A DNA stretch of 41,033 nt from the NCBI GenBank assembly GCA_017534535.1, contig JAFXVZ010000021.1, forward strand, positions 1-41,033. The letters run 5' to 3'. The stretch is from Bacteroidaceae bacterium (lineage in GTDB: Bacteria; Bacteroidota; Bacteroidia; Bacteroidales; Bacteroidaceae). The notes beneath the pieces are model-generated. The model saw nothing but the letters and a program-made list of their open reading frames with translations, was not told where the DNA came from and ran no database searches. The translations under genes and the position numbers were made by a program. Positions 1 through 41,033 of the stretch are shown one piece after another; within the stretch, counting starts at the first letter, position 1, and every line of letters begins with the position of its first letter.

Positions 1-143
1 AAGCCTCTCGACCTTACGGGGTAAGGGGAAGGTGTCTGCATACAAGTCAAGCTCAAGCGTTTCTAAGCCCAGAGTCAGACAGAATCATCATAAGCAAGGA
101 CTAAATCAGACAATCGAAAAATTATCTGCGGATTTTAGGTAAT

Positions 144-2516
144 TTACATTCTCGACTTTTGGTCACTACCAGCACCAGTGCCACGATACTTGCTCTGGGC
201 AGCATTGAAAGTGTAACGTATAGAGAACTTCACCTTCTGGAAGTCCATTACGTTATACTGGGTCATGGTGTGATTACCAAAATCACTATCTACATTGGTC
301 TTTGCTGTATGGGTGAGATCACTTCCTTCTAAGCGCAACACCAGTGAGTTGTCTTTCAGAAGCGTCTTCTGCACAGCTGCTGAAAGATTAAAATACACAT
401 CTTTCATATACATGTTCTGCGAATATCCTTTCGTTTGCATCAAACCACCTAACTCCAGTTGCCAGCCACCATTGAACCTGAAGGTATTGTTCAGCTGAAA
501 CACACCAATGGGTTTGTCATTGAACTTGGTGACACGGATACCGGATGCTAAGCGTGGATCGGGTGCATTGATGGTGAGCCATTGTTTCTGTACACCCAAC
601 GTATAGCTCAGTGTCCAGGGGCCTATGGTGTGGTTGATCATGCTGTATATTACTAACATGCGGAAAGGCGTTTCGATATTACGAGGTTTCACCAGTACTA
701 TCCTCTCGTCATTGTAAGGTGATGACCATACCATAATAGGGCCGTTCGTGCGAGAATAATTTACCATAAAGGTCAGGAACTTCCAAACAGCTGTGGCACT
801 CACGTTGTGAATCAACTCAGGCTGTAGCTGGGCGTTGCCGCTCTGCAGCAGATAGCGGTTGTCATAGTTGATAGCGCTGGAAAGCTGTGCGTAACTTGGA
901 CGACGAGTCTTGGCACTGTAGTTAATCATCAGTTGAGTGTTGCCCACTTTGCCGGCAAAGGATACAGTGGGGAACCAGTTGCTATAGTTACGCGTCAGGT
1001 CGTTCTTAGGAGATAGCGCATCCTGGAAGGTGTAGTGCACTTTCTCATAGCGGATGCCTGCACTAATCTGTCCTACTTTTGGCAAATAGAAGCCATAGTT
1101 GGCAAAACCAGCATAGATGTTTTCCTTAACCTCTGCTTTTGACGCAGGAATCCCGATGCCTGTGATAGCATAATTATCTTCACGTCGAGAGAAAGATTCC
1201 TCTGTACCCACCTGCAGTTGTCCTTTCCATACTGGGTAGGTGGCGATGACTTTTCCAGCATACAGGTGTCCTGCGTTGTAACTTTCACTATGTATCTCTG
1301 CATCATGTGTCATAGGACTCTTTTCCTTTGAAATGGATTCGCTGGAGTTTGCGGTGCCATAGTAATCCAAGTTTACATCAACGCCCAACTTTTGTCCGAT
1401 GGTGCCGTTGTAATACATATTCACGCCTAAATTATAAGGTGCCTTGTCGCCAATGTGGTCTTTTGAACTAGTAGTCAGTTTGTCTGTCAACACGCCATCT
1501 TCATATACAGTATCATCTATGCCCATATCTGACTTTTGTGTGAGTCGCTTACCCCATTCCAACTTACCACCAACAAAATGTTTATCGTCTATTTGCCAGT
1601 TTGCACCCACATTGCCATAAAGGCCCTGCTCGAAATATTCTTGAAATAAATGACCTTTGTCTTCAATCATGTGATTGGCAAAAGTATTCTTTTCTATATC
1701 TGCCAACTGGCGAGAGGTGCCTCTATAATAGTTGATGCCGGCAAAGAGATCCACGCCACCTGTACGATAATTCATATTGAAGGCGCTATTGGGGTCGTTA
1801 CCTTTGCTCCATTGGAGCGACTGGGCATCCGATGCATTGAAGTTGAAGCCAAAGCCTTCGCCTTGACGCTTGACTGTGCGGATGCGAACCACACTCCTGA
1901 CGGTGGCATCATACTGAGCACCAGGATTGGTAATCACCTCTACACTCTGAATCTCGTTACTCTGCAAACGATTCAATTCAGAGTTGTCCGTCACCTTCCT
2001 GCCGTTTATATAGATTAGTGGAGAACCTTTGCCCATGACTTCCAAGCCGTTAGGACCCTTGATGAGGCCAGGTGTTTTCGCCAATACATCGTCGGCAGTA
2101 CCTACATTCTCCAGTACAGAACCCTTGACGTTTGTCTGTAATCCTTCACCTGTTAACTTGGTCTTTGGTAGTTGTGCCTTCACAACCACCTCGCCCAACA
2201 TCTGAGAATCCTCTGCAAGTACGATGTTGATTCCGCTGGAAGCAGGCTGATACTGTGTTTCATAACCGATGCAAGACACCTGCAACAGACCGTCGTTCCT
2301 GTTGGTCACAATCTTGAACACACCCTCTTCATTCGTCACAGCGCCCTGTACGAAAGAAGAGTCGGGCATTGACAGCAGCACCACATTCACGTACGGGATG
2401 GGGGTGCCTTGTGCATCGGTTACCTTTCCGCCAATGTCGTGTGTCTTGGCGGATGCAAAAATAGTCATCATCATGGCAGTCATCATAACTGCTCCTCTAA
2501 AAAATATATTCTTCAT
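144..2516 (-). CDS. TonB-dependent-receptor-like outer membrane beta-barrel protein
   Basis: Predicted outer membrane barrel of the Bacteroidota 'outer membrane beta-barrel family protein' type, 790 aa. A signal peptide (Met-rich hydrophobic stretch ending ASA, about residue 23) precedes a carboxypeptidase-regulatory-like beta-sandwich (about 27-110, starting IGGKVTDAQGTPIPYVNV), then a plug domain (about 115-215, with YINGRKV and VEVITNPGAQYDA). The rest is alternating aromatic beta strands. No SusD partner is adjacent and the substrate cannot be told. It begins 42 bases after the stop of the LiaF-like gene on the same strand, so the two are probably one transcript whose promoter lies at 3420-3451. 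The C-terminus is charged (ending QKSRM) rather than a classic terminal aromatic residue. Family assignment is firm; ligand unknown. Confidence 0.88.
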   Translation of the reverse strand: MKNIFFRGAVMMTAMMMTIFASAKTHDIGGKVTDAQGTPIPYVNVVLLSMPDSSFVQGAVTNEEGVFKIVTNRNDGLLQVSCIGYETQYQPASSGINIVLAEDSQMLGEVVVKAQLPKTKLTGEGLQTNVKGSVLENVGTADDVLAKTPGLIKGPNGLEVMGKGSPLIYINGRKVTDNSELNRLQSNEIQSVEVITNPGAQYDATVRSVVRIRTVKRQGEGFGFNFNASDAQSLQWSKGNDPNSAFNMNYRTGGVDLFAGINYYRGTSRQLADIEKNTFANHMIEDKGHLFQEYFEQGLYGNVGANWQIDDKHFVGGKLEWGKRLTQKSDMGIDDTVYEDGVLTDKLTTSSKDHIGDKAPYNLGVNMYYNGTIGQKLGVDVNLDYYGTANSSESISKEKSPMTHDAEIHSESYNAGHLYAGKVIATYPVWKGQLQVGTEESFSRREDNYAITGIGIPASKAEVKENIYAGFANYGFYLPKVGQISAGIRYEKVHYTFQDALSPKNDLTRNYSNWFPTVSFAGKVGNTQLMINYSAKTRRPSYAQLSSAINYDNRYLLQSGNAQLQPELIHNVSATAVWKFLTFMVNYSRTNGPIMVWSSPYNDERIVLVKPRNIETPFRMLVIYSMINHTIGPWTLSYTLGVQKQWLTINAPDPRLASGIRVTKFNDKPIGVFQLNNTFRFNGGWQLELGGLMQTKGYSQNMYMKDVYFNLSAAVQKTLLKDNSLVLRLEGSDLTHTAKTNVDSDFGNHTMTQYNVMDFQKVKFSIRYTFNAAQSKYRGTGAGSDQKSRM

Positions 2517-2553
2517 TGCTGTAGTAAAGTAAGTTTTTGAATAGATATTATTA

Positions 2554-2574
2554 ATTCTTCATTCTTCATTCTTA
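2554..2574. repeat. Heptanucleotide tandem repeat (ATTCTTC, 3 units)
   Basis: Three 7-bp units, ATTCTTC, ATTCTTC and ATTCTTA, lie between the LiaF-like gene and the barrel gene. Read on the minus strand, they encode the last residues of the LiaF-like protein (N-E-E) and its TGA stop. It belongs to the group of degenerate 7-bp arrays found at several gene junctions here. Confidence 0.7.
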
Positions 2575-3347
2575 ATCGCCACCCCTCCAAAGATATTGCT
2601 TGCCACAATATGCAGGCAGGGAGCTTTGGGGTCACTACAATGGTTGCCCTCATTGCCCACGCCACCGACGAAACTGCGACTCTTCACCTCTATATTTATA
2701 TGGTCAGGAATGAGCAACTCAACGCCACCGAAACATGTACGGATGTCGATTTCCTCATCCTCGTTGATGATGGCATTACGCAGATCCAGTCGGATGCCAC
2801 CGAAATGAGCCTCTATGCGCGCCCCGTGAAAAGTCTCGCCACGATAGATATACTCATCGCCTCCGAAGCTCACTTGGCACAGGATTCGCTTGCCATCCTC
2901 ATTGATGGGTAGAGGACGTTGTAACCACTGGTCATGACTGTTTCTGAAGCCATCGATGACGAGCCAACATCCCATATAAAGCATGACGAATAGAGCAAGG
3001 TACAGTTCCAAAGCATCTGCAGGTCCGTTTTCCAGCCAACTTAGATGGAAAAGCCCCAGCATAACAGCCAATTTGAGTAAGCACGCCACCAAGAGTACGA
3101 TACCTATTACAATCTTCAACTTCTTGACGATATAGCTGTTTGCCTGGTAGCCCTTGAAACCTTCAATGATGAGATGAAGGCCAACAAATGTCAATACAGC
3201 GATGGCGAAGTAATATACACCAGGCGCTTCGGTGGCATTCTCCAGCCAGCTCAGGTGAATGATGCCCCACATACTTGCCAATTTGAGGAGGCTGGCAGCA
3301 ACCAAAACAATTCCCATAATTCCTCTTAAAGTAGATTTCGTTTTCAT
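2559..3347 (-). CDS. Four-TM membrane protein with LiaF-like C-terminal domain
   Basis: 262 aa. The N-terminal half is an internal duplication: residues about 8-65 and 78-132 both read roughly I-x-G-I-V-L-V-A-x-L-L-K-L-A, then HLSWLEN, then a second helix ending in IDGF or IEGF, giving four membrane helices. The C-terminal part (about 150-262) is a soluble beta domain with repeated F-G-G motifs (VSFGGDEY, AHFGGIRLDL, TCFGGVELLIP, NIFGGVAI), as in the LiaF / cell-wall-active-antibiotic-response family. In Firmicutes LiaF modulates an envelope-stress sensor. Here the gene is divergent from a membrane-bound LytTR regulator, so an envelope-sensing pair is plausible but inferred. Its final codons and stop fall in a 7-bp repeat. 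Confidence 0.8.
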   Translation of the reverse strand: MKTKSTLRGIMGIVLVAASLLKLASMWGIIHLSWLENATEAPGVYYFAIAVLTFVGLHLIIEGFKGYQANSYIVKKLKIVIGIVLLVACLLKLAVMLGLFHLSWLENGPADALELYLALFVMLYMGCWLVIDGFRNSHDQWLQRPLPINEDGKRILCQVSFGGDEYIYRGETFHGARIEAHFGGIRLDLRNAIINEDEEIDIRTCFGGVELLIPDHINIEVKSRSFVGGVGNEGNHCSDPKAPCLHIVASNIFGGVAIKNEE

Positions 3348-3419
3348 AACAATATTTTTTAAGTAATACTTTTTTTCTCCTTTGCGAAAAGTTGCAACGT
3401 GTGTTGAACTTTTCTATGG

Positions 3420-3451
3420 CAAAAGTAAGGTATGTTGTCAATGCCTGCAAA
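3420..3451 (-). promoter_or_regulatory. Bacteroidota promoter for the LiaF-like/barrel operon
   Basis: Minus strand: -33 TTTG (3451-3448), a 20-base spacer, then -7 TACTTTTG (3427-3420). It matches the phylum consensus and lies about 70 bases upstream of the start codon at 3347. Confidence 0.7.
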
Positions 3452-3519
3452 TTTTTGGGATATACGGAGGGCGTTTGTGACGAATGACTTGCTTTTGGGA
3501 TGAATGGTGTGATATAAGG

Positions 3520-3551
3520 TTTGTTTATTCCAAATAAATGCAATAACTTTG
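3520..3551 (+). promoter_or_regulatory. Bacteroidota promoter for the LytTR gene
   Basis: -33 TTTG (3520-3523), a 20-base spacer, then -7 TAACTTTG (3544-3551). The expected transcription start is about 3556. It therefore overlaps the longest reading frame (TTG at 3549) and argues for a start further in. Confidence 0.7.
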
Positions 3552-3581
3552 CCTCCCGAAATGAAGAAAGAAGTGCATGAT

Positions 3582-4493
3582 ATGGTCAAGGTCCGCATCG
3601 TCAGTGCTGCTTTTGTGGCAATAGCATTGGCGGTGTTCAAGCCTTTCGGACTTGCCGCATGGCAATGGGAGGCATACTTTCATCTGCTGAACATCTTCGT
3701 GATGGGTGTAGTGGTGTGCATGCTTTCCGATGCGGTGATGAAGTACATCGTAAAGATGCCTCAGAATCATGAACTGGGTGTTGATTACATTATCCGTCGC
3801 AATTTAATCTTTCAACTCATTAATACGCCTCTGATAGCCTTGATGATCTGCCTTTACCGTCACTTCCTGTTGAACGATAGGGTGGAGGGAAATACCCTCT
3901 CGCTGGCCAACTTTCTGGAAACATTGCTTATTATTGCCTTCTGCTCGTTTGCCATTGGCCTGTATTGGCGTTTCAAATTTAGAAGTCAATTCCTGACAAT
4001 AGAGCTGGAAGAAACGAAGACGCTGAATGAACAGTTGCAAAAGATTCAACAACAGGCAGAGAAAATGTCTGTCCCCCTGTCTGAAAAGCCTGTAGAGTCA
4101 TCACGTTCTTCTGAAGAAGCTGTCTCTATGGACATCAAGGCTCAACCTTTGCCTGACCGAGTAAAGCTCATGGGCACTACCAGCGATACGGTTGTTGTTT
4201 CAATGCCTTATCTGTTATATATAGAGGCGGTGGGAAACTATGTGAAAGTGTATCAATTGGCTGATGGAAAAGTTCGTAATGATATGCTCAGGGCTACTTT
4301 GAAACAGTTGGAGGATGATTTGAAGTCCTATCCGATGATTGTAAGATGCCATCGCGCTTTCTTGGTAAACTTGCAACAGGTGGAACAGATTGTCTCGAAA
4401 TCAGGTAACCTGCAACTCTACATCAAGCATTGTCACGAGTATTTGCCTGTGTCAAGAACCAATGCTGCACAGGTGAAGAAGGCATTGATGTAA
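3582..4493 (+). CDS. Membrane-anchored LytTR-family transcriptional regulator
   Basis: About 303 aa from the ATG at 3582. The frame is open from a TTG at 3549, but that codon sits inside the -7 promoter element. ATG 3561 would leave only a few bases of leader and remains possible. Four predicted membrane helices fill the first ~140 residues, followed by a charged coiled-coil-like linker rich in E/Q/K, and a C-terminal LytTR DNA-binding domain of about 105 residues (Y-I-E-A-V-G-N-Y-V-K-V, RCHRAFLVNL, LPVSRTNAAQVKK). There is no receiver domain, so it would be a one-component membrane regulator. It is divergent from the LiaF-like/barrel operon, with both promoters in the same 200-base gap, making that operon its likely target (inference). 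Confidence 0.85.
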   Translation: MVKVRIVSAAFVAIALAVFKPFGLAAWQWEAYFHLLNIFVMGVVVCMLSDAVMKYIVKMPQNHELGVDYIIRRNLIFQLINTPLIALMICLYRHFLLNDRVEGNTLSLANFLETLLIIAFCSFAIGLYWRFKFRSQFLTIELEETKTLNEQLQKIQQQAEKMSVPLSEKPVESSRSSEEAVSMDIKAQPLPDRVKLMGTTSDTVVVSMPYLLYIEAVGNYVKVYQLADGKVRNDMLRATLKQLEDDLKSYPMIVRCHRAFLVNLQQVEQIVSKSGNLQLYIKHCHEYLPVSRTNAAQVKKALM

Positions 4494-4514
4494 CTCATTT
4501 TATCCCCCACAAAT

Positions 4515-4545
4515 GTTGTTCATAAAGATTTTAATCGTATCTTTG
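4515..4545 (+). promoter_or_regulatory. Promoter of the muropeptide peptidase/epimerase operon
   Basis: -7 element TATCTTTG (4538-4545). A near-consensus -33 GTTG (4515-4518) lies 19 bases upstream. The ATG at 4568 follows a leader of about 18 bases. Confidence 0.6.
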
Positions 4546-4567
4546 CACATCATTTAAAGCAAAAGCT

Positions 4568-5617
4568 ATGTCAAAGAAAAAATTATTGTTGGTTATTGGT
4601 GCTACAGCAGTCATTACAGCTGGTATATTGCTGGCTATCATGCTGCCTATGATGCAAAAGAATGAACAAATGCAGGCTGCACCTGTTGTGGAAACAGAAC
4701 AGAAGGATACCTCCATCAAGGATGGTAAAGACTATGCCGTAGTAAATCTATCGGTATGCAACCTGCGACAAACACCCAATTTCACTGCAGAGATGAGTAC
4801 CCAAGCTTTGTTGGGTATGCCTGTCAAGGTGTTGGCTTTCGATACTTGGTATGAAGTACAAACTCCTGACGATTATACGGGATGGGTACATCCCGTGGGC
4901 ATACATCGCATGACCAAGGCTGAGTATGATGCATGGAACCAGGCAGAGAAGGCTGTGATAACCCAGCATTTTGGCACGGTTTATGCCAAGGCGGATGAGA
5001 AGTCGGCCACTGTCTCGGATGTGGTGGCTGGTGACCGTCTTAAACTAGTGGGCAAGCAGGGCAAGTTCTACAAAGTGGAGTTTCCTGATGGTCGTAAGGG
5101 GTTTGCCTCAGAAAGCATTGCCAAACCATTGGGCGAGTGGCGCAAGGGCTTGAAGCAGGATGCTGCATCACTCATCCAAACAGCCTATACCATGATGGGC
5201 TTCCCCTATATATGGGCAGGCACCTCTTCAAAAGGAATGGATTGCAGTGGCTATATTCGCAATATCTATATTATGCATGATATGATTATCCCACGTGATG
5301 CCTCGCAGATGGTGAAGGTGGGTCAGCACATCGAGATTGAGCCGGATTTCAGTAATATTGAGCCTGGTGACTTGATTTTCTTTGGACGCAAGGCAACGCC
5401 TGAGCGCAAGGAGGGTGTGTCGCATGTGGGAATGTATTTGGGTAATGGTAGGTTCATCCACTCTCAGGGTAATGTGCATGTGAGCAGTCTCAAGCCTGAT
5501 GACGAGCTGTTTGATGAGATGAACCTGAATCGCCTGCTTTATGCTGTGCGTATCCTCCCATATATAAATAAGGAGAAAGGACTGAACACAACAGATCAAA
5601 ATCCGTACTACAATTAA
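4568..5617 (+). CDS. NlpC/P60 family peptidase, YkfC-like (gamma-D-Glu-diamino acid endopeptidase)
   Basis: 349 aa, exported with an N-terminal membrane segment (about 5-28). Two SH3b-like segments occupy about 55-185 (LSVCNLRQTPNF and GWVHP; then DRLKLVGKQGKFYKVEF). The catalytic NlpC/P60 domain follows (about 195-335), with Cys226 in GMDCSGY, His286 in VSHVGMY and His298 in FIHSQG. The family cleaves the D-Glu/meso-DAP (or Lys) bond in muropeptides, releasing L-Ala-D-Glu. The next gene, 28 bases downstream, encodes the epimerase that acts on that dipeptide, so the two form a peptidoglycan-recycling operon as in ykfC-ykfB pairs. The assignment rests on fold motifs and neighbour. Confidence 0.88.
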   Translation: MSKKKLLLVIGATAVITAGILLAIMLPMMQKNEQMQAAPVVETEQKDTSIKDGKDYAVVNLSVCNLRQTPNFTAEMSTQALLGMPVKVLAFDTWYEVQTPDDYTGWVHPVGIHRMTKAEYDAWNQAEKAVITQHFGTVYAKADEKSATVSDVVAGDRLKLVGKQGKFYKVEFPDGRKGFASESIAKPLGEWRKGLKQDAASLIQTAYTMMGFPYIWAGTSSKGMDCSGYIRNIYIMHDMIIPRDASQMVKVGQHIEIEPDFSNIEPGDLIFFGRKATPERKEGVSHVGMYLGNGRFIHSQGNVHVSSLKPDDELFDEMNLNRLLYAVRILPYINKEKGLNTTDQNPYYN

Positions 5618-5645
5618 TAATGAACAATCTTCATTATTCATTAAA

Positions 5646-6797
5646 ATGACAGACCGAAGAACATTTTTGAAGACAGCTGCATTGGTGGCTGTGGGCACAG
5701 GTGCTGGCTTGACTATAGCCCGATGCAAAGGGAAGTCTGAAATAGCTGTACCCAATATCAATCATGGCACAAGTGCAAGGATGAAGCTACGTTTCTTTCC
5801 CTATGAGTTGAAACTTCGTCATGTGTTCACTGTATCGTCTTATTCCCGCACGACCACTCCCGATGTGCAGGTGGAGATTGAGTATGATGGGGTGACGGGC
5901 TATGGTGAGGCTTCCATGCCTCAATATCTGGGCCAGACGGTAGAGAGCGTATCTGCCTTCTTGAACAAAGTGAACCTGGAGCAGTTTGACGATCCGTTCA
6001 AGATGGAGGAAATCCTAACTTATATTGATGGCTTGAGCGATGCTGACCCAGCGGCAAAAGCGGCTGTGGATATTGCTTTGCATGATTTGGTGGGTAAACT
6101 TTTAGGGGCTCCATGGTATAAAATATGGGGTTTGGACAAAACACTTGCCCCCAGTACCACCTTTACCATTGGCATAGACACCCCTGATGTGGTACGTGAG
6201 AAGACCAAAGAATGTGCCGATTTGTTTAATATATTAAAGGTAAAAGTGGGCACAGAGAATGATAAGCAGATGATTGAGACCATCCGCGAGGTGACAGATC
6301 TGCCGATTGCCGTGGATGCCAATCAGGGTTGGAAAGATAAGGAATATGCGCTTGAGATGATTCACTGGCTGAAAGAGCATGGCATCGTGATGGTGGAACA
6401 GCCTATGCCTATTGCCCAGTTGGACGATACAGCTTGGCTCACTGAACGTAGTCCGCTTCCTGTCTATGCCGATGAATCTTGTCAACGCCTTAGGGATATA
6501 AGAGGCTTGCAGGGGGCTTTTACGGGCATCAATATCAAACTGATGAAATGTACGGGTATGCGAGAGGCCTGGAAGATGGTGACGCTGGCGAGGGCTTTGA
6601 ATATGGATGTGATGGTGGGATGTATGACTGAGACTTCTTGTGCAGTAAGTGCAGCAGCCCAGCTCTCTCCTGCAGTTGATTTTGCTGACTTGGATGGTAA
6701 TCTTTTAATCTCTAACGACCGTTTTGAAGGTATGCAAGTGGTGAAAGGTAAGATTACTTTGCCTGATTTGCCCGGCATTGGCGTTAAGAAACTCTAA
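5646..6797 (+). CDS. L-Ala-D/L-Glu (dipeptide) epimerase, enolase superfamily, with Tat-type signal
   Basis: 383 aa; racemises the Glu of L-Ala-D-Glu so that the dipeptide can be degraded. Enolase-superfamily landmarks: the catalytic K-V-K (Lys198/Lys200) in ILKVKVG, metal ligands Asp224 (AVDANQGW), Glu251 (VEQPMP) and Asp276 (YADES), and the opposite catalytic lysine in the INIKLMK segment (296-301). Unlike typical cytoplasmic members it starts TDRRTFLKTAALVAVG, a twin-arginine signal pattern followed by a hydrophobic stretch, which suggests export to the same compartment as the upstream peptidase. A 7-bp-like AT-rich repeat separates it from the upstream gene. Enzyme class is firm; Tat export is inferred from the N-terminus. 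Confidence 0.9.
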   Translation: MTDRRTFLKTAALVAVGTGAGLTIARCKGKSEIAVPNINHGTSARMKLRFFPYELKLRHVFTVSSYSRTTTPDVQVEIEYDGVTGYGEASMPQYLGQTVESVSAFLNKVNLEQFDDPFKMEEILTYIDGLSDADPAAKAAVDIALHDLVGKLLGAPWYKIWGLDKTLAPSTTFTIGIDTPDVVREKTKECADLFNILKVKVGTENDKQMIETIREVTDLPIAVDANQGWKDKEYALEMIHWLKEHGIVMVEQPMPIAQLDDTAWLTERSPLPVYADESCQRLRDIRGLQGAFTGINIKLMKCTGMREAWKMVTLARALNMDVMVGCMTETSCAVSAAAQLSPAVDFADLDGNLLISNDRFEGMQVVKGKITLPDLPGIGVKKL

Positions 6798-6850
6798 TTG
6801 TGTGAAAATATGACGTACTTGCGTTTTTTCTAAATGTAAAATTGGCAGGT

Positions 6851-6944
6851 TTTGCCGTTAACCCCTGTTAAGGTGGTAAAGTATTTAGTTAAAAGAGGAC
6901 AAAAAACTGTGACAAAAGATACAAGTGAACAGAATTTGCCGTTA
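6851..6944. repeat. Direct repeat TTTGCCGTTA in the degQ leader
   Basis: The 10-mer TTTGCCGTTA occurs at 6851-6860 and again at 6935-6944, both upstream of degQ. The first copy runs into TTAAC-ccct-GTTAA (6858-6871), an inverted repeat that could be an operator. No standard -7 element is evident in this 200-base gap. Confidence 0.4.
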
Positions 6945-6999
6945 TTTTAACACCGAAAAGTTAAATAAACGCGAAATATTAACATTTAAGAAAAAGAAT

Positions 7000-8526
7000 A
7001 TGAAACAGACAAAAACTTTATTGGGTATTGCAGCAATCGTATTGCTGAGTGCCGGTGTAGCAGGTGTCACCACCTATAAGCTGATGGAAAAGAACCAACC
7101 ATCTGCCACATTCTCCGACCTGTTCGAGCAGAATGACCACATGCGTCTGGCATCTTATGATGGTTTGAATGCTCAGCCAGTGGACTTGACTGAGGCAGCT
7201 GAGGCTTCTGTGCATGCAGTGGTGCATATTCGTTCTACACAGTTAAGCAGAACACAAACCGTACAGGACATGCCTGACATCTTCGACTTTTTCTTTGGGG
7301 ACGGCAGAGGTCAGCAACGTCAGATCCAGACTCAGCCTCGCGTAGGCTTTGGCTCTGGAGTCATCATCTCTAAAGATGGTTACATCGTTACAAATAACCA
7401 CGTGGTGGAAGGTGCTGATGAAATCGTTGTAAAACTGAATGACGAGCGTGAGTTGAAGGGACGTATCGTAGGTACGGATCCTGATACAGACTTGGCTTTG
7501 GTGAAGATTGAGGGCAATGATTTTCCGACTCTTCCTGTAGGCGACTCTGAGGCGCTGAAGGTAGGCGAGTGGGTACTGGCAGTAGGTAATCCATTTAACC
7601 TCAACTCAACCGTAACAGCAGGTATCGTAAGTGCCAAGGCTCGCTCTCTGGGTACTACCGCTTCTAACGGCCAGGCTGCTAACATCCAGTCTTTTATCCA
7701 GACAGATGCAGCTATCAACTCAGGTAACTCTGGTGGTGCTTTGGTAAATGCAAAAGGTGAATTGGTGGGTATCAACGCTATGTTGTATTCTCCTACAGGT
7801 GCATATTCTGGCTATGGTTTTGCCATCCCAACCAGCATTATGACGAAGGTTGTGGCTGATCTGAAGCAGTTTGGTACTGTTCAGCGCGCTTTGCTGGGCA
7901 TTCGTGGTAATACCCTGGGTACCGATCTTACCATGAGTGAGGCTCAGGCTGACGAGATGAAGAAGAAGATTGATGAACTGGGCGTAAAGGATGGTGTGTA
8001 TGTGGCTGATGTTGTAGAGGGTGGCTCTGCAGCTGGTATTCTCCAGGCTGATGATGTGATTACTGCTGTTGACAATAAGAAGGTGCATAAGTTCAGCGAC
8101 CTGCAAGAGGCTTTGGCTCAACATCGTCCAGGCGATAAGGTGAAAGTGACCGTGGTTCGTAAGAAGAGTGAGAGAACTTTCGACATCACCCTGAAGAATT
8201 CACAGGGCAATACTAAGGTGGTGAAGAGTGCCGACATGGATGTCCTTGGAGCTGCTTTCCGTGCTATTTCTGATGATACCAAGAAGGAACTGAACCTGAG
8301 CTATGGCTTGGAGGTAACAGGTGTCAATAAGGGTAAGATGCAAGATGCTGGCATCCGCAAGGGCTTCATCATCCAGAAGGCGAACAACGAAACTATCCGT
8401 TCAGAAGAGGATCTGCAGAATGTTCTGAAGCAGGCTACCCAGTCACCTGAGCAGGTGTTGTTCATCTCGGGTATTTACCCAAGTGGCCGCCGTGCTAACT
8501 ATGCGGTAGATTTAAGCCAAGAGTGA
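7000..8526 (+). CDS. degQ: DegQ/HtrA-type periplasmic serine protease (Do family)
   Basis: 508 aa from the ATG at 7000. The frame is open from 6925, but the residues before MKQTKTLLG are not signal-like, whereas residues 5-24 from 7000 form a clean signal anchor. The trypsin-like domain carries the triad His134 (TNNHVVEG), Asp164 (DTDLALVKI) and Ser244 (GNSGGALVN). Two PDZ domains follow: about 300-400, preceded by LLGIRGN and containing GVYVADVVEGGSAAGIL, and about 415-508. The family degrades or refolds misfolded envelope proteins. It stands alone, between the epimerase and rpoD, with a strong terminator after it. Confidence 0.93.
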   Translation: MKQTKTLLGIAAIVLLSAGVAGVTTYKLMEKNQPSATFSDLFEQNDHMRLASYDGLNAQPVDLTEAAEASVHAVVHIRSTQLSRTQTVQDMPDIFDFFFGDGRGQQRQIQTQPRVGFGSGVIISKDGYIVTNNHVVEGADEIVVKLNDERELKGRIVGTDPDTDLALVKIEGNDFPTLPVGDSEALKVGEWVLAVGNPFNLNSTVTAGIVSAKARSLGTTASNGQAANIQSFIQTDAAINSGNSGGALVNAKGELVGINAMLYSPTGAYSGYGFAIPTSIMTKVVADLKQFGTVQRALLGIRGNTLGTDLTMSEAQADEMKKKIDELGVKDGVYVADVVEGGSAAGILQADDVITAVDNKKVHKFSDLQEALAQHRPGDKVKVTVVRKKSERTFDITLKNSQGNTKVVKSADMDVLGAAFRAISDDTKKELNLSYGLEVTGVNKGKMQDAGIRKGFIIQKANNETIRSEEDLQNVLKQATQSPEQVLFISGIYPSGRRANYAVDLSQE

Positions 8527-8601
8527 TTAATTAACAATGGCAGATTGACAATTTTTGGGGTAGAGTGGTTTAATAATTCCATTGATCCCATCCCAAATTA
8601 T

Positions 8602-8634
8602 AGAGTGTCGACGAAAAAAGTCGGCACTCTTTTT
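8602..8634 (+). terminator. Intrinsic terminator after degQ
   Basis: An 11-bp stem (8602-8612 with 8620-8630, one wobble pair), a loop GAAAAAA, and a following T-tract. The T-tract also provides the -33 TTTG of the rpoD promoter. Confidence 0.85.
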
Positions 8635-8663
8635 GGCTTTTTAAAATATTTTATCTAATTTTG
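8632..8663 (+). promoter_or_regulatory. rpoD promoter
   Basis: -33 TTTG (8632-8635), a 20-base spacer, then -7 TAATTTTG (8656-8663). The expected start is near 8668, giving a leader of about 24 bases to the ATG at 8692. Confidence 0.75.
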
Positions 8664-8691
8664 TACCCAAATTCGATTTTTGAGTTTTAGA

Positions 8692-9552
8692 ATGAGACAA
8701 TTAAAGATTACCAAAAGTATCACCAATCGCGAAAGCCAATCACTTGACAAATATCTGCAGGAGATAGGTCGTGAAGGATTGATTACTGTAGAAGAGGAAG
8801 TTGATTTGGCCCAGCGCATCCGAAAGGGTGACCGTGAGGCTTTGGAAAGGCTGACACGCGCAAACCTGCGTTTTGTGGTATCTGTGGCAAAACAGTACCA
8901 AAATCAAGGACTTAGTCTGCCAGACTTGATTAACGAGGGTAACCTCGGATTAATCAAGGCCGCTGAGAAATTCGATGAAACGCGTGGCTTTAAGTTTATC
9001 AGCTATGCCGTATGGTGGATACGTCAGTCAATCTTGCAAGCACTTGCCGAACAGTCAAGAATCGTTCGTCTGCCTCTGAACCAGGTGGGCTCACTGAACA
9101 AAATCAGTAAGGCTCTCTCTAAGTTTGAGCAGGAGAACGAAAGACGTCCATCGGCTGAAGAGCTTGCGGAAACACTGGATGTTCCGGTTGACAAGGTAGC
9201 AGATACCCTCAAGGTATCAGGTCGTCACATCTCTGTTGACGCACCTTTCGTGGAAGGTGAGGACAATAGTTTGCTTGATGTGCTGCCAAATGACGATTCC
9301 CCCATGGCCGATCGTGAATTGGTGAACGAGTCTCTTGCGAAGGAAATTGATAGAGCGCTTTCTACGTTAACCGATCGTGAGAAAGACATTATCCAGATGT
9401 TTTTCGGCATCGGTCAGCAGGAAATGACATTAGAGGAAATCGGCGACAAGTTTGGGCTCACTCGTGAGCGTGTTCGTCAGATTAAAGAAAAGGCAATCAG
9501 AAGATTGAGACAGAACAGTCGTAGTAAGTTGCTCAAGGCTTATTTGGGATAA
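8692..9552 (+). CDS. rpoD: Primary RNA polymerase sigma factor (RpoD/SigA)
   Basis: 286 aa starting [15 protein letters not shown] at the ATG 8692; an in-frame TTG at 8680 is too close to the promoter. Region 1.2 ([15 protein letters not shown]), region 2 ([43 protein letters not shown]), region 3 ([14 protein letters not shown]) and region 4 ([29 protein letters not shown]) are all present. Region 1.1 and the long non-conserved insert are absent, which is normal for Bacteroidota. It is the housekeeping factor expected to read the TTTG/TAnnTTTG promoters seen across this window. Its own promoter overlaps the degQ terminator. Confidence 0.96.
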
Positions 9553-9580
9553 ATAGCCATATCAATTCCTAAAAAGATTA

Positions 9581-9619
9581 AAAACCGGCGTTCCTTTGTG
9601 GGAATACCGGTTTTTTTTT
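9581..9619 (+). terminator. Intrinsic terminator after rpoD
   Basis: An AAAACCGG arm (9581-9588) pairs with CCGGTTTT (9607-9614), and TTCC (9591-9594) with GGAA (9601-9604). A run of nine T follows. Confidence 0.85.
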
Positions 9620-9660
9620 CGTAACTTCGCAGCCTATAATGTTGTTAACTGATTGAAATG

Positions 9661-10086
9661 ATGAAACTGATAAAGATATTTTTTGCTATTCTGATGATGT
9701 TTGCTGTGACTCAGGTTTCAGCCAAGAAACCCAAGGAGCCCAAAGTTAAGGCTTCAAAGGATGCCATCATCCCTGTTTATGCTGTGGGCGTGGCTACATC
9801 GTTCAATGATACAGTGGCTTATTTTACGGATATGCAGGTGCTTACTGATGCTCTGCTTGATCATAAGATATACCTGCATCGACGCTCAGGTTACTCTTTC
9901 CAATTGCGTGACTACCTGCTTGCACAAGGCAAACAGGATTATACCTGTATGATTCTATTCCATCCCAAGAAAGCTAAGTTGGAGAAACAGTTGGCTAAGG
10001 TAAGGGCACGCTTTGCGAAAGACAATATCCAAGTGGCAGAGATTAAGGAACAGGACTTCCGCTTTACTAAGCCCGAAGAACTATAA
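9661..10086 (+). CDS. Small secreted protein of unknown function
   Basis: 141 aa from the ATG at 9661 (another ATG sits directly in front at 9658). It has a clear signal peptide (MKLIKIFFAILMMFAVTQVSA) followed by a Lys-rich segment and a mixed alpha/beta domain of about 110 residues (IIPVYAVGVATSFNDTVAYF; DYTCMILFHPKKAKLEK). I do not recognise the family. A possible -7 element, TAACTTCG, lies at 9622-9629 just after the rpoD terminator. The gene ends 16 bases before the first C11 protease gene and is probably co-transcribed with the pair, so it may be an accessory to them (inference). Confidence 0.75.
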   Translation: MKLIKIFFAILMMFAVTQVSAKKPKEPKVKASKDAIIPVYAVGVATSFNDTVAYFTDMQVLTDALLDHKIYLHRRSGYSFQLRDYLLAQGKQDYTCMILFHPKKAKLEKQLAKVRARFAKDNIQVAEIKEQDFRFTKPEEL

Positions 10087-10102
10087 TTATTCATTAACAC
10101 AA

Positions 10103-11452
10103 ATGCGTATCAAAGACTTACATCTGATTCCTTGGCTCCTGTGCAGCATACTCACCTTGGTGGCTTGTAGCAAAGATAATGACCCAAAACCTGATCCAGG
10201 TCCTGACCCATACGAAGTACCTCAGCCACCTGCTCAAGGTTCTGTGGCAGAACGTACCGTGCTCATCTATATGGTAGGCGACAACAACTTGAGTAGTTTT
10301 GCTTCCAGTGATTTGCTTGAGCTTTCGGAAGCAATCAAGAAGATGGATGCCAATACCTATAAGAATAACAACCTGCTGGTTTTCTACGATCAGAATTCTG
10401 AGTCTCTGAAGCCCAGTCTGTTTCGTTTGATTAAGACGGGAGATGTGAAAGTGTCGGATACTGACCCAAACAAAAAAGAGTTGGTCATCAATGTGCAACA
10501 TGAGAATATCATGGAGTATCCTAATGAAGTGACATCTACTGACCCTTCCATTATCAAGGAAGTAATGGACAAGGCTTTCAGCACTTTCCCTGCCAATAGT
10601 TATGGCTTTGTTTATTGGTCACATGGCGATGGGTGGTTGCCTGGGAAGCATCAGAATGTTGCCTTGCGGTCTCTTTCACCCATTAAGTGGATTGGCGTGG
10701 ATTGGAACAACAGTTCTGCCAATCAGTCGAATGCATTCAGGACAGGCATCATTGAATTGGCTCAGGTGCTGAAGTCTGCTCCTAAGAAGTTTGATTTCCT
10801 GTTGCTTGACGCCTGCTTTATGATGTCGATGGAAACTGCCTATGAACTGAAAGACTGTACGGACTATCTGATTGGTTCTCCCACTGAAACCCCTGGACCT
10901 GGTGCTCCTTATGAGCAAGTGGTGCCTGCTATGTTCTCTTTGTCAAATGCAGCGCTCAGAATGGGTGAGATTTATTTCAAGTATTACGATAATAAGTATA
11001 ATCCCAATGTCACGAACTCCAATTCCAACTGGACGGGTGGGGTCTCTATGACAGTGCTTGATTGTTCAAAGCTGAAAGAGTTGGCTATGGTTACCCGTGC
11101 CAAACTCCCATCACAGACATTTGATGTCAAGAATTTGCGTAGTAAGGTGTTCGATTACGATAAGCGGGGTAGTTCAAGTCATGTGGGGTATTACGATATA
11201 CAAGGCTTGATGGAGAATGTGCTTGCACCTGCTGATTATGTAGAATGGCAGAAAGCATATCAAAGTGCATTGACCTATTGGAACACCACCTCGCAGAATT
11301 ATTCTGCCATTGTCAAGATGTTCTCTATGGATGGTGCCAAAGGCGTTTCTCATTACATCCCGTCTTCTGACACTTCTGCAGCTGATAGGAACAAGGATTA
11401 TCATTCCACAGCCTGGTATCAGGATGCTGGTTTGGAAAGTATTGGTTGGTGA
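10103..11452 (+). CDS. Clostripain-family (peptidase C11) lipoprotein, copy 1
   Basis: 449 aa from the ATG at 10103; the upstream in-frame extension to 10013 would overlap the preceding gene and lacks a signal. Lipobox LTLVAC gives a lipidated Cys22, followed by an Asp/Pro-rich spacer (KPDPGPDP). The C11 catalytic dyad is visible: His174 in YWSHGDGW and Cys238 in LLDACFM, with the nearby SPTETPGPGAPYE loop. C11 enzymes are caspase-like cysteine proteases cleaving after Arg/Lys. The lipoprotein signal suggests the cell surface or periplasm. It is followed 17 bases later by a paralogue with the same architecture. Family assignment is firm; substrate unknown. Confidence 0.9.
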   Translation: MRIKDLHLIPWLLCSILTLVACSKDNDPKPDPGPDPYEVPQPPAQGSVAERTVLIYMVGDNNLSSFASSDLLELSEAIKKMDANTYKNNNLLVFYDQNSESLKPSLFRLIKTGDVKVSDTDPNKKELVINVQHENIMEYPNEVTSTDPSIIKEVMDKAFSTFPANSYGFVYWSHGDGWLPGKHQNVALRSLSPIKWIGVDWNNSSANQSNAFRTGIIELAQVLKSAPKKFDFLLLDACFMMSMETAYELKDCTDYLIGSPTETPGPGAPYEQVVPAMFSLSNAALRMGEIYFKYYDNKYNPNVTNSNSNWTGGVSMTVLDCSKLKELAMVTRAKLPSQTFDVKNLRSKVFDYDKRGSSSHVGYYDIQGLMENVLAPADYVEWQKAYQSALTYWNTTSQNYSAIVKMFSMDGAKGVSHYIPSSDTSAADRNKDYHSTAWYQDAGLESIGW

Positions 11453-11469
11453 AACGTTGAAGTACAGGT

Positions 11470-12876
11470 ATGAAGGACTTCCTTTTTCACAAAGGCTTAC
11501 GTGTGGCTTGTATGTTGATGGCCTGCGTCATCTGTTTCTCATGTGGAGGAGAAGATGATTCTGTTTTGCCTCCTACACCCACCAATCCCACGCATACTAC
11601 TGACCCAACTGAGCCAGTTAATCCTAGTGAGCCTACTAATCCTACAGACCCAGTTGAGCCCGCAGACCCAGTTGACCCCATAGGTCCGGTTGAGAATAAG
11701 CATCGCACTGTCATTCTGTACATGGCAGGTGATAACTCCCTAAGCCATTTCCTGCAAAATGACAATCATACGGGGGATATAGACGAACTTCTGCAAGGTG
11801 CTTCATCACTGGATGCTACATCCCTCAATACTAACAATGTATTAGTTTTTATCGATAATGCTGAGGCTGATTTCCTGCCTACCATTTGGCGATTAAGCTT
11901 GCAGGATGGTCAACCAGTCTTGCAGGTGGTGAAGCAATTTGAGACGGATGTGGTATCGACTGATCCATCTGTCATTCAGGAGGTGGTGGATTTTGCCAAA
12001 GAAAACTATCCTGCTGAGAGCTATGGATTTGTGTATTGGTCGCATGGAGATGGATGGTTACCCGACATGATTAGCAAACTCAGAACTAATAGTCCGCTAA
12101 GATTTATTGGCGTGGATCAGCAAAATGGTACTATTAAGAGTGAAAATGCCGTAAGGACCAACATTGCAGACCTGGCAAAGGTGTTGGGTTCATTGGGGCA
12201 GAAGTTTGAATTTGTGTTGTTTGATGCCTGCTATATGCTTTCTATGGAAGTGGCCTATGAGCTAAGGAATTGCACCGACTACCTCATTGCATCCCCTACG
12301 GAAACCCCTGCTTCAGGTGCTCCTTATGACACAGTACTGTCTGCTATGTTGAAAGATAGTGGTGTAGCACAGGATATTGGTAAACTTTTCTACGATTATT
12401 ATGCAGACAGGTATGATGGTTCGAACAACAATATACCATCTGGCGACAATTGGCATGGTGGTGTGGCAATTGGAGTCGTAGATTGTTCCAAGCTCGATGA
12501 TTTGGCAAGTGCTACATCCAAGGGTTTGCAGGGTGTGTTATCGTTAGAGAATGAGTCTTTGCGTCAGGATATCTTCAATTATGACCGTCGGGCTTACGTA
12601 GGTTTGCATTATTATTTTGATATGGTGGATTTGATGCAGGCGTTGATGCCATCTGATGCTTTCAATGCTTGGCTTAAAGCTTATCAAGATGCTTTGCCCT
12701 ATTGGCATTCCACCCCCAAGTTCTATGCCAGTGCCTCTCGCTGGTTCTCTTTAGAGGGCACACATGGCCTTACCCATTATATTCCCAAGAAAAACGATTG
12801 CTCTGCCAGCTCTGACATCGCCTATCGCTCTACCTCTTGGTATAAAGATGCCGGGTTAAGTCAGTTGGGATGGTGA
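11470..12876 (+). CDS. Clostripain-family (peptidase C11) lipoprotein, copy 2
   Basis: 468 aa; a tandem paralogue of the preceding gene. Lipobox ICFSC (Cys25) is followed by a longer Pro/Thr/Asp tether (residues about 34-73), built of degenerate repeats such as TDPTEP and NPTDPVEP, which would hold the protease away from the membrane. Catalytic His192 lies in YWSHGDGW and Cys254 in FDACYML; the SPTETPASGAPYD loop matches copy 1. Both catalytic residues are intact, so the duplicate is probably active. No terminator with a T-run follows at once; the gene ends at a gene-free region rich in palindromes. Confidence 0.9.
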   Translation: MKDFLFHKGLRVACMLMACVICFSCGGEDDSVLPPTPTNPTHTTDPTEPVNPSEPTNPTDPVEPADPVDPIGPVENKHRTVILYMAGDNSLSHFLQNDNHTGDIDELLQGASSLDATSLNTNNVLVFIDNAEADFLPTIWRLSLQDGQPVLQVVKQFETDVVSTDPSVIQEVVDFAKENYPAESYGFVYWSHGDGWLPDMISKLRTNSPLRFIGVDQQNGTIKSENAVRTNIADLAKVLGSLGQKFEFVLFDACYMLSMEVAYELRNCTDYLIASPTETPASGAPYDTVLSAMLKDSGVAQDIGKLFYDYYADRYDGSNNNIPSGDNWHGGVAIGVVDCSKLDDLASATSKGLQGVLSLENESLRQDIFNYDRRAYVGLHYYFDMVDLMQALMPSDAFNAWLKAYQDALPYWHSTPKFYASASRWFSLEGTHGLTHYIPKKNDCSASSDIAYRSTSWYKDAGLSQLGW

Positions 12877-12919
12877 TGGCTACTATAATTCTCGCAATTT
12901 TTTTTTTAAAGAAAAAAGG

Positions 12920-13222
12920 TACATAGTTACACTTTTGCCTATATCTGACTGATTGATAGCAGTATATCTGAGTGTATCTTTATGATAAAGTTACACTGGA
13001 TAAGATAAGGGTTGAACAACAGGTAAATAGTAGTTTCTTTACACCAAAACAAGTTGTTTTCGTACCGTTATCTTGCTACTTGAAGGGTGTTATGATAGTA
13101 TCTTCTCGCACCAAAACAAGTTGTTTTGGTGTTAGTGTACCTTAGTGTAACTTCTAAACAAAGTTACACTATAGGTAATTAACTATAGTACAAATGATTA
13201 ACATATAAAGTGTAACTATGTA
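12920..13222. repeat. Gene-free palindromic element with 16-bp terminal inverted repeats (MITE-like)
   Basis: The 374-base gap between the C11 gene and rlmH holds no protein gene. A perfect 16-bp inverted repeat bounds it (TACATAGTTACACTTT at 12920-12935; reverse complement at 13207-13222), with TA at both outer ends. Inside are five copies of AGTTACACT or its complement (12925, 12989, 13144, 13162, 13209). An 11-bp hairpin lies at 13143-13153/13161-13171. A 23-bp palindrome with 11-bp arms CACCAAAACAA lies at 13109-13131, and a partial copy at 13042-13060. The TA ends and absence of a transposase suggest a non-autonomous element; this is inferred. Confidence 0.6.
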
Positions 13223-13250
13223 TGTAAAATACATAAAAAAAATATGCAAG

Positions 13251-13724
13251 CTATTCGTGATGATACGGACTGCCATTTAGGATGCTCATGGCACGATAGA
13301 GTTGTTCAACGAAAATCAGGCGGATCATCTGGTGAGAAAAGGTCATCTTGCTCAGGGAAAGCTTCTCTTGTGATGCTTCATAGACTTTTGGGGAGAATCC
13401 ATAGGGTCCTCCGATGATGAAGACTAAACGGCGGTTGGTGGTGTTGAGCTTGCGTTTCATATAGTCGGCAAACTCTATGGAACGCATCTCCTTTCCGTGC
13501 TCGTCGAGTAAGACCACCGTATCGCCAGGTTGGAGCGACTTCAGGATGAGTTCTCCTTCTTTTTCCTTCTGTTGTTCCTCGCTCAGACTCTTGGTGTTCT
13601 TCAACTCAGGTATCACCTCTAAATCGAAGGAAATGTAGTGCTTGGTACGCTCCACATATTCGTCAATAGCTTGGACGAAATACTTCTCCACCGTCTTTCC
13701 AACAACCAATAATACTGTTTTCAT
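13251..13724 (-). CDS. rlmH: 23S rRNA (pseudouridine(1915)-N(3))-methyltransferase RlmH
   Basis: 157 aa, full length for the SPOUT-family RlmH, which methylates pseudouridine 1915 in helix 69 of 23S rRNA on the 70S ribosome. Visible family marks: the AdoMet-knot segment VFIIGGPYGFSPKVYE and the C-terminal SHQMIRLIFVEQLYRA followed by the terminal GSPYHHE. It is divergent from nadC. Its -7 element TAACTTTG (13751-13758, minus strand) faces the nadC promoter. Confidence 0.96.
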   Translation of the reverse strand: MKTVLLVVGKTVEKYFVQAIDEYVERTKHYISFDLEVIPELKNTKSLSEEQQKEKEGELILKSLQPGDTVVLLDEHGKEMRSIEFADYMKRKLNTTNRRLVFIIGGPYGFSPKVYEASQEKLSLSKMTFSHQMIRLIFVEQLYRAMSILNGSPYHHE

Positions 13725-13750
13725 GTTCTATGCCTATGGATTTCTGCCTC

Positions 13751-13787
13751 CAAAGTTAGCATTTTTCCCCGAATTTTACTACCTTTG
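13751..13787. promoter_or_regulatory. Divergent rlmH/nadC promoter region
   Basis: Minus strand: -7 TAACTTTG at 13758-13751 for rlmH. Plus strand: -7 TACCTTTG at 13780-13787 for nadC. Neither has a perfect TTTG -33. The two core promoters overlap, so the genes may interfere with each other's initiation. Confidence 0.5.
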
Positions 13788-13811
13788 CCCTATAATAAAT
13801 GCATTTATGAT

Positions 13812-14660
13812 ATGGAAAAGGAAAGAGAATTGATAGACAGACTGATTGATTTGTCGTTTGCAGAAGATATCGGTGATGGCGACCACACCACGTTATCATG
13901 TATCCCAGACACAGCGATGGGCAAGTCGAAGTTGCTCATCAAGGAAGAAGGCATCCTGGCAGGCGTGGAGATTGCCAAAGAAGTATTCCACCGTTTTGAC
14001 CCTGAATTGAAGGTGACAGTATTTATGGAAGATGGTACCCCTGTTAAGCCTGGTGATGTGGCAATGGTGGTGGAAGGCAAGGTGCAGAGTCTGTTACAGA
14101 CCGAGCGCCTGATGCTGAACATCATGCAACGCATGAGTGGCATCGCAACTATGACCCACAAATATCAGGAACGTCTGAAAGGCACCCATACCCATGTGTT
14201 GGATACCCGCAAGACTACCCCTGGTATGCGTATCTTGGAAAAGATGGCAGTGAAGATTGGTGGTGGTATGAACCATCGTATCGGCTTGTTTGACATGATT
14301 CTGCTGAAAGACAACCATGTGGACTTCGCTGGTGGCATTGACAAGGCAATTACCCGTGCCAAAGAATATTGTAAGGCTAAAGGCAAGAACCTGAAAATTG
14401 AGATTGAGGTACGTAACTTCGATGAGTTGCAGCAGGTGCTCGATTTGGGTGGTGTAGATCGTATTATGTTCGACAACTTTACCCCAGAGATGACTCGCAA
14501 GGCAGTAGAGATGGTGGGAGGCAGGTTTGAGACCGAGTCTTCTGGCGGTATCACATTCGATACCTTACGCGACTATGCCGAATGCGGGGTGGACTTTATC
14601 TCTGTAGGTGCCCTAACGCACTCAGTTAAGGGCTTGGATATGAGTTTCAAAGCGTGCTGA
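13812..14660 (+). CDS. nadC: Nicotinate-nucleotide pyrophosphorylase (carboxylating), quinolinate phosphoribosyltransferase
   Basis: 282 aa from ATG 13812; the frame is open from 13785, but that would start inside the promoter. It converts quinolinate and PRPP to nicotinate mononucleotide, CO2 and PPi in de novo NAD synthesis. Hallmarks: EDIGDGDHTT near the N-terminus, the TRKTTPGMRILEKMAVKIGGG active-site stretch, HRIGLFDMILLKDNH, IEIEVRN, MFDNFTPE and the SSGGI-SVGALTHS phosphate-binding end. nadA and nadB are not adjacent. Confidence 0.96.
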   Translation: MEKERELIDRLIDLSFAEDIGDGDHTTLSCIPDTAMGKSKLLIKEEGILAGVEIAKEVFHRFDPELKVTVFMEDGTPVKPGDVAMVVEGKVQSLLQTERLMLNIMQRMSGIATMTHKYQERLKGTHTHVLDTRKTTPGMRILEKMAVKIGGGMNHRIGLFDMILLKDNHVDFAGGIDKAITRAKEYCKAKGKNLKIEIEVRNFDELQQVLDLGGVDRIMFDNFTPEMTRKAVEMVGGRFETESSGGITFDTLRDYAECGVDFISVGALTHSVKGLDMSFKAC

Positions 14661-14676
14661 TGCCTCTGACATAAAG

Positions 14677-14712
14677 AATGGCTGTGCCCTTATGGGGGCA
14701 TAGCCATTGTTG
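14677..14712 (+). terminator. Terminator after nadC
   Basis: Arms AATGGCTGTGCCC (14677-14689) and GGGCATAGCCATT (14696-14708) form a 13-bp stem with one wobble pair and a 6-base loop. Only a weak GTTGTATT tract follows. Confidence 0.65.
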
Positions 14713-14815
14713 TATTAACACTTTTTAGCAATATTGTTTACCTCCCTTTTGGCTTTATCTCCGTCTAAGAGATAGAAAGCATAAGGAAATTGAGCGTAGA
14801 TGTAAGACGAAAGTT

Positions 14816-15379
14816 TTGGAAGCCGATGAGTTGAAACTGGTGGAGGGGTGTAGAAAAGGCGATGCGAACGCTCGCAAGCAACTATACACTCAATATGCGG
14901 AGCAAATGCTGGCCGTTTGCTATCGTTATACAGGTGATATGGAAGATGCTCACGATGTGTTGCACGATGGCTTTATCAAAATTTTCACCCATTTCTCTTT
15001 TAGGGGAGAAAGCTCGTTGAAAAGTTGGATGTACAAGGTGATGAGTTCACAAGCCGTAGATTTCATGCGTAAGAAACACACCGATGTCATTATGAGGATG
15101 GATGGAGAAGAGTTGCCTGATGTGGTGGATATCGACGAGAAAGCTGTGGCTGAAGAGGGTAGAGGCATAGACGAGCAGACGCTCATGCGGATGGTGGCAG
15201 GTTTGCCCGAAGGATGCAGGATGGTGTTCAACCTCTTTGTTTTCGAAGGGAAGGCGCACAAGGAGATAGCCGAACTGCTACATATCAAGCCTGATACATC
15301 GAAATCTCAGTTCCGTTATGCGAAAAGTTTGTTGGCTATAAAAATTAAACAATTTATCGAGCATGAAAGAGAACGATGA
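14816..15379 (+). CDS. ECF-type RNA polymerase sigma-70 factor
   Basis: 187 aa. Region 2 covers about 10-90 (YRYTGDMEDAHDVLHDGFIKIF and SSLKSWMYKVMSSQAVDFMRKK) and region 4 about 125-180 (MRMVAGLPEGCRMVFNLFVFEGKAHKEIAELL). The start is a TTG at 14816; no in-frame ATG or GTG precedes it before a stop, and starting later would cut into region 2. The downstream anti-sigma-like gene overlaps its end by 17 bases, the usual sign of a sigma/anti-sigma pair. Such factors answer envelope signals and often activate their own operon. No -33/-7 housekeeping element is obvious upstream. Confidence 0.9.
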   Translation: MEADELKLVEGCRKGDANARKQLYTQYAEQMLAVCYRYTGDMEDAHDVLHDGFIKIFTHFSFRGESSLKSWMYKVMSSQAVDFMRKKHTDVIMRMDGEELPDVVDIDEKAVAEEGRGIDEQTLMRMVAGLPEGCRMVFNLFVFEGKAHKEIAELLHIKPDTSKSQFRYAKSLLAIKIKQFIEHERER

Positions 15380-16427
15380 TTTGACGACGTTATTCCAACC
15401 CTTGGGCGATGTGAAGATGCAAGTAAAGGAAGGGTTCTGGGAAGGTTTGGAGAAAGACCTCACAGCCGTTATGGCTCAAACGGAAACTATGGTACCTGAA
15501 AACCGTGTCGTGCTTCGTCCTATCTATCAGCGTTGGGTGGCAGCTGCTTCTGTACTGCTCATTGTGGCAGCTGGTTCAATAGCTTTTTGGACTCTAAATT
15601 CTCAAGAACAAGAGATTCAGCAGGCTTTCAACGAGATTGTGGCCAATGCGGATGCTGTCGAGGTGGATGATTTGACGGAACCTGCTACACCTATTATTTA
15701 TAATAAGGAGATGTCGTCAATCGTCAATTGTCAATCATCAATCGTCAATCGTCAATCAGGCTTAATCCCCGCATCTTTGGGTGAAGTTGCAGAAGCTGAC
15801 GATGATGACGAAATGGTACCTGTAGAAGTAACTTTGCAGATTATTGAGCAAGGCTATTTCAAGGGAGGCAATCCGAATAATGGTTTGGTGAATGCTTCTA
15901 ACGGCAATCTGGCAAGTACAAATGGAGAGAATGCTACTCCAACTGTTGTAGAAGGTAAGGAATCCAAGTGGGCATTGAAGCCAGCTGTGGGTACGGCATT
16001 GCCAAAGGGCGAATTCAATATGCCACTCACGGCAGGTATGATGCTGGAACACAAGGTCAATAAGACTTTATCCGTAGAGGCGGGCTTGTTGTACAATTAT
16101 CTCCCTGTGCACGATGATGAGAATCAATCATCATTATCTCTACCTGTGAAGTTGGATGTGAATCTGGCTGAGGGTAAGAAGGTTGATTTGTATGCTACAG
16201 TAGGTGCTGTTGCAGAGAAGCTCTTGGGCAAGTCATTCAGTGAAGAACCTGTACAGTTAGCTGCTACCGCAGGCTTGGGAGTGCGCTATAAGTTAAATGA
16301 CAACCTCGCCATCTATGCGGAACCATCAGTATCCCATTACTTTGATACTGATGGCAATACTCGTACATTGCGAACAGAGCAGGCTGTCAATGTGAATCTA
16401 TTGTGCGGTGTCCGCATGAGTTATTAA
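15363..16427 (+). CDS. Anti-sigma-like membrane protein with C-terminal porin-like beta domain
   Basis: 354 aa. Residues 1-57 are cytoplasmic in type, one membrane helix spans about 58-78 (WVAAASVLLIVAAGSIAFWTL minus its ends), then comes a low-complexity linker (80-180), and residues about 185-354 are alternating beta strands resembling an outer-membrane-beta-barrel domain (LKPAVGTALPKGEF; LEHKVNKTLSVEAGLLYNY; LGVRYKLNDNLAIYAEPSVSHYF). The layout and its overlap with the sigma gene suggest an anti-sigma factor whose outer part is a barrel-like sensor. The linker residues 118-132 are encoded by six tandem 7-bp units (15716-15757), an in-frame copy of a repeat otherwise intergenic here. Function is inferred from context. 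Confidence 0.78.
   Translation: MKENDDLTTLFQPLGDVKMQVKEGFWEGLEKDLTAVMAQTETMVPENRVVLRPIYQRWVAAASVLLIVAAGSIAFWTLNSQEQEIQQAFNEIVANADAVEVDDLTEPATPIIYNKEMSSIVNCQSSIVNRQSGLIPASLGEVAEADDDDEMVPVEVTLQIIEQGYFKGGNPNNGLVNASNGNLASTNGENATPTVVEGKESKWALKPAVGTALPKGEFNMPLTAGMMLEHKVNKTLSVEAGLLYNYLPVHDDENQSSLSLPVKLDVNLAEGKKVDLYATVGAVAEKLLGKSFSEEPVQLAATAGLGVRYKLNDNLAIYAEPSVSHYFDTDGNTRTLRTEQAVNVNLLCGVRMSY
15716..15757 (+). repeat. Intragenic heptanucleotide repeat (GTCAATC, 6 units)
   Basis: Units GTCAATC, GTCAATT, GTCAATC, ATCAATC, GTCAATC, GTCAATC lie inside the anti-sigma-like gene. Six units make 42 bases, which keeps the frame; five or seven would not. The same unit forms an intergenic array at 35396-35458. 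Confidence 0.85.
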
Positions 16428-16447
16428 CCCATTAAATCCACAACAAT

Positions 16448-16984
16448 ATGAGAGCGAAGATGCAAAACTGGTTGTCGCTGATGCTGTTGTCATTGGCACT
16501 GACATGGGTTTCCTGTTCAGACGATACGTTGGATATGGAAAATCCTGATGTGGATTTGTTTGTCAAGTTGCTCAAGTCGGGTACCTTGGCAGTGAATGAA
16601 GAAACGGGCATGGTGACAATGCCTAACTTCACAACGGATGATATAGAGGGTCTGTTGCGTTATGCTGAAGACCTGAGCGAGATATCTTCTTTCCCCTTAG
16701 CACCAGTGTCTTATTTGGCAGGGGGTAAGCCTCGATTGGGTGAATGTATCCTTTGGATGGTGGAATCTATCCGTTTGGGCACGAATGCTTCATTGGGTTG
16801 TCGTATGGTGCACAAGGATGCAGTGAACTACGAGGGTATCTACTTCCTAAATGACGATGAATTGTTGGATGCAGCAGCTCATTACCGAAGGTGGTGGAAC
16901 AAGGTAAATCATGCAGGAGGATTGTCGGTGATAGATGCTTCCGGTAATGAACCTTTAGCGGACTCGGATTATAGGTGGTGGTGA
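16448..16984 (+). CDS. Putative lipoprotein of the ECF sigma operon (DUF4943-like)
   Basis: 178 aa with a signal and lipobox (LALTWVSC, Cys23) followed by SDDTLDME. The body contains VDLFVKLLKSGTL, MPNFTTDDIEGLLRYA and GECILWMVESIRLG, and ends DYRWW. The layout resembles Bacteroidota DUF4943 proteins as I remember them, but I cannot confirm this by eye. It starts 20 bases after the anti-sigma-like gene and is 16 bases from the next gene, so it belongs to the same transcript and is probably an envelope component controlled by the ECF factor. Confidence 0.75.
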   Translation: MRAKMQNWLSLMLLSLALTWVSCSDDTLDMENPDVDLFVKLLKSGTLAVNEETGMVTMPNFTTDDIEGLLRYAEDLSEISSFPLAPVSYLAGGKPRLGECILWMVESIRLGTNASLGCRMVHKDAVNYEGIYFLNDDELLDAAAHYRRWWNKVNHAGGLSVIDASGNEPLADSDYRWW

Positions 16985-17000
16985 TAAATCCCTAATCTTA

Positions 17001-17456
17001 ATGGAAAAGCGATTGTTGTTGATGCTGTCGATGATGATGGCAGGATGCTCTTTGTGTGCTCAGGATTGGACGCAGGCCGACTCTTTACGCTTGGATCAGT
17101 TACTCAAGGCGGATGGGGAAATCAAGCTAAATCCGCATGCGTTGGAAGAACTGAAGGAGAATGGGTTTATGGGAAGTCAGTCGGTAGTTTCAGAGAAGCC
17201 TTGGCTGGAATTCGACTATACCATGCCTAAGCTTAAGTTACCCAAACAGGCGGAGGTCAAGATGGGGTTTGATATCCCCTTTTCTGCTCCACCAGTAAAT
17301 GGTCTAACTTTTACAGGAGATCTAGCATACCATTTAACAAAGTTCTTTACCCGTGAGTATTGGGACTTCCGAAACAAGCGAAATAAGAAAAAGACGTTGG
17401 AAGTTCTGAAAAACTATGACGTAGCATTGCCTGATAGTTTGCAGAGTGAAAAATAA
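17001..17456 (+). CDS. Small secreted protein of the ECF sigma operon (DUF4858-like)
   Basis: 151 aa with a signal peptide (MEKRLLLMLSMMMAGCSLCAQ) then DWTQADSLRLDQLLKADGEIKLNP, a pattern I associate with the Bacteroidota DUF4858 family, though I cannot verify it. The C-terminus is basic (FRNKRNKKKTLEVLKNY). It is the last gene of the ECF operon. The promoter of the next gene uses a TTTG inside its final codons. Confidence 0.72.
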   Translation: MEKRLLLMLSMMMAGCSLCAQDWTQADSLRLDQLLKADGEIKLNPHALEELKENGFMGSQSVVSEKPWLEFDYTMPKLKLPKQAEVKMGFDIPFSAPPVNGLTFTGDLAYHLTKFFTREYWDFRNKRNKKKTLEVLKNYDVALPDSLQSEK

Positions 17457-17468
17457 TTCGTATCTTGC
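17438..17468 (+). promoter_or_regulatory. Promoter of the nitronate monooxygenase-like gene
   Basis: -33 TTTG (17438-17441, within the end of the upstream gene), a 19-base spacer, then a degenerate -7 TATCTTGC (17461-17468). The ATG is at 17496. Confidence 0.5.
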
Positions 17469-17495
17469 GCCCTCAAAACAAAAACAAATAGAATT

Positions 17496-18443
17496 ATGAA
17501 TAGAATAACATCTCTTTTCGGAATAGAACATCCTGTGATTGCAGGAGGTATGGCTTGGTGTAGTGGTTGGCGTTTGGCAGCTGCGGTCAGTAATGCTGGT
17601 GGTTTGGGTCTGATAGGTGCAGGTTCAATGACCCCTGAGTTGCTGAAGGAACATATTGAGAAATGCCAGGCAGCTACGGATAAGCCGTTTGGCGTGAATG
17701 TACCGTTAATGAAGCCTGGTGTGGAGGATATGATGAATATTATCGCTGAGACAGGTGTCAAAGTTGTGTTTACCTCGGCTGGTAGTCCTAAGAAATGGAC
17801 TAGTTGGCTGAAGGAGCGTGGCATCACGGTGGTACATGTGGTGTCTTCTTCTAAGTTTGCCAAGAAATGTGAGGATGCAGGTGTGGATGCTGTGGTAGCT
17901 GAGGGCTTCGAAGCTGGTGGCCACAATGGACGTGAGGAAACTACTACCATGTGTTTGATTCCTGCTGTTCGCAAGGCTACTTCTTTGCCTCTGATTGCTG
18001 CAGGTGGTATAGGCAATGGTCCATCTATGTTGGCTGCATACGCATTGGGTGCTGAGGGGGTGCAGATTGGTACACGCTTTGCACTGACTGTTGAGAGTTC
18101 TGCCAGTGAGGCTTACAAGAATTTCTGTCTGAACTTAGAAGAAGGTGATACGATGCTGATTTTGAAAAAACTCTCGCCTACACGTATGGCTAAGAATCCA
18201 TATCGTGAACAGCTCGATAAAGCTGAGGCTGCTGGTGCTACGGCAGAACAATTACTTGAGATCATTGGTGCAGGCCGTAATCGCATGGGCATCTTTGAGG
18301 GTGACCTTGAGAATGGAGAGGTTGAAATCGGTCAGAATGCTTCGCAGTTCAAAGGCAAGGGAATACAGACGGTGGCTGAGGTAATGGCTGAAATGCTGGC
18401 TGAGTATCAGGAAGCCAAAGACAAACTGATAGCTTTGGCATAA
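17496..18443 (+). CDS. Nitronate monooxygenase / FabK-like FMN oxidoreductase
   Basis: 315 aa TIM-barrel flavoprotein of the 2-nitropropane dioxygenase/FabK family. Seen: PVIAGGMAWCSGWRLAAAVS near the N-terminus, SNAGGLGLIGAGSM, VAEGFEAGGHNGREETTT (the His of GGHNG is the conserved active-site position), LIAAGGIGNG and GVQIGTRFALTVES for phosphate binding. Members either oxidise nitronates or reduce enoyl-ACP. Nothing nearby points to fatty-acid synthesis, so the more general nitronate-monooxygenase name is safer. It is convergent with the next gene across a shared hairpin. Confidence 0.86.
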   Translation: MNRITSLFGIEHPVIAGGMAWCSGWRLAAAVSNAGGLGLIGAGSMTPELLKEHIEKCQAATDKPFGVNVPLMKPGVEDMMNIIAETGVKVVFTSAGSPKKWTSWLKERGITVVHVVSSSKFAKKCEDAGVDAVVAEGFEAGGHNGREETTTMCLIPAVRKATSLPLIAAGGIGNGPSMLAAYALGAEGVQIGTRFALTVESSASEAYKNFCLNLEEGDTMLILKKLSPTRMAKNPYREQLDKAEAAGATAEQLLEIIGAGRNRMGIFEGDLENGEVEIGQNASQFKGKGIQTVAEVMAEMLAEYQEAKDKLIALA

Positions 18444-18479
18444 TCATATTACTATTGTCTCATACTACACATTACTAAC

Positions 18480-18516
18480 GTTTAGGGTTAGACGATACTA
18501 ATGTCTAATCCTAAAC
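18480..18516. terminator. Bidirectional hairpin between convergent genes
   Basis: Arms GTTTAGGGTTAGAC (18480-18493) and GTCTAATCCTAAAC (18503-18516) pair over 14 bp with one wobble. The TAG stop of the minus-strand gene (18513-18511) lies inside the right arm. Confidence 0.75.
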
Positions 18517-19149
18517 ATTTGTATTCTTTCTTTTCAATAATTTGCTGAGGCGCAGTTCAATTAATGAATAGGGGGAGTAGCCTTCTGTAAGAACGTCCAT
18601 TTCTCCATTCTCTTCATAGATTAGGGTGGGGTAATGCTCAGCATATTTCTCAGCAAAGAGGAAAGCCTGACGAGTGTGTTCTTGTGCTTCGTCGGATGAG
18701 AAATGCTGGAAGAACGTTTGCTTGTCAATTCCCAATCTCTCGCAAATATCCAAATAAACTGTTCGCTCATTCAAATCTTTACCCTCATGAAAACGGGCAT
18801 TGAGTACTTCGTGTGCAAAGTGCAGGGTCAGTTGGGGTGTGGTAAGTCTGCAAGCTATAATGGCCCGACTGGGTATCTCGCTATCAAGCACCATCTCTTT
18901 TTCCTGTAAAGATGACTCGTAGGCCTTCCCAAAAAGTTTGCCTGTCTCTTTGGCGATGGTGGCATTACTACGTTTGATGGCAAAAGCGTTCTCTGGCGTT
19001 TGCTTCTGAACAAATTCACCAGCCAACATACCAGCAGGAATCACTTCAAAAGGCAACTTACCCTCTAAGGCATTGAACAACTGCATAATGTGGTCGCTGG
19101 TACCATAGCACCATTTGCAGTAGGGGTCCATGATGTAGAGAATTCTCAT
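18511..19149 (-). CDS. DsbA-family oxidoreductase, FrnE/ClpXP-adaptor-like
   Basis: 212 aa thioredoxin-fold protein without a signal peptide, starting MRILYIMDPYCKWCYG. The redox motif is Cys11-Lys-Trp-Cys14, and the thioredoxin-fold cis-proline loop is YPTLIYEENG near residue 175. The helical insertion (about 60-150) and lack of an export signal fit the cytoplasmic FrnE-like branch of the DsbA family rather than periplasmic DsbA. The substrate is unknown. It stands alone, convergent with the flavin oxidoreductase and upstream of galK on the same strand. Confidence 0.85.
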   Translation of the reverse strand: MRILYIMDPYCKWCYGTSDHIMQLFNALEGKLPFEVIPAGMLAGEFVQKQTPENAFAIKRSNATIAKETGKLFGKAYESSLQEKEMVLDSEIPSRAIIACRLTTPQLTLHFAHEVLNARFHEGKDLNERTVYLDICERLGIDKQTFFQHFSSDEAQEHTRQAFLFAEKYAEHYPTLIYEENGEMDVLTEGYSPYSLIELRLSKLLKRKNTNV

Positions 19150-19214
19150 ATTATCAGAAATAGGATATAGGAGGAGAGGATAGAAAAGGAGTAGTTCGTA
19201 AAGGATATTTCTTT

Positions 19215-19235
19215 ACTCCCTACTCCTTATTCCTT
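19215..19235. repeat. Heptanucleotide repeat (ACTCCTT type, 3 units)
   Basis: ACTCCCT, ACTCCTT and ATTCCTT follow one another just after the galK stop. This is another member of the degenerate 7-bp junction repeats. Confidence 0.55.
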
Positions 19236-19246
19236 ATGAAAATACG

Positions 19247-20401
19247 TTAGTCTAATCTACGTGCACCGTCGCCGATGACTACATCGTAAATCTTGCAGCG
19301 TTTGCCAAACACTTCAAAGTAGCGTTTGCGTACTTCGCTCACGAAAGTGCTGTAGAGCTCTTCCTTAACGAGGTTGATGGTGCAGCCACCAAAGCCACCA
19401 CCCATCACGCGTGAACCAGTTACTCCACAATCGAAAGCTACATCATTGAGGAAGTCGAGCTCATCGCAGCTTACCTCATACAACTTGCTCATACCTTGAT
19501 GTGTTTCGTACATCTTCTGGCCAACGGTTTCGTAATCGCCTTGTTCCAAAGCGTCGCAAACATCCAACACGCGTTGTATTTCTTCGATAACATATTCAGC
19601 ACGCATGTAGTCTTCTTCAGAAACCACATCCTTCACTTCTGCCAACATTTCTGGTGTCACATCACGCAGGAACTCCACTTCAGGATGAGTCTTCTTCAGT
19701 TCAGCCACCACGTTCTCGCAACTCTCACGGCGTTTGTTGTATGCCGATGAAGCCAGCTCATGTTTCACTACGCTATCAACCAATACCAGCTTATAGCCCT
19801 GAGGGTTGAATGGATAATACTTGTATTCCATTGAACGGCAATCCAGACGCATCAAGCTGCCTTTCTTGCCGAAGACAGAAGCGAACTGGTCCATGATACC
19901 GCATTTCACACCACAATAGTTGTGCTCGGTAGCTTGACCAACCTTTGCCAGCTCGAATTTGTCAATCTTGTTGTCGCCAAAGAGATCATTGAGCGCAAAT
20001 GCATAAGTGCTTTCCAAAGCAGCGGATGATGACATTCCTGCACCGAGAGGCACGTCGCCTGCAAATGCTGTGTTGAAGCCTTTTACCTCAACCCCTCGCT
20101 TGATCATTTCACGGCAAACACCGAAAATATATCTCGCCCAAGAAGTTCTTGGAGCATCCTCTTCGTTCAATCCGAACTCTACATAGTCCTTCATGTCGAT
20201 AGAGTATGCCTTCACCTTGTCGGTACCGTTAGGCCTAATCTCAGCCATGATACCTTTGTCAACCGCTCCAGGAAATACAAAGCCACCATTGTAGTCGGTG
20301 TGCTCACCTATCAGATTAACACGACCTGGTGAGGTATAAACGGCTCCTGTCAGTCCATCGAAATGCTTGATGAAGCGACTTCTAACGTATTCTATTTCCA
20401 T
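19247..20401 (-). CDS. galK: Galactokinase
   Basis: 384 aa GHMP kinase that phosphorylates galactose to galactose-1-phosphate in the Leloir pathway. Signature GRVNLIGEHTDYNGGFVFP near residue 26-44, the ATP-binding GAGMSSSAALE loop (about 120-131), YCGVKCGIMDQFAS and the C-terminal MGGGFGGCTINL motif. It is the last gene of galM-permease-galK. The 115-base gap from the permease is filled by inverted 7-bp repeat arrays, which may form an internal structure in the operon mRNA. Confidence 0.97.
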   Translation of the reverse strand: MEIEYVRSRFIKHFDGLTGAVYTSPGRVNLIGEHTDYNGGFVFPGAVDKGIMAEIRPNGTDKVKAYSIDMKDYVEFGLNEEDAPRTSWARYIFGVCREMIKRGVEVKGFNTAFAGDVPLGAGMSSSAALESTYAFALNDLFGDNKIDKFELAKVGQATEHNYCGVKCGIMDQFASVFGKKGSLMRLDCRSMEYKYYPFNPQGYKLVLVDSVVKHELASSAYNKRRESCENVVAELKKTHPEVEFLRDVTPEMLAEVKDVVSEEDYMRAEYVIEEIQRVLDVCDALEQGDYETVGQKMYETHQGMSKLYEVSCDELDFLNDVAFDCGVTGSRVMGGGFGGCTINLVKEELYSTFVSEVRKRYFEVFGKRCKIYDVVIGDGARRLD

Positions 20402-20415
20402 GGTTCTAAAAACTT

Positions 20416-20518
20416 AATTAATAATGGAGAATGAATAATGAATAATTATCTTTTATGACTTAGTCAGTTACTCATTCTCCACTCTCCATTATTCATTATT
20501 AATTATTCATTATTAATT
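20416..20518. repeat. Inverted pair of heptanucleotide arrays between galK and the permease gene
   Basis: Left array 20416-20450: AATTAAT, AATGGAG, AATGAAT, AATGAAT, AATTATC. Right array 20470-20518: ACTCATT, CTCCACT, CTCCATT, ATTCATT, ATTAATT, ATTCATT, ATTAATT. The two are largely complementary and could form a long hairpin in the gal mRNA. The right array abuts the TAA stop of the permease (20519-20517). Confidence 0.7.
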
Positions 20519-21842
20519 AATCAACCTTGATGTCCTTGTTCACGTTCTTGCTACCGATCAGTGCGTAGAAGATCATGTAAGCCAGAACAGCTACAACGAT
20601 AAAGTAGCTTACACGCAGTGAACCAATGGTATCGCTCACGATTGAGTTCTGGATCAGAGGCAGGATACCGCCACCAACCACCATCATCATGAAGATACCA
20701 GATGCTTTCTCTGTATATTTGCCCAGACCTTCAGTTGCCAGGTTGAAGATGCAACCCCACATGATTGAGGTGCAAAGACCCATCAGTACCAAGAATACGG
20801 TGAACAGAGGCACATTGTTTACTGCAAAAGTACCGTTGCTAAAACCTACCATTGAAACGCCGGTAGCTTCAGGAACGAACATAGAAATCAGTACCAATAC
20901 AATACCAACGCAAGAAACGGTAAGCAACTGAGTGCGGCTTGAAATTTTGCCAGAAATGAAACCTGAAGTCAGACGACCAACCAGCATCAGCAGCCAGTAC
21001 AGACCAGTCATACCACCAATGATGGCAGCAGCATTAGCAGCATTGCCAGCATCAAATGCGCTGAAGTTCTCAGCCTTGCTCAAGAAGTTACCGAAAGTGT
21101 TAGGGATACCAACTTCCATACCTACATAGCAGAAAATGGCTACTGCACCAAGGATGAAATGACGGAAGCTCCAAGGGCTGTGAGGATCCTTTACAGCAGC
21201 AACTTCGACTTTTTGCTGACGTGGTTCCTGAATATTAGCCAAATAGATTACGATGAAAGCAACTACGAAGATGGCGATTGCTCCAAACAACATTGGGCTT
21301 ACGTCAGTAATCTTTGTGCTCTTGGTAATTGAACCAACATATGCACCTACCATGATAGGAGCGATTGTTCCTGCAAAAGAGTTGCAAGCACCACCCAACT
21401 GAAGGAGCTGGTTACCCTTGGTACCACCACCACCGATGAGGTTCAACATAGGGTTCACCACGGTGTTCAGCATACAAACGCACAGACCGCAAACGAATGC
21501 ACCCAACAGATAGATGCTGAAGCCTGTTACACCTGCGCTGAAACCAGAAGCATACTGAATCAACAAACCAACGATACCTACTGCAATAGCAATCAACGCT
21601 GTCTTCTTGTAACCAACCTTGGTCAGCATGTTACCAGCTGGAATACCCATGAACAGGTAAGCCAGGAAGTTCATGAAGTTACCCATGAATCCCAGTGCAG
21701 GGTTGTTGCCCACTGCATCGTCCATTGTCCAAATGTTACCTACAGGCGCAGCCATGTTGGTTACGAAAGCAATCATCGCGAAGAGGAAGAACATGGTAAT
21801 GATGGCTACCATGCTACCGCTTTTTTTCTGTTCTTGTGACAT
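20517..21842 (-). CDS. MFS sugar permease of the FucP/glucose-galactose type
   Basis: 441 aa with about 12 membrane helices. The segment GNQLLQLGGACNSFAGTIAPIMVG and the early AFVTNMAAPVGN fit the FucP/GluP-type H+-coupled sugar symporter branch of the major facilitator superfamily. It lies between galM (48 bases upstream) and galK in one operon, so D-galactose or glucose is the likely substrate. It carries no signal peptide and needs none. Confidence 0.88.
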   Translation of the reverse strand: MSQEQKKSGSMVAIITMFFLFAMIAFVTNMAAPVGNIWTMDDAVGNNPALGFMGNFMNFLAYLFMGIPAGNMLTKVGYKKTALIAIAVGIVGLLIQYASGFSAGVTGFSIYLLGAFVCGLCVCMLNTVVNPMLNLIGGGGTKGNQLLQLGGACNSFAGTIAPIMVGAYVGSITKSTKITDVSPMLFGAIAIFVVAFIVIYLANIQEPRQQKVEVAAVKDPHSPWSFRHFILGAVAIFCYVGMEVGIPNTFGNFLSKAENFSAFDAGNAANAAAIIGGMTGLYWLLMLVGRLTSGFISGKISSRTQLLTVSCVGIVLVLISMFVPEATGVSMVGFSNGTFAVNNVPLFTVFLVLMGLCTSIMWGCIFNLATEGLGKYTEKASGIFMMMVVGGGILPLIQNSIVSDTIGSLRVSYFIVVAVLAYMIFYALIGSKNVNKDIKVD

Positions 21843-21889
21843 AGTTCTTTAAATTTTTAAGTTATTAATATTGTTAATTATATCCTTTT

Positions 21890-22987
21890 TCAATCTATTA
21901 CATCAAATACATAAGCCGTAGTTTGATAGTATGTTTCCTTGGGCCTAAGCCTGGTAGAGGGGAAATACGGTCTGTTTGGTGAATCTGGGAAGTGCTGAGC
22001 CTCAAAGCAGATGGCACTACGAGCTGGGAAGGTGGCACCATGTGCTCCCTCGAAACCATTCAGCCAGTTGCCGGTATATAGTTGCACACCAGGCTCAGTG
22101 GTAAACACCATCATGCGTCGTCCACTCACAGGGTCTGTGCAGGTAGCAGCCTCGGCAAACTCTTCTATCTCATTTTTGTTCAGTACATAGCAATGGTCGT
22201 AGCCCGTACCATGTTTCAGCTGCTCGAAAGGCTCGTTAATGCGTTCACCTACACTATGAGGTGTACGGAAATCCATAGGAGTGCCTTCAACTTTCAGAAT
22301 CTCGCCTGTTGGAACAGAGTTCTCGTCAATAGGCAGATAAAAATCAGCATTGATGGTTACCACATGATCCAAAATAGTAGGAGTTGGATTGTTGATTCCA
22401 TGCAAATTGAAAAAACCATGATTCGTCAGGTTTAGCACGGTTGGCTGGTCTGTAGTGGCTTTGTAAGTAATGTACAAGCCGTTGTGATTGTCGGCCAGCT
22501 CATACATCATATCTATAGTCAGGTTGCCGGGGAAGCCTTCTTCTCCGTTAGCTGACACATATTTGAACATGATTTTTCTGTTAGTAACTTTCACTACATC
22601 CCAAACACGGGTGTGGAATCCTGTAGGACCACCATGTAGGGTGTAGGCGCCTCGGGAGAGGTCTAGTTGGTAGTCTTCGAGCCCTAAAACGAAATGTCCG
22701 TTGGCAATGCGGTTGCCATAACGACCGATGGTGGTTCCCAAGAAAGGCTCCGGACTGTCGATAACATGCTGAATAGAATCATGGCTTTGCACCACATTGG
22801 CATAAATGCCCTCTTTATCGGGTACCATAATGGAGAGTATCGCGCAACCGTAGTTGGTCACCGCTACCTCCATACCTAAGGGATTCTTGAGTATGTACAG
22901 GTCTGTTTCTTTGTCCTGCACGGTGGCTTGAAAGTCTTCCCGTCTCAAGCCGGAACGGTTATTTTCATCAAAAATAGTGCTCGTCAT
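21890..22987 (-). CDS. galM: Aldose 1-epimerase (mutarotase)
   Basis: 365 aa, interconverting alpha and beta anomers of galactose/glucose ahead of galactokinase. Active-site marks: GRYGNRIANG, LTNHGFFNLHG (catalytic His), TGYDHCYVL, TTEPGVQLYTGNW and the catalytic Glu in CFEAQHFPDSPN. It is the first gene of the gal operon. It lacks a signal peptide, so it acts in the cytoplasm. Confidence 0.96.
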   Translation of the reverse strand: MTSTIFDENNRSGLRREDFQATVQDKETDLYILKNPLGMEVAVTNYGCAILSIMVPDKEGIYANVVQSHDSIQHVIDSPEPFLGTTIGRYGNRIANGHFVLGLEDYQLDLSRGAYTLHGGPTGFHTRVWDVVKVTNRKIMFKYVSANGEEGFPGNLTIDMMYELADNHNGLYITYKATTDQPTVLNLTNHGFFNLHGINNPTPTILDHVVTINADFYLPIDENSVPTGEILKVEGTPMDFRTPHSVGERINEPFEQLKHGTGYDHCYVLNKNEIEEFAEAATCTDPVSGRRMMVFTTEPGVQLYTGNWLNGFEGAHGATFPARSAICFEAQHFPDSPNRPYFPSTRLRPKETYYQTTAYVFDVID

Positions 22988-23011
22988 AGTGCGCCTAATT
23001 TAATTATTATG

Positions 23012-23043
23012 CAAATAAAGCCATTTTCTTTTATACTAACAAA
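23012..23043 (-). promoter_or_regulatory. gal operon promoter
   Basis: Minus strand: -33 TTTG (23043-23040), a 20-base spacer, then TTTATTTG (23019-23012), one base off the TAnnTTTG -7. The leader to the galM ATG is about 20 bases. Confidence 0.55.
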
Positions 23044-23062
23044 TATTGTCTGAACTTTTTGT

Positions 23063-23070
23063 TATCTTTG
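23063..23070 (+). promoter_or_regulatory. manA -7 element
   Basis: TATCTTTG at 23063-23070, 31 bases before the manA ATG. No TTTG lies at the expected -33 position, so activation may be needed. Confidence 0.45.
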
Positions 23071-23101
23071 TGCCCTAAAACAACAAACTATTAGGATTAA
23101 G

Positions 23102-24073
23102 ATGATGTATCCACTGAAATTTACCCCCATTCTGAAGCAAACCATCTGGGGTGGGGATAGGATAAATAAGTTGAAACGAATCACCGAAGGTATGCCCTCT
23201 GTGGGAGAAAGCTGGGAAATCTCTGCCGTTGAAGGAGCGGAGTCTGTAGTGGTCAATGGAGTTTACCAAGGTTATACCTTGTCACGTTTGGTGAAACTCT
23301 TAAAAGAAGATTTGGTGGGAGCAGACAATTATGCTCGCTTCGGAGGCAAGTTCCCTTTGTTGGTAAAGTTCATTGATGCACACGATGACCTTTCTGTGCA
23401 GGTACATCCTGACGATGCCTTGGCAATGGAACGTCATCATTCTTTGGGTAAGACAGAGATGTGGTATGTGTTGGGGGCTGACGAGGATGCTAAACTCATT
23501 GCTGGTTTTTCTCGCAAGATCAATCCCAAGGAATATCGTGAGATGGTGGCTGACGGCTCATTCACTGAGGCCTTGCAGTCCTATCAGGTAAAAGAAGGAG
23601 ATGTGTATTACATTCCAGCTGGTAGGGTTCATAGCTTGGGCAAAGGTACTATGGTGGCAGAGGTGCAAGAAACCTCTGATGTCACCTATCGCATATTTGA
23701 TTATAATCGCAAGGATAAAGATGGCCATACCCGTACGCTGCATGTGGCTCAAGCTGCCGATGCCATCGACTTTGAAGATATTGCAGGTGAAGCGAAGATT
23801 GATTATCAACTCATTGATAACGAGCCTGTAGAAGTAGTGTCATCTCCAAAGTTTACCACCTCTGTTTATCATTTGACAGAAGCCATCGAATGTGATTATA
23901 CAGACCTCGATTCTTTCGTGATTCTGATTTGCACTTCAGGCGCTTGTCAGGTTGTGGATGGTGGTACTGTTGAAACTATCTTAGCAGGTGAAACCCTTCT
24001 ATTGGCAGCATCTACCAAAGAGATAAAGTTGGCGCCAGATGGCGAAGCAACCTTATTAGAAGTATATACTTGA
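23102..24073 (+). CDS. manA: Mannose-6-phosphate isomerase, class I
   Basis: 323 aa cupin enzyme interconverting mannose-6-P and fructose-6-P. Zinc-site motifs: VQVHPDDALAMERH (Gln and His ligands), GKTEMWYVL (Glu ligand) and YYIPAGRVHSLGKGT. The N-terminus LKFTPILKQTIWGGDRI is typical of the short bacterial form. Translation may begin at 23102 or at the next ATG (23105). It is divergent from the gal operon, giving a small hexose-utilisation cluster, and convergent with gdhA. Confidence 0.95.
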   Translation: MMYPLKFTPILKQTIWGGDRINKLKRITEGMPSVGESWEISAVEGAESVVVNGVYQGYTLSRLVKLLKEDLVGADNYARFGGKFPLLVKFIDAHDDLSVQVHPDDALAMERHHSLGKTEMWYVLGADEDAKLIAGFSRKINPKEYREMVADGSFTEALQSYQVKEGDVYYIPAGRVHSLGKGTMVAEVQETSDVTYRIFDYNRKDKDGHTRTLHVAQAADAIDFEDIAGEAKIDYQLIDNEPVEVVSSPKFTTSVYHLTEAIECDYTDLDSFVILICTSGACQVVDGGTVETILAGETLLLAASTKEIKLAPDGEATLLEVYT

Positions 24074-24088
24074 GAAAGTCATTTTTCA

Positions 24089-24124
24089 ATATAAAAGGCG
24101 ACTCATTCGAGCCGCCTTTTATAT
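24089..24124. terminator. Bidirectional terminator between manA and gdhA
   Basis: A 12-bp perfect stem (24089-24100 with 24113-24124), extended by CTC/GAG inside. A-rich and T-rich flanks allow termination from both convergent genes. Confidence 0.85.
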
Positions 24125-24146
24125 CGCTGATTACTAATCAACCTTT

Positions 24147-25484
24147 TTACACAATACCTTGTGCCATCATAGCCTTGGCAACCTTCATGAAGCCGGCAAT
24201 ATTAGCACCCTTCACGTAGTTGATGTAACCATCAGGCTCTGTACCATACTTCACACAAGCAGCGTGGATAGACTCCATGATCCAGTGCAGCTTAGCATCT
24301 ACTTCTTCAGCGCTCCAAGCCAAGTGCTGTGCATTCTGAGTCATTTCCAAACCAGATACTGAAACACCACCAGCATTAGAAGCCTTACCTGGAGTGTAGA
24401 GAATCTTAGCATCCTGGAATACCTTTACAGCTTCAGGAGTAGAAGGCATGTTTGCACCCTCGGAAACAGCAATCACACCATTGGCAATCAGCTTGCGTGC
24501 ATCATCGCCGTTAATTTCGTTCTGCGTAGCGCAAGGAGTAGCGATGTCGGCCTTCTCACCCCAAGGACGAGCACCTGGCACATACTTAACACCTGGATAC
24601 TGCTCTGCATATTCGCGGATACGTCCACGATACAGGTTCTTCAGCTCCATGATGTAATCCAGCTTCTCACGGTCAATACCATCTGGGTCATAAACATAAC
24701 CGTCAGAGTCGCTCATTGTCATAACCTTACCACCCAACTGCAGAATCTTCTCAGCGGTGTACTGAGCCACGTTACTTGAACCAGAAACCAAAACCTTCTT
24801 ACCTTCCAAAGTTTCGCCACGAGTCTTCAGCATCTCAACCAAGAAGTAAATGTTACCATAACCAGTAGCCTCAGGGCGAACCAGTGAGCCACCGAACTCC
24901 AAACCCTTGCCGGTGAATGTGCCGCTGAAATCACGGGTAAGCTTCTTGTACATACCGAACATAAAACCTACCTCACGGCCACCAACACCGATGTCACCAG
25001 CTGGTACATCCAATTCAGGACCTACATGGCGATGCAGCTCCAGCATGAAAGCCTGGCAGAAACGCATCACCTCAGCGGCTGACTTGCCACGTGGTGAGAA
25101 GTCGGAACCACCCTTGGCACCACCCATAGGCAGGGTAGTGAGTGAGTTCTTGAAAGTCTGCTCGAAAGCCAGGAACTTCAGGATAGACTGGTTTACAGAA
25201 GCGTGGAAACGGATACCGCCTTTGTACGGGCCAATGGCGTTGTTGTGTTGGATGCGGTAGCCCATGTTGGTTTGTACCTTACCTTGGTCATCTACCCAAG
25301 TTACGCGGAAAGAGTTGATGCGATCTGGAATACACAGACGCTCAATCAGGTTGGCTGCCTCAAACTCTGGATGTTTGTTGTACTCGTCTTCAATACTGTT
25401 TAATACCTCAGAAACTGCCTGAATGTACTCTGGTTCATTGGGGAACCTACGATTCAGATCTTCTAATACCTTTGCTACTTTCAT
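24147..25484 (-). CDS. gdhA: NADP-type glutamate dehydrogenase
   Basis: 445 aa, the hexameric small-type GDH that aminates 2-oxoglutarate. Marks: NAIGPYKGGIRFH with TLPMGGAKGGSDFSPRGKS (substrate Lys residues), PAGDIGVGGREVGFMFG, the Rossmann stretch VLVSGSSNVAQYTAEK followed by a Ser-Asp at the cofactor site (MSDSDGYV), and ATPCATQNEING. Monocistronic: promoter at 25563-25593, terminator at 24089-24124. Length and motifs favour the NADP-dependent biosynthetic form. Confidence 0.96.
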   Translation of the reverse strand: MKVAKVLEDLNRRFPNEPEYIQAVSEVLNSIEDEYNKHPEFEAANLIERLCIPDRINSFRVTWVDDQGKVQTNMGYRIQHNNAIGPYKGGIRFHASVNQSILKFLAFEQTFKNSLTTLPMGGAKGGSDFSPRGKSAAEVMRFCQAFMLELHRHVGPELDVPAGDIGVGGREVGFMFGMYKKLTRDFSGTFTGKGLEFGGSLVRPEATGYGNIYFLVEMLKTRGETLEGKKVLVSGSSNVAQYTAEKILQLGGKVMTMSDSDGYVYDPDGIDREKLDYIMELKNLYRGRIREYAEQYPGVKYVPGARPWGEKADIATPCATQNEINGDDARKLIANGVIAVSEGANMPSTPEAVKVFQDAKILYTPGKASNAGGVSVSGLEMTQNAQHLAWSAEEVDAKLHWIMESIHAACVKYGTEPDGYINYVKGANIAGFMKVAKAMMAQGIV

Positions 25485-25562
25485 ATTCTTTTGTTTTTAG
25501 TTTGTAAATTCACTTTATCCGATAATTACCATTTGTTAGGTGTCAACCATTAATTGACGCTG

Positions 25563-25593
25563 CAAATGTATAGATAAAAATGGAAACTGCAAA
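25563..25593 (-). promoter_or_regulatory. gdhA promoter
   Basis: Minus strand: -33 TTTG (25593-25590), a 19-base spacer, then -7 TACATTTG (25570-25563). The leader to the ATG is about 75 bases and holds a small GTCAA/TTGAC inverted repeat near 25543-25559. Confidence 0.7.
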
Positions 25594-25662
25594 CAAAAAA
25601 TCAAAAAAAATAACGAAAACAATGAAAAAAGTTTGCTTTTGAATGAAAAACGGATAAAAATG

Positions 25663-25833
25663 TCATTTCTTTAAGCTTTTGATGACAGGAATGAACACCA
25701 GTGCCGTTCCAATGAACAGCGAAGTGAGCGTCATACCGTCAATTCGTTCTGCCTGTGTGAAGATGATGAAACAAATGAGTGCCCACAACAGCACAATGCT
25801 AGTCATCTGGAATTTTGAGAGCGGTTTTTTCAT
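25663..25833 (-). CDS. 56-residue two-helix membrane protein
   Basis: Read directly from the minus strand: ATG at 25833, TGA at 25663. The start is MKKPLSKFQMTSIVLLWALI, helix 1 is about residues 12-26, a polar turn TQAERIDGMT follows, then helix 2 about 36-50 ending FIPVIKSLKK. The basic N- and C-termini suggest both ends face the cytoplasm. A -7 element TAACTTTG (25871-25864) lies about 30 bases upstream. I do not recognise a family. Codon use and the clean hydrophobic pattern support a real gene. It is divergent from the amidase gene and fills most of the gap after gdhA. Confidence 0.7.
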   Translation of the reverse strand: MKKPLSKFQMTSIVLLWALICFIIFTQAERIDGMTLTSLFIGTALVFIPVIKSLKK

Positions 25834-25863
25834 AAATCTGCTATATTTTTAATAAGGTGGGGG

Positions 25864-25891
25864 CAAAGTTAAGAAAAAATTTATAATTTTG
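25864..25891. promoter_or_regulatory. Divergent -7 elements for the small membrane protein and the amidase
   Basis: Minus strand: TAACTTTG (25871-25864). Plus strand: TAATTTTG (25884-25891). Only 12 bases separate them and neither has a clear TTTG -33. Confidence 0.5.
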
Positions 25892-25931
25892 CCACCAAAT
25901 GTATTTATATAAGAAAGGTGTTGACATAAAG

Positions 25932-27029
25932 ATGAGGCTGTTTATGGCCTGTTTATGCTGCTTTTTCTGTTTGACATTAGGAGCACAGACCCAATATGCC
26001 AAGCCGAGGAAGGGTGAAGGTATTACCGCTTTCCTGCAACGTCATGGGCGAAATGGAAAGGAATACTACCAAGAATTTTTGGAACTGAACAAGCAGAAAC
26101 TCAAGGGGAAAACCACCTTGCTGTTGGGTGTAAGCTATGCCTTACCACCAATCAAGGCTACCGCTCAAAAGCGTTCGAAGGCACAGAATACGCCTGCTAA
26201 TACCAGCAACGAGCCAAGGCAAGCAGAGGCAGGTAAGACGTCTGCACAACCTAAAGACACCAAGACGAAAGACAAGAAGCATGAAATTGGCTATGAGTTC
26301 AATGAACCGCTGTTTGGAAAAGACCTCGCGAAAGGTAAGGTAGAGAGTGGCAAACTCAAGGGAGCCTGCATTTATGTGGTAAGTGGACATGGAGGTCCTG
26401 ATCCGGGAGCTATCGGAAAGGTGGGCAAGACGGAACTACACGAAGATGAGTATGCCTATGATGTGGCGTTACGTTTGGCTCGCGACCTGATGCAGGAGGG
26501 GGCTGAAGTACATATCATCATACAAGATGCCAAGGATGGTATTCGTGAAGACCAATACCTGAGCAATAGCAAACGAGAAACTTGTATGGGCAAGACCATT
26601 CCGCTAAATCAGGTAGCTCGCCTGCAGCAAAGGTGCGATGCCATCAATGAGCTATATAAAAAGGAGAAAGATGAGTATAAGTATTGCCGAGCTATCTTCT
26701 TGCATGTGGATAGCCGAAATGTGGGAGAGCAGATAGATGTGTTCTTCTACCATCGCGACGGTTGGTCGAAAGGCTTACAGTTGGCTAATCAGATGCGTAG
26801 GACATTTCAGGCAAAGTATGATCGCCACCAGCCAAATCGAGGCTTTGAGGGATCGGTGTCTTCAAGAGGACTATATGTGCTTACTCATACCCAACCTGTT
26901 TCTGTGTTTGTGGAATTGGGGAATATCCAAAACAGCCACGACCAGAAGCGTTTTGTGCTCAGTTCCAACCGCCAGGCTTTGGCGAATTGGTTAACGGAAG
27001 GGTTTATTAAAGACTTTGAAAAACAATAG
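25932..27029 (+). CDS. N-acetylmuramoyl-L-alanine amidase (Amidase_3) with LysM-like N-terminal domain
   Basis: 365 aa from ATG 25932. An ATG at 25899 is in frame, but the predicted transcription start is near 25896, so the later ATG, which opens a good signal peptide (RLFMACLCCFFCLTLGAQ), is preferred. Residues about 24-73 resemble a LysM-type domain (KGEGITAFLQRHG; FLELNKQKL; GVSYALPP). A charged low-complexity linker (75-118) leads to the zinc amidase domain, with His153 (SGHGG), Glu173 (HEDEYAYD), His258 (FLHVDSR) and catalytic Glu328 (FVELGNIQN). It cleaves the amide between MurNAc and L-Ala. One base separates its stop from the next ATG. Confidence 0.9.
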   Translation: MRLFMACLCCFFCLTLGAQTQYAKPRKGEGITAFLQRHGRNGKEYYQEFLELNKQKLKGKTTLLLGVSYALPPIKATAQKRSKAQNTPANTSNEPRQAEAGKTSAQPKDTKTKDKKHEIGYEFNEPLFGKDLAKGKVESGKLKGACIYVVSGHGGPDPGAIGKVGKTELHEDEYAYDVALRLARDLMQEGAEVHIIIQDAKDGIREDQYLSNSKRETCMGKTIPLNQVARLQQRCDAINELYKKEKDEYKYCRAIFLHVDSRNVGEQIDVFFYHRDGWSKGLQLANQMRRTFQAKYDRHQPNRGFEGSVSSRGLYVLTHTQPVSVFVELGNIQNSHDQKRFVLSSNRQALANWLTEGFIKDFEKQ

Positions 27030-27030
27030 G

Positions 27031-27603
27031 ATGAAACAACTAATATACTTGGCAATATGCCTGTTGCTGCTGTCGTGCGGGAACAGACCTGTGAGTGAGG
27101 AGGAGCTACTGCACTCCATCAATACCACTCCGATGCTATACACCGTTCAGTGTGTGGCACAAACAACTGTGATTGAACGTTCTTCCCGAGCAATGGATTT
27201 GTTCGGACAGAGAACAGCTATCATTCCGGTGGAAGCCAACATCAAGGCAGGCATTGACCTATCACAACTTAAGAACATCCGCATCAGTGGCAAAACGGTG
27301 TATATCACCTTACCCGACCCTGTCATTGAGATTGAGAGTACTCGAATCCTCAATGAAGAGATTGTTACCTCAGTGGCTCGTCTGCGTTCTGATTTTACCA
27401 ACGATGAATTGGCGCAGATAGCTCGTAAGGGTACTGATGCTATCCGTAACGACTTGGGTAAGTACAACTTAGTTGTTCCTGCTCAAGAGCAGGCAGAGTT
27501 GGTGATTGCCGCTATTGTCAACCGAATGGGTTATGAGGCAGTGTTCGAGAATCGTCCGAAGTATGAGAACCAAGATTTGTTTAACCTTGCAACACCCAGA
27601 TAA
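27031..27603 (+). CDS. DUF4230 lipoprotein (short form)
   Basis: 190 aa from ATG 27031, one base after the amidase stop. Lipobox LLLLSC gives Cys16. The body matches the DUF4230 pattern: LYTVQCVAQTTVIERSS, an alpha/beta core VEANIKAGIDLSQLKNIRI and ITLPDPVIEIES, then a helical C-terminal half. The family has no established biochemical role that I know of. Tight coupling to a cell-wall amidase and to a second DUF4230 gene suggests an envelope function. Confidence 0.82.
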   Translation: MKQLIYLAICLLLLSCGNRPVSEEELLHSINTTPMLYTVQCVAQTTVIERSSRAMDLFGQRTAIIPVEANIKAGIDLSQLKNIRISGKTVYITLPDPVIEIESTRILNEEIVTSVARLRSDFTNDELAQIARKGTDAIRNDLGKYNLVVPAQEQAELVIAAIVNRMGYEAVFENRPKYENQDLFNLATPR

Positions 27604-27606
27604 GCC

Positions 27607-28638
27607 ATGGATAAGAAGAAACGCAAAAGAAATATCATCATTGCCATCATCTTGGTGGTCATCGCTCTGATATTGTATTTCACACAAGACGTGGTGAAGG
27701 AGGTGTATCATTCCATTTTCGAGAAGCGCATAGAGATAGGGCATGTGATGCTTTCCGACTTGGCTAAGACAGAAAAGATGACGGTTCTCTCGCTCTACAA
27801 GGAAGTGGTGGTGAGTCAGTACAAAGAAGAGCCTGGAATGGTGTTTGGGTCCAAGAAGTCTCAGATACACAGTGTATATCCTGGACGCATCGATGTGGGT
27901 TTCGACCTCAAGAATTGTGCTGACGATTGGCTCTTGATGCGTGAGGATACAGCCTATGTGAAGCTACCTGCTGTGGAGATTCTCAATCAGGGAGGTTGGT
28001 TCATTGATGAAGCTGCTCGTCAGACACCCATAGAAGATGGCGAGTGGACCAATGAGGATTATGCCCGTTTGTCGCATAGAGCCAATGCGCTGATGAAGCG
28101 CAATAGTGAGTTGGAGGATTGTTATCGGATGGCGGAGAATAATGGTAAGCGAGTGGTGCAGAACCTCTTGCAGGCGATGGGTATCAAATATGTACAGGTG
28201 GAGGTGACGCCAAGAGATTATTATCGACCATTCACTATCGACTATGATGCTACGGGTCGTAAAGGTGTGCATTACGACTTTTATATCAATGGAGCTAATG
28301 GCAATCGATATGTGAAGTTCGACGATGGAGCATTGTTGTCTTACCAAGGTGACATCGACGATGAAGATCTCTATTCTGTCATAGATATGTTCAGCTACTT
28401 CACCCAAGGGAAGGTGGCTCGTCAGTGGAATGTGAGCAAGCAGGGCACCCACCTTAAAATAGATATGGTGAACCCTACACTAACAGTTGGCACAAAAGCT
28501 GCCGATGCCTTTACCCGCGGTCGCAGGAAAGCCGATGTTGAGCGTTTGGAAACTGCCCTTCGTCAGTTGTTTGGTGAAAACACGCAGATTACCATCGTTG
28601 AGCTTGACCGCAAAGGTGTACAGCTGTACCGATATTGA
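27607..28638 (+). CDS. DUF4230 protein (long, membrane-anchored form)
   Basis: 343 aa, beginning three bases after the previous stop. A basic N-terminus and one membrane helix (about residues 9-26, NIIIAIILVVIALILYF) anchor it. Residues about 38-210 repeat the DUF4230 layout of the preceding gene (LSLYKEVVVSQYKE; GRIDVGFDLKNC; AYVKLPAVEIL; ALMKRNSELEDCYR), and about 210-343 form a second alpha/beta domain not present in the short form. Third gene of the amidase operon. Function unknown. Confidence 0.8.
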   Translation: MDKKKRKRNIIIAIILVVIALILYFTQDVVKEVYHSIFEKRIEIGHVMLSDLAKTEKMTVLSLYKEVVVSQYKEEPGMVFGSKKSQIHSVYPGRIDVGFDLKNCADDWLLMREDTAYVKLPAVEILNQGGWFIDEAARQTPIEDGEWTNEDYARLSHRANALMKRNSELEDCYRMAENNGKRVVQNLLQAMGIKYVQVEVTPRDYYRPFTIDYDATGRKGVHYDFYINGANGNRYVKFDDGALLSYQGDIDDEDLYSVIDMFSYFTQGKVARQWNVSKQGTHLKIDMVNPTLTVGTKAADAFTRGRRKADVERLETALRQLFGENTQITIVELDRKGVQLYRY

Positions 28639-28668
28639 GAACAACTTTATTGTTGCTTTACCGCTAAT

Positions 28669-28699
28669 AAGCTCCACCTCATAGTGAAGGTAGGAGCTT
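28669..28699. terminator. Bidirectional terminator between the DUF4230 and AsmA-like genes
   Basis: AAGCTCCACCT (28669-28679) pairs with AGGTAGGAGCTT (28688-28699) over 11 bp with one bulged A. T- and A-rich flanks serve both convergent genes. Confidence 0.75.
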
Positions 28700-28710
28700 T
28701 TATAATTTCC

Positions 28711-30195
28711 CTATTTCTTCTTCTTTGAGAAAATACGGGGAACATGGATCTTAACGTGTGGCTTGATCTTCATCTTGTGCATTTCCTTGGTGTCATCAAA
28801 GCTGAAAGAGATGGCAGTGTCTGCAATGCGTGCACGATTCTCTAATTCGCCCTCAGCCACAGCACCATTACTATAAATAGTCACATCGATATTCCTTACC
28901 TTTACCTTCTTATAGCTTGCTTCCTTTACGGTAGCCTCTACTGCACCAATAGGTAACTTACCACCTTTTGTTCGTCTCACTTCAGCTGTACGCTCCTTGG
29001 AAATATCGAACTCAAAGGTTGCATTGGCGGCAATTTTGCCAATATCTTTCATGTCAATCACTTCACCCAGCTCAAGGTTGTTGGTGTTTACTGTGCCACT
29101 CAAATATTTTGTACTGTCGTTCAGTGTCAAGTTCTTCAGTTCCAGTTTTCCTTTAGCGGTGGTAATCATCCCAGAGAACACCTCACGCTTGCGAAGCACA
29201 CTGAAATCCCCTGTATAGCGGATGTCGCCCAACTTGTTCAGCTGTGTCATCATGAACTTCTTTACCACGAACTGCTCTATGATTTCATGCTTGATGCCAC
29301 TTTTCGCCAACATCTCATCCACATGGAAACTGATGTTCAATAGATATTTATCACGCAGATTCTCAATACCTCCGTTGGCATAGACATGTAATCGCTCATC
29401 CTCATTATTTATCTTGATGTCCCTGAACTGCATGGTGTCGGCATCACCCTCCACCATCACGCTCAATTCAAGAGGCATAGTGAACTGTTCCAAAGCTTTG
29501 GTAAACAGTCGTGAGATGTCTTTCAGCACCACATGTGCCGTCAAAGGTTTTGTGGTATAATAACTCAGGGCCATACCCTTTTTCTTGCTGGGCAACCACA
29601 ATTCCAAGCCTGGTATATTGACAATGGTGTTCTCATGTAGAATCTCCGCATTGCGGAAATGTATCTGTTTCATGTCTGTGGTAGCATCCAAGTGCAAGTC
29701 TTTGATGAAAAAGCCTGAGATGGAGTCGGTAGCATTCATGTGAACAATGGAAGCTGCTATCGAATCCTTGTCTATGTGATTGACCCTGAGCTGCACATCC
29801 GCCAAAACATCCAAGTGCCCTGCATCGAACCAGCCACGCTTGGGCTTCCCTTCATTCTTGCGAGGCTTGTGGTTATCAGTCTTGAATCGTAAACCTTGAA
29901 TATCTACATCCTTTCCAATAATGTCAAAGTACAGCGAGTTGATACTCACTTGTGTGGCAGTCTTACCCTTGGGAAGTTCCACATCCACTCCAAAGAGTTG
30001 TGCGCGAAGCTTGAAGAAATTGATGCTGATGCTATCTGCCTTCAGAGGCATCTGCAATTTCTCGCTCAGTCGATTAGTGGCATATTGCAAAACCTTATTC
30101 TGCACAAAGTCCGTATTGACTGCCAACACAACAGCCAACACCAGCAAGATAACGCCTGCCACCAGCCCCAAGATAATTTTCCCTATCGTTTTCAT
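28711..30195 (-). CDS. AsmA/TamB-like inner-membrane-anchored envelope protein
   Basis: 494 aa from the ATG at 30195; the frame is open from a TTG at 30204. A single membrane helix (about 5-26) is followed by DFVQNKVLQYATNRLSEKLQMPLKADSISINFFKLRAQLFGVDVEL, quoted here only as the recognised AsmA/TamB start, split by function: an amphipathic helix, then the first beta strands. The rest is repetitive beta structure with conserved G-x-I and D-x-x-L turns. AsmA-like proteins bridge inner and outer membranes for phospholipid traffic. It is shorter than TamB and lacks its C-terminal domain, so AsmA-like is the safer name. The basic C-terminus ends SKKKK. Confidence 0.72.
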   Translation of the reverse strand: MKTIGKIILGLVAGVILLVLAVVLAVNTDFVQNKVLQYATNRLSEKLQMPLKADSISINFFKLRAQLFGVDVELPKGKTATQVSINSLYFDIIGKDVDIQGLRFKTDNHKPRKNEGKPKRGWFDAGHLDVLADVQLRVNHIDKDSIAASIVHMNATDSISGFFIKDLHLDATTDMKQIHFRNAEILHENTIVNIPGLELWLPSKKKGMALSYYTTKPLTAHVVLKDISRLFTKALEQFTMPLELSVMVEGDADTMQFRDIKINNEDERLHVYANGGIENLRDKYLLNISFHVDEMLAKSGIKHEIIEQFVVKKFMMTQLNKLGDIRYTGDFSVLRKREVFSGMITTAKGKLELKNLTLNDSTKYLSGTVNTNNLELGEVIDMKDIGKIAANATFEFDISKERTAEVRRTKGGKLPIGAVEATVKEASYKKVKVRNIDVTIYSNGAVAEGELENRARIADTAISFSFDDTKEMHKMKIKPHVKIHVPRIFSKKKK

Positions 30196-30248
30196 ATACC
30201 ACAATCATTTTATGTGGCGAAGATAATGCTTTTTTCGTGGTTTTCCAT

Positions 30249-30256
30249 TATATTTG
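30249..30256 (+). promoter_or_regulatory. -7 element of the sugar porter gene
   Basis: TATATTTG at 30249-30256, 25 bases before the ATG at 30282. No TTTG lies at the expected -33 position. Confidence 0.45.
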
Positions 30257-30281
30257 CACGTGAAAATCTAAAAAATATAGC

Positions 30282-31754
30282 ATGAAACAACATCAACAGG
30301 GCAGTAAAGCCTATTTGTTTTCAATTGTGCTGGTCGCCGTACTGGGCGGTCTGTTGTTTGGTTATGACACCGCAGTTATCTCAGGAGCCGAGAAAGGCCT
30401 GCAAGCTTTCTTCCTTGGAGCCAATGATTTCACCTATACTGATAGTTGGCATGGGTTCACCTGTGCCAGCGCCTTGATAGGCTGTGTCATCGGTAGTGCC
30501 CTCTCAGGTTGGATGGCATCCTCATTGGGCAGAAAGCGTTCGCTCTTCGTGGCGGGTTTGCTATTCTTTGCCTCTGCCTTGGGTTCCATGAATCCAGAGT
30601 TTCTGTTCTTCAATAAGGGCGAGGCAACCATGAGTTTGCTGGTGGTGTTCAACATCTATCGAGTGATTGGTGGTATTGGTGTGGGTTTGGCATCTGCCAT
30701 CTGTCCTATGTATATAGGTGAGGTAGCACCTTCGGGCATCCGAGGCATGTTGGTATCTTGGAACCAGTTTGCCATCATCTTCGGTCAGTTGGTTGTCTAT
30801 TTCGTGAATTTCATGATTCTGGGCCAGCACACCAATCCTATTATAGAATCCATAGGCGAAGGTATCAATGCCGTTGCCCCCAATAGTGACCCCTGGACCA
30901 TCGCCACAGGTTGGCGTTATATGTTTGGAAGCGAGGCATTACCTGCCGGCTTGTTTGCCCTGCTTATCTGCTTAGTTCCTGAGACGCCTCGTTACTTGGT
31001 GATGATAGGTCAAGATGGTAAGGCCCAACACATTCTGGAACGCATCAATGGAGCCGCTATTGCCCAAGAGATTCTGCATGATATCAAGGAAACCATCACT
31101 GAGAAGACTGAGAAGCTGTTCGCTTACGGTTATCTCTGCATCTTCATCGGCATCATGCTCAGCGTATTCCAACAAACCGTAGGTATCAATGCAGTGCTGT
31201 ATTATGCGCCTCGCATCTTTGGCGATATGGGTATGGAGAGCCCTATGGTGCAAACTGTCATCATGGGTGTGGTCAATATCCTGTTCACCCTTGTGGCTGT
31301 CTTCTTCGTTGAGAAATGGGGACGCAAGCCGTTGCTCATCAGTGGTTCCATCGGTATGGCGATAGGCGCTTTTGGTGTGGCACTCACTTTCGGTCATGCA
31401 GGATTGGAAATCGTTACCATGCTGAGCATCATGGTCTATAGTGCTTCATTCATGATGTCGTGGGGGCCTATCTGCTGGGTACTCATTGCCGAGATTTTCC
31501 CCAACACCATCCGCGGTAAGGCTGTGGCCATCGCTGTTGCCTTCCAGTGGATATTCAACTGGATTGTCAGCTCGTCGTTTGTGCCGATGTTCAACATGCG
31601 CTTGGGTGATGATGCCAACTTTGGTCATTGGTTTACCTACGGCCTTTATGGCACCATCTGCGTCATTGCCGCAATCTTCGTATGGAGACTTGTACCTGAG
31701 ACCAAAGGCAAGACCTTGGAGCAGATGAGTAAGCTGTGGCGTAAGGCCAGTTAA
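30282..31754 (+). CDS. MFS sugar porter, XylE-like (sugar:H+ symporter)
   Basis: 490 aa, 12 membrane helices. Sugar-porter family signatures are complete: GGLLFGYDTAVISG (helix 1), GRKRSL between helices 2 and 3, RVIGGIGVGLASAICPMYIGE with GIRG, PETPRYL before the central loop, QQTVGINAVLYYAP (helix 7, sugar contact) and PETKGKTLEQM at the end. Closest in pattern to the xylose/arabinose/glucose symporters. The exact sugar cannot be set from sequence alone, and no catabolic gene is adjacent. Confidence 0.92.
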   Translation: MKQHQQGSKAYLFSIVLVAVLGGLLFGYDTAVISGAEKGLQAFFLGANDFTYTDSWHGFTCASALIGCVIGSALSGWMASSLGRKRSLFVAGLLFFASALGSMNPEFLFFNKGEATMSLLVVFNIYRVIGGIGVGLASAICPMYIGEVAPSGIRGMLVSWNQFAIIFGQLVVYFVNFMILGQHTNPIIESIGEGINAVAPNSDPWTIATGWRYMFGSEALPAGLFALLICLVPETPRYLVMIGQDGKAQHILERINGAAIAQEILHDIKETITEKTEKLFAYGYLCIFIGIMLSVFQQTVGINAVLYYAPRIFGDMGMESPMVQTVIMGVVNILFTLVAVFFVEKWGRKPLLISGSIGMAIGAFGVALTFGHAGLEIVTMLSIMVYSASFMMSWGPICWVLIAEIFPNTIRGKAVAIAVAFQWIFNWIVSSSFVPMFNMRLGDDANFGHWFTYGLYGTICVIAAIFVWRLVPETKGKTLEQMSKLWRKAS

Positions 31755-31772
31755 CCGATTTTGACGATTTTG

Positions 31773-31804
31773 TTTGCAAATGAGTGATAATTACACTACC
31801 TTTG
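31773..31804 (+). promoter_or_regulatory. Promoter of the NhaD-type antiporter gene
   Basis: -33 TTTG (31773-31776), a 20-base spacer, then -7 TACCTTTG (31797-31804). The leader to ATG 31832 is about 23 bases. This promoter rules out the longer frame from 31784. Confidence 0.75.
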
Positions 31805-31831
31805 TGGGCAAAAGTAAAATATTTTGAAAAA

Positions 31832-33184
31832 ATGATGTCATTTGCGTTTTATCTGATTATTTGTGTTTTTGTGTTTGGCTATATCTGTATAGCCTTAGAG
31901 TATCCGCTGAAAATAAACAAGGCGGCTACGGCGTTGCTGATGTGCGCCGTGTTGTGGACCATCTTTGCGGTGTCGGGCATGGGAGCTATGACTCCTGCTT
32001 TCTCTTCCGGCTTGACTGCTGAGAGTTTCCATGATTTCCTTTCTACCAACATTACGCACCATTTGGGCGAAACGGGTGAGACCGTGTTCTTCCTGTTGGG
32101 TGCTATGACCATCGTTGAGGTGGTTGACCGTTGGGGTGGTTTCCGTGTCATTACTGACCGCATCAATGCCACATCTAAGGTGGAACTATTGTGGATATTA
32201 GGTGTGTTGGCATTTTTCCTGTCTGCCATCCTTGACAACCTGACCACTACCATCATGATGTGTACCTTGCTGAATAAGCTCATTCCTGAGAGACATGACC
32301 GTTGGTTCTTTGCCAGTATGATTGTCATCGCCGCCAACGCTGGTGGTGCCTGGACACCTATCGGTGATGTTACCACCATCATGTTGTGGATTGCCGGTAA
32401 GGTGAGCGCACTAAACATCATGCAGATGACGGTATTGCCAAGTATCGTGAGCATCCTGGTGCCTTTCGCTATCCTGTCTTACACCTTGCGTGGCGGGCAC
32501 ATCACTCCGCATACAGAGGAAGTAGTGGATGATAGCCCTGCATCACGCGTACCTGCTCATCAGCGTAAGATTGTGTTGTGCTTGGGTGTTGGCGTACTGA
32601 TTTGCGTACCTATCTTCAAGAGCATCACTCACCTGCCTCCTTACATCGGTATCCTTGGTGCTTTGGGTATCGTGTGGATGGTTACCGAATTGATGCGTCC
32701 GAAGAATCCAGAAGAGCGCAACTATCACTCTCTGAAGCTGTCGCACATCCTCCGCAGAGTGGACTTGTCAAGCATCATCTTCTTCCTGGGCATCCTGATG
32801 GCTGTTGGTGTACTGCAGGTTTGCGGTCATCTGTCCATGTTGGCAAACAGCCTCGACGGCATTGCTCTGGCTGAGCCTTACAAGTACTTCACCATCGACA
32901 CCATCATCGGTATATTGTCAAGTATTGTAGATAATGTGCCTCTGGTGGCTGGTACAATGGGTATGTATGAATTCCCCATCGACCACTACTTCTGGGAGAT
33001 GTTGGCATACTGTGCAGGTACTGGTGGTAGCATCCTGATCATCGGTTCTGCTGCTGGTGTGGCTGCTATGGGTATCGAGAAGATTGACTTCATCTGGTAC
33101 TTCAGACACATCACATGGATTGCACTCATCGGCTATTTGGCTGGTGCCCTGTGCTACATCGTGCAATATATGGTAATACATTAA
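31832..33184 (+). CDS. nhaD: NhaD-type Na+/H+ antiporter
   Basis: 450 aa from ATG 31832 (MMSFAFYLII). About 12 membrane helices of the ion-transporter superfamily. Family marks: SAILDNLTTTIMMCTLLNKL and AANAGGAWTPIGDVTTIMLW in the first half, and the inverted counterpart SSIVDNVPLVAGTMGMYE with GTGGSILIIGSAAGVAAMG in the second. The Asp-Asn pairs in the two discontinuous helices are the expected ion-binding residues. It exports sodium (or lithium) in exchange for protons. Monocistronic, with its own promoter and a shared terminator with glgB. Confidence 0.92.
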   Translation: MMSFAFYLIICVFVFGYICIALEYPLKINKAATALLMCAVLWTIFAVSGMGAMTPAFSSGLTAESFHDFLSTNITHHLGETGETVFFLLGAMTIVEVVDRWGGFRVITDRINATSKVELLWILGVLAFFLSAILDNLTTTIMMCTLLNKLIPERHDRWFFASMIVIAANAGGAWTPIGDVTTIMLWIAGKVSALNIMQMTVLPSIVSILVPFAILSYTLRGGHITPHTEEVVDDSPASRVPAHQRKIVLCLGVGVLICVPIFKSITHLPPYIGILGALGIVWMVTELMRPKNPEERNYHSLKLSHILRRVDLSSIIFFLGILMAVGVLQVCGHLSMLANSLDGIALAEPYKYFTIDTIIGILSSIVDNVPLVAGTMGMYEFPIDHYFWEMLAYCAGTGGSILIIGSAAGVAAMGIEKIDFIWYFRHITWIALIGYLAGALCYIVQYMVIH

Positions 33185-33187
33185 TAA

Positions 33188-33224
33188 AAGAAATTCCCCG
33201 CCAAATCGGCGGGGATTCTTTTTA
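33188..33224. terminator. Bidirectional terminator between nhaD and glgB
   Basis: TCCCCGCC (33195-33202) pairs with GGCGGGGA (33208-33215), with partial AAGAA/TTCTT pairing outside. A T-run follows on both strands. Confidence 0.85.
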
Positions 33225-33233
33225 GGAACTTAT

Positions 33234-33265
33234 TGTCACAAATTCCCAATGTCACAAATACCCTA
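33234..33265. repeat. Two 16-bp direct repeats after the nhaD terminator
   Basis: TGTCACAAATTCCCAA (33234-33249) and TGTCACAAATACCCTA (33250-33265) match at 14 of 16 positions. They lie immediately before the 3' end of glgB. No role is apparent. Confidence 0.5.
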
Positions 33266-33271
33266 AGCTTT

Positions 33272-35275
33272 CTATTTCACTTTCCTCAGCACCATCGCCG
33301 ACCTTGCCGGCACATACAGTTGAAGCCAACCCTTGTGCTGCTTGCTATACAGGCGGTCAGGCATCGTGAAATGCTTGATGCTGTCATTATTCAACCCATT
33401 GCCACCAAAGTCCTTGCTATCGGTATTCAGTACCACCTCATAGCTGCCCTCAGGCACCAGGAACCCATAATCGGTGAATGAGCGAACGGGATTGAAGTTG
33501 AATACAAACACCAAATCATCGCGCTTGTATGCCAAAATCTGGTCACCATCATTGTGCCAAATCTCCTGCACCTTGGTCTTCTGGAAACGCTTCACGCTCT
33601 TGATGACCTTCAGCATAGCTTGGTCGAAATCACCCAAGTAATGATAGCAAAGGTTCTTGTTATCCACCAAGTCCCACTGTCGGCGGGCATACTTGTGACT
33701 CCATCCGTTCCCCTCACGAGGGAAGTCAATCCATTCCGGATGCCCGAACTCATTACCCATGAAGTTCAGGTAACCGCCATTGATGGTGGAAGCCGTGAGC
33801 AATCGAATCATCTTATGCAGAGCGATGCCTCGGTTCACCGTATAATTCTCGTCGCCCTTCTGGAAATGCCAATACATATCCGCATCAATCAGACGGAAGA
33901 TAATGGTCTTGTCGCCCACCAAAGCCTGGTCGTGACTCTCGGCATAGCTGATGGTCTTCTCATCCTCTCTGCGGTTGGTCACCTCCCAGAACAAGCTGCT
34001 TGGCTTCCAATCCTCATCGATTTTCTCCTTGATGGTCTTAATCCAATAGTCAGGAATATTCATCGCCATACGATAGTCGAAGCCATAGCCTCCATCATCG
34101 ATAGGAGCTGCCAAGCCTGGCATACCCGACACCTCTTCCGCGATGGTGATAGCGTGAGGGTTCACCTGATGAATCAAGCGGTTAGCCAGCGTCAGATAGC
34201 AGATGGCATTGTCATCCTCATGCCCGTTGAAGTAATCGCCATAGCCCATAAATGCCTCACCCAAGCCGTGACTATAGTACAGCATCGAGGTCACACCGTC
34301 GAAGCGGAAGCCGTCGAACTTGAATTCCTCCAGCCAATACTTGCAGTTGGAGAGCAGGAAATGCAGCACATTGTCCTTGCCGTAGTCGAAGCACAGCGAA
34401 TCCCAAGCCGGATGCTCATGACGGTCGCCTGGATAGAAATATTGGTTAGGGTCACCTGCAAAGTTGCCCAAGCCCTCCATCTCGTTCTTCACAGCATGGG
34501 AATGAACAATGTCCATAATCACAGCAATACCCATCTCATGAGCCGTGTCAATCAGTTCCTTCAGCTCATCAGGCGTGCCAAAGCGTGATGATGGAGCAAA
34601 GAAGCTCGACACGTGATAGCCGAAGCTACCGTAATAAGGATGCTCCTGTATCGCCATAATCTGGATGCAGTTATAGCCGTCTTTGGCCACACGGGGCAAC
34701 ACATTGTCCTTAAACTCCCGATAGGTGCCCACCTTCTCCTCCTGCTGACTCATGCCCACGTGGCACTCATAGATCAGCAATGGGTTCACATCGGGCTTGA
34801 ACTTCTTCACCTTCACCTGGTAAGGCTCAGCTGGGTCCCACACCTGCGCACTGAAAATCTTCGTCGCTTCATCCTGCACCACACGGTTCGCCCATGCGGG
34901 GATGCGTTCGCCCTCGCCACCATTCCACTTCACTTTCAGCTTATAGAGGTCTTCGTGATGCAGGGCATCCAGCGGCAACTTGATTTCCCAATTGCCATCC
35001 TTCTTCGGCTTCATGGCGAACTTAGGGTTCTCCTGCCAGCCGTTGAAAGTACCAATCACATAAATCTCCGTAGCGTTAGGTGCCCATTCGCGCAACACCC
35101 AATTCTTATCAGTCTTGTGAAGGCCGAAATACAGATGTCCGTCGGCAAAGTCGGCCAAGGTTATCTTGCCCTTCTTTGTCAACTGCTTCTCCTTATACAA
35201 AAAATGCTCATGCCGTCCGTTGATGGCGTCAGCAAATGGCTCCAGCCATGGGTCGTTCTTAATCAGTTTCAACAT
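33272..35275 (-). CDS. glgB: 1,4-alpha-glucan branching enzyme (GH13)
   Basis: 667 aa; forms alpha-1,6 branches in glycogen. A CBM48-like N-terminal domain (about 60-150: REWAPNATEIYVIGTFNGW) precedes the GH13 barrel (YECHVGMSQQEEKVGTY; nucleophile Asp near 325 in FDGFRFDGVTS; acid/base Glu near 379 in AEEVSGMPG; Asp near 443 in YAESHDQAL), then a C-terminal beta domain. The length and the GMSQQEEKV and FMGNEFGHPEW motifs match the eukaryote-like branching-enzyme subgroup common in Bacteroidota rather than E. coli GlgB. No other glg genes are in the window. Confidence 0.95.
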   Translation of the reverse strand: MLKLIKNDPWLEPFADAINGRHEHFLYKEKQLTKKGKITLADFADGHLYFGLHKTDKNWVLREWAPNATEIYVIGTFNGWQENPKFAMKPKKDGNWEIKLPLDALHHEDLYKLKVKWNGGEGERIPAWANRVVQDEATKIFSAQVWDPAEPYQVKVKKFKPDVNPLLIYECHVGMSQQEEKVGTYREFKDNVLPRVAKDGYNCIQIMAIQEHPYYGSFGYHVSSFFAPSSRFGTPDELKELIDTAHEMGIAVIMDIVHSHAVKNEMEGLGNFAGDPNQYFYPGDRHEHPAWDSLCFDYGKDNVLHFLLSNCKYWLEEFKFDGFRFDGVTSMLYYSHGLGEAFMGYGDYFNGHEDDNAICYLTLANRLIHQVNPHAITIAEEVSGMPGLAAPIDDGGYGFDYRMAMNIPDYWIKTIKEKIDEDWKPSSLFWEVTNRREDEKTISYAESHDQALVGDKTIIFRLIDADMYWHFQKGDENYTVNRGIALHKMIRLLTASTINGGYLNFMGNEFGHPEWIDFPREGNGWSHKYARRQWDLVDNKNLCYHYLGDFDQAMLKVIKSVKRFQKTKVQEIWHNDGDQILAYKRDDLVFVFNFNPVRSFTDYGFLVPEGSYEVVLNTDSKDFGGNGLNNDSIKHFTMPDRLYSKQHKGWLQLYVPARSAMVLRKVK

Positions 35276-35308
35276 AATATCTTGAATTGCAAAGTTTAAA
35301 TTTTAATG

Positions 35309-35395
35309 ATCAATTGTCAATTGTCACTTTTTGGAGCAGCGAGGGTAGAGCCAAGCTTGCTTGGGCTATGCCGAGTCGCGACAAAATAGGACGCA
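35309..35395. repeat. Short heptamer array plus paired palindromes upstream of glgB
   Basis: ATCAATT, GTCAATT and GTCACTT (35309-35329) are followed by an imperfect hairpin, AGCCAAGC (35349-35356) with GCTTGGGCT (35359-35367), and the palindrome GTCGCGAC (35375-35382). A second, longer GTCAATT array begins at 35396, so the hairpins are bracketed by the same 7-bp repeat. Confidence 0.55.
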
Positions 35396-35458
35396 GTCAA
35401 TTGTCAATTGTCAATCGTCAATTGTCAATCGTCAATCGTCAATTGTCAATCGTCAACG
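35396..35458. repeat. Heptanucleotide tandem repeat (GTCAATT/C, 8-9 units)
   Basis: Eight units of GTCAATT or GTCAATC run from 35396 to 35451, plus a diverged unit GTCAACG (35452-35458). The DUF2461 gene's TGA stop (35455-35453) lies in the last unit. The same unit is found inside the anti-sigma-like gene at 15716-15757. Confidence 0.85.
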
Positions 35459-36121
35459 TTCAAAGTCATCCACCGTATAATTGATGAAATCCAGGAAAGG
35501 CTTGGCTGTCTTTGCCAACTCAACCCACTTATCCACAAAACCATCCTCCTGATAGAAGTCATCCTCAAAGTACTTGAACACACTGAAATCCTTGGGTTTC
35601 AGCAAGTGCAAATACTCGAAATCCTTGGGAAACCCTTTGGGGTTCACCTTCAGTTCCTCCATACCGATTTTGGGGAACAGACGCTTGAACTTCTTGTCTT
35701 CTATAATCTTCCTGTACTCATCAATGTCGTTATAAATTGACTGCCTAACAGCCTGCAATTGCTTGGATGTAAGTCCGTAAGTACCTCCTGCAAAGAAGCA
35801 CCCTGAGGGCTCCAGGTGGTAGTAATACCCCAAATGCAGCGACTTCTTCCCCTTGGCGGAGATAAACCCTCCGATGTGCGTCTTGTAAGGACTTTTGTCG
35901 TATGAGAACCTCACATCGCGATAAATCCTCCACGTGCAATCCTTGGGTTGCAGATGCCTTACCGAAGGGTCGAACTCCCCGATGCGGGCAATCAGCACCA
36001 GCAACAGCTTGTCGAACTCCGCAGTAGCTTCCTGATACATGGCCTTATGCGCTTGAAACCACTCTCGGTTATTATTCGCCGCCAGCTGCTTGAGGAACTC
36101 CAAAATCAGTTCAATCTTCAT
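35453..36121 (-). CDS. DUF2461 family protein
   Basis: 222 aa from ATG 36121; a GTG two codons earlier is also in frame. The family core is clear: FLKQLAANNNREWFQAHK at the N-terminus, WRIYRDVRFSYDKSPYKTHIGGFIS (the most conserved segment), YYHLEPSGCFFAGGTYGLT, and a helical C-terminus with LFPKIGMEELKVNPKGFP. DUF2461 (TIGR02453) has no established activity. It is monocistronic, with a good promoter and a 7-bp repeat array forming its stop. Confidence 0.93.
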   Translation of the reverse strand: MKIELILEFLKQLAANNNREWFQAHKAMYQEATAEFDKLLLVLIARIGEFDPSVRHLQPKDCTWRIYRDVRFSYDKSPYKTHIGGFISAKGKKSLHLGYYYHLEPSGCFFAGGTYGLTSKQLQAVRQSIYNDIDEYRKIIEDKKFKRLFPKIGMEELKVNPKGFPKDFEYLHLLKPKDFSVFKYFEDDFYQEDGFVDKWVELAKTAKPFLDFINYTVDDFER

Positions 36122-36138
36122 AACCACATTGTTTTCTG

Positions 36139-36169
36139 CAAACTTACTGAATTTCTCTGTATCTTCAAA
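36139..36169 (-). promoter_or_regulatory. Promoter of the DUF2461 gene
   Basis: Minus strand: -33 TTTG (36169-36166), a 19-base spacer, then -7 TAAGTTTG (36146-36139). The start codon at 36121 follows a leader of about 13 bases. Confidence 0.7.
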
Positions 36170-36223
36170 ACAATTTCATGTTTTTATGCCGCTATCGCCT
36201 AATCTTTGCATAAATAAACAAAA

Positions 36224-36253
36224 GCTCCCTGCCAGCCTTTGCCAGCAGGGAGT
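36224..36253 (-). terminator. Terminator hairpin, copy 1 (after small peptide A)
   Basis: CTCCCTGCCAGC (36225-36236) and GCCAGCAGGGAG (36241-36252) form a strong stem with paired CTCCCTGC/GCAGGGAG and inner GC pairs. On the minus strand a T-rich tract (CTTTTGTTTATTTA) follows. Nearly identical to the hairpin at 36560-36589. Confidence 0.75.
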
Positions 36254-36323
36254 CTTGGGTTGTTGTTGTTATTATGCAGTACCAGCCTTTTCAGCGGACT
36301 TGGGATAGCGATTCGAGATTCAG

Positions 36324-36434
36324 CTACCAGGGGGATGACTCTGGGGCGCCTTTGCTGGTTTGCAACAAAGGAGTGTCGCACTCAAACGTGAGAACTTTCA
36401 CGACAGGCTTTTCATACTCTTCTTTCTTCCCCAT
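36324..36434 (-). CDS. Small peptide A (36 aa, Y-x-K-P ... L-L-Q-x-S-K ... W family)
   Basis: Read from the minus strand: ATG at 36434, TAG at 36324. The peptide starts MGKKEEYEKPVVKVLTFE and continues with L23-L24-Q25, S27-K28, P31 and a C-terminal Trp36. It aligns with peptide B (38221-38328) at the Lys-Lys start, Tyr7, Lys9-Pro10, Lys13-Val14, Glu18, LLQ, SK, Pro31 and the last Trp, with one gap. A -7 element TATCTTTG (36476-36469) lies about 35 bases upstream, and a terminator hairpin about 70 bases beyond the stop. It has no signal peptide. Function unknown; homology between A and B is the evidence that both are genes. Confidence 0.7.
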   Translation of the reverse strand: MGKKEEYEKPVVKVLTFECDTPLLQTSKGAPESSPW

Positions 36435-36468
36435 AACGATAAATTATTGTAAATTATTATTTGGTTTG

Positions 36469-36476
36469 CAAAGATA
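36469..36476 (-). promoter_or_regulatory. -7 element of small peptide A
   Basis: TATCTTTG on the minus strand at 36476-36469. There is no exact TTTG at -33. Confidence 0.45.
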
Positions 36477-36559
36477 CACAAAAATAAATAATTAGGAAAG
36501 GATTTGTGAAAAAATACGGCAGGGAATAGGGTAGAATAAATAGCCATTGCTATAATAAA

Positions 36560-36589
36560 GCTCCCTGCCAGCATTTGCCAGCAGGGAGC
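36560..36589 (-). terminator. Terminator hairpin, copy 2 (after the fimbrillin-like gene)
   Basis: GCTCCCTGC (36560-36568) pairs with GCAGGGAGC (36581-36589), with inner CAGC/GCCAG pairing. On the minus strand it is followed by TTTATTATA. It shares almost its whole sequence with the hairpin at 36224-36253. Confidence 0.75.
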
Positions 36590-36642
36590 ACCTTGTTATC
36601 ATGCTTTTCCAATCCTTGCAGGACGGGATTGGCGATTATGGA

Positions 36643-38184
36643 TTAATTTTTTGTAACGGTGTAAGTCCATGTGAATGAACCGTCAAGATTGTCTGTTGGT
36701 TCACTGCGGGTAACGGTATAGCCAGGAGCAGCAATTGCTGACAAACCGCCACTATCTAAATTACTGGAATAGATACCCCCCTCGGTCTCTCCGTTGGCCG
36801 TAATGGTAAGAGTAGCAGAATCGCCATCACAGCTTAGATAGAGATAATCAACAAGAATGCCGACATTAGTATTTTTACAAGTAATGACGTTATCACCCTT
36901 GAGAATCAAATTCAGAGTCAAATCTTTACCTACTATAAAACCTTCATTTAAAAAACCCTCTTCATCAGTATGACTACTCGTAGCGATGAGGTTGTCCAGC
37001 GTAATGGTGCCTCCTGTTAAATTTGGATCCCCCCAGGGTTCTTCTAATCCTGAGTCCCCCCAATAGAATATATAGTCTTCGCTAGGACCACTGATAGTGA
37101 TATCAAAGGAATCAGTTCCTACAGTAGTACTGAATACGGGAAAATTTGGATTCGTTATTAAAGCACCTCCACTAACCGTTGGTGCCACTGGTGCCACTTC
37201 CTCCTTCACAAGTGTAGCTTCACCATAATAATACCTATTATTCTGGAATCCACCAGTAGGTGCTGCTTTGGTACATGTATAAGTGTTGCCATCCGCATAA
37301 GCGGTAAAAATAATGGCGTCGTTCTCGTTATAACCGTTGAAGATTGTTGAGAAATAGATGTTTCTATCAGTATCAGTCAAAACAGGATCTGCAATTACGA
37401 TGGGACCATAACTGGAAACTCCGGTAAGAGGAGTATAATAATCCATAAGCCCAAAATTTCCCGATGTGGAGATAACGATACTCGAAATGGTAGGGGTAGG
37501 AGTAATTGTATTTCCTTCTTCGTCAACAAATGTGAGCTTCTGACGGAAAATGGAGTTGATGTTCTTGAAGCTGAAATTGGTCTTGGTGTTATCTTCTATC
37601 TGGCCAAAAGTCAAGTTAGTACCCTCAACTTTAGTCACCTTCATCTCTGCCAAGTTATAATCCATACTTTCGGCAGTAGCCAGTTTGCCATCCGTTTCAA
37701 ATATGTAGTAACTATCAATTGGATCTGATGAGTCTATACTCATGCCGTAATACAAGTAAACTACATCGCCTACTGCGGGGTTGAAAGAAGAATAACCTGA
37801 ATCATCATAGGTGTAAAAACTCAGGTTACCGGAGAGCGTGCAAGTTGGTCCGTTTTGGTTAGGATACAGGGGCGCTATATTCACAGTATGGTCATCCGGA
37901 TCTTCAGCACATCCATAAGCGATAACACCACTACTATTGATAAACATATACACAGGTTCTTCTGTGCTGAAAGAAGACGAAATGGTGCTTTCACCTATGC
38001 CAAACACACGTGTACCAGCCTCGTCATCCATGGTGGCTTGAATACTGAAGCTGTAGGTCTTAGCCACTTCTTTTGCAATCTGTGTCTCATTTCCCACCGT
38101 CAGTTCGTCACTGCTGCAGGAAGAAAGTGCTACTGTGCCCATCATCAGGGCAGCTGCTATGCCAAAAAAATAATTCTTCTTCAT
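36643..38184 (-). CDS. Fimbrillin-like lipoprotein with C-terminal beta-helix-like domain
   Basis: 513 aa. Signal with lipobox VALSSC (Cys23) followed by SSDEL. Residues about 40-335 look like a fimbrillin / Mfa-like domain: alternating beta strands, YSFSIQATMDDEAGTRVFG near the start, and FRQKLTFVDEEG with ISSIVISTSGNFGLMDY. After a Pro-rich linker (VAPVAPTVSG), residues about 350-513 have short strand repeats (GGTITLDNLIA; LTLNLILKGDNVITC; SATLTITANGE) resembling DUF4353-type carbohydrate-binding beta-helix domains. Probably surface-exposed. Peptide B lies 36 bases upstream on the same transcript. Fold family is likely; ligand unknown. Confidence 0.75.
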   Translation of the reverse strand: MKKNYFFGIAAALMMGTVALSSCSSDELTVGNETQIAKEVAKTYSFSIQATMDDEAGTRVFGIGESTISSSFSTEEPVYMFINSSGVIAYGCAEDPDDHTVNIAPLYPNQNGPTCTLSGNLSFYTYDDSGYSSFNPAVGDVVYLYYGMSIDSSDPIDSYYIFETDGKLATAESMDYNLAEMKVTKVEGTNLTFGQIEDNTKTNFSFKNINSIFRQKLTFVDEEGNTITPTPTISSIVISTSGNFGLMDYYTPLTGVSSYGPIVIADPVLTDTDRNIYFSTIFNGYNENDAIIFTAYADGNTYTCTKAAPTGGFQNNRYYYGEATLVKEEVAPVAPTVSGGALITNPNFPVFSTTVGTDSFDITISGPSEDYIFYWGDSGLEEPWGDPNLTGGTITLDNLIATSSHTDEEGFLNEGFIVGKDLTLNLILKGDNVITCKNTNVGILVDYLYLSCDGDSATLTITANGETEGGIYSSNLDSGGLSAIAAPGYTVTRSEPTDNLDGSFTWTYTVTKN

Positions 38185-38220
38185 GTTCTCAATGTTTTTA
38201 AGGATTCAACATTCGGTTAT

Positions 38221-38328
38221 TTACCACGATTGTGGTTTAGGACCGCTTTTGCTGGCTTGCAGCAATGTCACACTCTTCTCTAACTTAACAACCTTCATGG
38301 AAGGCTTCACATACTTTTTCTTGTCCAT
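38221..38328 (-). CDS. Small peptide B (35 aa), first gene of the fimbrillin-like operon
   Basis: Read from the minus strand: ATG at 38328, TAA at 38221. It starts MDKKKYVKPSMKVVKLEKS and continues L22-L23-Q24, S26-K27, P30 and a C-terminal Trp35. It shares the key positions of peptide A (Tyr, Lys-Pro, Lys-Val, Glu, Leu-Leu-Gln, Ser-Lys, Pro, final Trp). It has no signal peptide and a strongly basic N-terminus (six Lys in the first twelve). It ends 36 bases before the fimbrillin-like ATG, so the two share the promoter at 38366-38396. I know similar short Y-x-x-P peptides near surface lipoproteins in this phylum only as unnamed open frames. Confidence 0.75.
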   Translation of the reverse strand: MDKKKYVKPSMKVVKLEKSVTLLQASKSGPKPQSW

Positions 38329-38365
38329 AATTCAATAATTTTAAAGATTATTATCATCCAAGCTA

Positions 38366-38396
38366 CAAAGGTATAAAATAAAAATGATAATTGAAA
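38366..38396 (-). promoter_or_regulatory. Promoter of the small peptide B / fimbrillin-like operon
   Basis: Minus strand: -7 TACCTTTG (38373-38366). A near-match -33 TTTC (38396-38393) lies 19 bases upstream. The leader to ATG 38328 is about 33 bases. Confidence 0.55.
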
Positions 38397-38497
38397 ATAA
38401 ATTGTAAAAAAATCACTTTTTTGCCATACTTCATGAATGTACGACTGCATTTGTAAGTGTCCTTTTTCTTCGTATTTCGTATTTAATCGTCTTAAAA

Positions 38498-38529
38498 TTT
38501 GTTAGTTTGATTTGAAGTGATTATATTTG
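38498..38529 (+). promoter_or_regulatory. Consensus promoter of the double-glycine precursor gene
   Basis: -33 TTTG (38498-38501), a 20-base spacer, then -7 TATATTTG (38522-38529). The expected start is about 38534, 18 bases before the ATG at 38552. Confidence 0.75.
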
Positions 38530-38551
38530 TGCAGTTAAATGATATCATACT

Positions 38552-38731
38552 ATGGGAACAGAAGATAACAAGAAGCGTGTCGTGTAGATCGAAATCGACG
38601 ACGAGGTGAAGAAACTCACAGTTGAGGGCGTTGACAAGGATGCCCAAGTGGTGATGAAGCAAGAACTCAGTGATGACGAGTTGGATGGTGTAGCAGGAGG
38701 AGCACATTTCGATGAATGGGAAAGACCTTAG
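38552..38731 (+). pseudogene. Double-glycine-leader peptide precursor interrupted by an in-frame amber codon
   Basis: The frame runs from ATG 38552 to TAG 38729-38731 (59 sense codons), with one internal TAG at 38585-38587 (codon 12). Before it: MGTEDNKKRVV. After it: IEIDDEVKKLTVEGVDKDAQ, then VVMKQ and the leader end ELSDDELDGVAGG, followed by the nine-residue tail AHFDEWERP. The acidic LSDDELDGVAGG end is the classic cleavage signal of peptides exported by C39-peptidase ABC transporters (bacteriocins, RiPP precursors). The tail has no Cys, Ser or Thr, so it is not a lanthipeptide core. The amber is one base from CAG. It may be dead, suppressed, or restarted at ATG 38654. No maturation or export gene is in the window. 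Confidence 0.72.
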
Positions 38732-38760
38732 AACTAAACGATATTGCTTTTAGGTAATTT

Positions 38761-38809
38761 GGTTATGGGTGGATCCTCCTTTTAAACGTTGATTCTCCCA
38801 CCCATAACC
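38761..38809. repeat. 12-bp perfect inverted repeat between convergent genes
   Basis: GGTTATGGGTGG (38761-38772) and CCACCCATAACC (38798-38809) pair perfectly around a 25-base loop. No T-run follows on either strand, so it is not a typical intrinsic terminator, although its place between two convergent genes suggests transcript ending or stabilisation. Confidence 0.65.
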
Positions 38810-38866
38810 ACTAACTACTTCCGTCTAAGTGATATACAGTATCGAAATGGCGAACTGAATCACCGC

Positions 38867-40498
38867 TCATTCTGGTATTGCCTGGATTCTGCCTACATAA
38901 GCGCTCCAGCTAGCTTCTGCCTTGTAATCATCAACGGATGCTGCTGGTACATAGATGGGGCAGTCGTTGGTGTCATCCAGTGCACATACATCAAGTGTTG
39001 GAGGGGTAGTTGCCAAGCAAGTGATGCTCGTCAGACTCCTGCATTCATTAAAAGCAAATAAACCAATTGAAGTCACATCCTTAGGAATGGTGATGCTCGT
39101 CAGGTTTCTACAACCATAGAAAGCAAATTCGCCAATTGAAGTTACACCCTCAGGAATGTTAATGCTCGTCAGGCTGCTACAATCTGCAAAAGCATAATCT
39201 CCAATTGAAATCACATCCTCAGGAATGGTGATGCTCGTCAGGCTGCTGCAATAATGAAAAGCAAATCCCCCAATTGAAGTCACACCCTCAGGAATGGTGA
39301 TGCTCGCCAGGCTGCTGCATTCGGAAAAAGCATGATCGCCAATTGAAGTCACACCCTCAGGAATGGTGATGCTCGTCAGGTTGAGGCATTCATAAAAAAC
39401 ATAATCGCCAATTGAAGTCACACCAGTGAAATACTGTAATTCATCTAAGGAGGTAATGCTGGTATCGCCGCAGAACACGTCGATGTCCGTCACAGCCGCC
39501 GCCTCCCCATAGCTCAGTTCACCATCACCATCCGTATCCCAATATTTGATAAAAATAGTTTTCATATTTTCATCGGCAAAAACTATAGGGTCATCATCGT
39601 TGTGCTGTTTTAGTTCCTCTTCAATATCGACAAGCGTAAAGTTGATGTTATTTGCATGCTTTACTTCCACTTTCTGAGAGGTAGCCTTTGAAACCTCTAT
39701 CGCTTTGCCGTTTTCATCCTTGCCCTTGATGTCTATCGTGAATCCCTTCTCAAAAACCGTAGGAGGCAGGATGAAGAATATATCCATGCTCTCACCTTCT
39801 GTATCGACATTGAAGGAACCTTCTTTGGCGTTGGAATATGGCTTCTCCTTGTCGATTGTGAATACAGGCTCCTCGTCGGCAAGATTGATATACCCTTCTC
39901 CGGCTATCGCCTCACCGTTATTACCCCTGAGAGTCACAGTATGGATATTATAAATCTTTCCTACAGAGACATGAATCATGCCCACGGTCTGCTGGAATGC
40001 GAAGGCACTGCCATCACTCACCACCAACATGGGTGCATCGAAACGGAAGTCATTGGCGTCAGTGGAATTCAGGTCGTCTGGTAGAGAACGGCGTAATATG
40101 TTGCCGCTCAGCACCCAATAGTTATCACCAGGATAAACGGCATAATAAATCTCTTTACTTCTAACCCTCTTTCCTCTAAATGTAGCCTGAGTCCCGTCTG
40201 AGCTAACCAGTGAATACCGTTTCATATCCGCTTCAATGTCGCTAAACACATTGATGCAGTCGCCCTCCGACCAAACAATATGCTTCGTTCCACTCTCTTT
40301 TGGATTGGATATCTGCGCCCTTGTCTGGGTAACATCAGGCATAGTGGCTACTAGTGAAGTGATGGATTTCACCTCTATTCCGGCAACGTCATCTTCGTTT
40401 AAGTCGTCGTTGCTGCATGATGCGAGACCCAAAGAAACGAACATAGCCGCACAAGCTATACCCACATGTTTAACGGATTTCAGTAATTTCTTATTCAT
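38867..40498 (-). CDS. BspA-type leucine-rich-repeat lipoprotein with fimbrillin-like N-terminal domain and EF-hand-like segment
   Basis: 543 aa from ATG 40498; the frame is open from 40558, but the lipoprotein signal begins at MNKKLLKSVKHVG. Lipobox GLASC gives Cys28. Residues about 45-300 resemble a fimbrillin-type domain (FRFDAPMLVVSDGSAFAFQ; MIHVSVGKIYNIHTVTL). A calcium-loop-like DTDGDGELSYGEAAAV follows near 325, then BspA/LRR_5 repeats of 23 residues, each like VTSIGDYAFADCSSLTSI with TIPEG, in six copies, and a capping segment. BspA-type repeats commonly bind host or bacterial surface ligands. Six repeats share an exact 69-bp DNA period (start points 39063 to 39408). Confidence 0.88.
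   Translation of the reverse strand: MNKKLLKSVKHVGIACAAMFVSLGLASCSNDDLNEDDVAGIEVKSITSLVATMPDVTQTRAQISNPKESGTKHIVWSEGDCINVFSDIEADMKRYSLVSSDGTQATFRGKRVRSKEIYYAVYPGDNYWVLSGNILRRSLPDDLNSTDANDFRFDAPMLVVSDGSAFAFQQTVGMIHVSVGKIYNIHTVTLRGNNGEAIAGEGYINLADEEPVFTIDKEKPYSNAKEGSFNVDTEGESMDIFFILPPTVFEKGFTIDIKGKDENGKAIEVSKATSQKVEVKHANNINFTLVDIEEELKQHNDDDPIVFADENMKTIFIKYWDTDGDGELSYGEAAAVTDIDVFCGDTSITSLDELQYFTGVTSIGDYVFYECLNLTSITIPEGVTSIGDHAFSECSSLASITIPEGVTSIGGFAFHYCSSLTSITIPEDVISIGDYAFADCSSLTSINIPEGVTSIGEFAFYGCRNLTSITIPKDVTSIGLFAFNECRSLTSITCLATTPPTLDVCALDDTNDCPIYVPAASVDDYKAEASWSAYVGRIQAIPE
39063..39476 (-). repeat. 69-bp tandem repeats encoding LRR units
   Basis: The landmark CCAATTGAA recurs at 39063, 39132, 39201, 39270, 39339 and 39408, exactly 69 bases apart each time. 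Each unit encodes 23 residues of the BspA-type LRR. Confidence 0.9.
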
Positions 40499-40521
40499 GA
40501 CTTCAATATTTAATTGACTAT

Positions 40522-40559
40522 ATCCTGCAAAGATACAGGATGGAAATGAATAAAGCAAG
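40522..40559 (-). promoter_or_regulatory. Promoter of the BspA-type gene with an overlapping palindrome
   Basis: Minus strand: -7 TATCTTTG (40535-40528). A near-match -33 CTTG (40559-40556) lies 20 bases upstream. The inverted repeat ATCCTG (40522-40527) / CAGGAT (40536-40541) brackets the -7 element exactly, as an operator would. Confidence 0.55.
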
Positions 40560-40650
40560 CGAGCCGCGAGAATGTTTTGTACGATTGATGATATTTATAG
40601 AGAAAAACAGCAAACATAATTTTATAATTCCGATGAATCAGGCTTCTTAT

Positions 40651-40825
40651 AACTTGCGGAGCAAGTTTTTCATTCGTGCAAAGCACGATCTCCTTCTCAT
40701 AGTTGCTTGCAACTTCTCATGACTTGCAAAGCAAGTTTCTCATAGTCGCTGAGCGAGTTCTCAATCTAAAATCGTGCTGCCACGATTTTAGATATCATGC
40801 CTTCGGCGTCATTCGCTTTAGGCGA
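40651..40825. repeat. Array of eight short hairpins upstream of the BspA-type gene
   Basis: Stems: AACTTGC/GCAAGTT (40651-40667), TCGTGC/GCACGA (40674-40688), AGTTGC/GCAACT (40701-40714), ACTTGC/GCAAGT (40722-40736), TCGC/GCGA (40746-40756), a 13-bp stem ATCTAAAATCGTG with its complement (40764-40793), ATGCC/GGCGT (40797-40809) and TCGC/GCGA (40813-40825). Most loops are 2-4 bases, and spacers often read TTCTCAT. I see no protein gene from 40559 to the window end; this array is the main content of that stretch. Confidence 0.65.
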
Positions 40826-40987
40826 TCAAGCCATTTCCTTCAATTAATCGAGGCATTTACTCCAAGCAATTGACAAGATGGGGCATGGGGGTAATGCATC
40901 ATTGAGACAAGCTGTCTTAGCCTTTTGATACAGTAATACAGAATACAGTTTTCTCAGCGACACATCATCCAACTGCCAAAACAAAAC

Positions 40988-41029
40988 TTATTATTATATA
41001 TATAATATATATTATCTATATAATAATAA
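40988..41029. repeat. AT-only inverted repeat at the window end
   Basis: TTATTATTATATA (40988-41000) and TATATAATAATAA (41017-41029) are perfect complements separated by 16 bases. The whole stretch from 40987 to 41030 is A/T but for one C. It may be a structured intergenic end or a DNA-unwinding element; the window stops here. Confidence 0.45.
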
Positions 41030-41033
41030 AATT

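Follow-up and report, generated by a model that had tools for sequence, protein, structure and literature searches.

A probable recent loss within a dispersed family of double-glycine leader peptides in a Bacteroidaceae draft genome

The systems closest to the locus described here involve precursors with a leader that ends in a double glycine (GG). Among the N11P/NHLP precursors, 1 to 12 NHLPs have been counted per genome, and the report includes species for which no TOMM or lanthionine enzyme was identified (PMC2887384). Prochlorosins need the lanthionine synthetase ProcM (PMC10783134). In the Bacteroidota, the regions that hold bacteroidetocin genes have been described as also encoding a TM protein and the transporter, mostly together with a thiol oxidoreductase, the peptides being of similar size and carrying at least two Cys (PMC6671954). 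The PCAT RiPP clusters described from Bacteroidales were selected with modification enzymes in mind, a radical SAM enzyme being present in eight of nine, and NHLP does not appear in the main text of that study (PMC10352776). As for the peptidases, the ComA recognition sequence has been given as L(-12)-xxx-E(-8)-L(-7), and LahT150, a GG-leader protease, cleaved a ProcA derivative in which the leader had been reduced to its last 14 residues (PMC6363468).

Here we analysed a stretch of 41,033 nucleotides (the window), contig C36 in a draft assembly of 2.7 Mb (49 contigs, 89.4% complete, 2.9% contamination). Near its end lies a GG-leader precursor gene with a stop at codon 12. We read it, with a probability of about 0.7, as a recently inactivated copy, one of 19 dispersed precursors with one leader type, unrelated cores and an exporter encoded on contig C35. 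The features discussed below are the following.

38498..38529, plus strand: Bacteroides-type promoter-like elements, TTTG at 38498-38501, a 20-base spacing and TATATTTG at 38522-38529
38552..38731, plus strand: GG-leader precursor gene of 59 codons and a terminator, broken at codon 12 (from the reading frame and a profile match)
38552: start ATG of the precursor gene
38552..38701, plus strand: leader, GG at 38701, with the end pattern L(-12)-xxx-E(-8)-L(-7)-xx-V(-4)-x-GG
38585..38587, plus strand: in-frame TAG, codon 12 of the precursor
38585..38620, plus strand: divergent patch, 7 of 36 bases differing from RGIG9776
38606..38731, plus strand: possible restart frame from a GTG, 41 aa, retaining 32 leader residues
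38654: later possible restart ATG, retaining 16 leader residues
38702..38728, plus strand: core AHFDEWERP, nine residues
38729..38731: the precursor's own terminator, TAG

Past codon 12 the frame continues to LSDDELDGVAGG|AHFDEWERP, and the TAG at 38585-38587 is its sole break between start codon and terminator; the GG leader, the AHFDEWERP tail and the single stop lie exactly where the initial annotation had placed them. Chance is no explanation for the frame: a profile of 12 intact paralogues built without the window copy matches it with E = 1.8e-25 and spans the stop. Additionally, residues 1-59 are 92% identical to an orthologue in another metagenome-assembled genome (MAG). None of the NCBIfam and Pfam models reached its cut-off with the precursor. 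L-12, E-8 and L-7 of the leader fit the ComA consensus (PMC6363468) which, together with a C39 exporter gene in the genome, agrees with the proposal of a leader for C39-type exporters. Neither the core nor its leader contains Cys. The gene is flanked by a 513-aa protein, lipoprotein-like by eye and with no NCBIfam match, and by a 563-aa repeat protein.

Upstream of the start codon, a -33/-7 promoter had been proposed, and promoter-like elements are indeed present at 38498-38529, in what we take to be the Bacteroides-type consensus. The pattern TTG-N20-TANNTTTG occurs six times in the window (0.53 expected from dinucleotide shuffles), and 52 of the 54 bases at 38498-38551 are the same as in the RGIG9776 orthologue. 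Among 75 near-complete family copies, TANNTTTG is found at most 110 nt upstream in 34, against 5.8 expected from mononucleotide shuffles, and is accompanied by the spaced TTG in 19.

Two orthologues of the interrupted gene have intact frames, keep the GG leader and carry Gln at codon 12. Neither of the outcomes that the initial annotation had named as a refutation, orthologues devoid of the GG leader or further breaks in the frame, was thus observed. The orthologue in RGIG9776, a MAG from yak omasum, has the core AHFEEWVRP, and its neighbouring genes and promoter region are found in the window too. The other, in the MAG RUG12887, has the core ASFEKWVRVQE; its match with the window is confined to some 220 bases, namely the gene and a short stretch beyond, so its orthology rests on leader and core. 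In a 92-row alignment of the family, which holds one hit beyond the 91-row table of profile hits, the codon-12 column reads Q28 N16 S14 R13 H11 T1 G1 with seven gaps and the window stop, none of the 84 other letters being a stop. Given that both orthologues are intact, the TAG appears to be derived in the window lineage, or else to be an assembly error, and a fresh nonsense change, one of the options considered in the initial annotation, would fit best. Translation would be expected to yield an 11-residue fragment without the GG motif, in which case the product of this copy is probably lost. The stop looks like the ordinary loss of one copy. Outside codon 12, the window and RGIG9776 are separated by three synonymous and four nonsynonymous codon changes, too few for relaxed constraint to be shown. 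The leader of another family member, in G097 (L123:466), is likewise interrupted, by a TAA at another site, while G071 has a similar copy without a break (L118:505); single-copy losses therefore recur.

Divergence from RGIG9776 varies sharply along the locus. Upstream, 48 of 297 bases differ at 38201-38497, with 19 gap columns. The differences fall to 2/87 at 38498-38584 and, past the divergent patch, to 0/81 at 38621-38701, 2/30 at 38702-38731 and 8/1827 at 38732-40558, before 9/475 with 37 gap columns beyond. Hence 38621-40558 is about 99.5% identical (10 of 1938 bases differ), against about 84% at 38201-38497, intergenic DNA included, and a recent exchange between lineages with an edge within the leader is likely. 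Inside the patch, the nearest sequence to 38588-38620 is a paralogue on contig C20 (L009:9301), with 2/33 mismatches against 6/33 for the RGIG9776 orthologue, and the leader segments on either side have 0/24 and 0/81 mismatches with that orthologue. The simplest reading is that 38588-38620 might be a short gene-conversion tract between leaders with the stop at its edge, a possibility that involves small numbers.

The patch also bears on the possibility that an error of sequencing or assembly produced the TAG and that the living strain has an intact copy. A single break within an otherwise intact frame, with intact orthologues, is what such an error would leave. The assembly is a draft of 49 contigs (89.4% complete, 2.9% contamination), in which many similar leader copies could be mis-assembled, and the stop opens a patch that resembles the C20 paralogue. 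However, the C20 paralogues have sense codons at codon 12, so that a simple collapse of copies would not yield a stop, and the leader on both sides of the patch is exactly that of the orthologue. We regard an error as unlikely, if still worth serious consideration, and a fresh nonsense mutation as the better account.

Alternatively, translation could restart at GTG 38606 or ATG 38654 and give a shortened, exportable precursor. Both starts would retain at least 16 leader residues, including the L-12/E-8/L-7 motif, and LahT150, the closest solved relative of the peptidase, cleaved a substrate with 14 (PMC6363468). Against this, no ribosome-binding motif was seen by eye, and the 88 aligned letters of the Met column include two Leu, one Ile and one Lys, with no sign of selection for an internal start there. 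We consider a restart rather improbable. A conserved internal start at the methionine of VVM is likewise unsupported by this column.

Decoding of the amber codon as an amino acid, through a suppressor tRNA or recoding, had been listed as a further option, and the frame is indeed open on both sides of the stop. Yet TAG is the gene's own terminator in the window and in both orthologues. Among the 126 non-overlapping ORFs that reach 200 aa in ten loci, 14 stop at TAG, 39 at TGA and 73 at TAA. A pattern scan for CUA-tRNAs gave 11 matches, against 32 for a reversed control pattern; ARAGORN, run on the loci of the scan, recognised four tRNAs (Thr tgt, Lys ctt, Glu ctc, Arg tct), none of them CUA, a scan of this kind missing tRNAs outside the pattern or in the missing part of the genome. 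No other letter of the codon-12 column is a stop either, and suppression is very unlikely. Finally, a chance frame that is no gene at all has only its shortness to recommend it and is refuted by the profile match through the stop, the 92%-identical orthologue and the conserved promoter region.

The interrupted gene has company, and the same type of leader precedes other peptides elsewhere in the genome. A profile of the 12 intact leaders found 19 strong copies, the window copy included, on contigs C1, C6, C9, C13, C14, C16, C20, C36 and C49, and among these only the window copy has an internal stop; a DNA search of the genome also turned up other copies. Three weak matches (L034, L035 and L036 on contigs C31, C2 and C32; E 0.02-0.9) are GG-leader-like peptides that possibly represent a second leader family or chance. 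Across 158 congeneric genomes the family is present in six, with 90 matches in total, partial ones counted: 19 in our genome (G000), 20 in G063, 7 each in G069 (RGIG9776) and G071, 22 in G097 and 15 in G100 (RUG12887). None of the 93 high-quality genomes carries it, the six carriers being drafts with a completeness of 59-89%. A sample of 399 genomes from the taxonomic family gave matches at 1e-8 in our genome and in one of another genus only. The core and promoter counts refer to 75 near-complete leaders ending in GG, the window copy and the broken G097 copy among them, which were kept from 91 profile hits after 16 partial or GG-less rows had been excluded. One leader copy without the GG end is found at L115:523 in G069. 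In the open-licence literature searched, no description of this leader family was found.

Leaders and cores have followed different courses. Over the 171 pairs formed by the 19 copies of our genome, leader identity has a median of 0.62, whereas mean core identity is 0.171, against 0.166 after shuffling, and no pair exceeds 0.5. In the 75 near-complete copies of the six genomes the cores span 8-159 residues (median 19); Cys is present in 67 and Trp in 21, the window core being among the eight without Cys. Ten copy pairs have cores more than 60% identical, every one of them between genomes, and two of the ten involve the AHFDEWERP type. Two tandem pairs illustrate how cores may change: by eye, the leaders differ at 1/47 residues in the C20 pair (L009) and at 4/48 in a RUG12887 pair (L135), and in both the cores are unrelated. 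Given that near-identical leaders are here joined to unrelated cores, these pairs suggest core replacement. The longest core, of 159 residues, belongs to the family member at L011:4045-4665, where it contains four imperfect repeats around MGMCSGYE; it looks like a multi-product precursor.

The earlier remark that the window holds no partner enzyme stands, in that none was seen there. Elsewhere in the genome, contig C35 encodes an exporter, and it is there, at 14359-14742, that the sole PF03412 (C39) match of the genome lies. The C35 cassette encodes, in order, an HlyD-like protein, an ABC protein with C39, an ABC protein without C39, a membrane-fusion protein and a TolC-like protein. The C39 protein scores 886.6 against TIGR03796, above the cut-off of 853.3. 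The second ABC protein remains below the cut-off of TIGR03797 (680.4, cut-off 709.4), which its G063 relative passes with 718.9, and the HlyD-like protein is below that of TIGR03794 (104.5, cut-off 156.2). LahT150 (6mpz) is the closest of the solved structures to the peptidase domain (3.1e-54), and the alignment covers AVECGAAS, HWNFEHF and NDPA, which presumably hold the catalytic Cys, His and Asp. A TIGR03796 protein above cut-off is also found in the five other leader-bearing genomes, thus in 6/6, and the five-gene order in 5/6, namely our genome and, by eye, G063, G069, G071 and G097; the G100 contig stops after the C39 gene. The C39 match is single in five of the six carriers, G063 having three. 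However, C39 matches occur in 88 of the 158 congeneric genomes, and the co-occurrence of leader and exporter is therefore weak statistical support. By profile, no member of the leader family was found on contig C35. We infer that this NHLP-type exporter serves the leader family.

Maturation enzymes were sought in the same genome, which is 89% complete. No match to LanC-like (PF05147) or YcaO (PF02624) proteins was found in it, and with no enzyme at hand the lanthipeptide and YcaO routes were set aside. SPASM gave a single match, a radical SAM/SPASM protein encoded at L098:1402-2439 (minus strand) and patchy in the genus, which scores 560.8 against TIGR04340 (cut-off 400) and belongs to the ACGX system. 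Its relatives at E <=1e-60 occur in ten of the 158 genomes, four of the six leader carriers and six non-carriers, a distribution that does not track the leader; the protein was rejected as a maturase for this family, and the radical-SAM partner envisaged in the initial annotation is unsupported. By eye, the precursor loci and exporter cassettes offered one possible modifying enzyme only, a radical-SAM-like protein encoded some 2 kb away from the C20 pair (L009:6140-7012). It is without an NCBIfam match at 1e-10 and may still be an enzyme. Given the lack of LanC-like and YcaO matches and a SPASM protein that does not track the leader, an unmodified peptide is favoured. We hold this with moderate confidence, the search having covered LanC-like, YcaO and SPASM proteins and the loci inspected by eye.

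How does the family compare with the systems named at the outset? It resembles NHLP/Nif11 in the acidic LSxxEL...GG leader end and in having several precursors per genome (PMC2887384); its exporter proteins have their best matches in TIGR03794, TIGR03796 and TIGR03797, of which TIGR03796 alone is above cut-off in our genome. Unlike them, the window leader stays far below the precursor models, at 12.6 against a cut-off of 50.9 for TIGR03793 and 15.0 against 32.3 bits for TIGR03798, and the genome yielded no LanC-like or YcaO gene. Like the prochlorosin genes, those of this family are scattered, some singly and some in tandem, and they join a conserved leader and GG to cores that are not conserved (PMC10783134); the difference is that here no LanM/LanC-type gene was found and the leader family is another. 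A GG leader and a C39 transporter also recall the bacteroidetocins, which likewise come from Bacteroidota (PMC6671954), but the cores, of 8-159 residues, are unrelated to one another, the window core lacks the two Cys, and the bacteroidetocin neighbourhood is replaced by the 513-aa and 563-aa proteins, with the only C39 match on another contig. The Bacteroidales PCAT RiPP clusters also combine GG-motif precursors with C39 transporters (PMC10352776), and differ in the points given at the outset. What the present family does display is a GG leader with L-12/E-8/L-7, a C39 exporter in the genome, and a conserved leader joined to hypervariable, dispersed cores.

If intact, the window gene would encode a peptide of about 59 residues, of which the leader of about 50 would direct it to the NHLP-type ABC exporter of C35. 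The C39 peptidase of the exporter would cut after GG, and the nine-residue core would leave the cell through the HlyD-like and TolC-like parts. By analogy, bacteriocins or signals would be the likeliest roles of such peptides. A wider picture can be drawn tentatively, and we give it somewhat less than even odds. Within a small clade of Bacteroidota from the gut, of which one member or more comes from yak omasum, each draft genome might keep some 7 to 22 secreted peptides with one leader type, one NHLP-type exporter and no dedicated maturase, as an unmodified counterpart of prochlorosins. Turnover of the cores would combine births, the replacement of cores, short conversion tracts between leaders and losses through stop codons, the window recording one silencing event. 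The stop itself is ordinary; it is the family, with dispersed precursors, hypervariable cores and one exporter, that is worth following up. With it, the diversification of peptides in gut bacteria could be put to the test, and a single genome would supply one exporter with about 19 natural substrates.

Two further observations concern the neighbourhood of the gene. The 563-aa repeat protein, encoded at 38867-40558 on the minus strand, is 99.5% identical to its RGIG9776 copy; it has weak matches to leucine-rich-repeat adhesins, and the PARCEL repeat is above cut-off. On the other side, also on the minus strand, a 35-aa frame at 38221-38328 begins with MDKKKYVKPSMKVVKLEKSVTLLQAS and is identical to RGIG9776 in its first 26 residues, with a different tail. 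It is another small peptide with a conserved front and a variable end.
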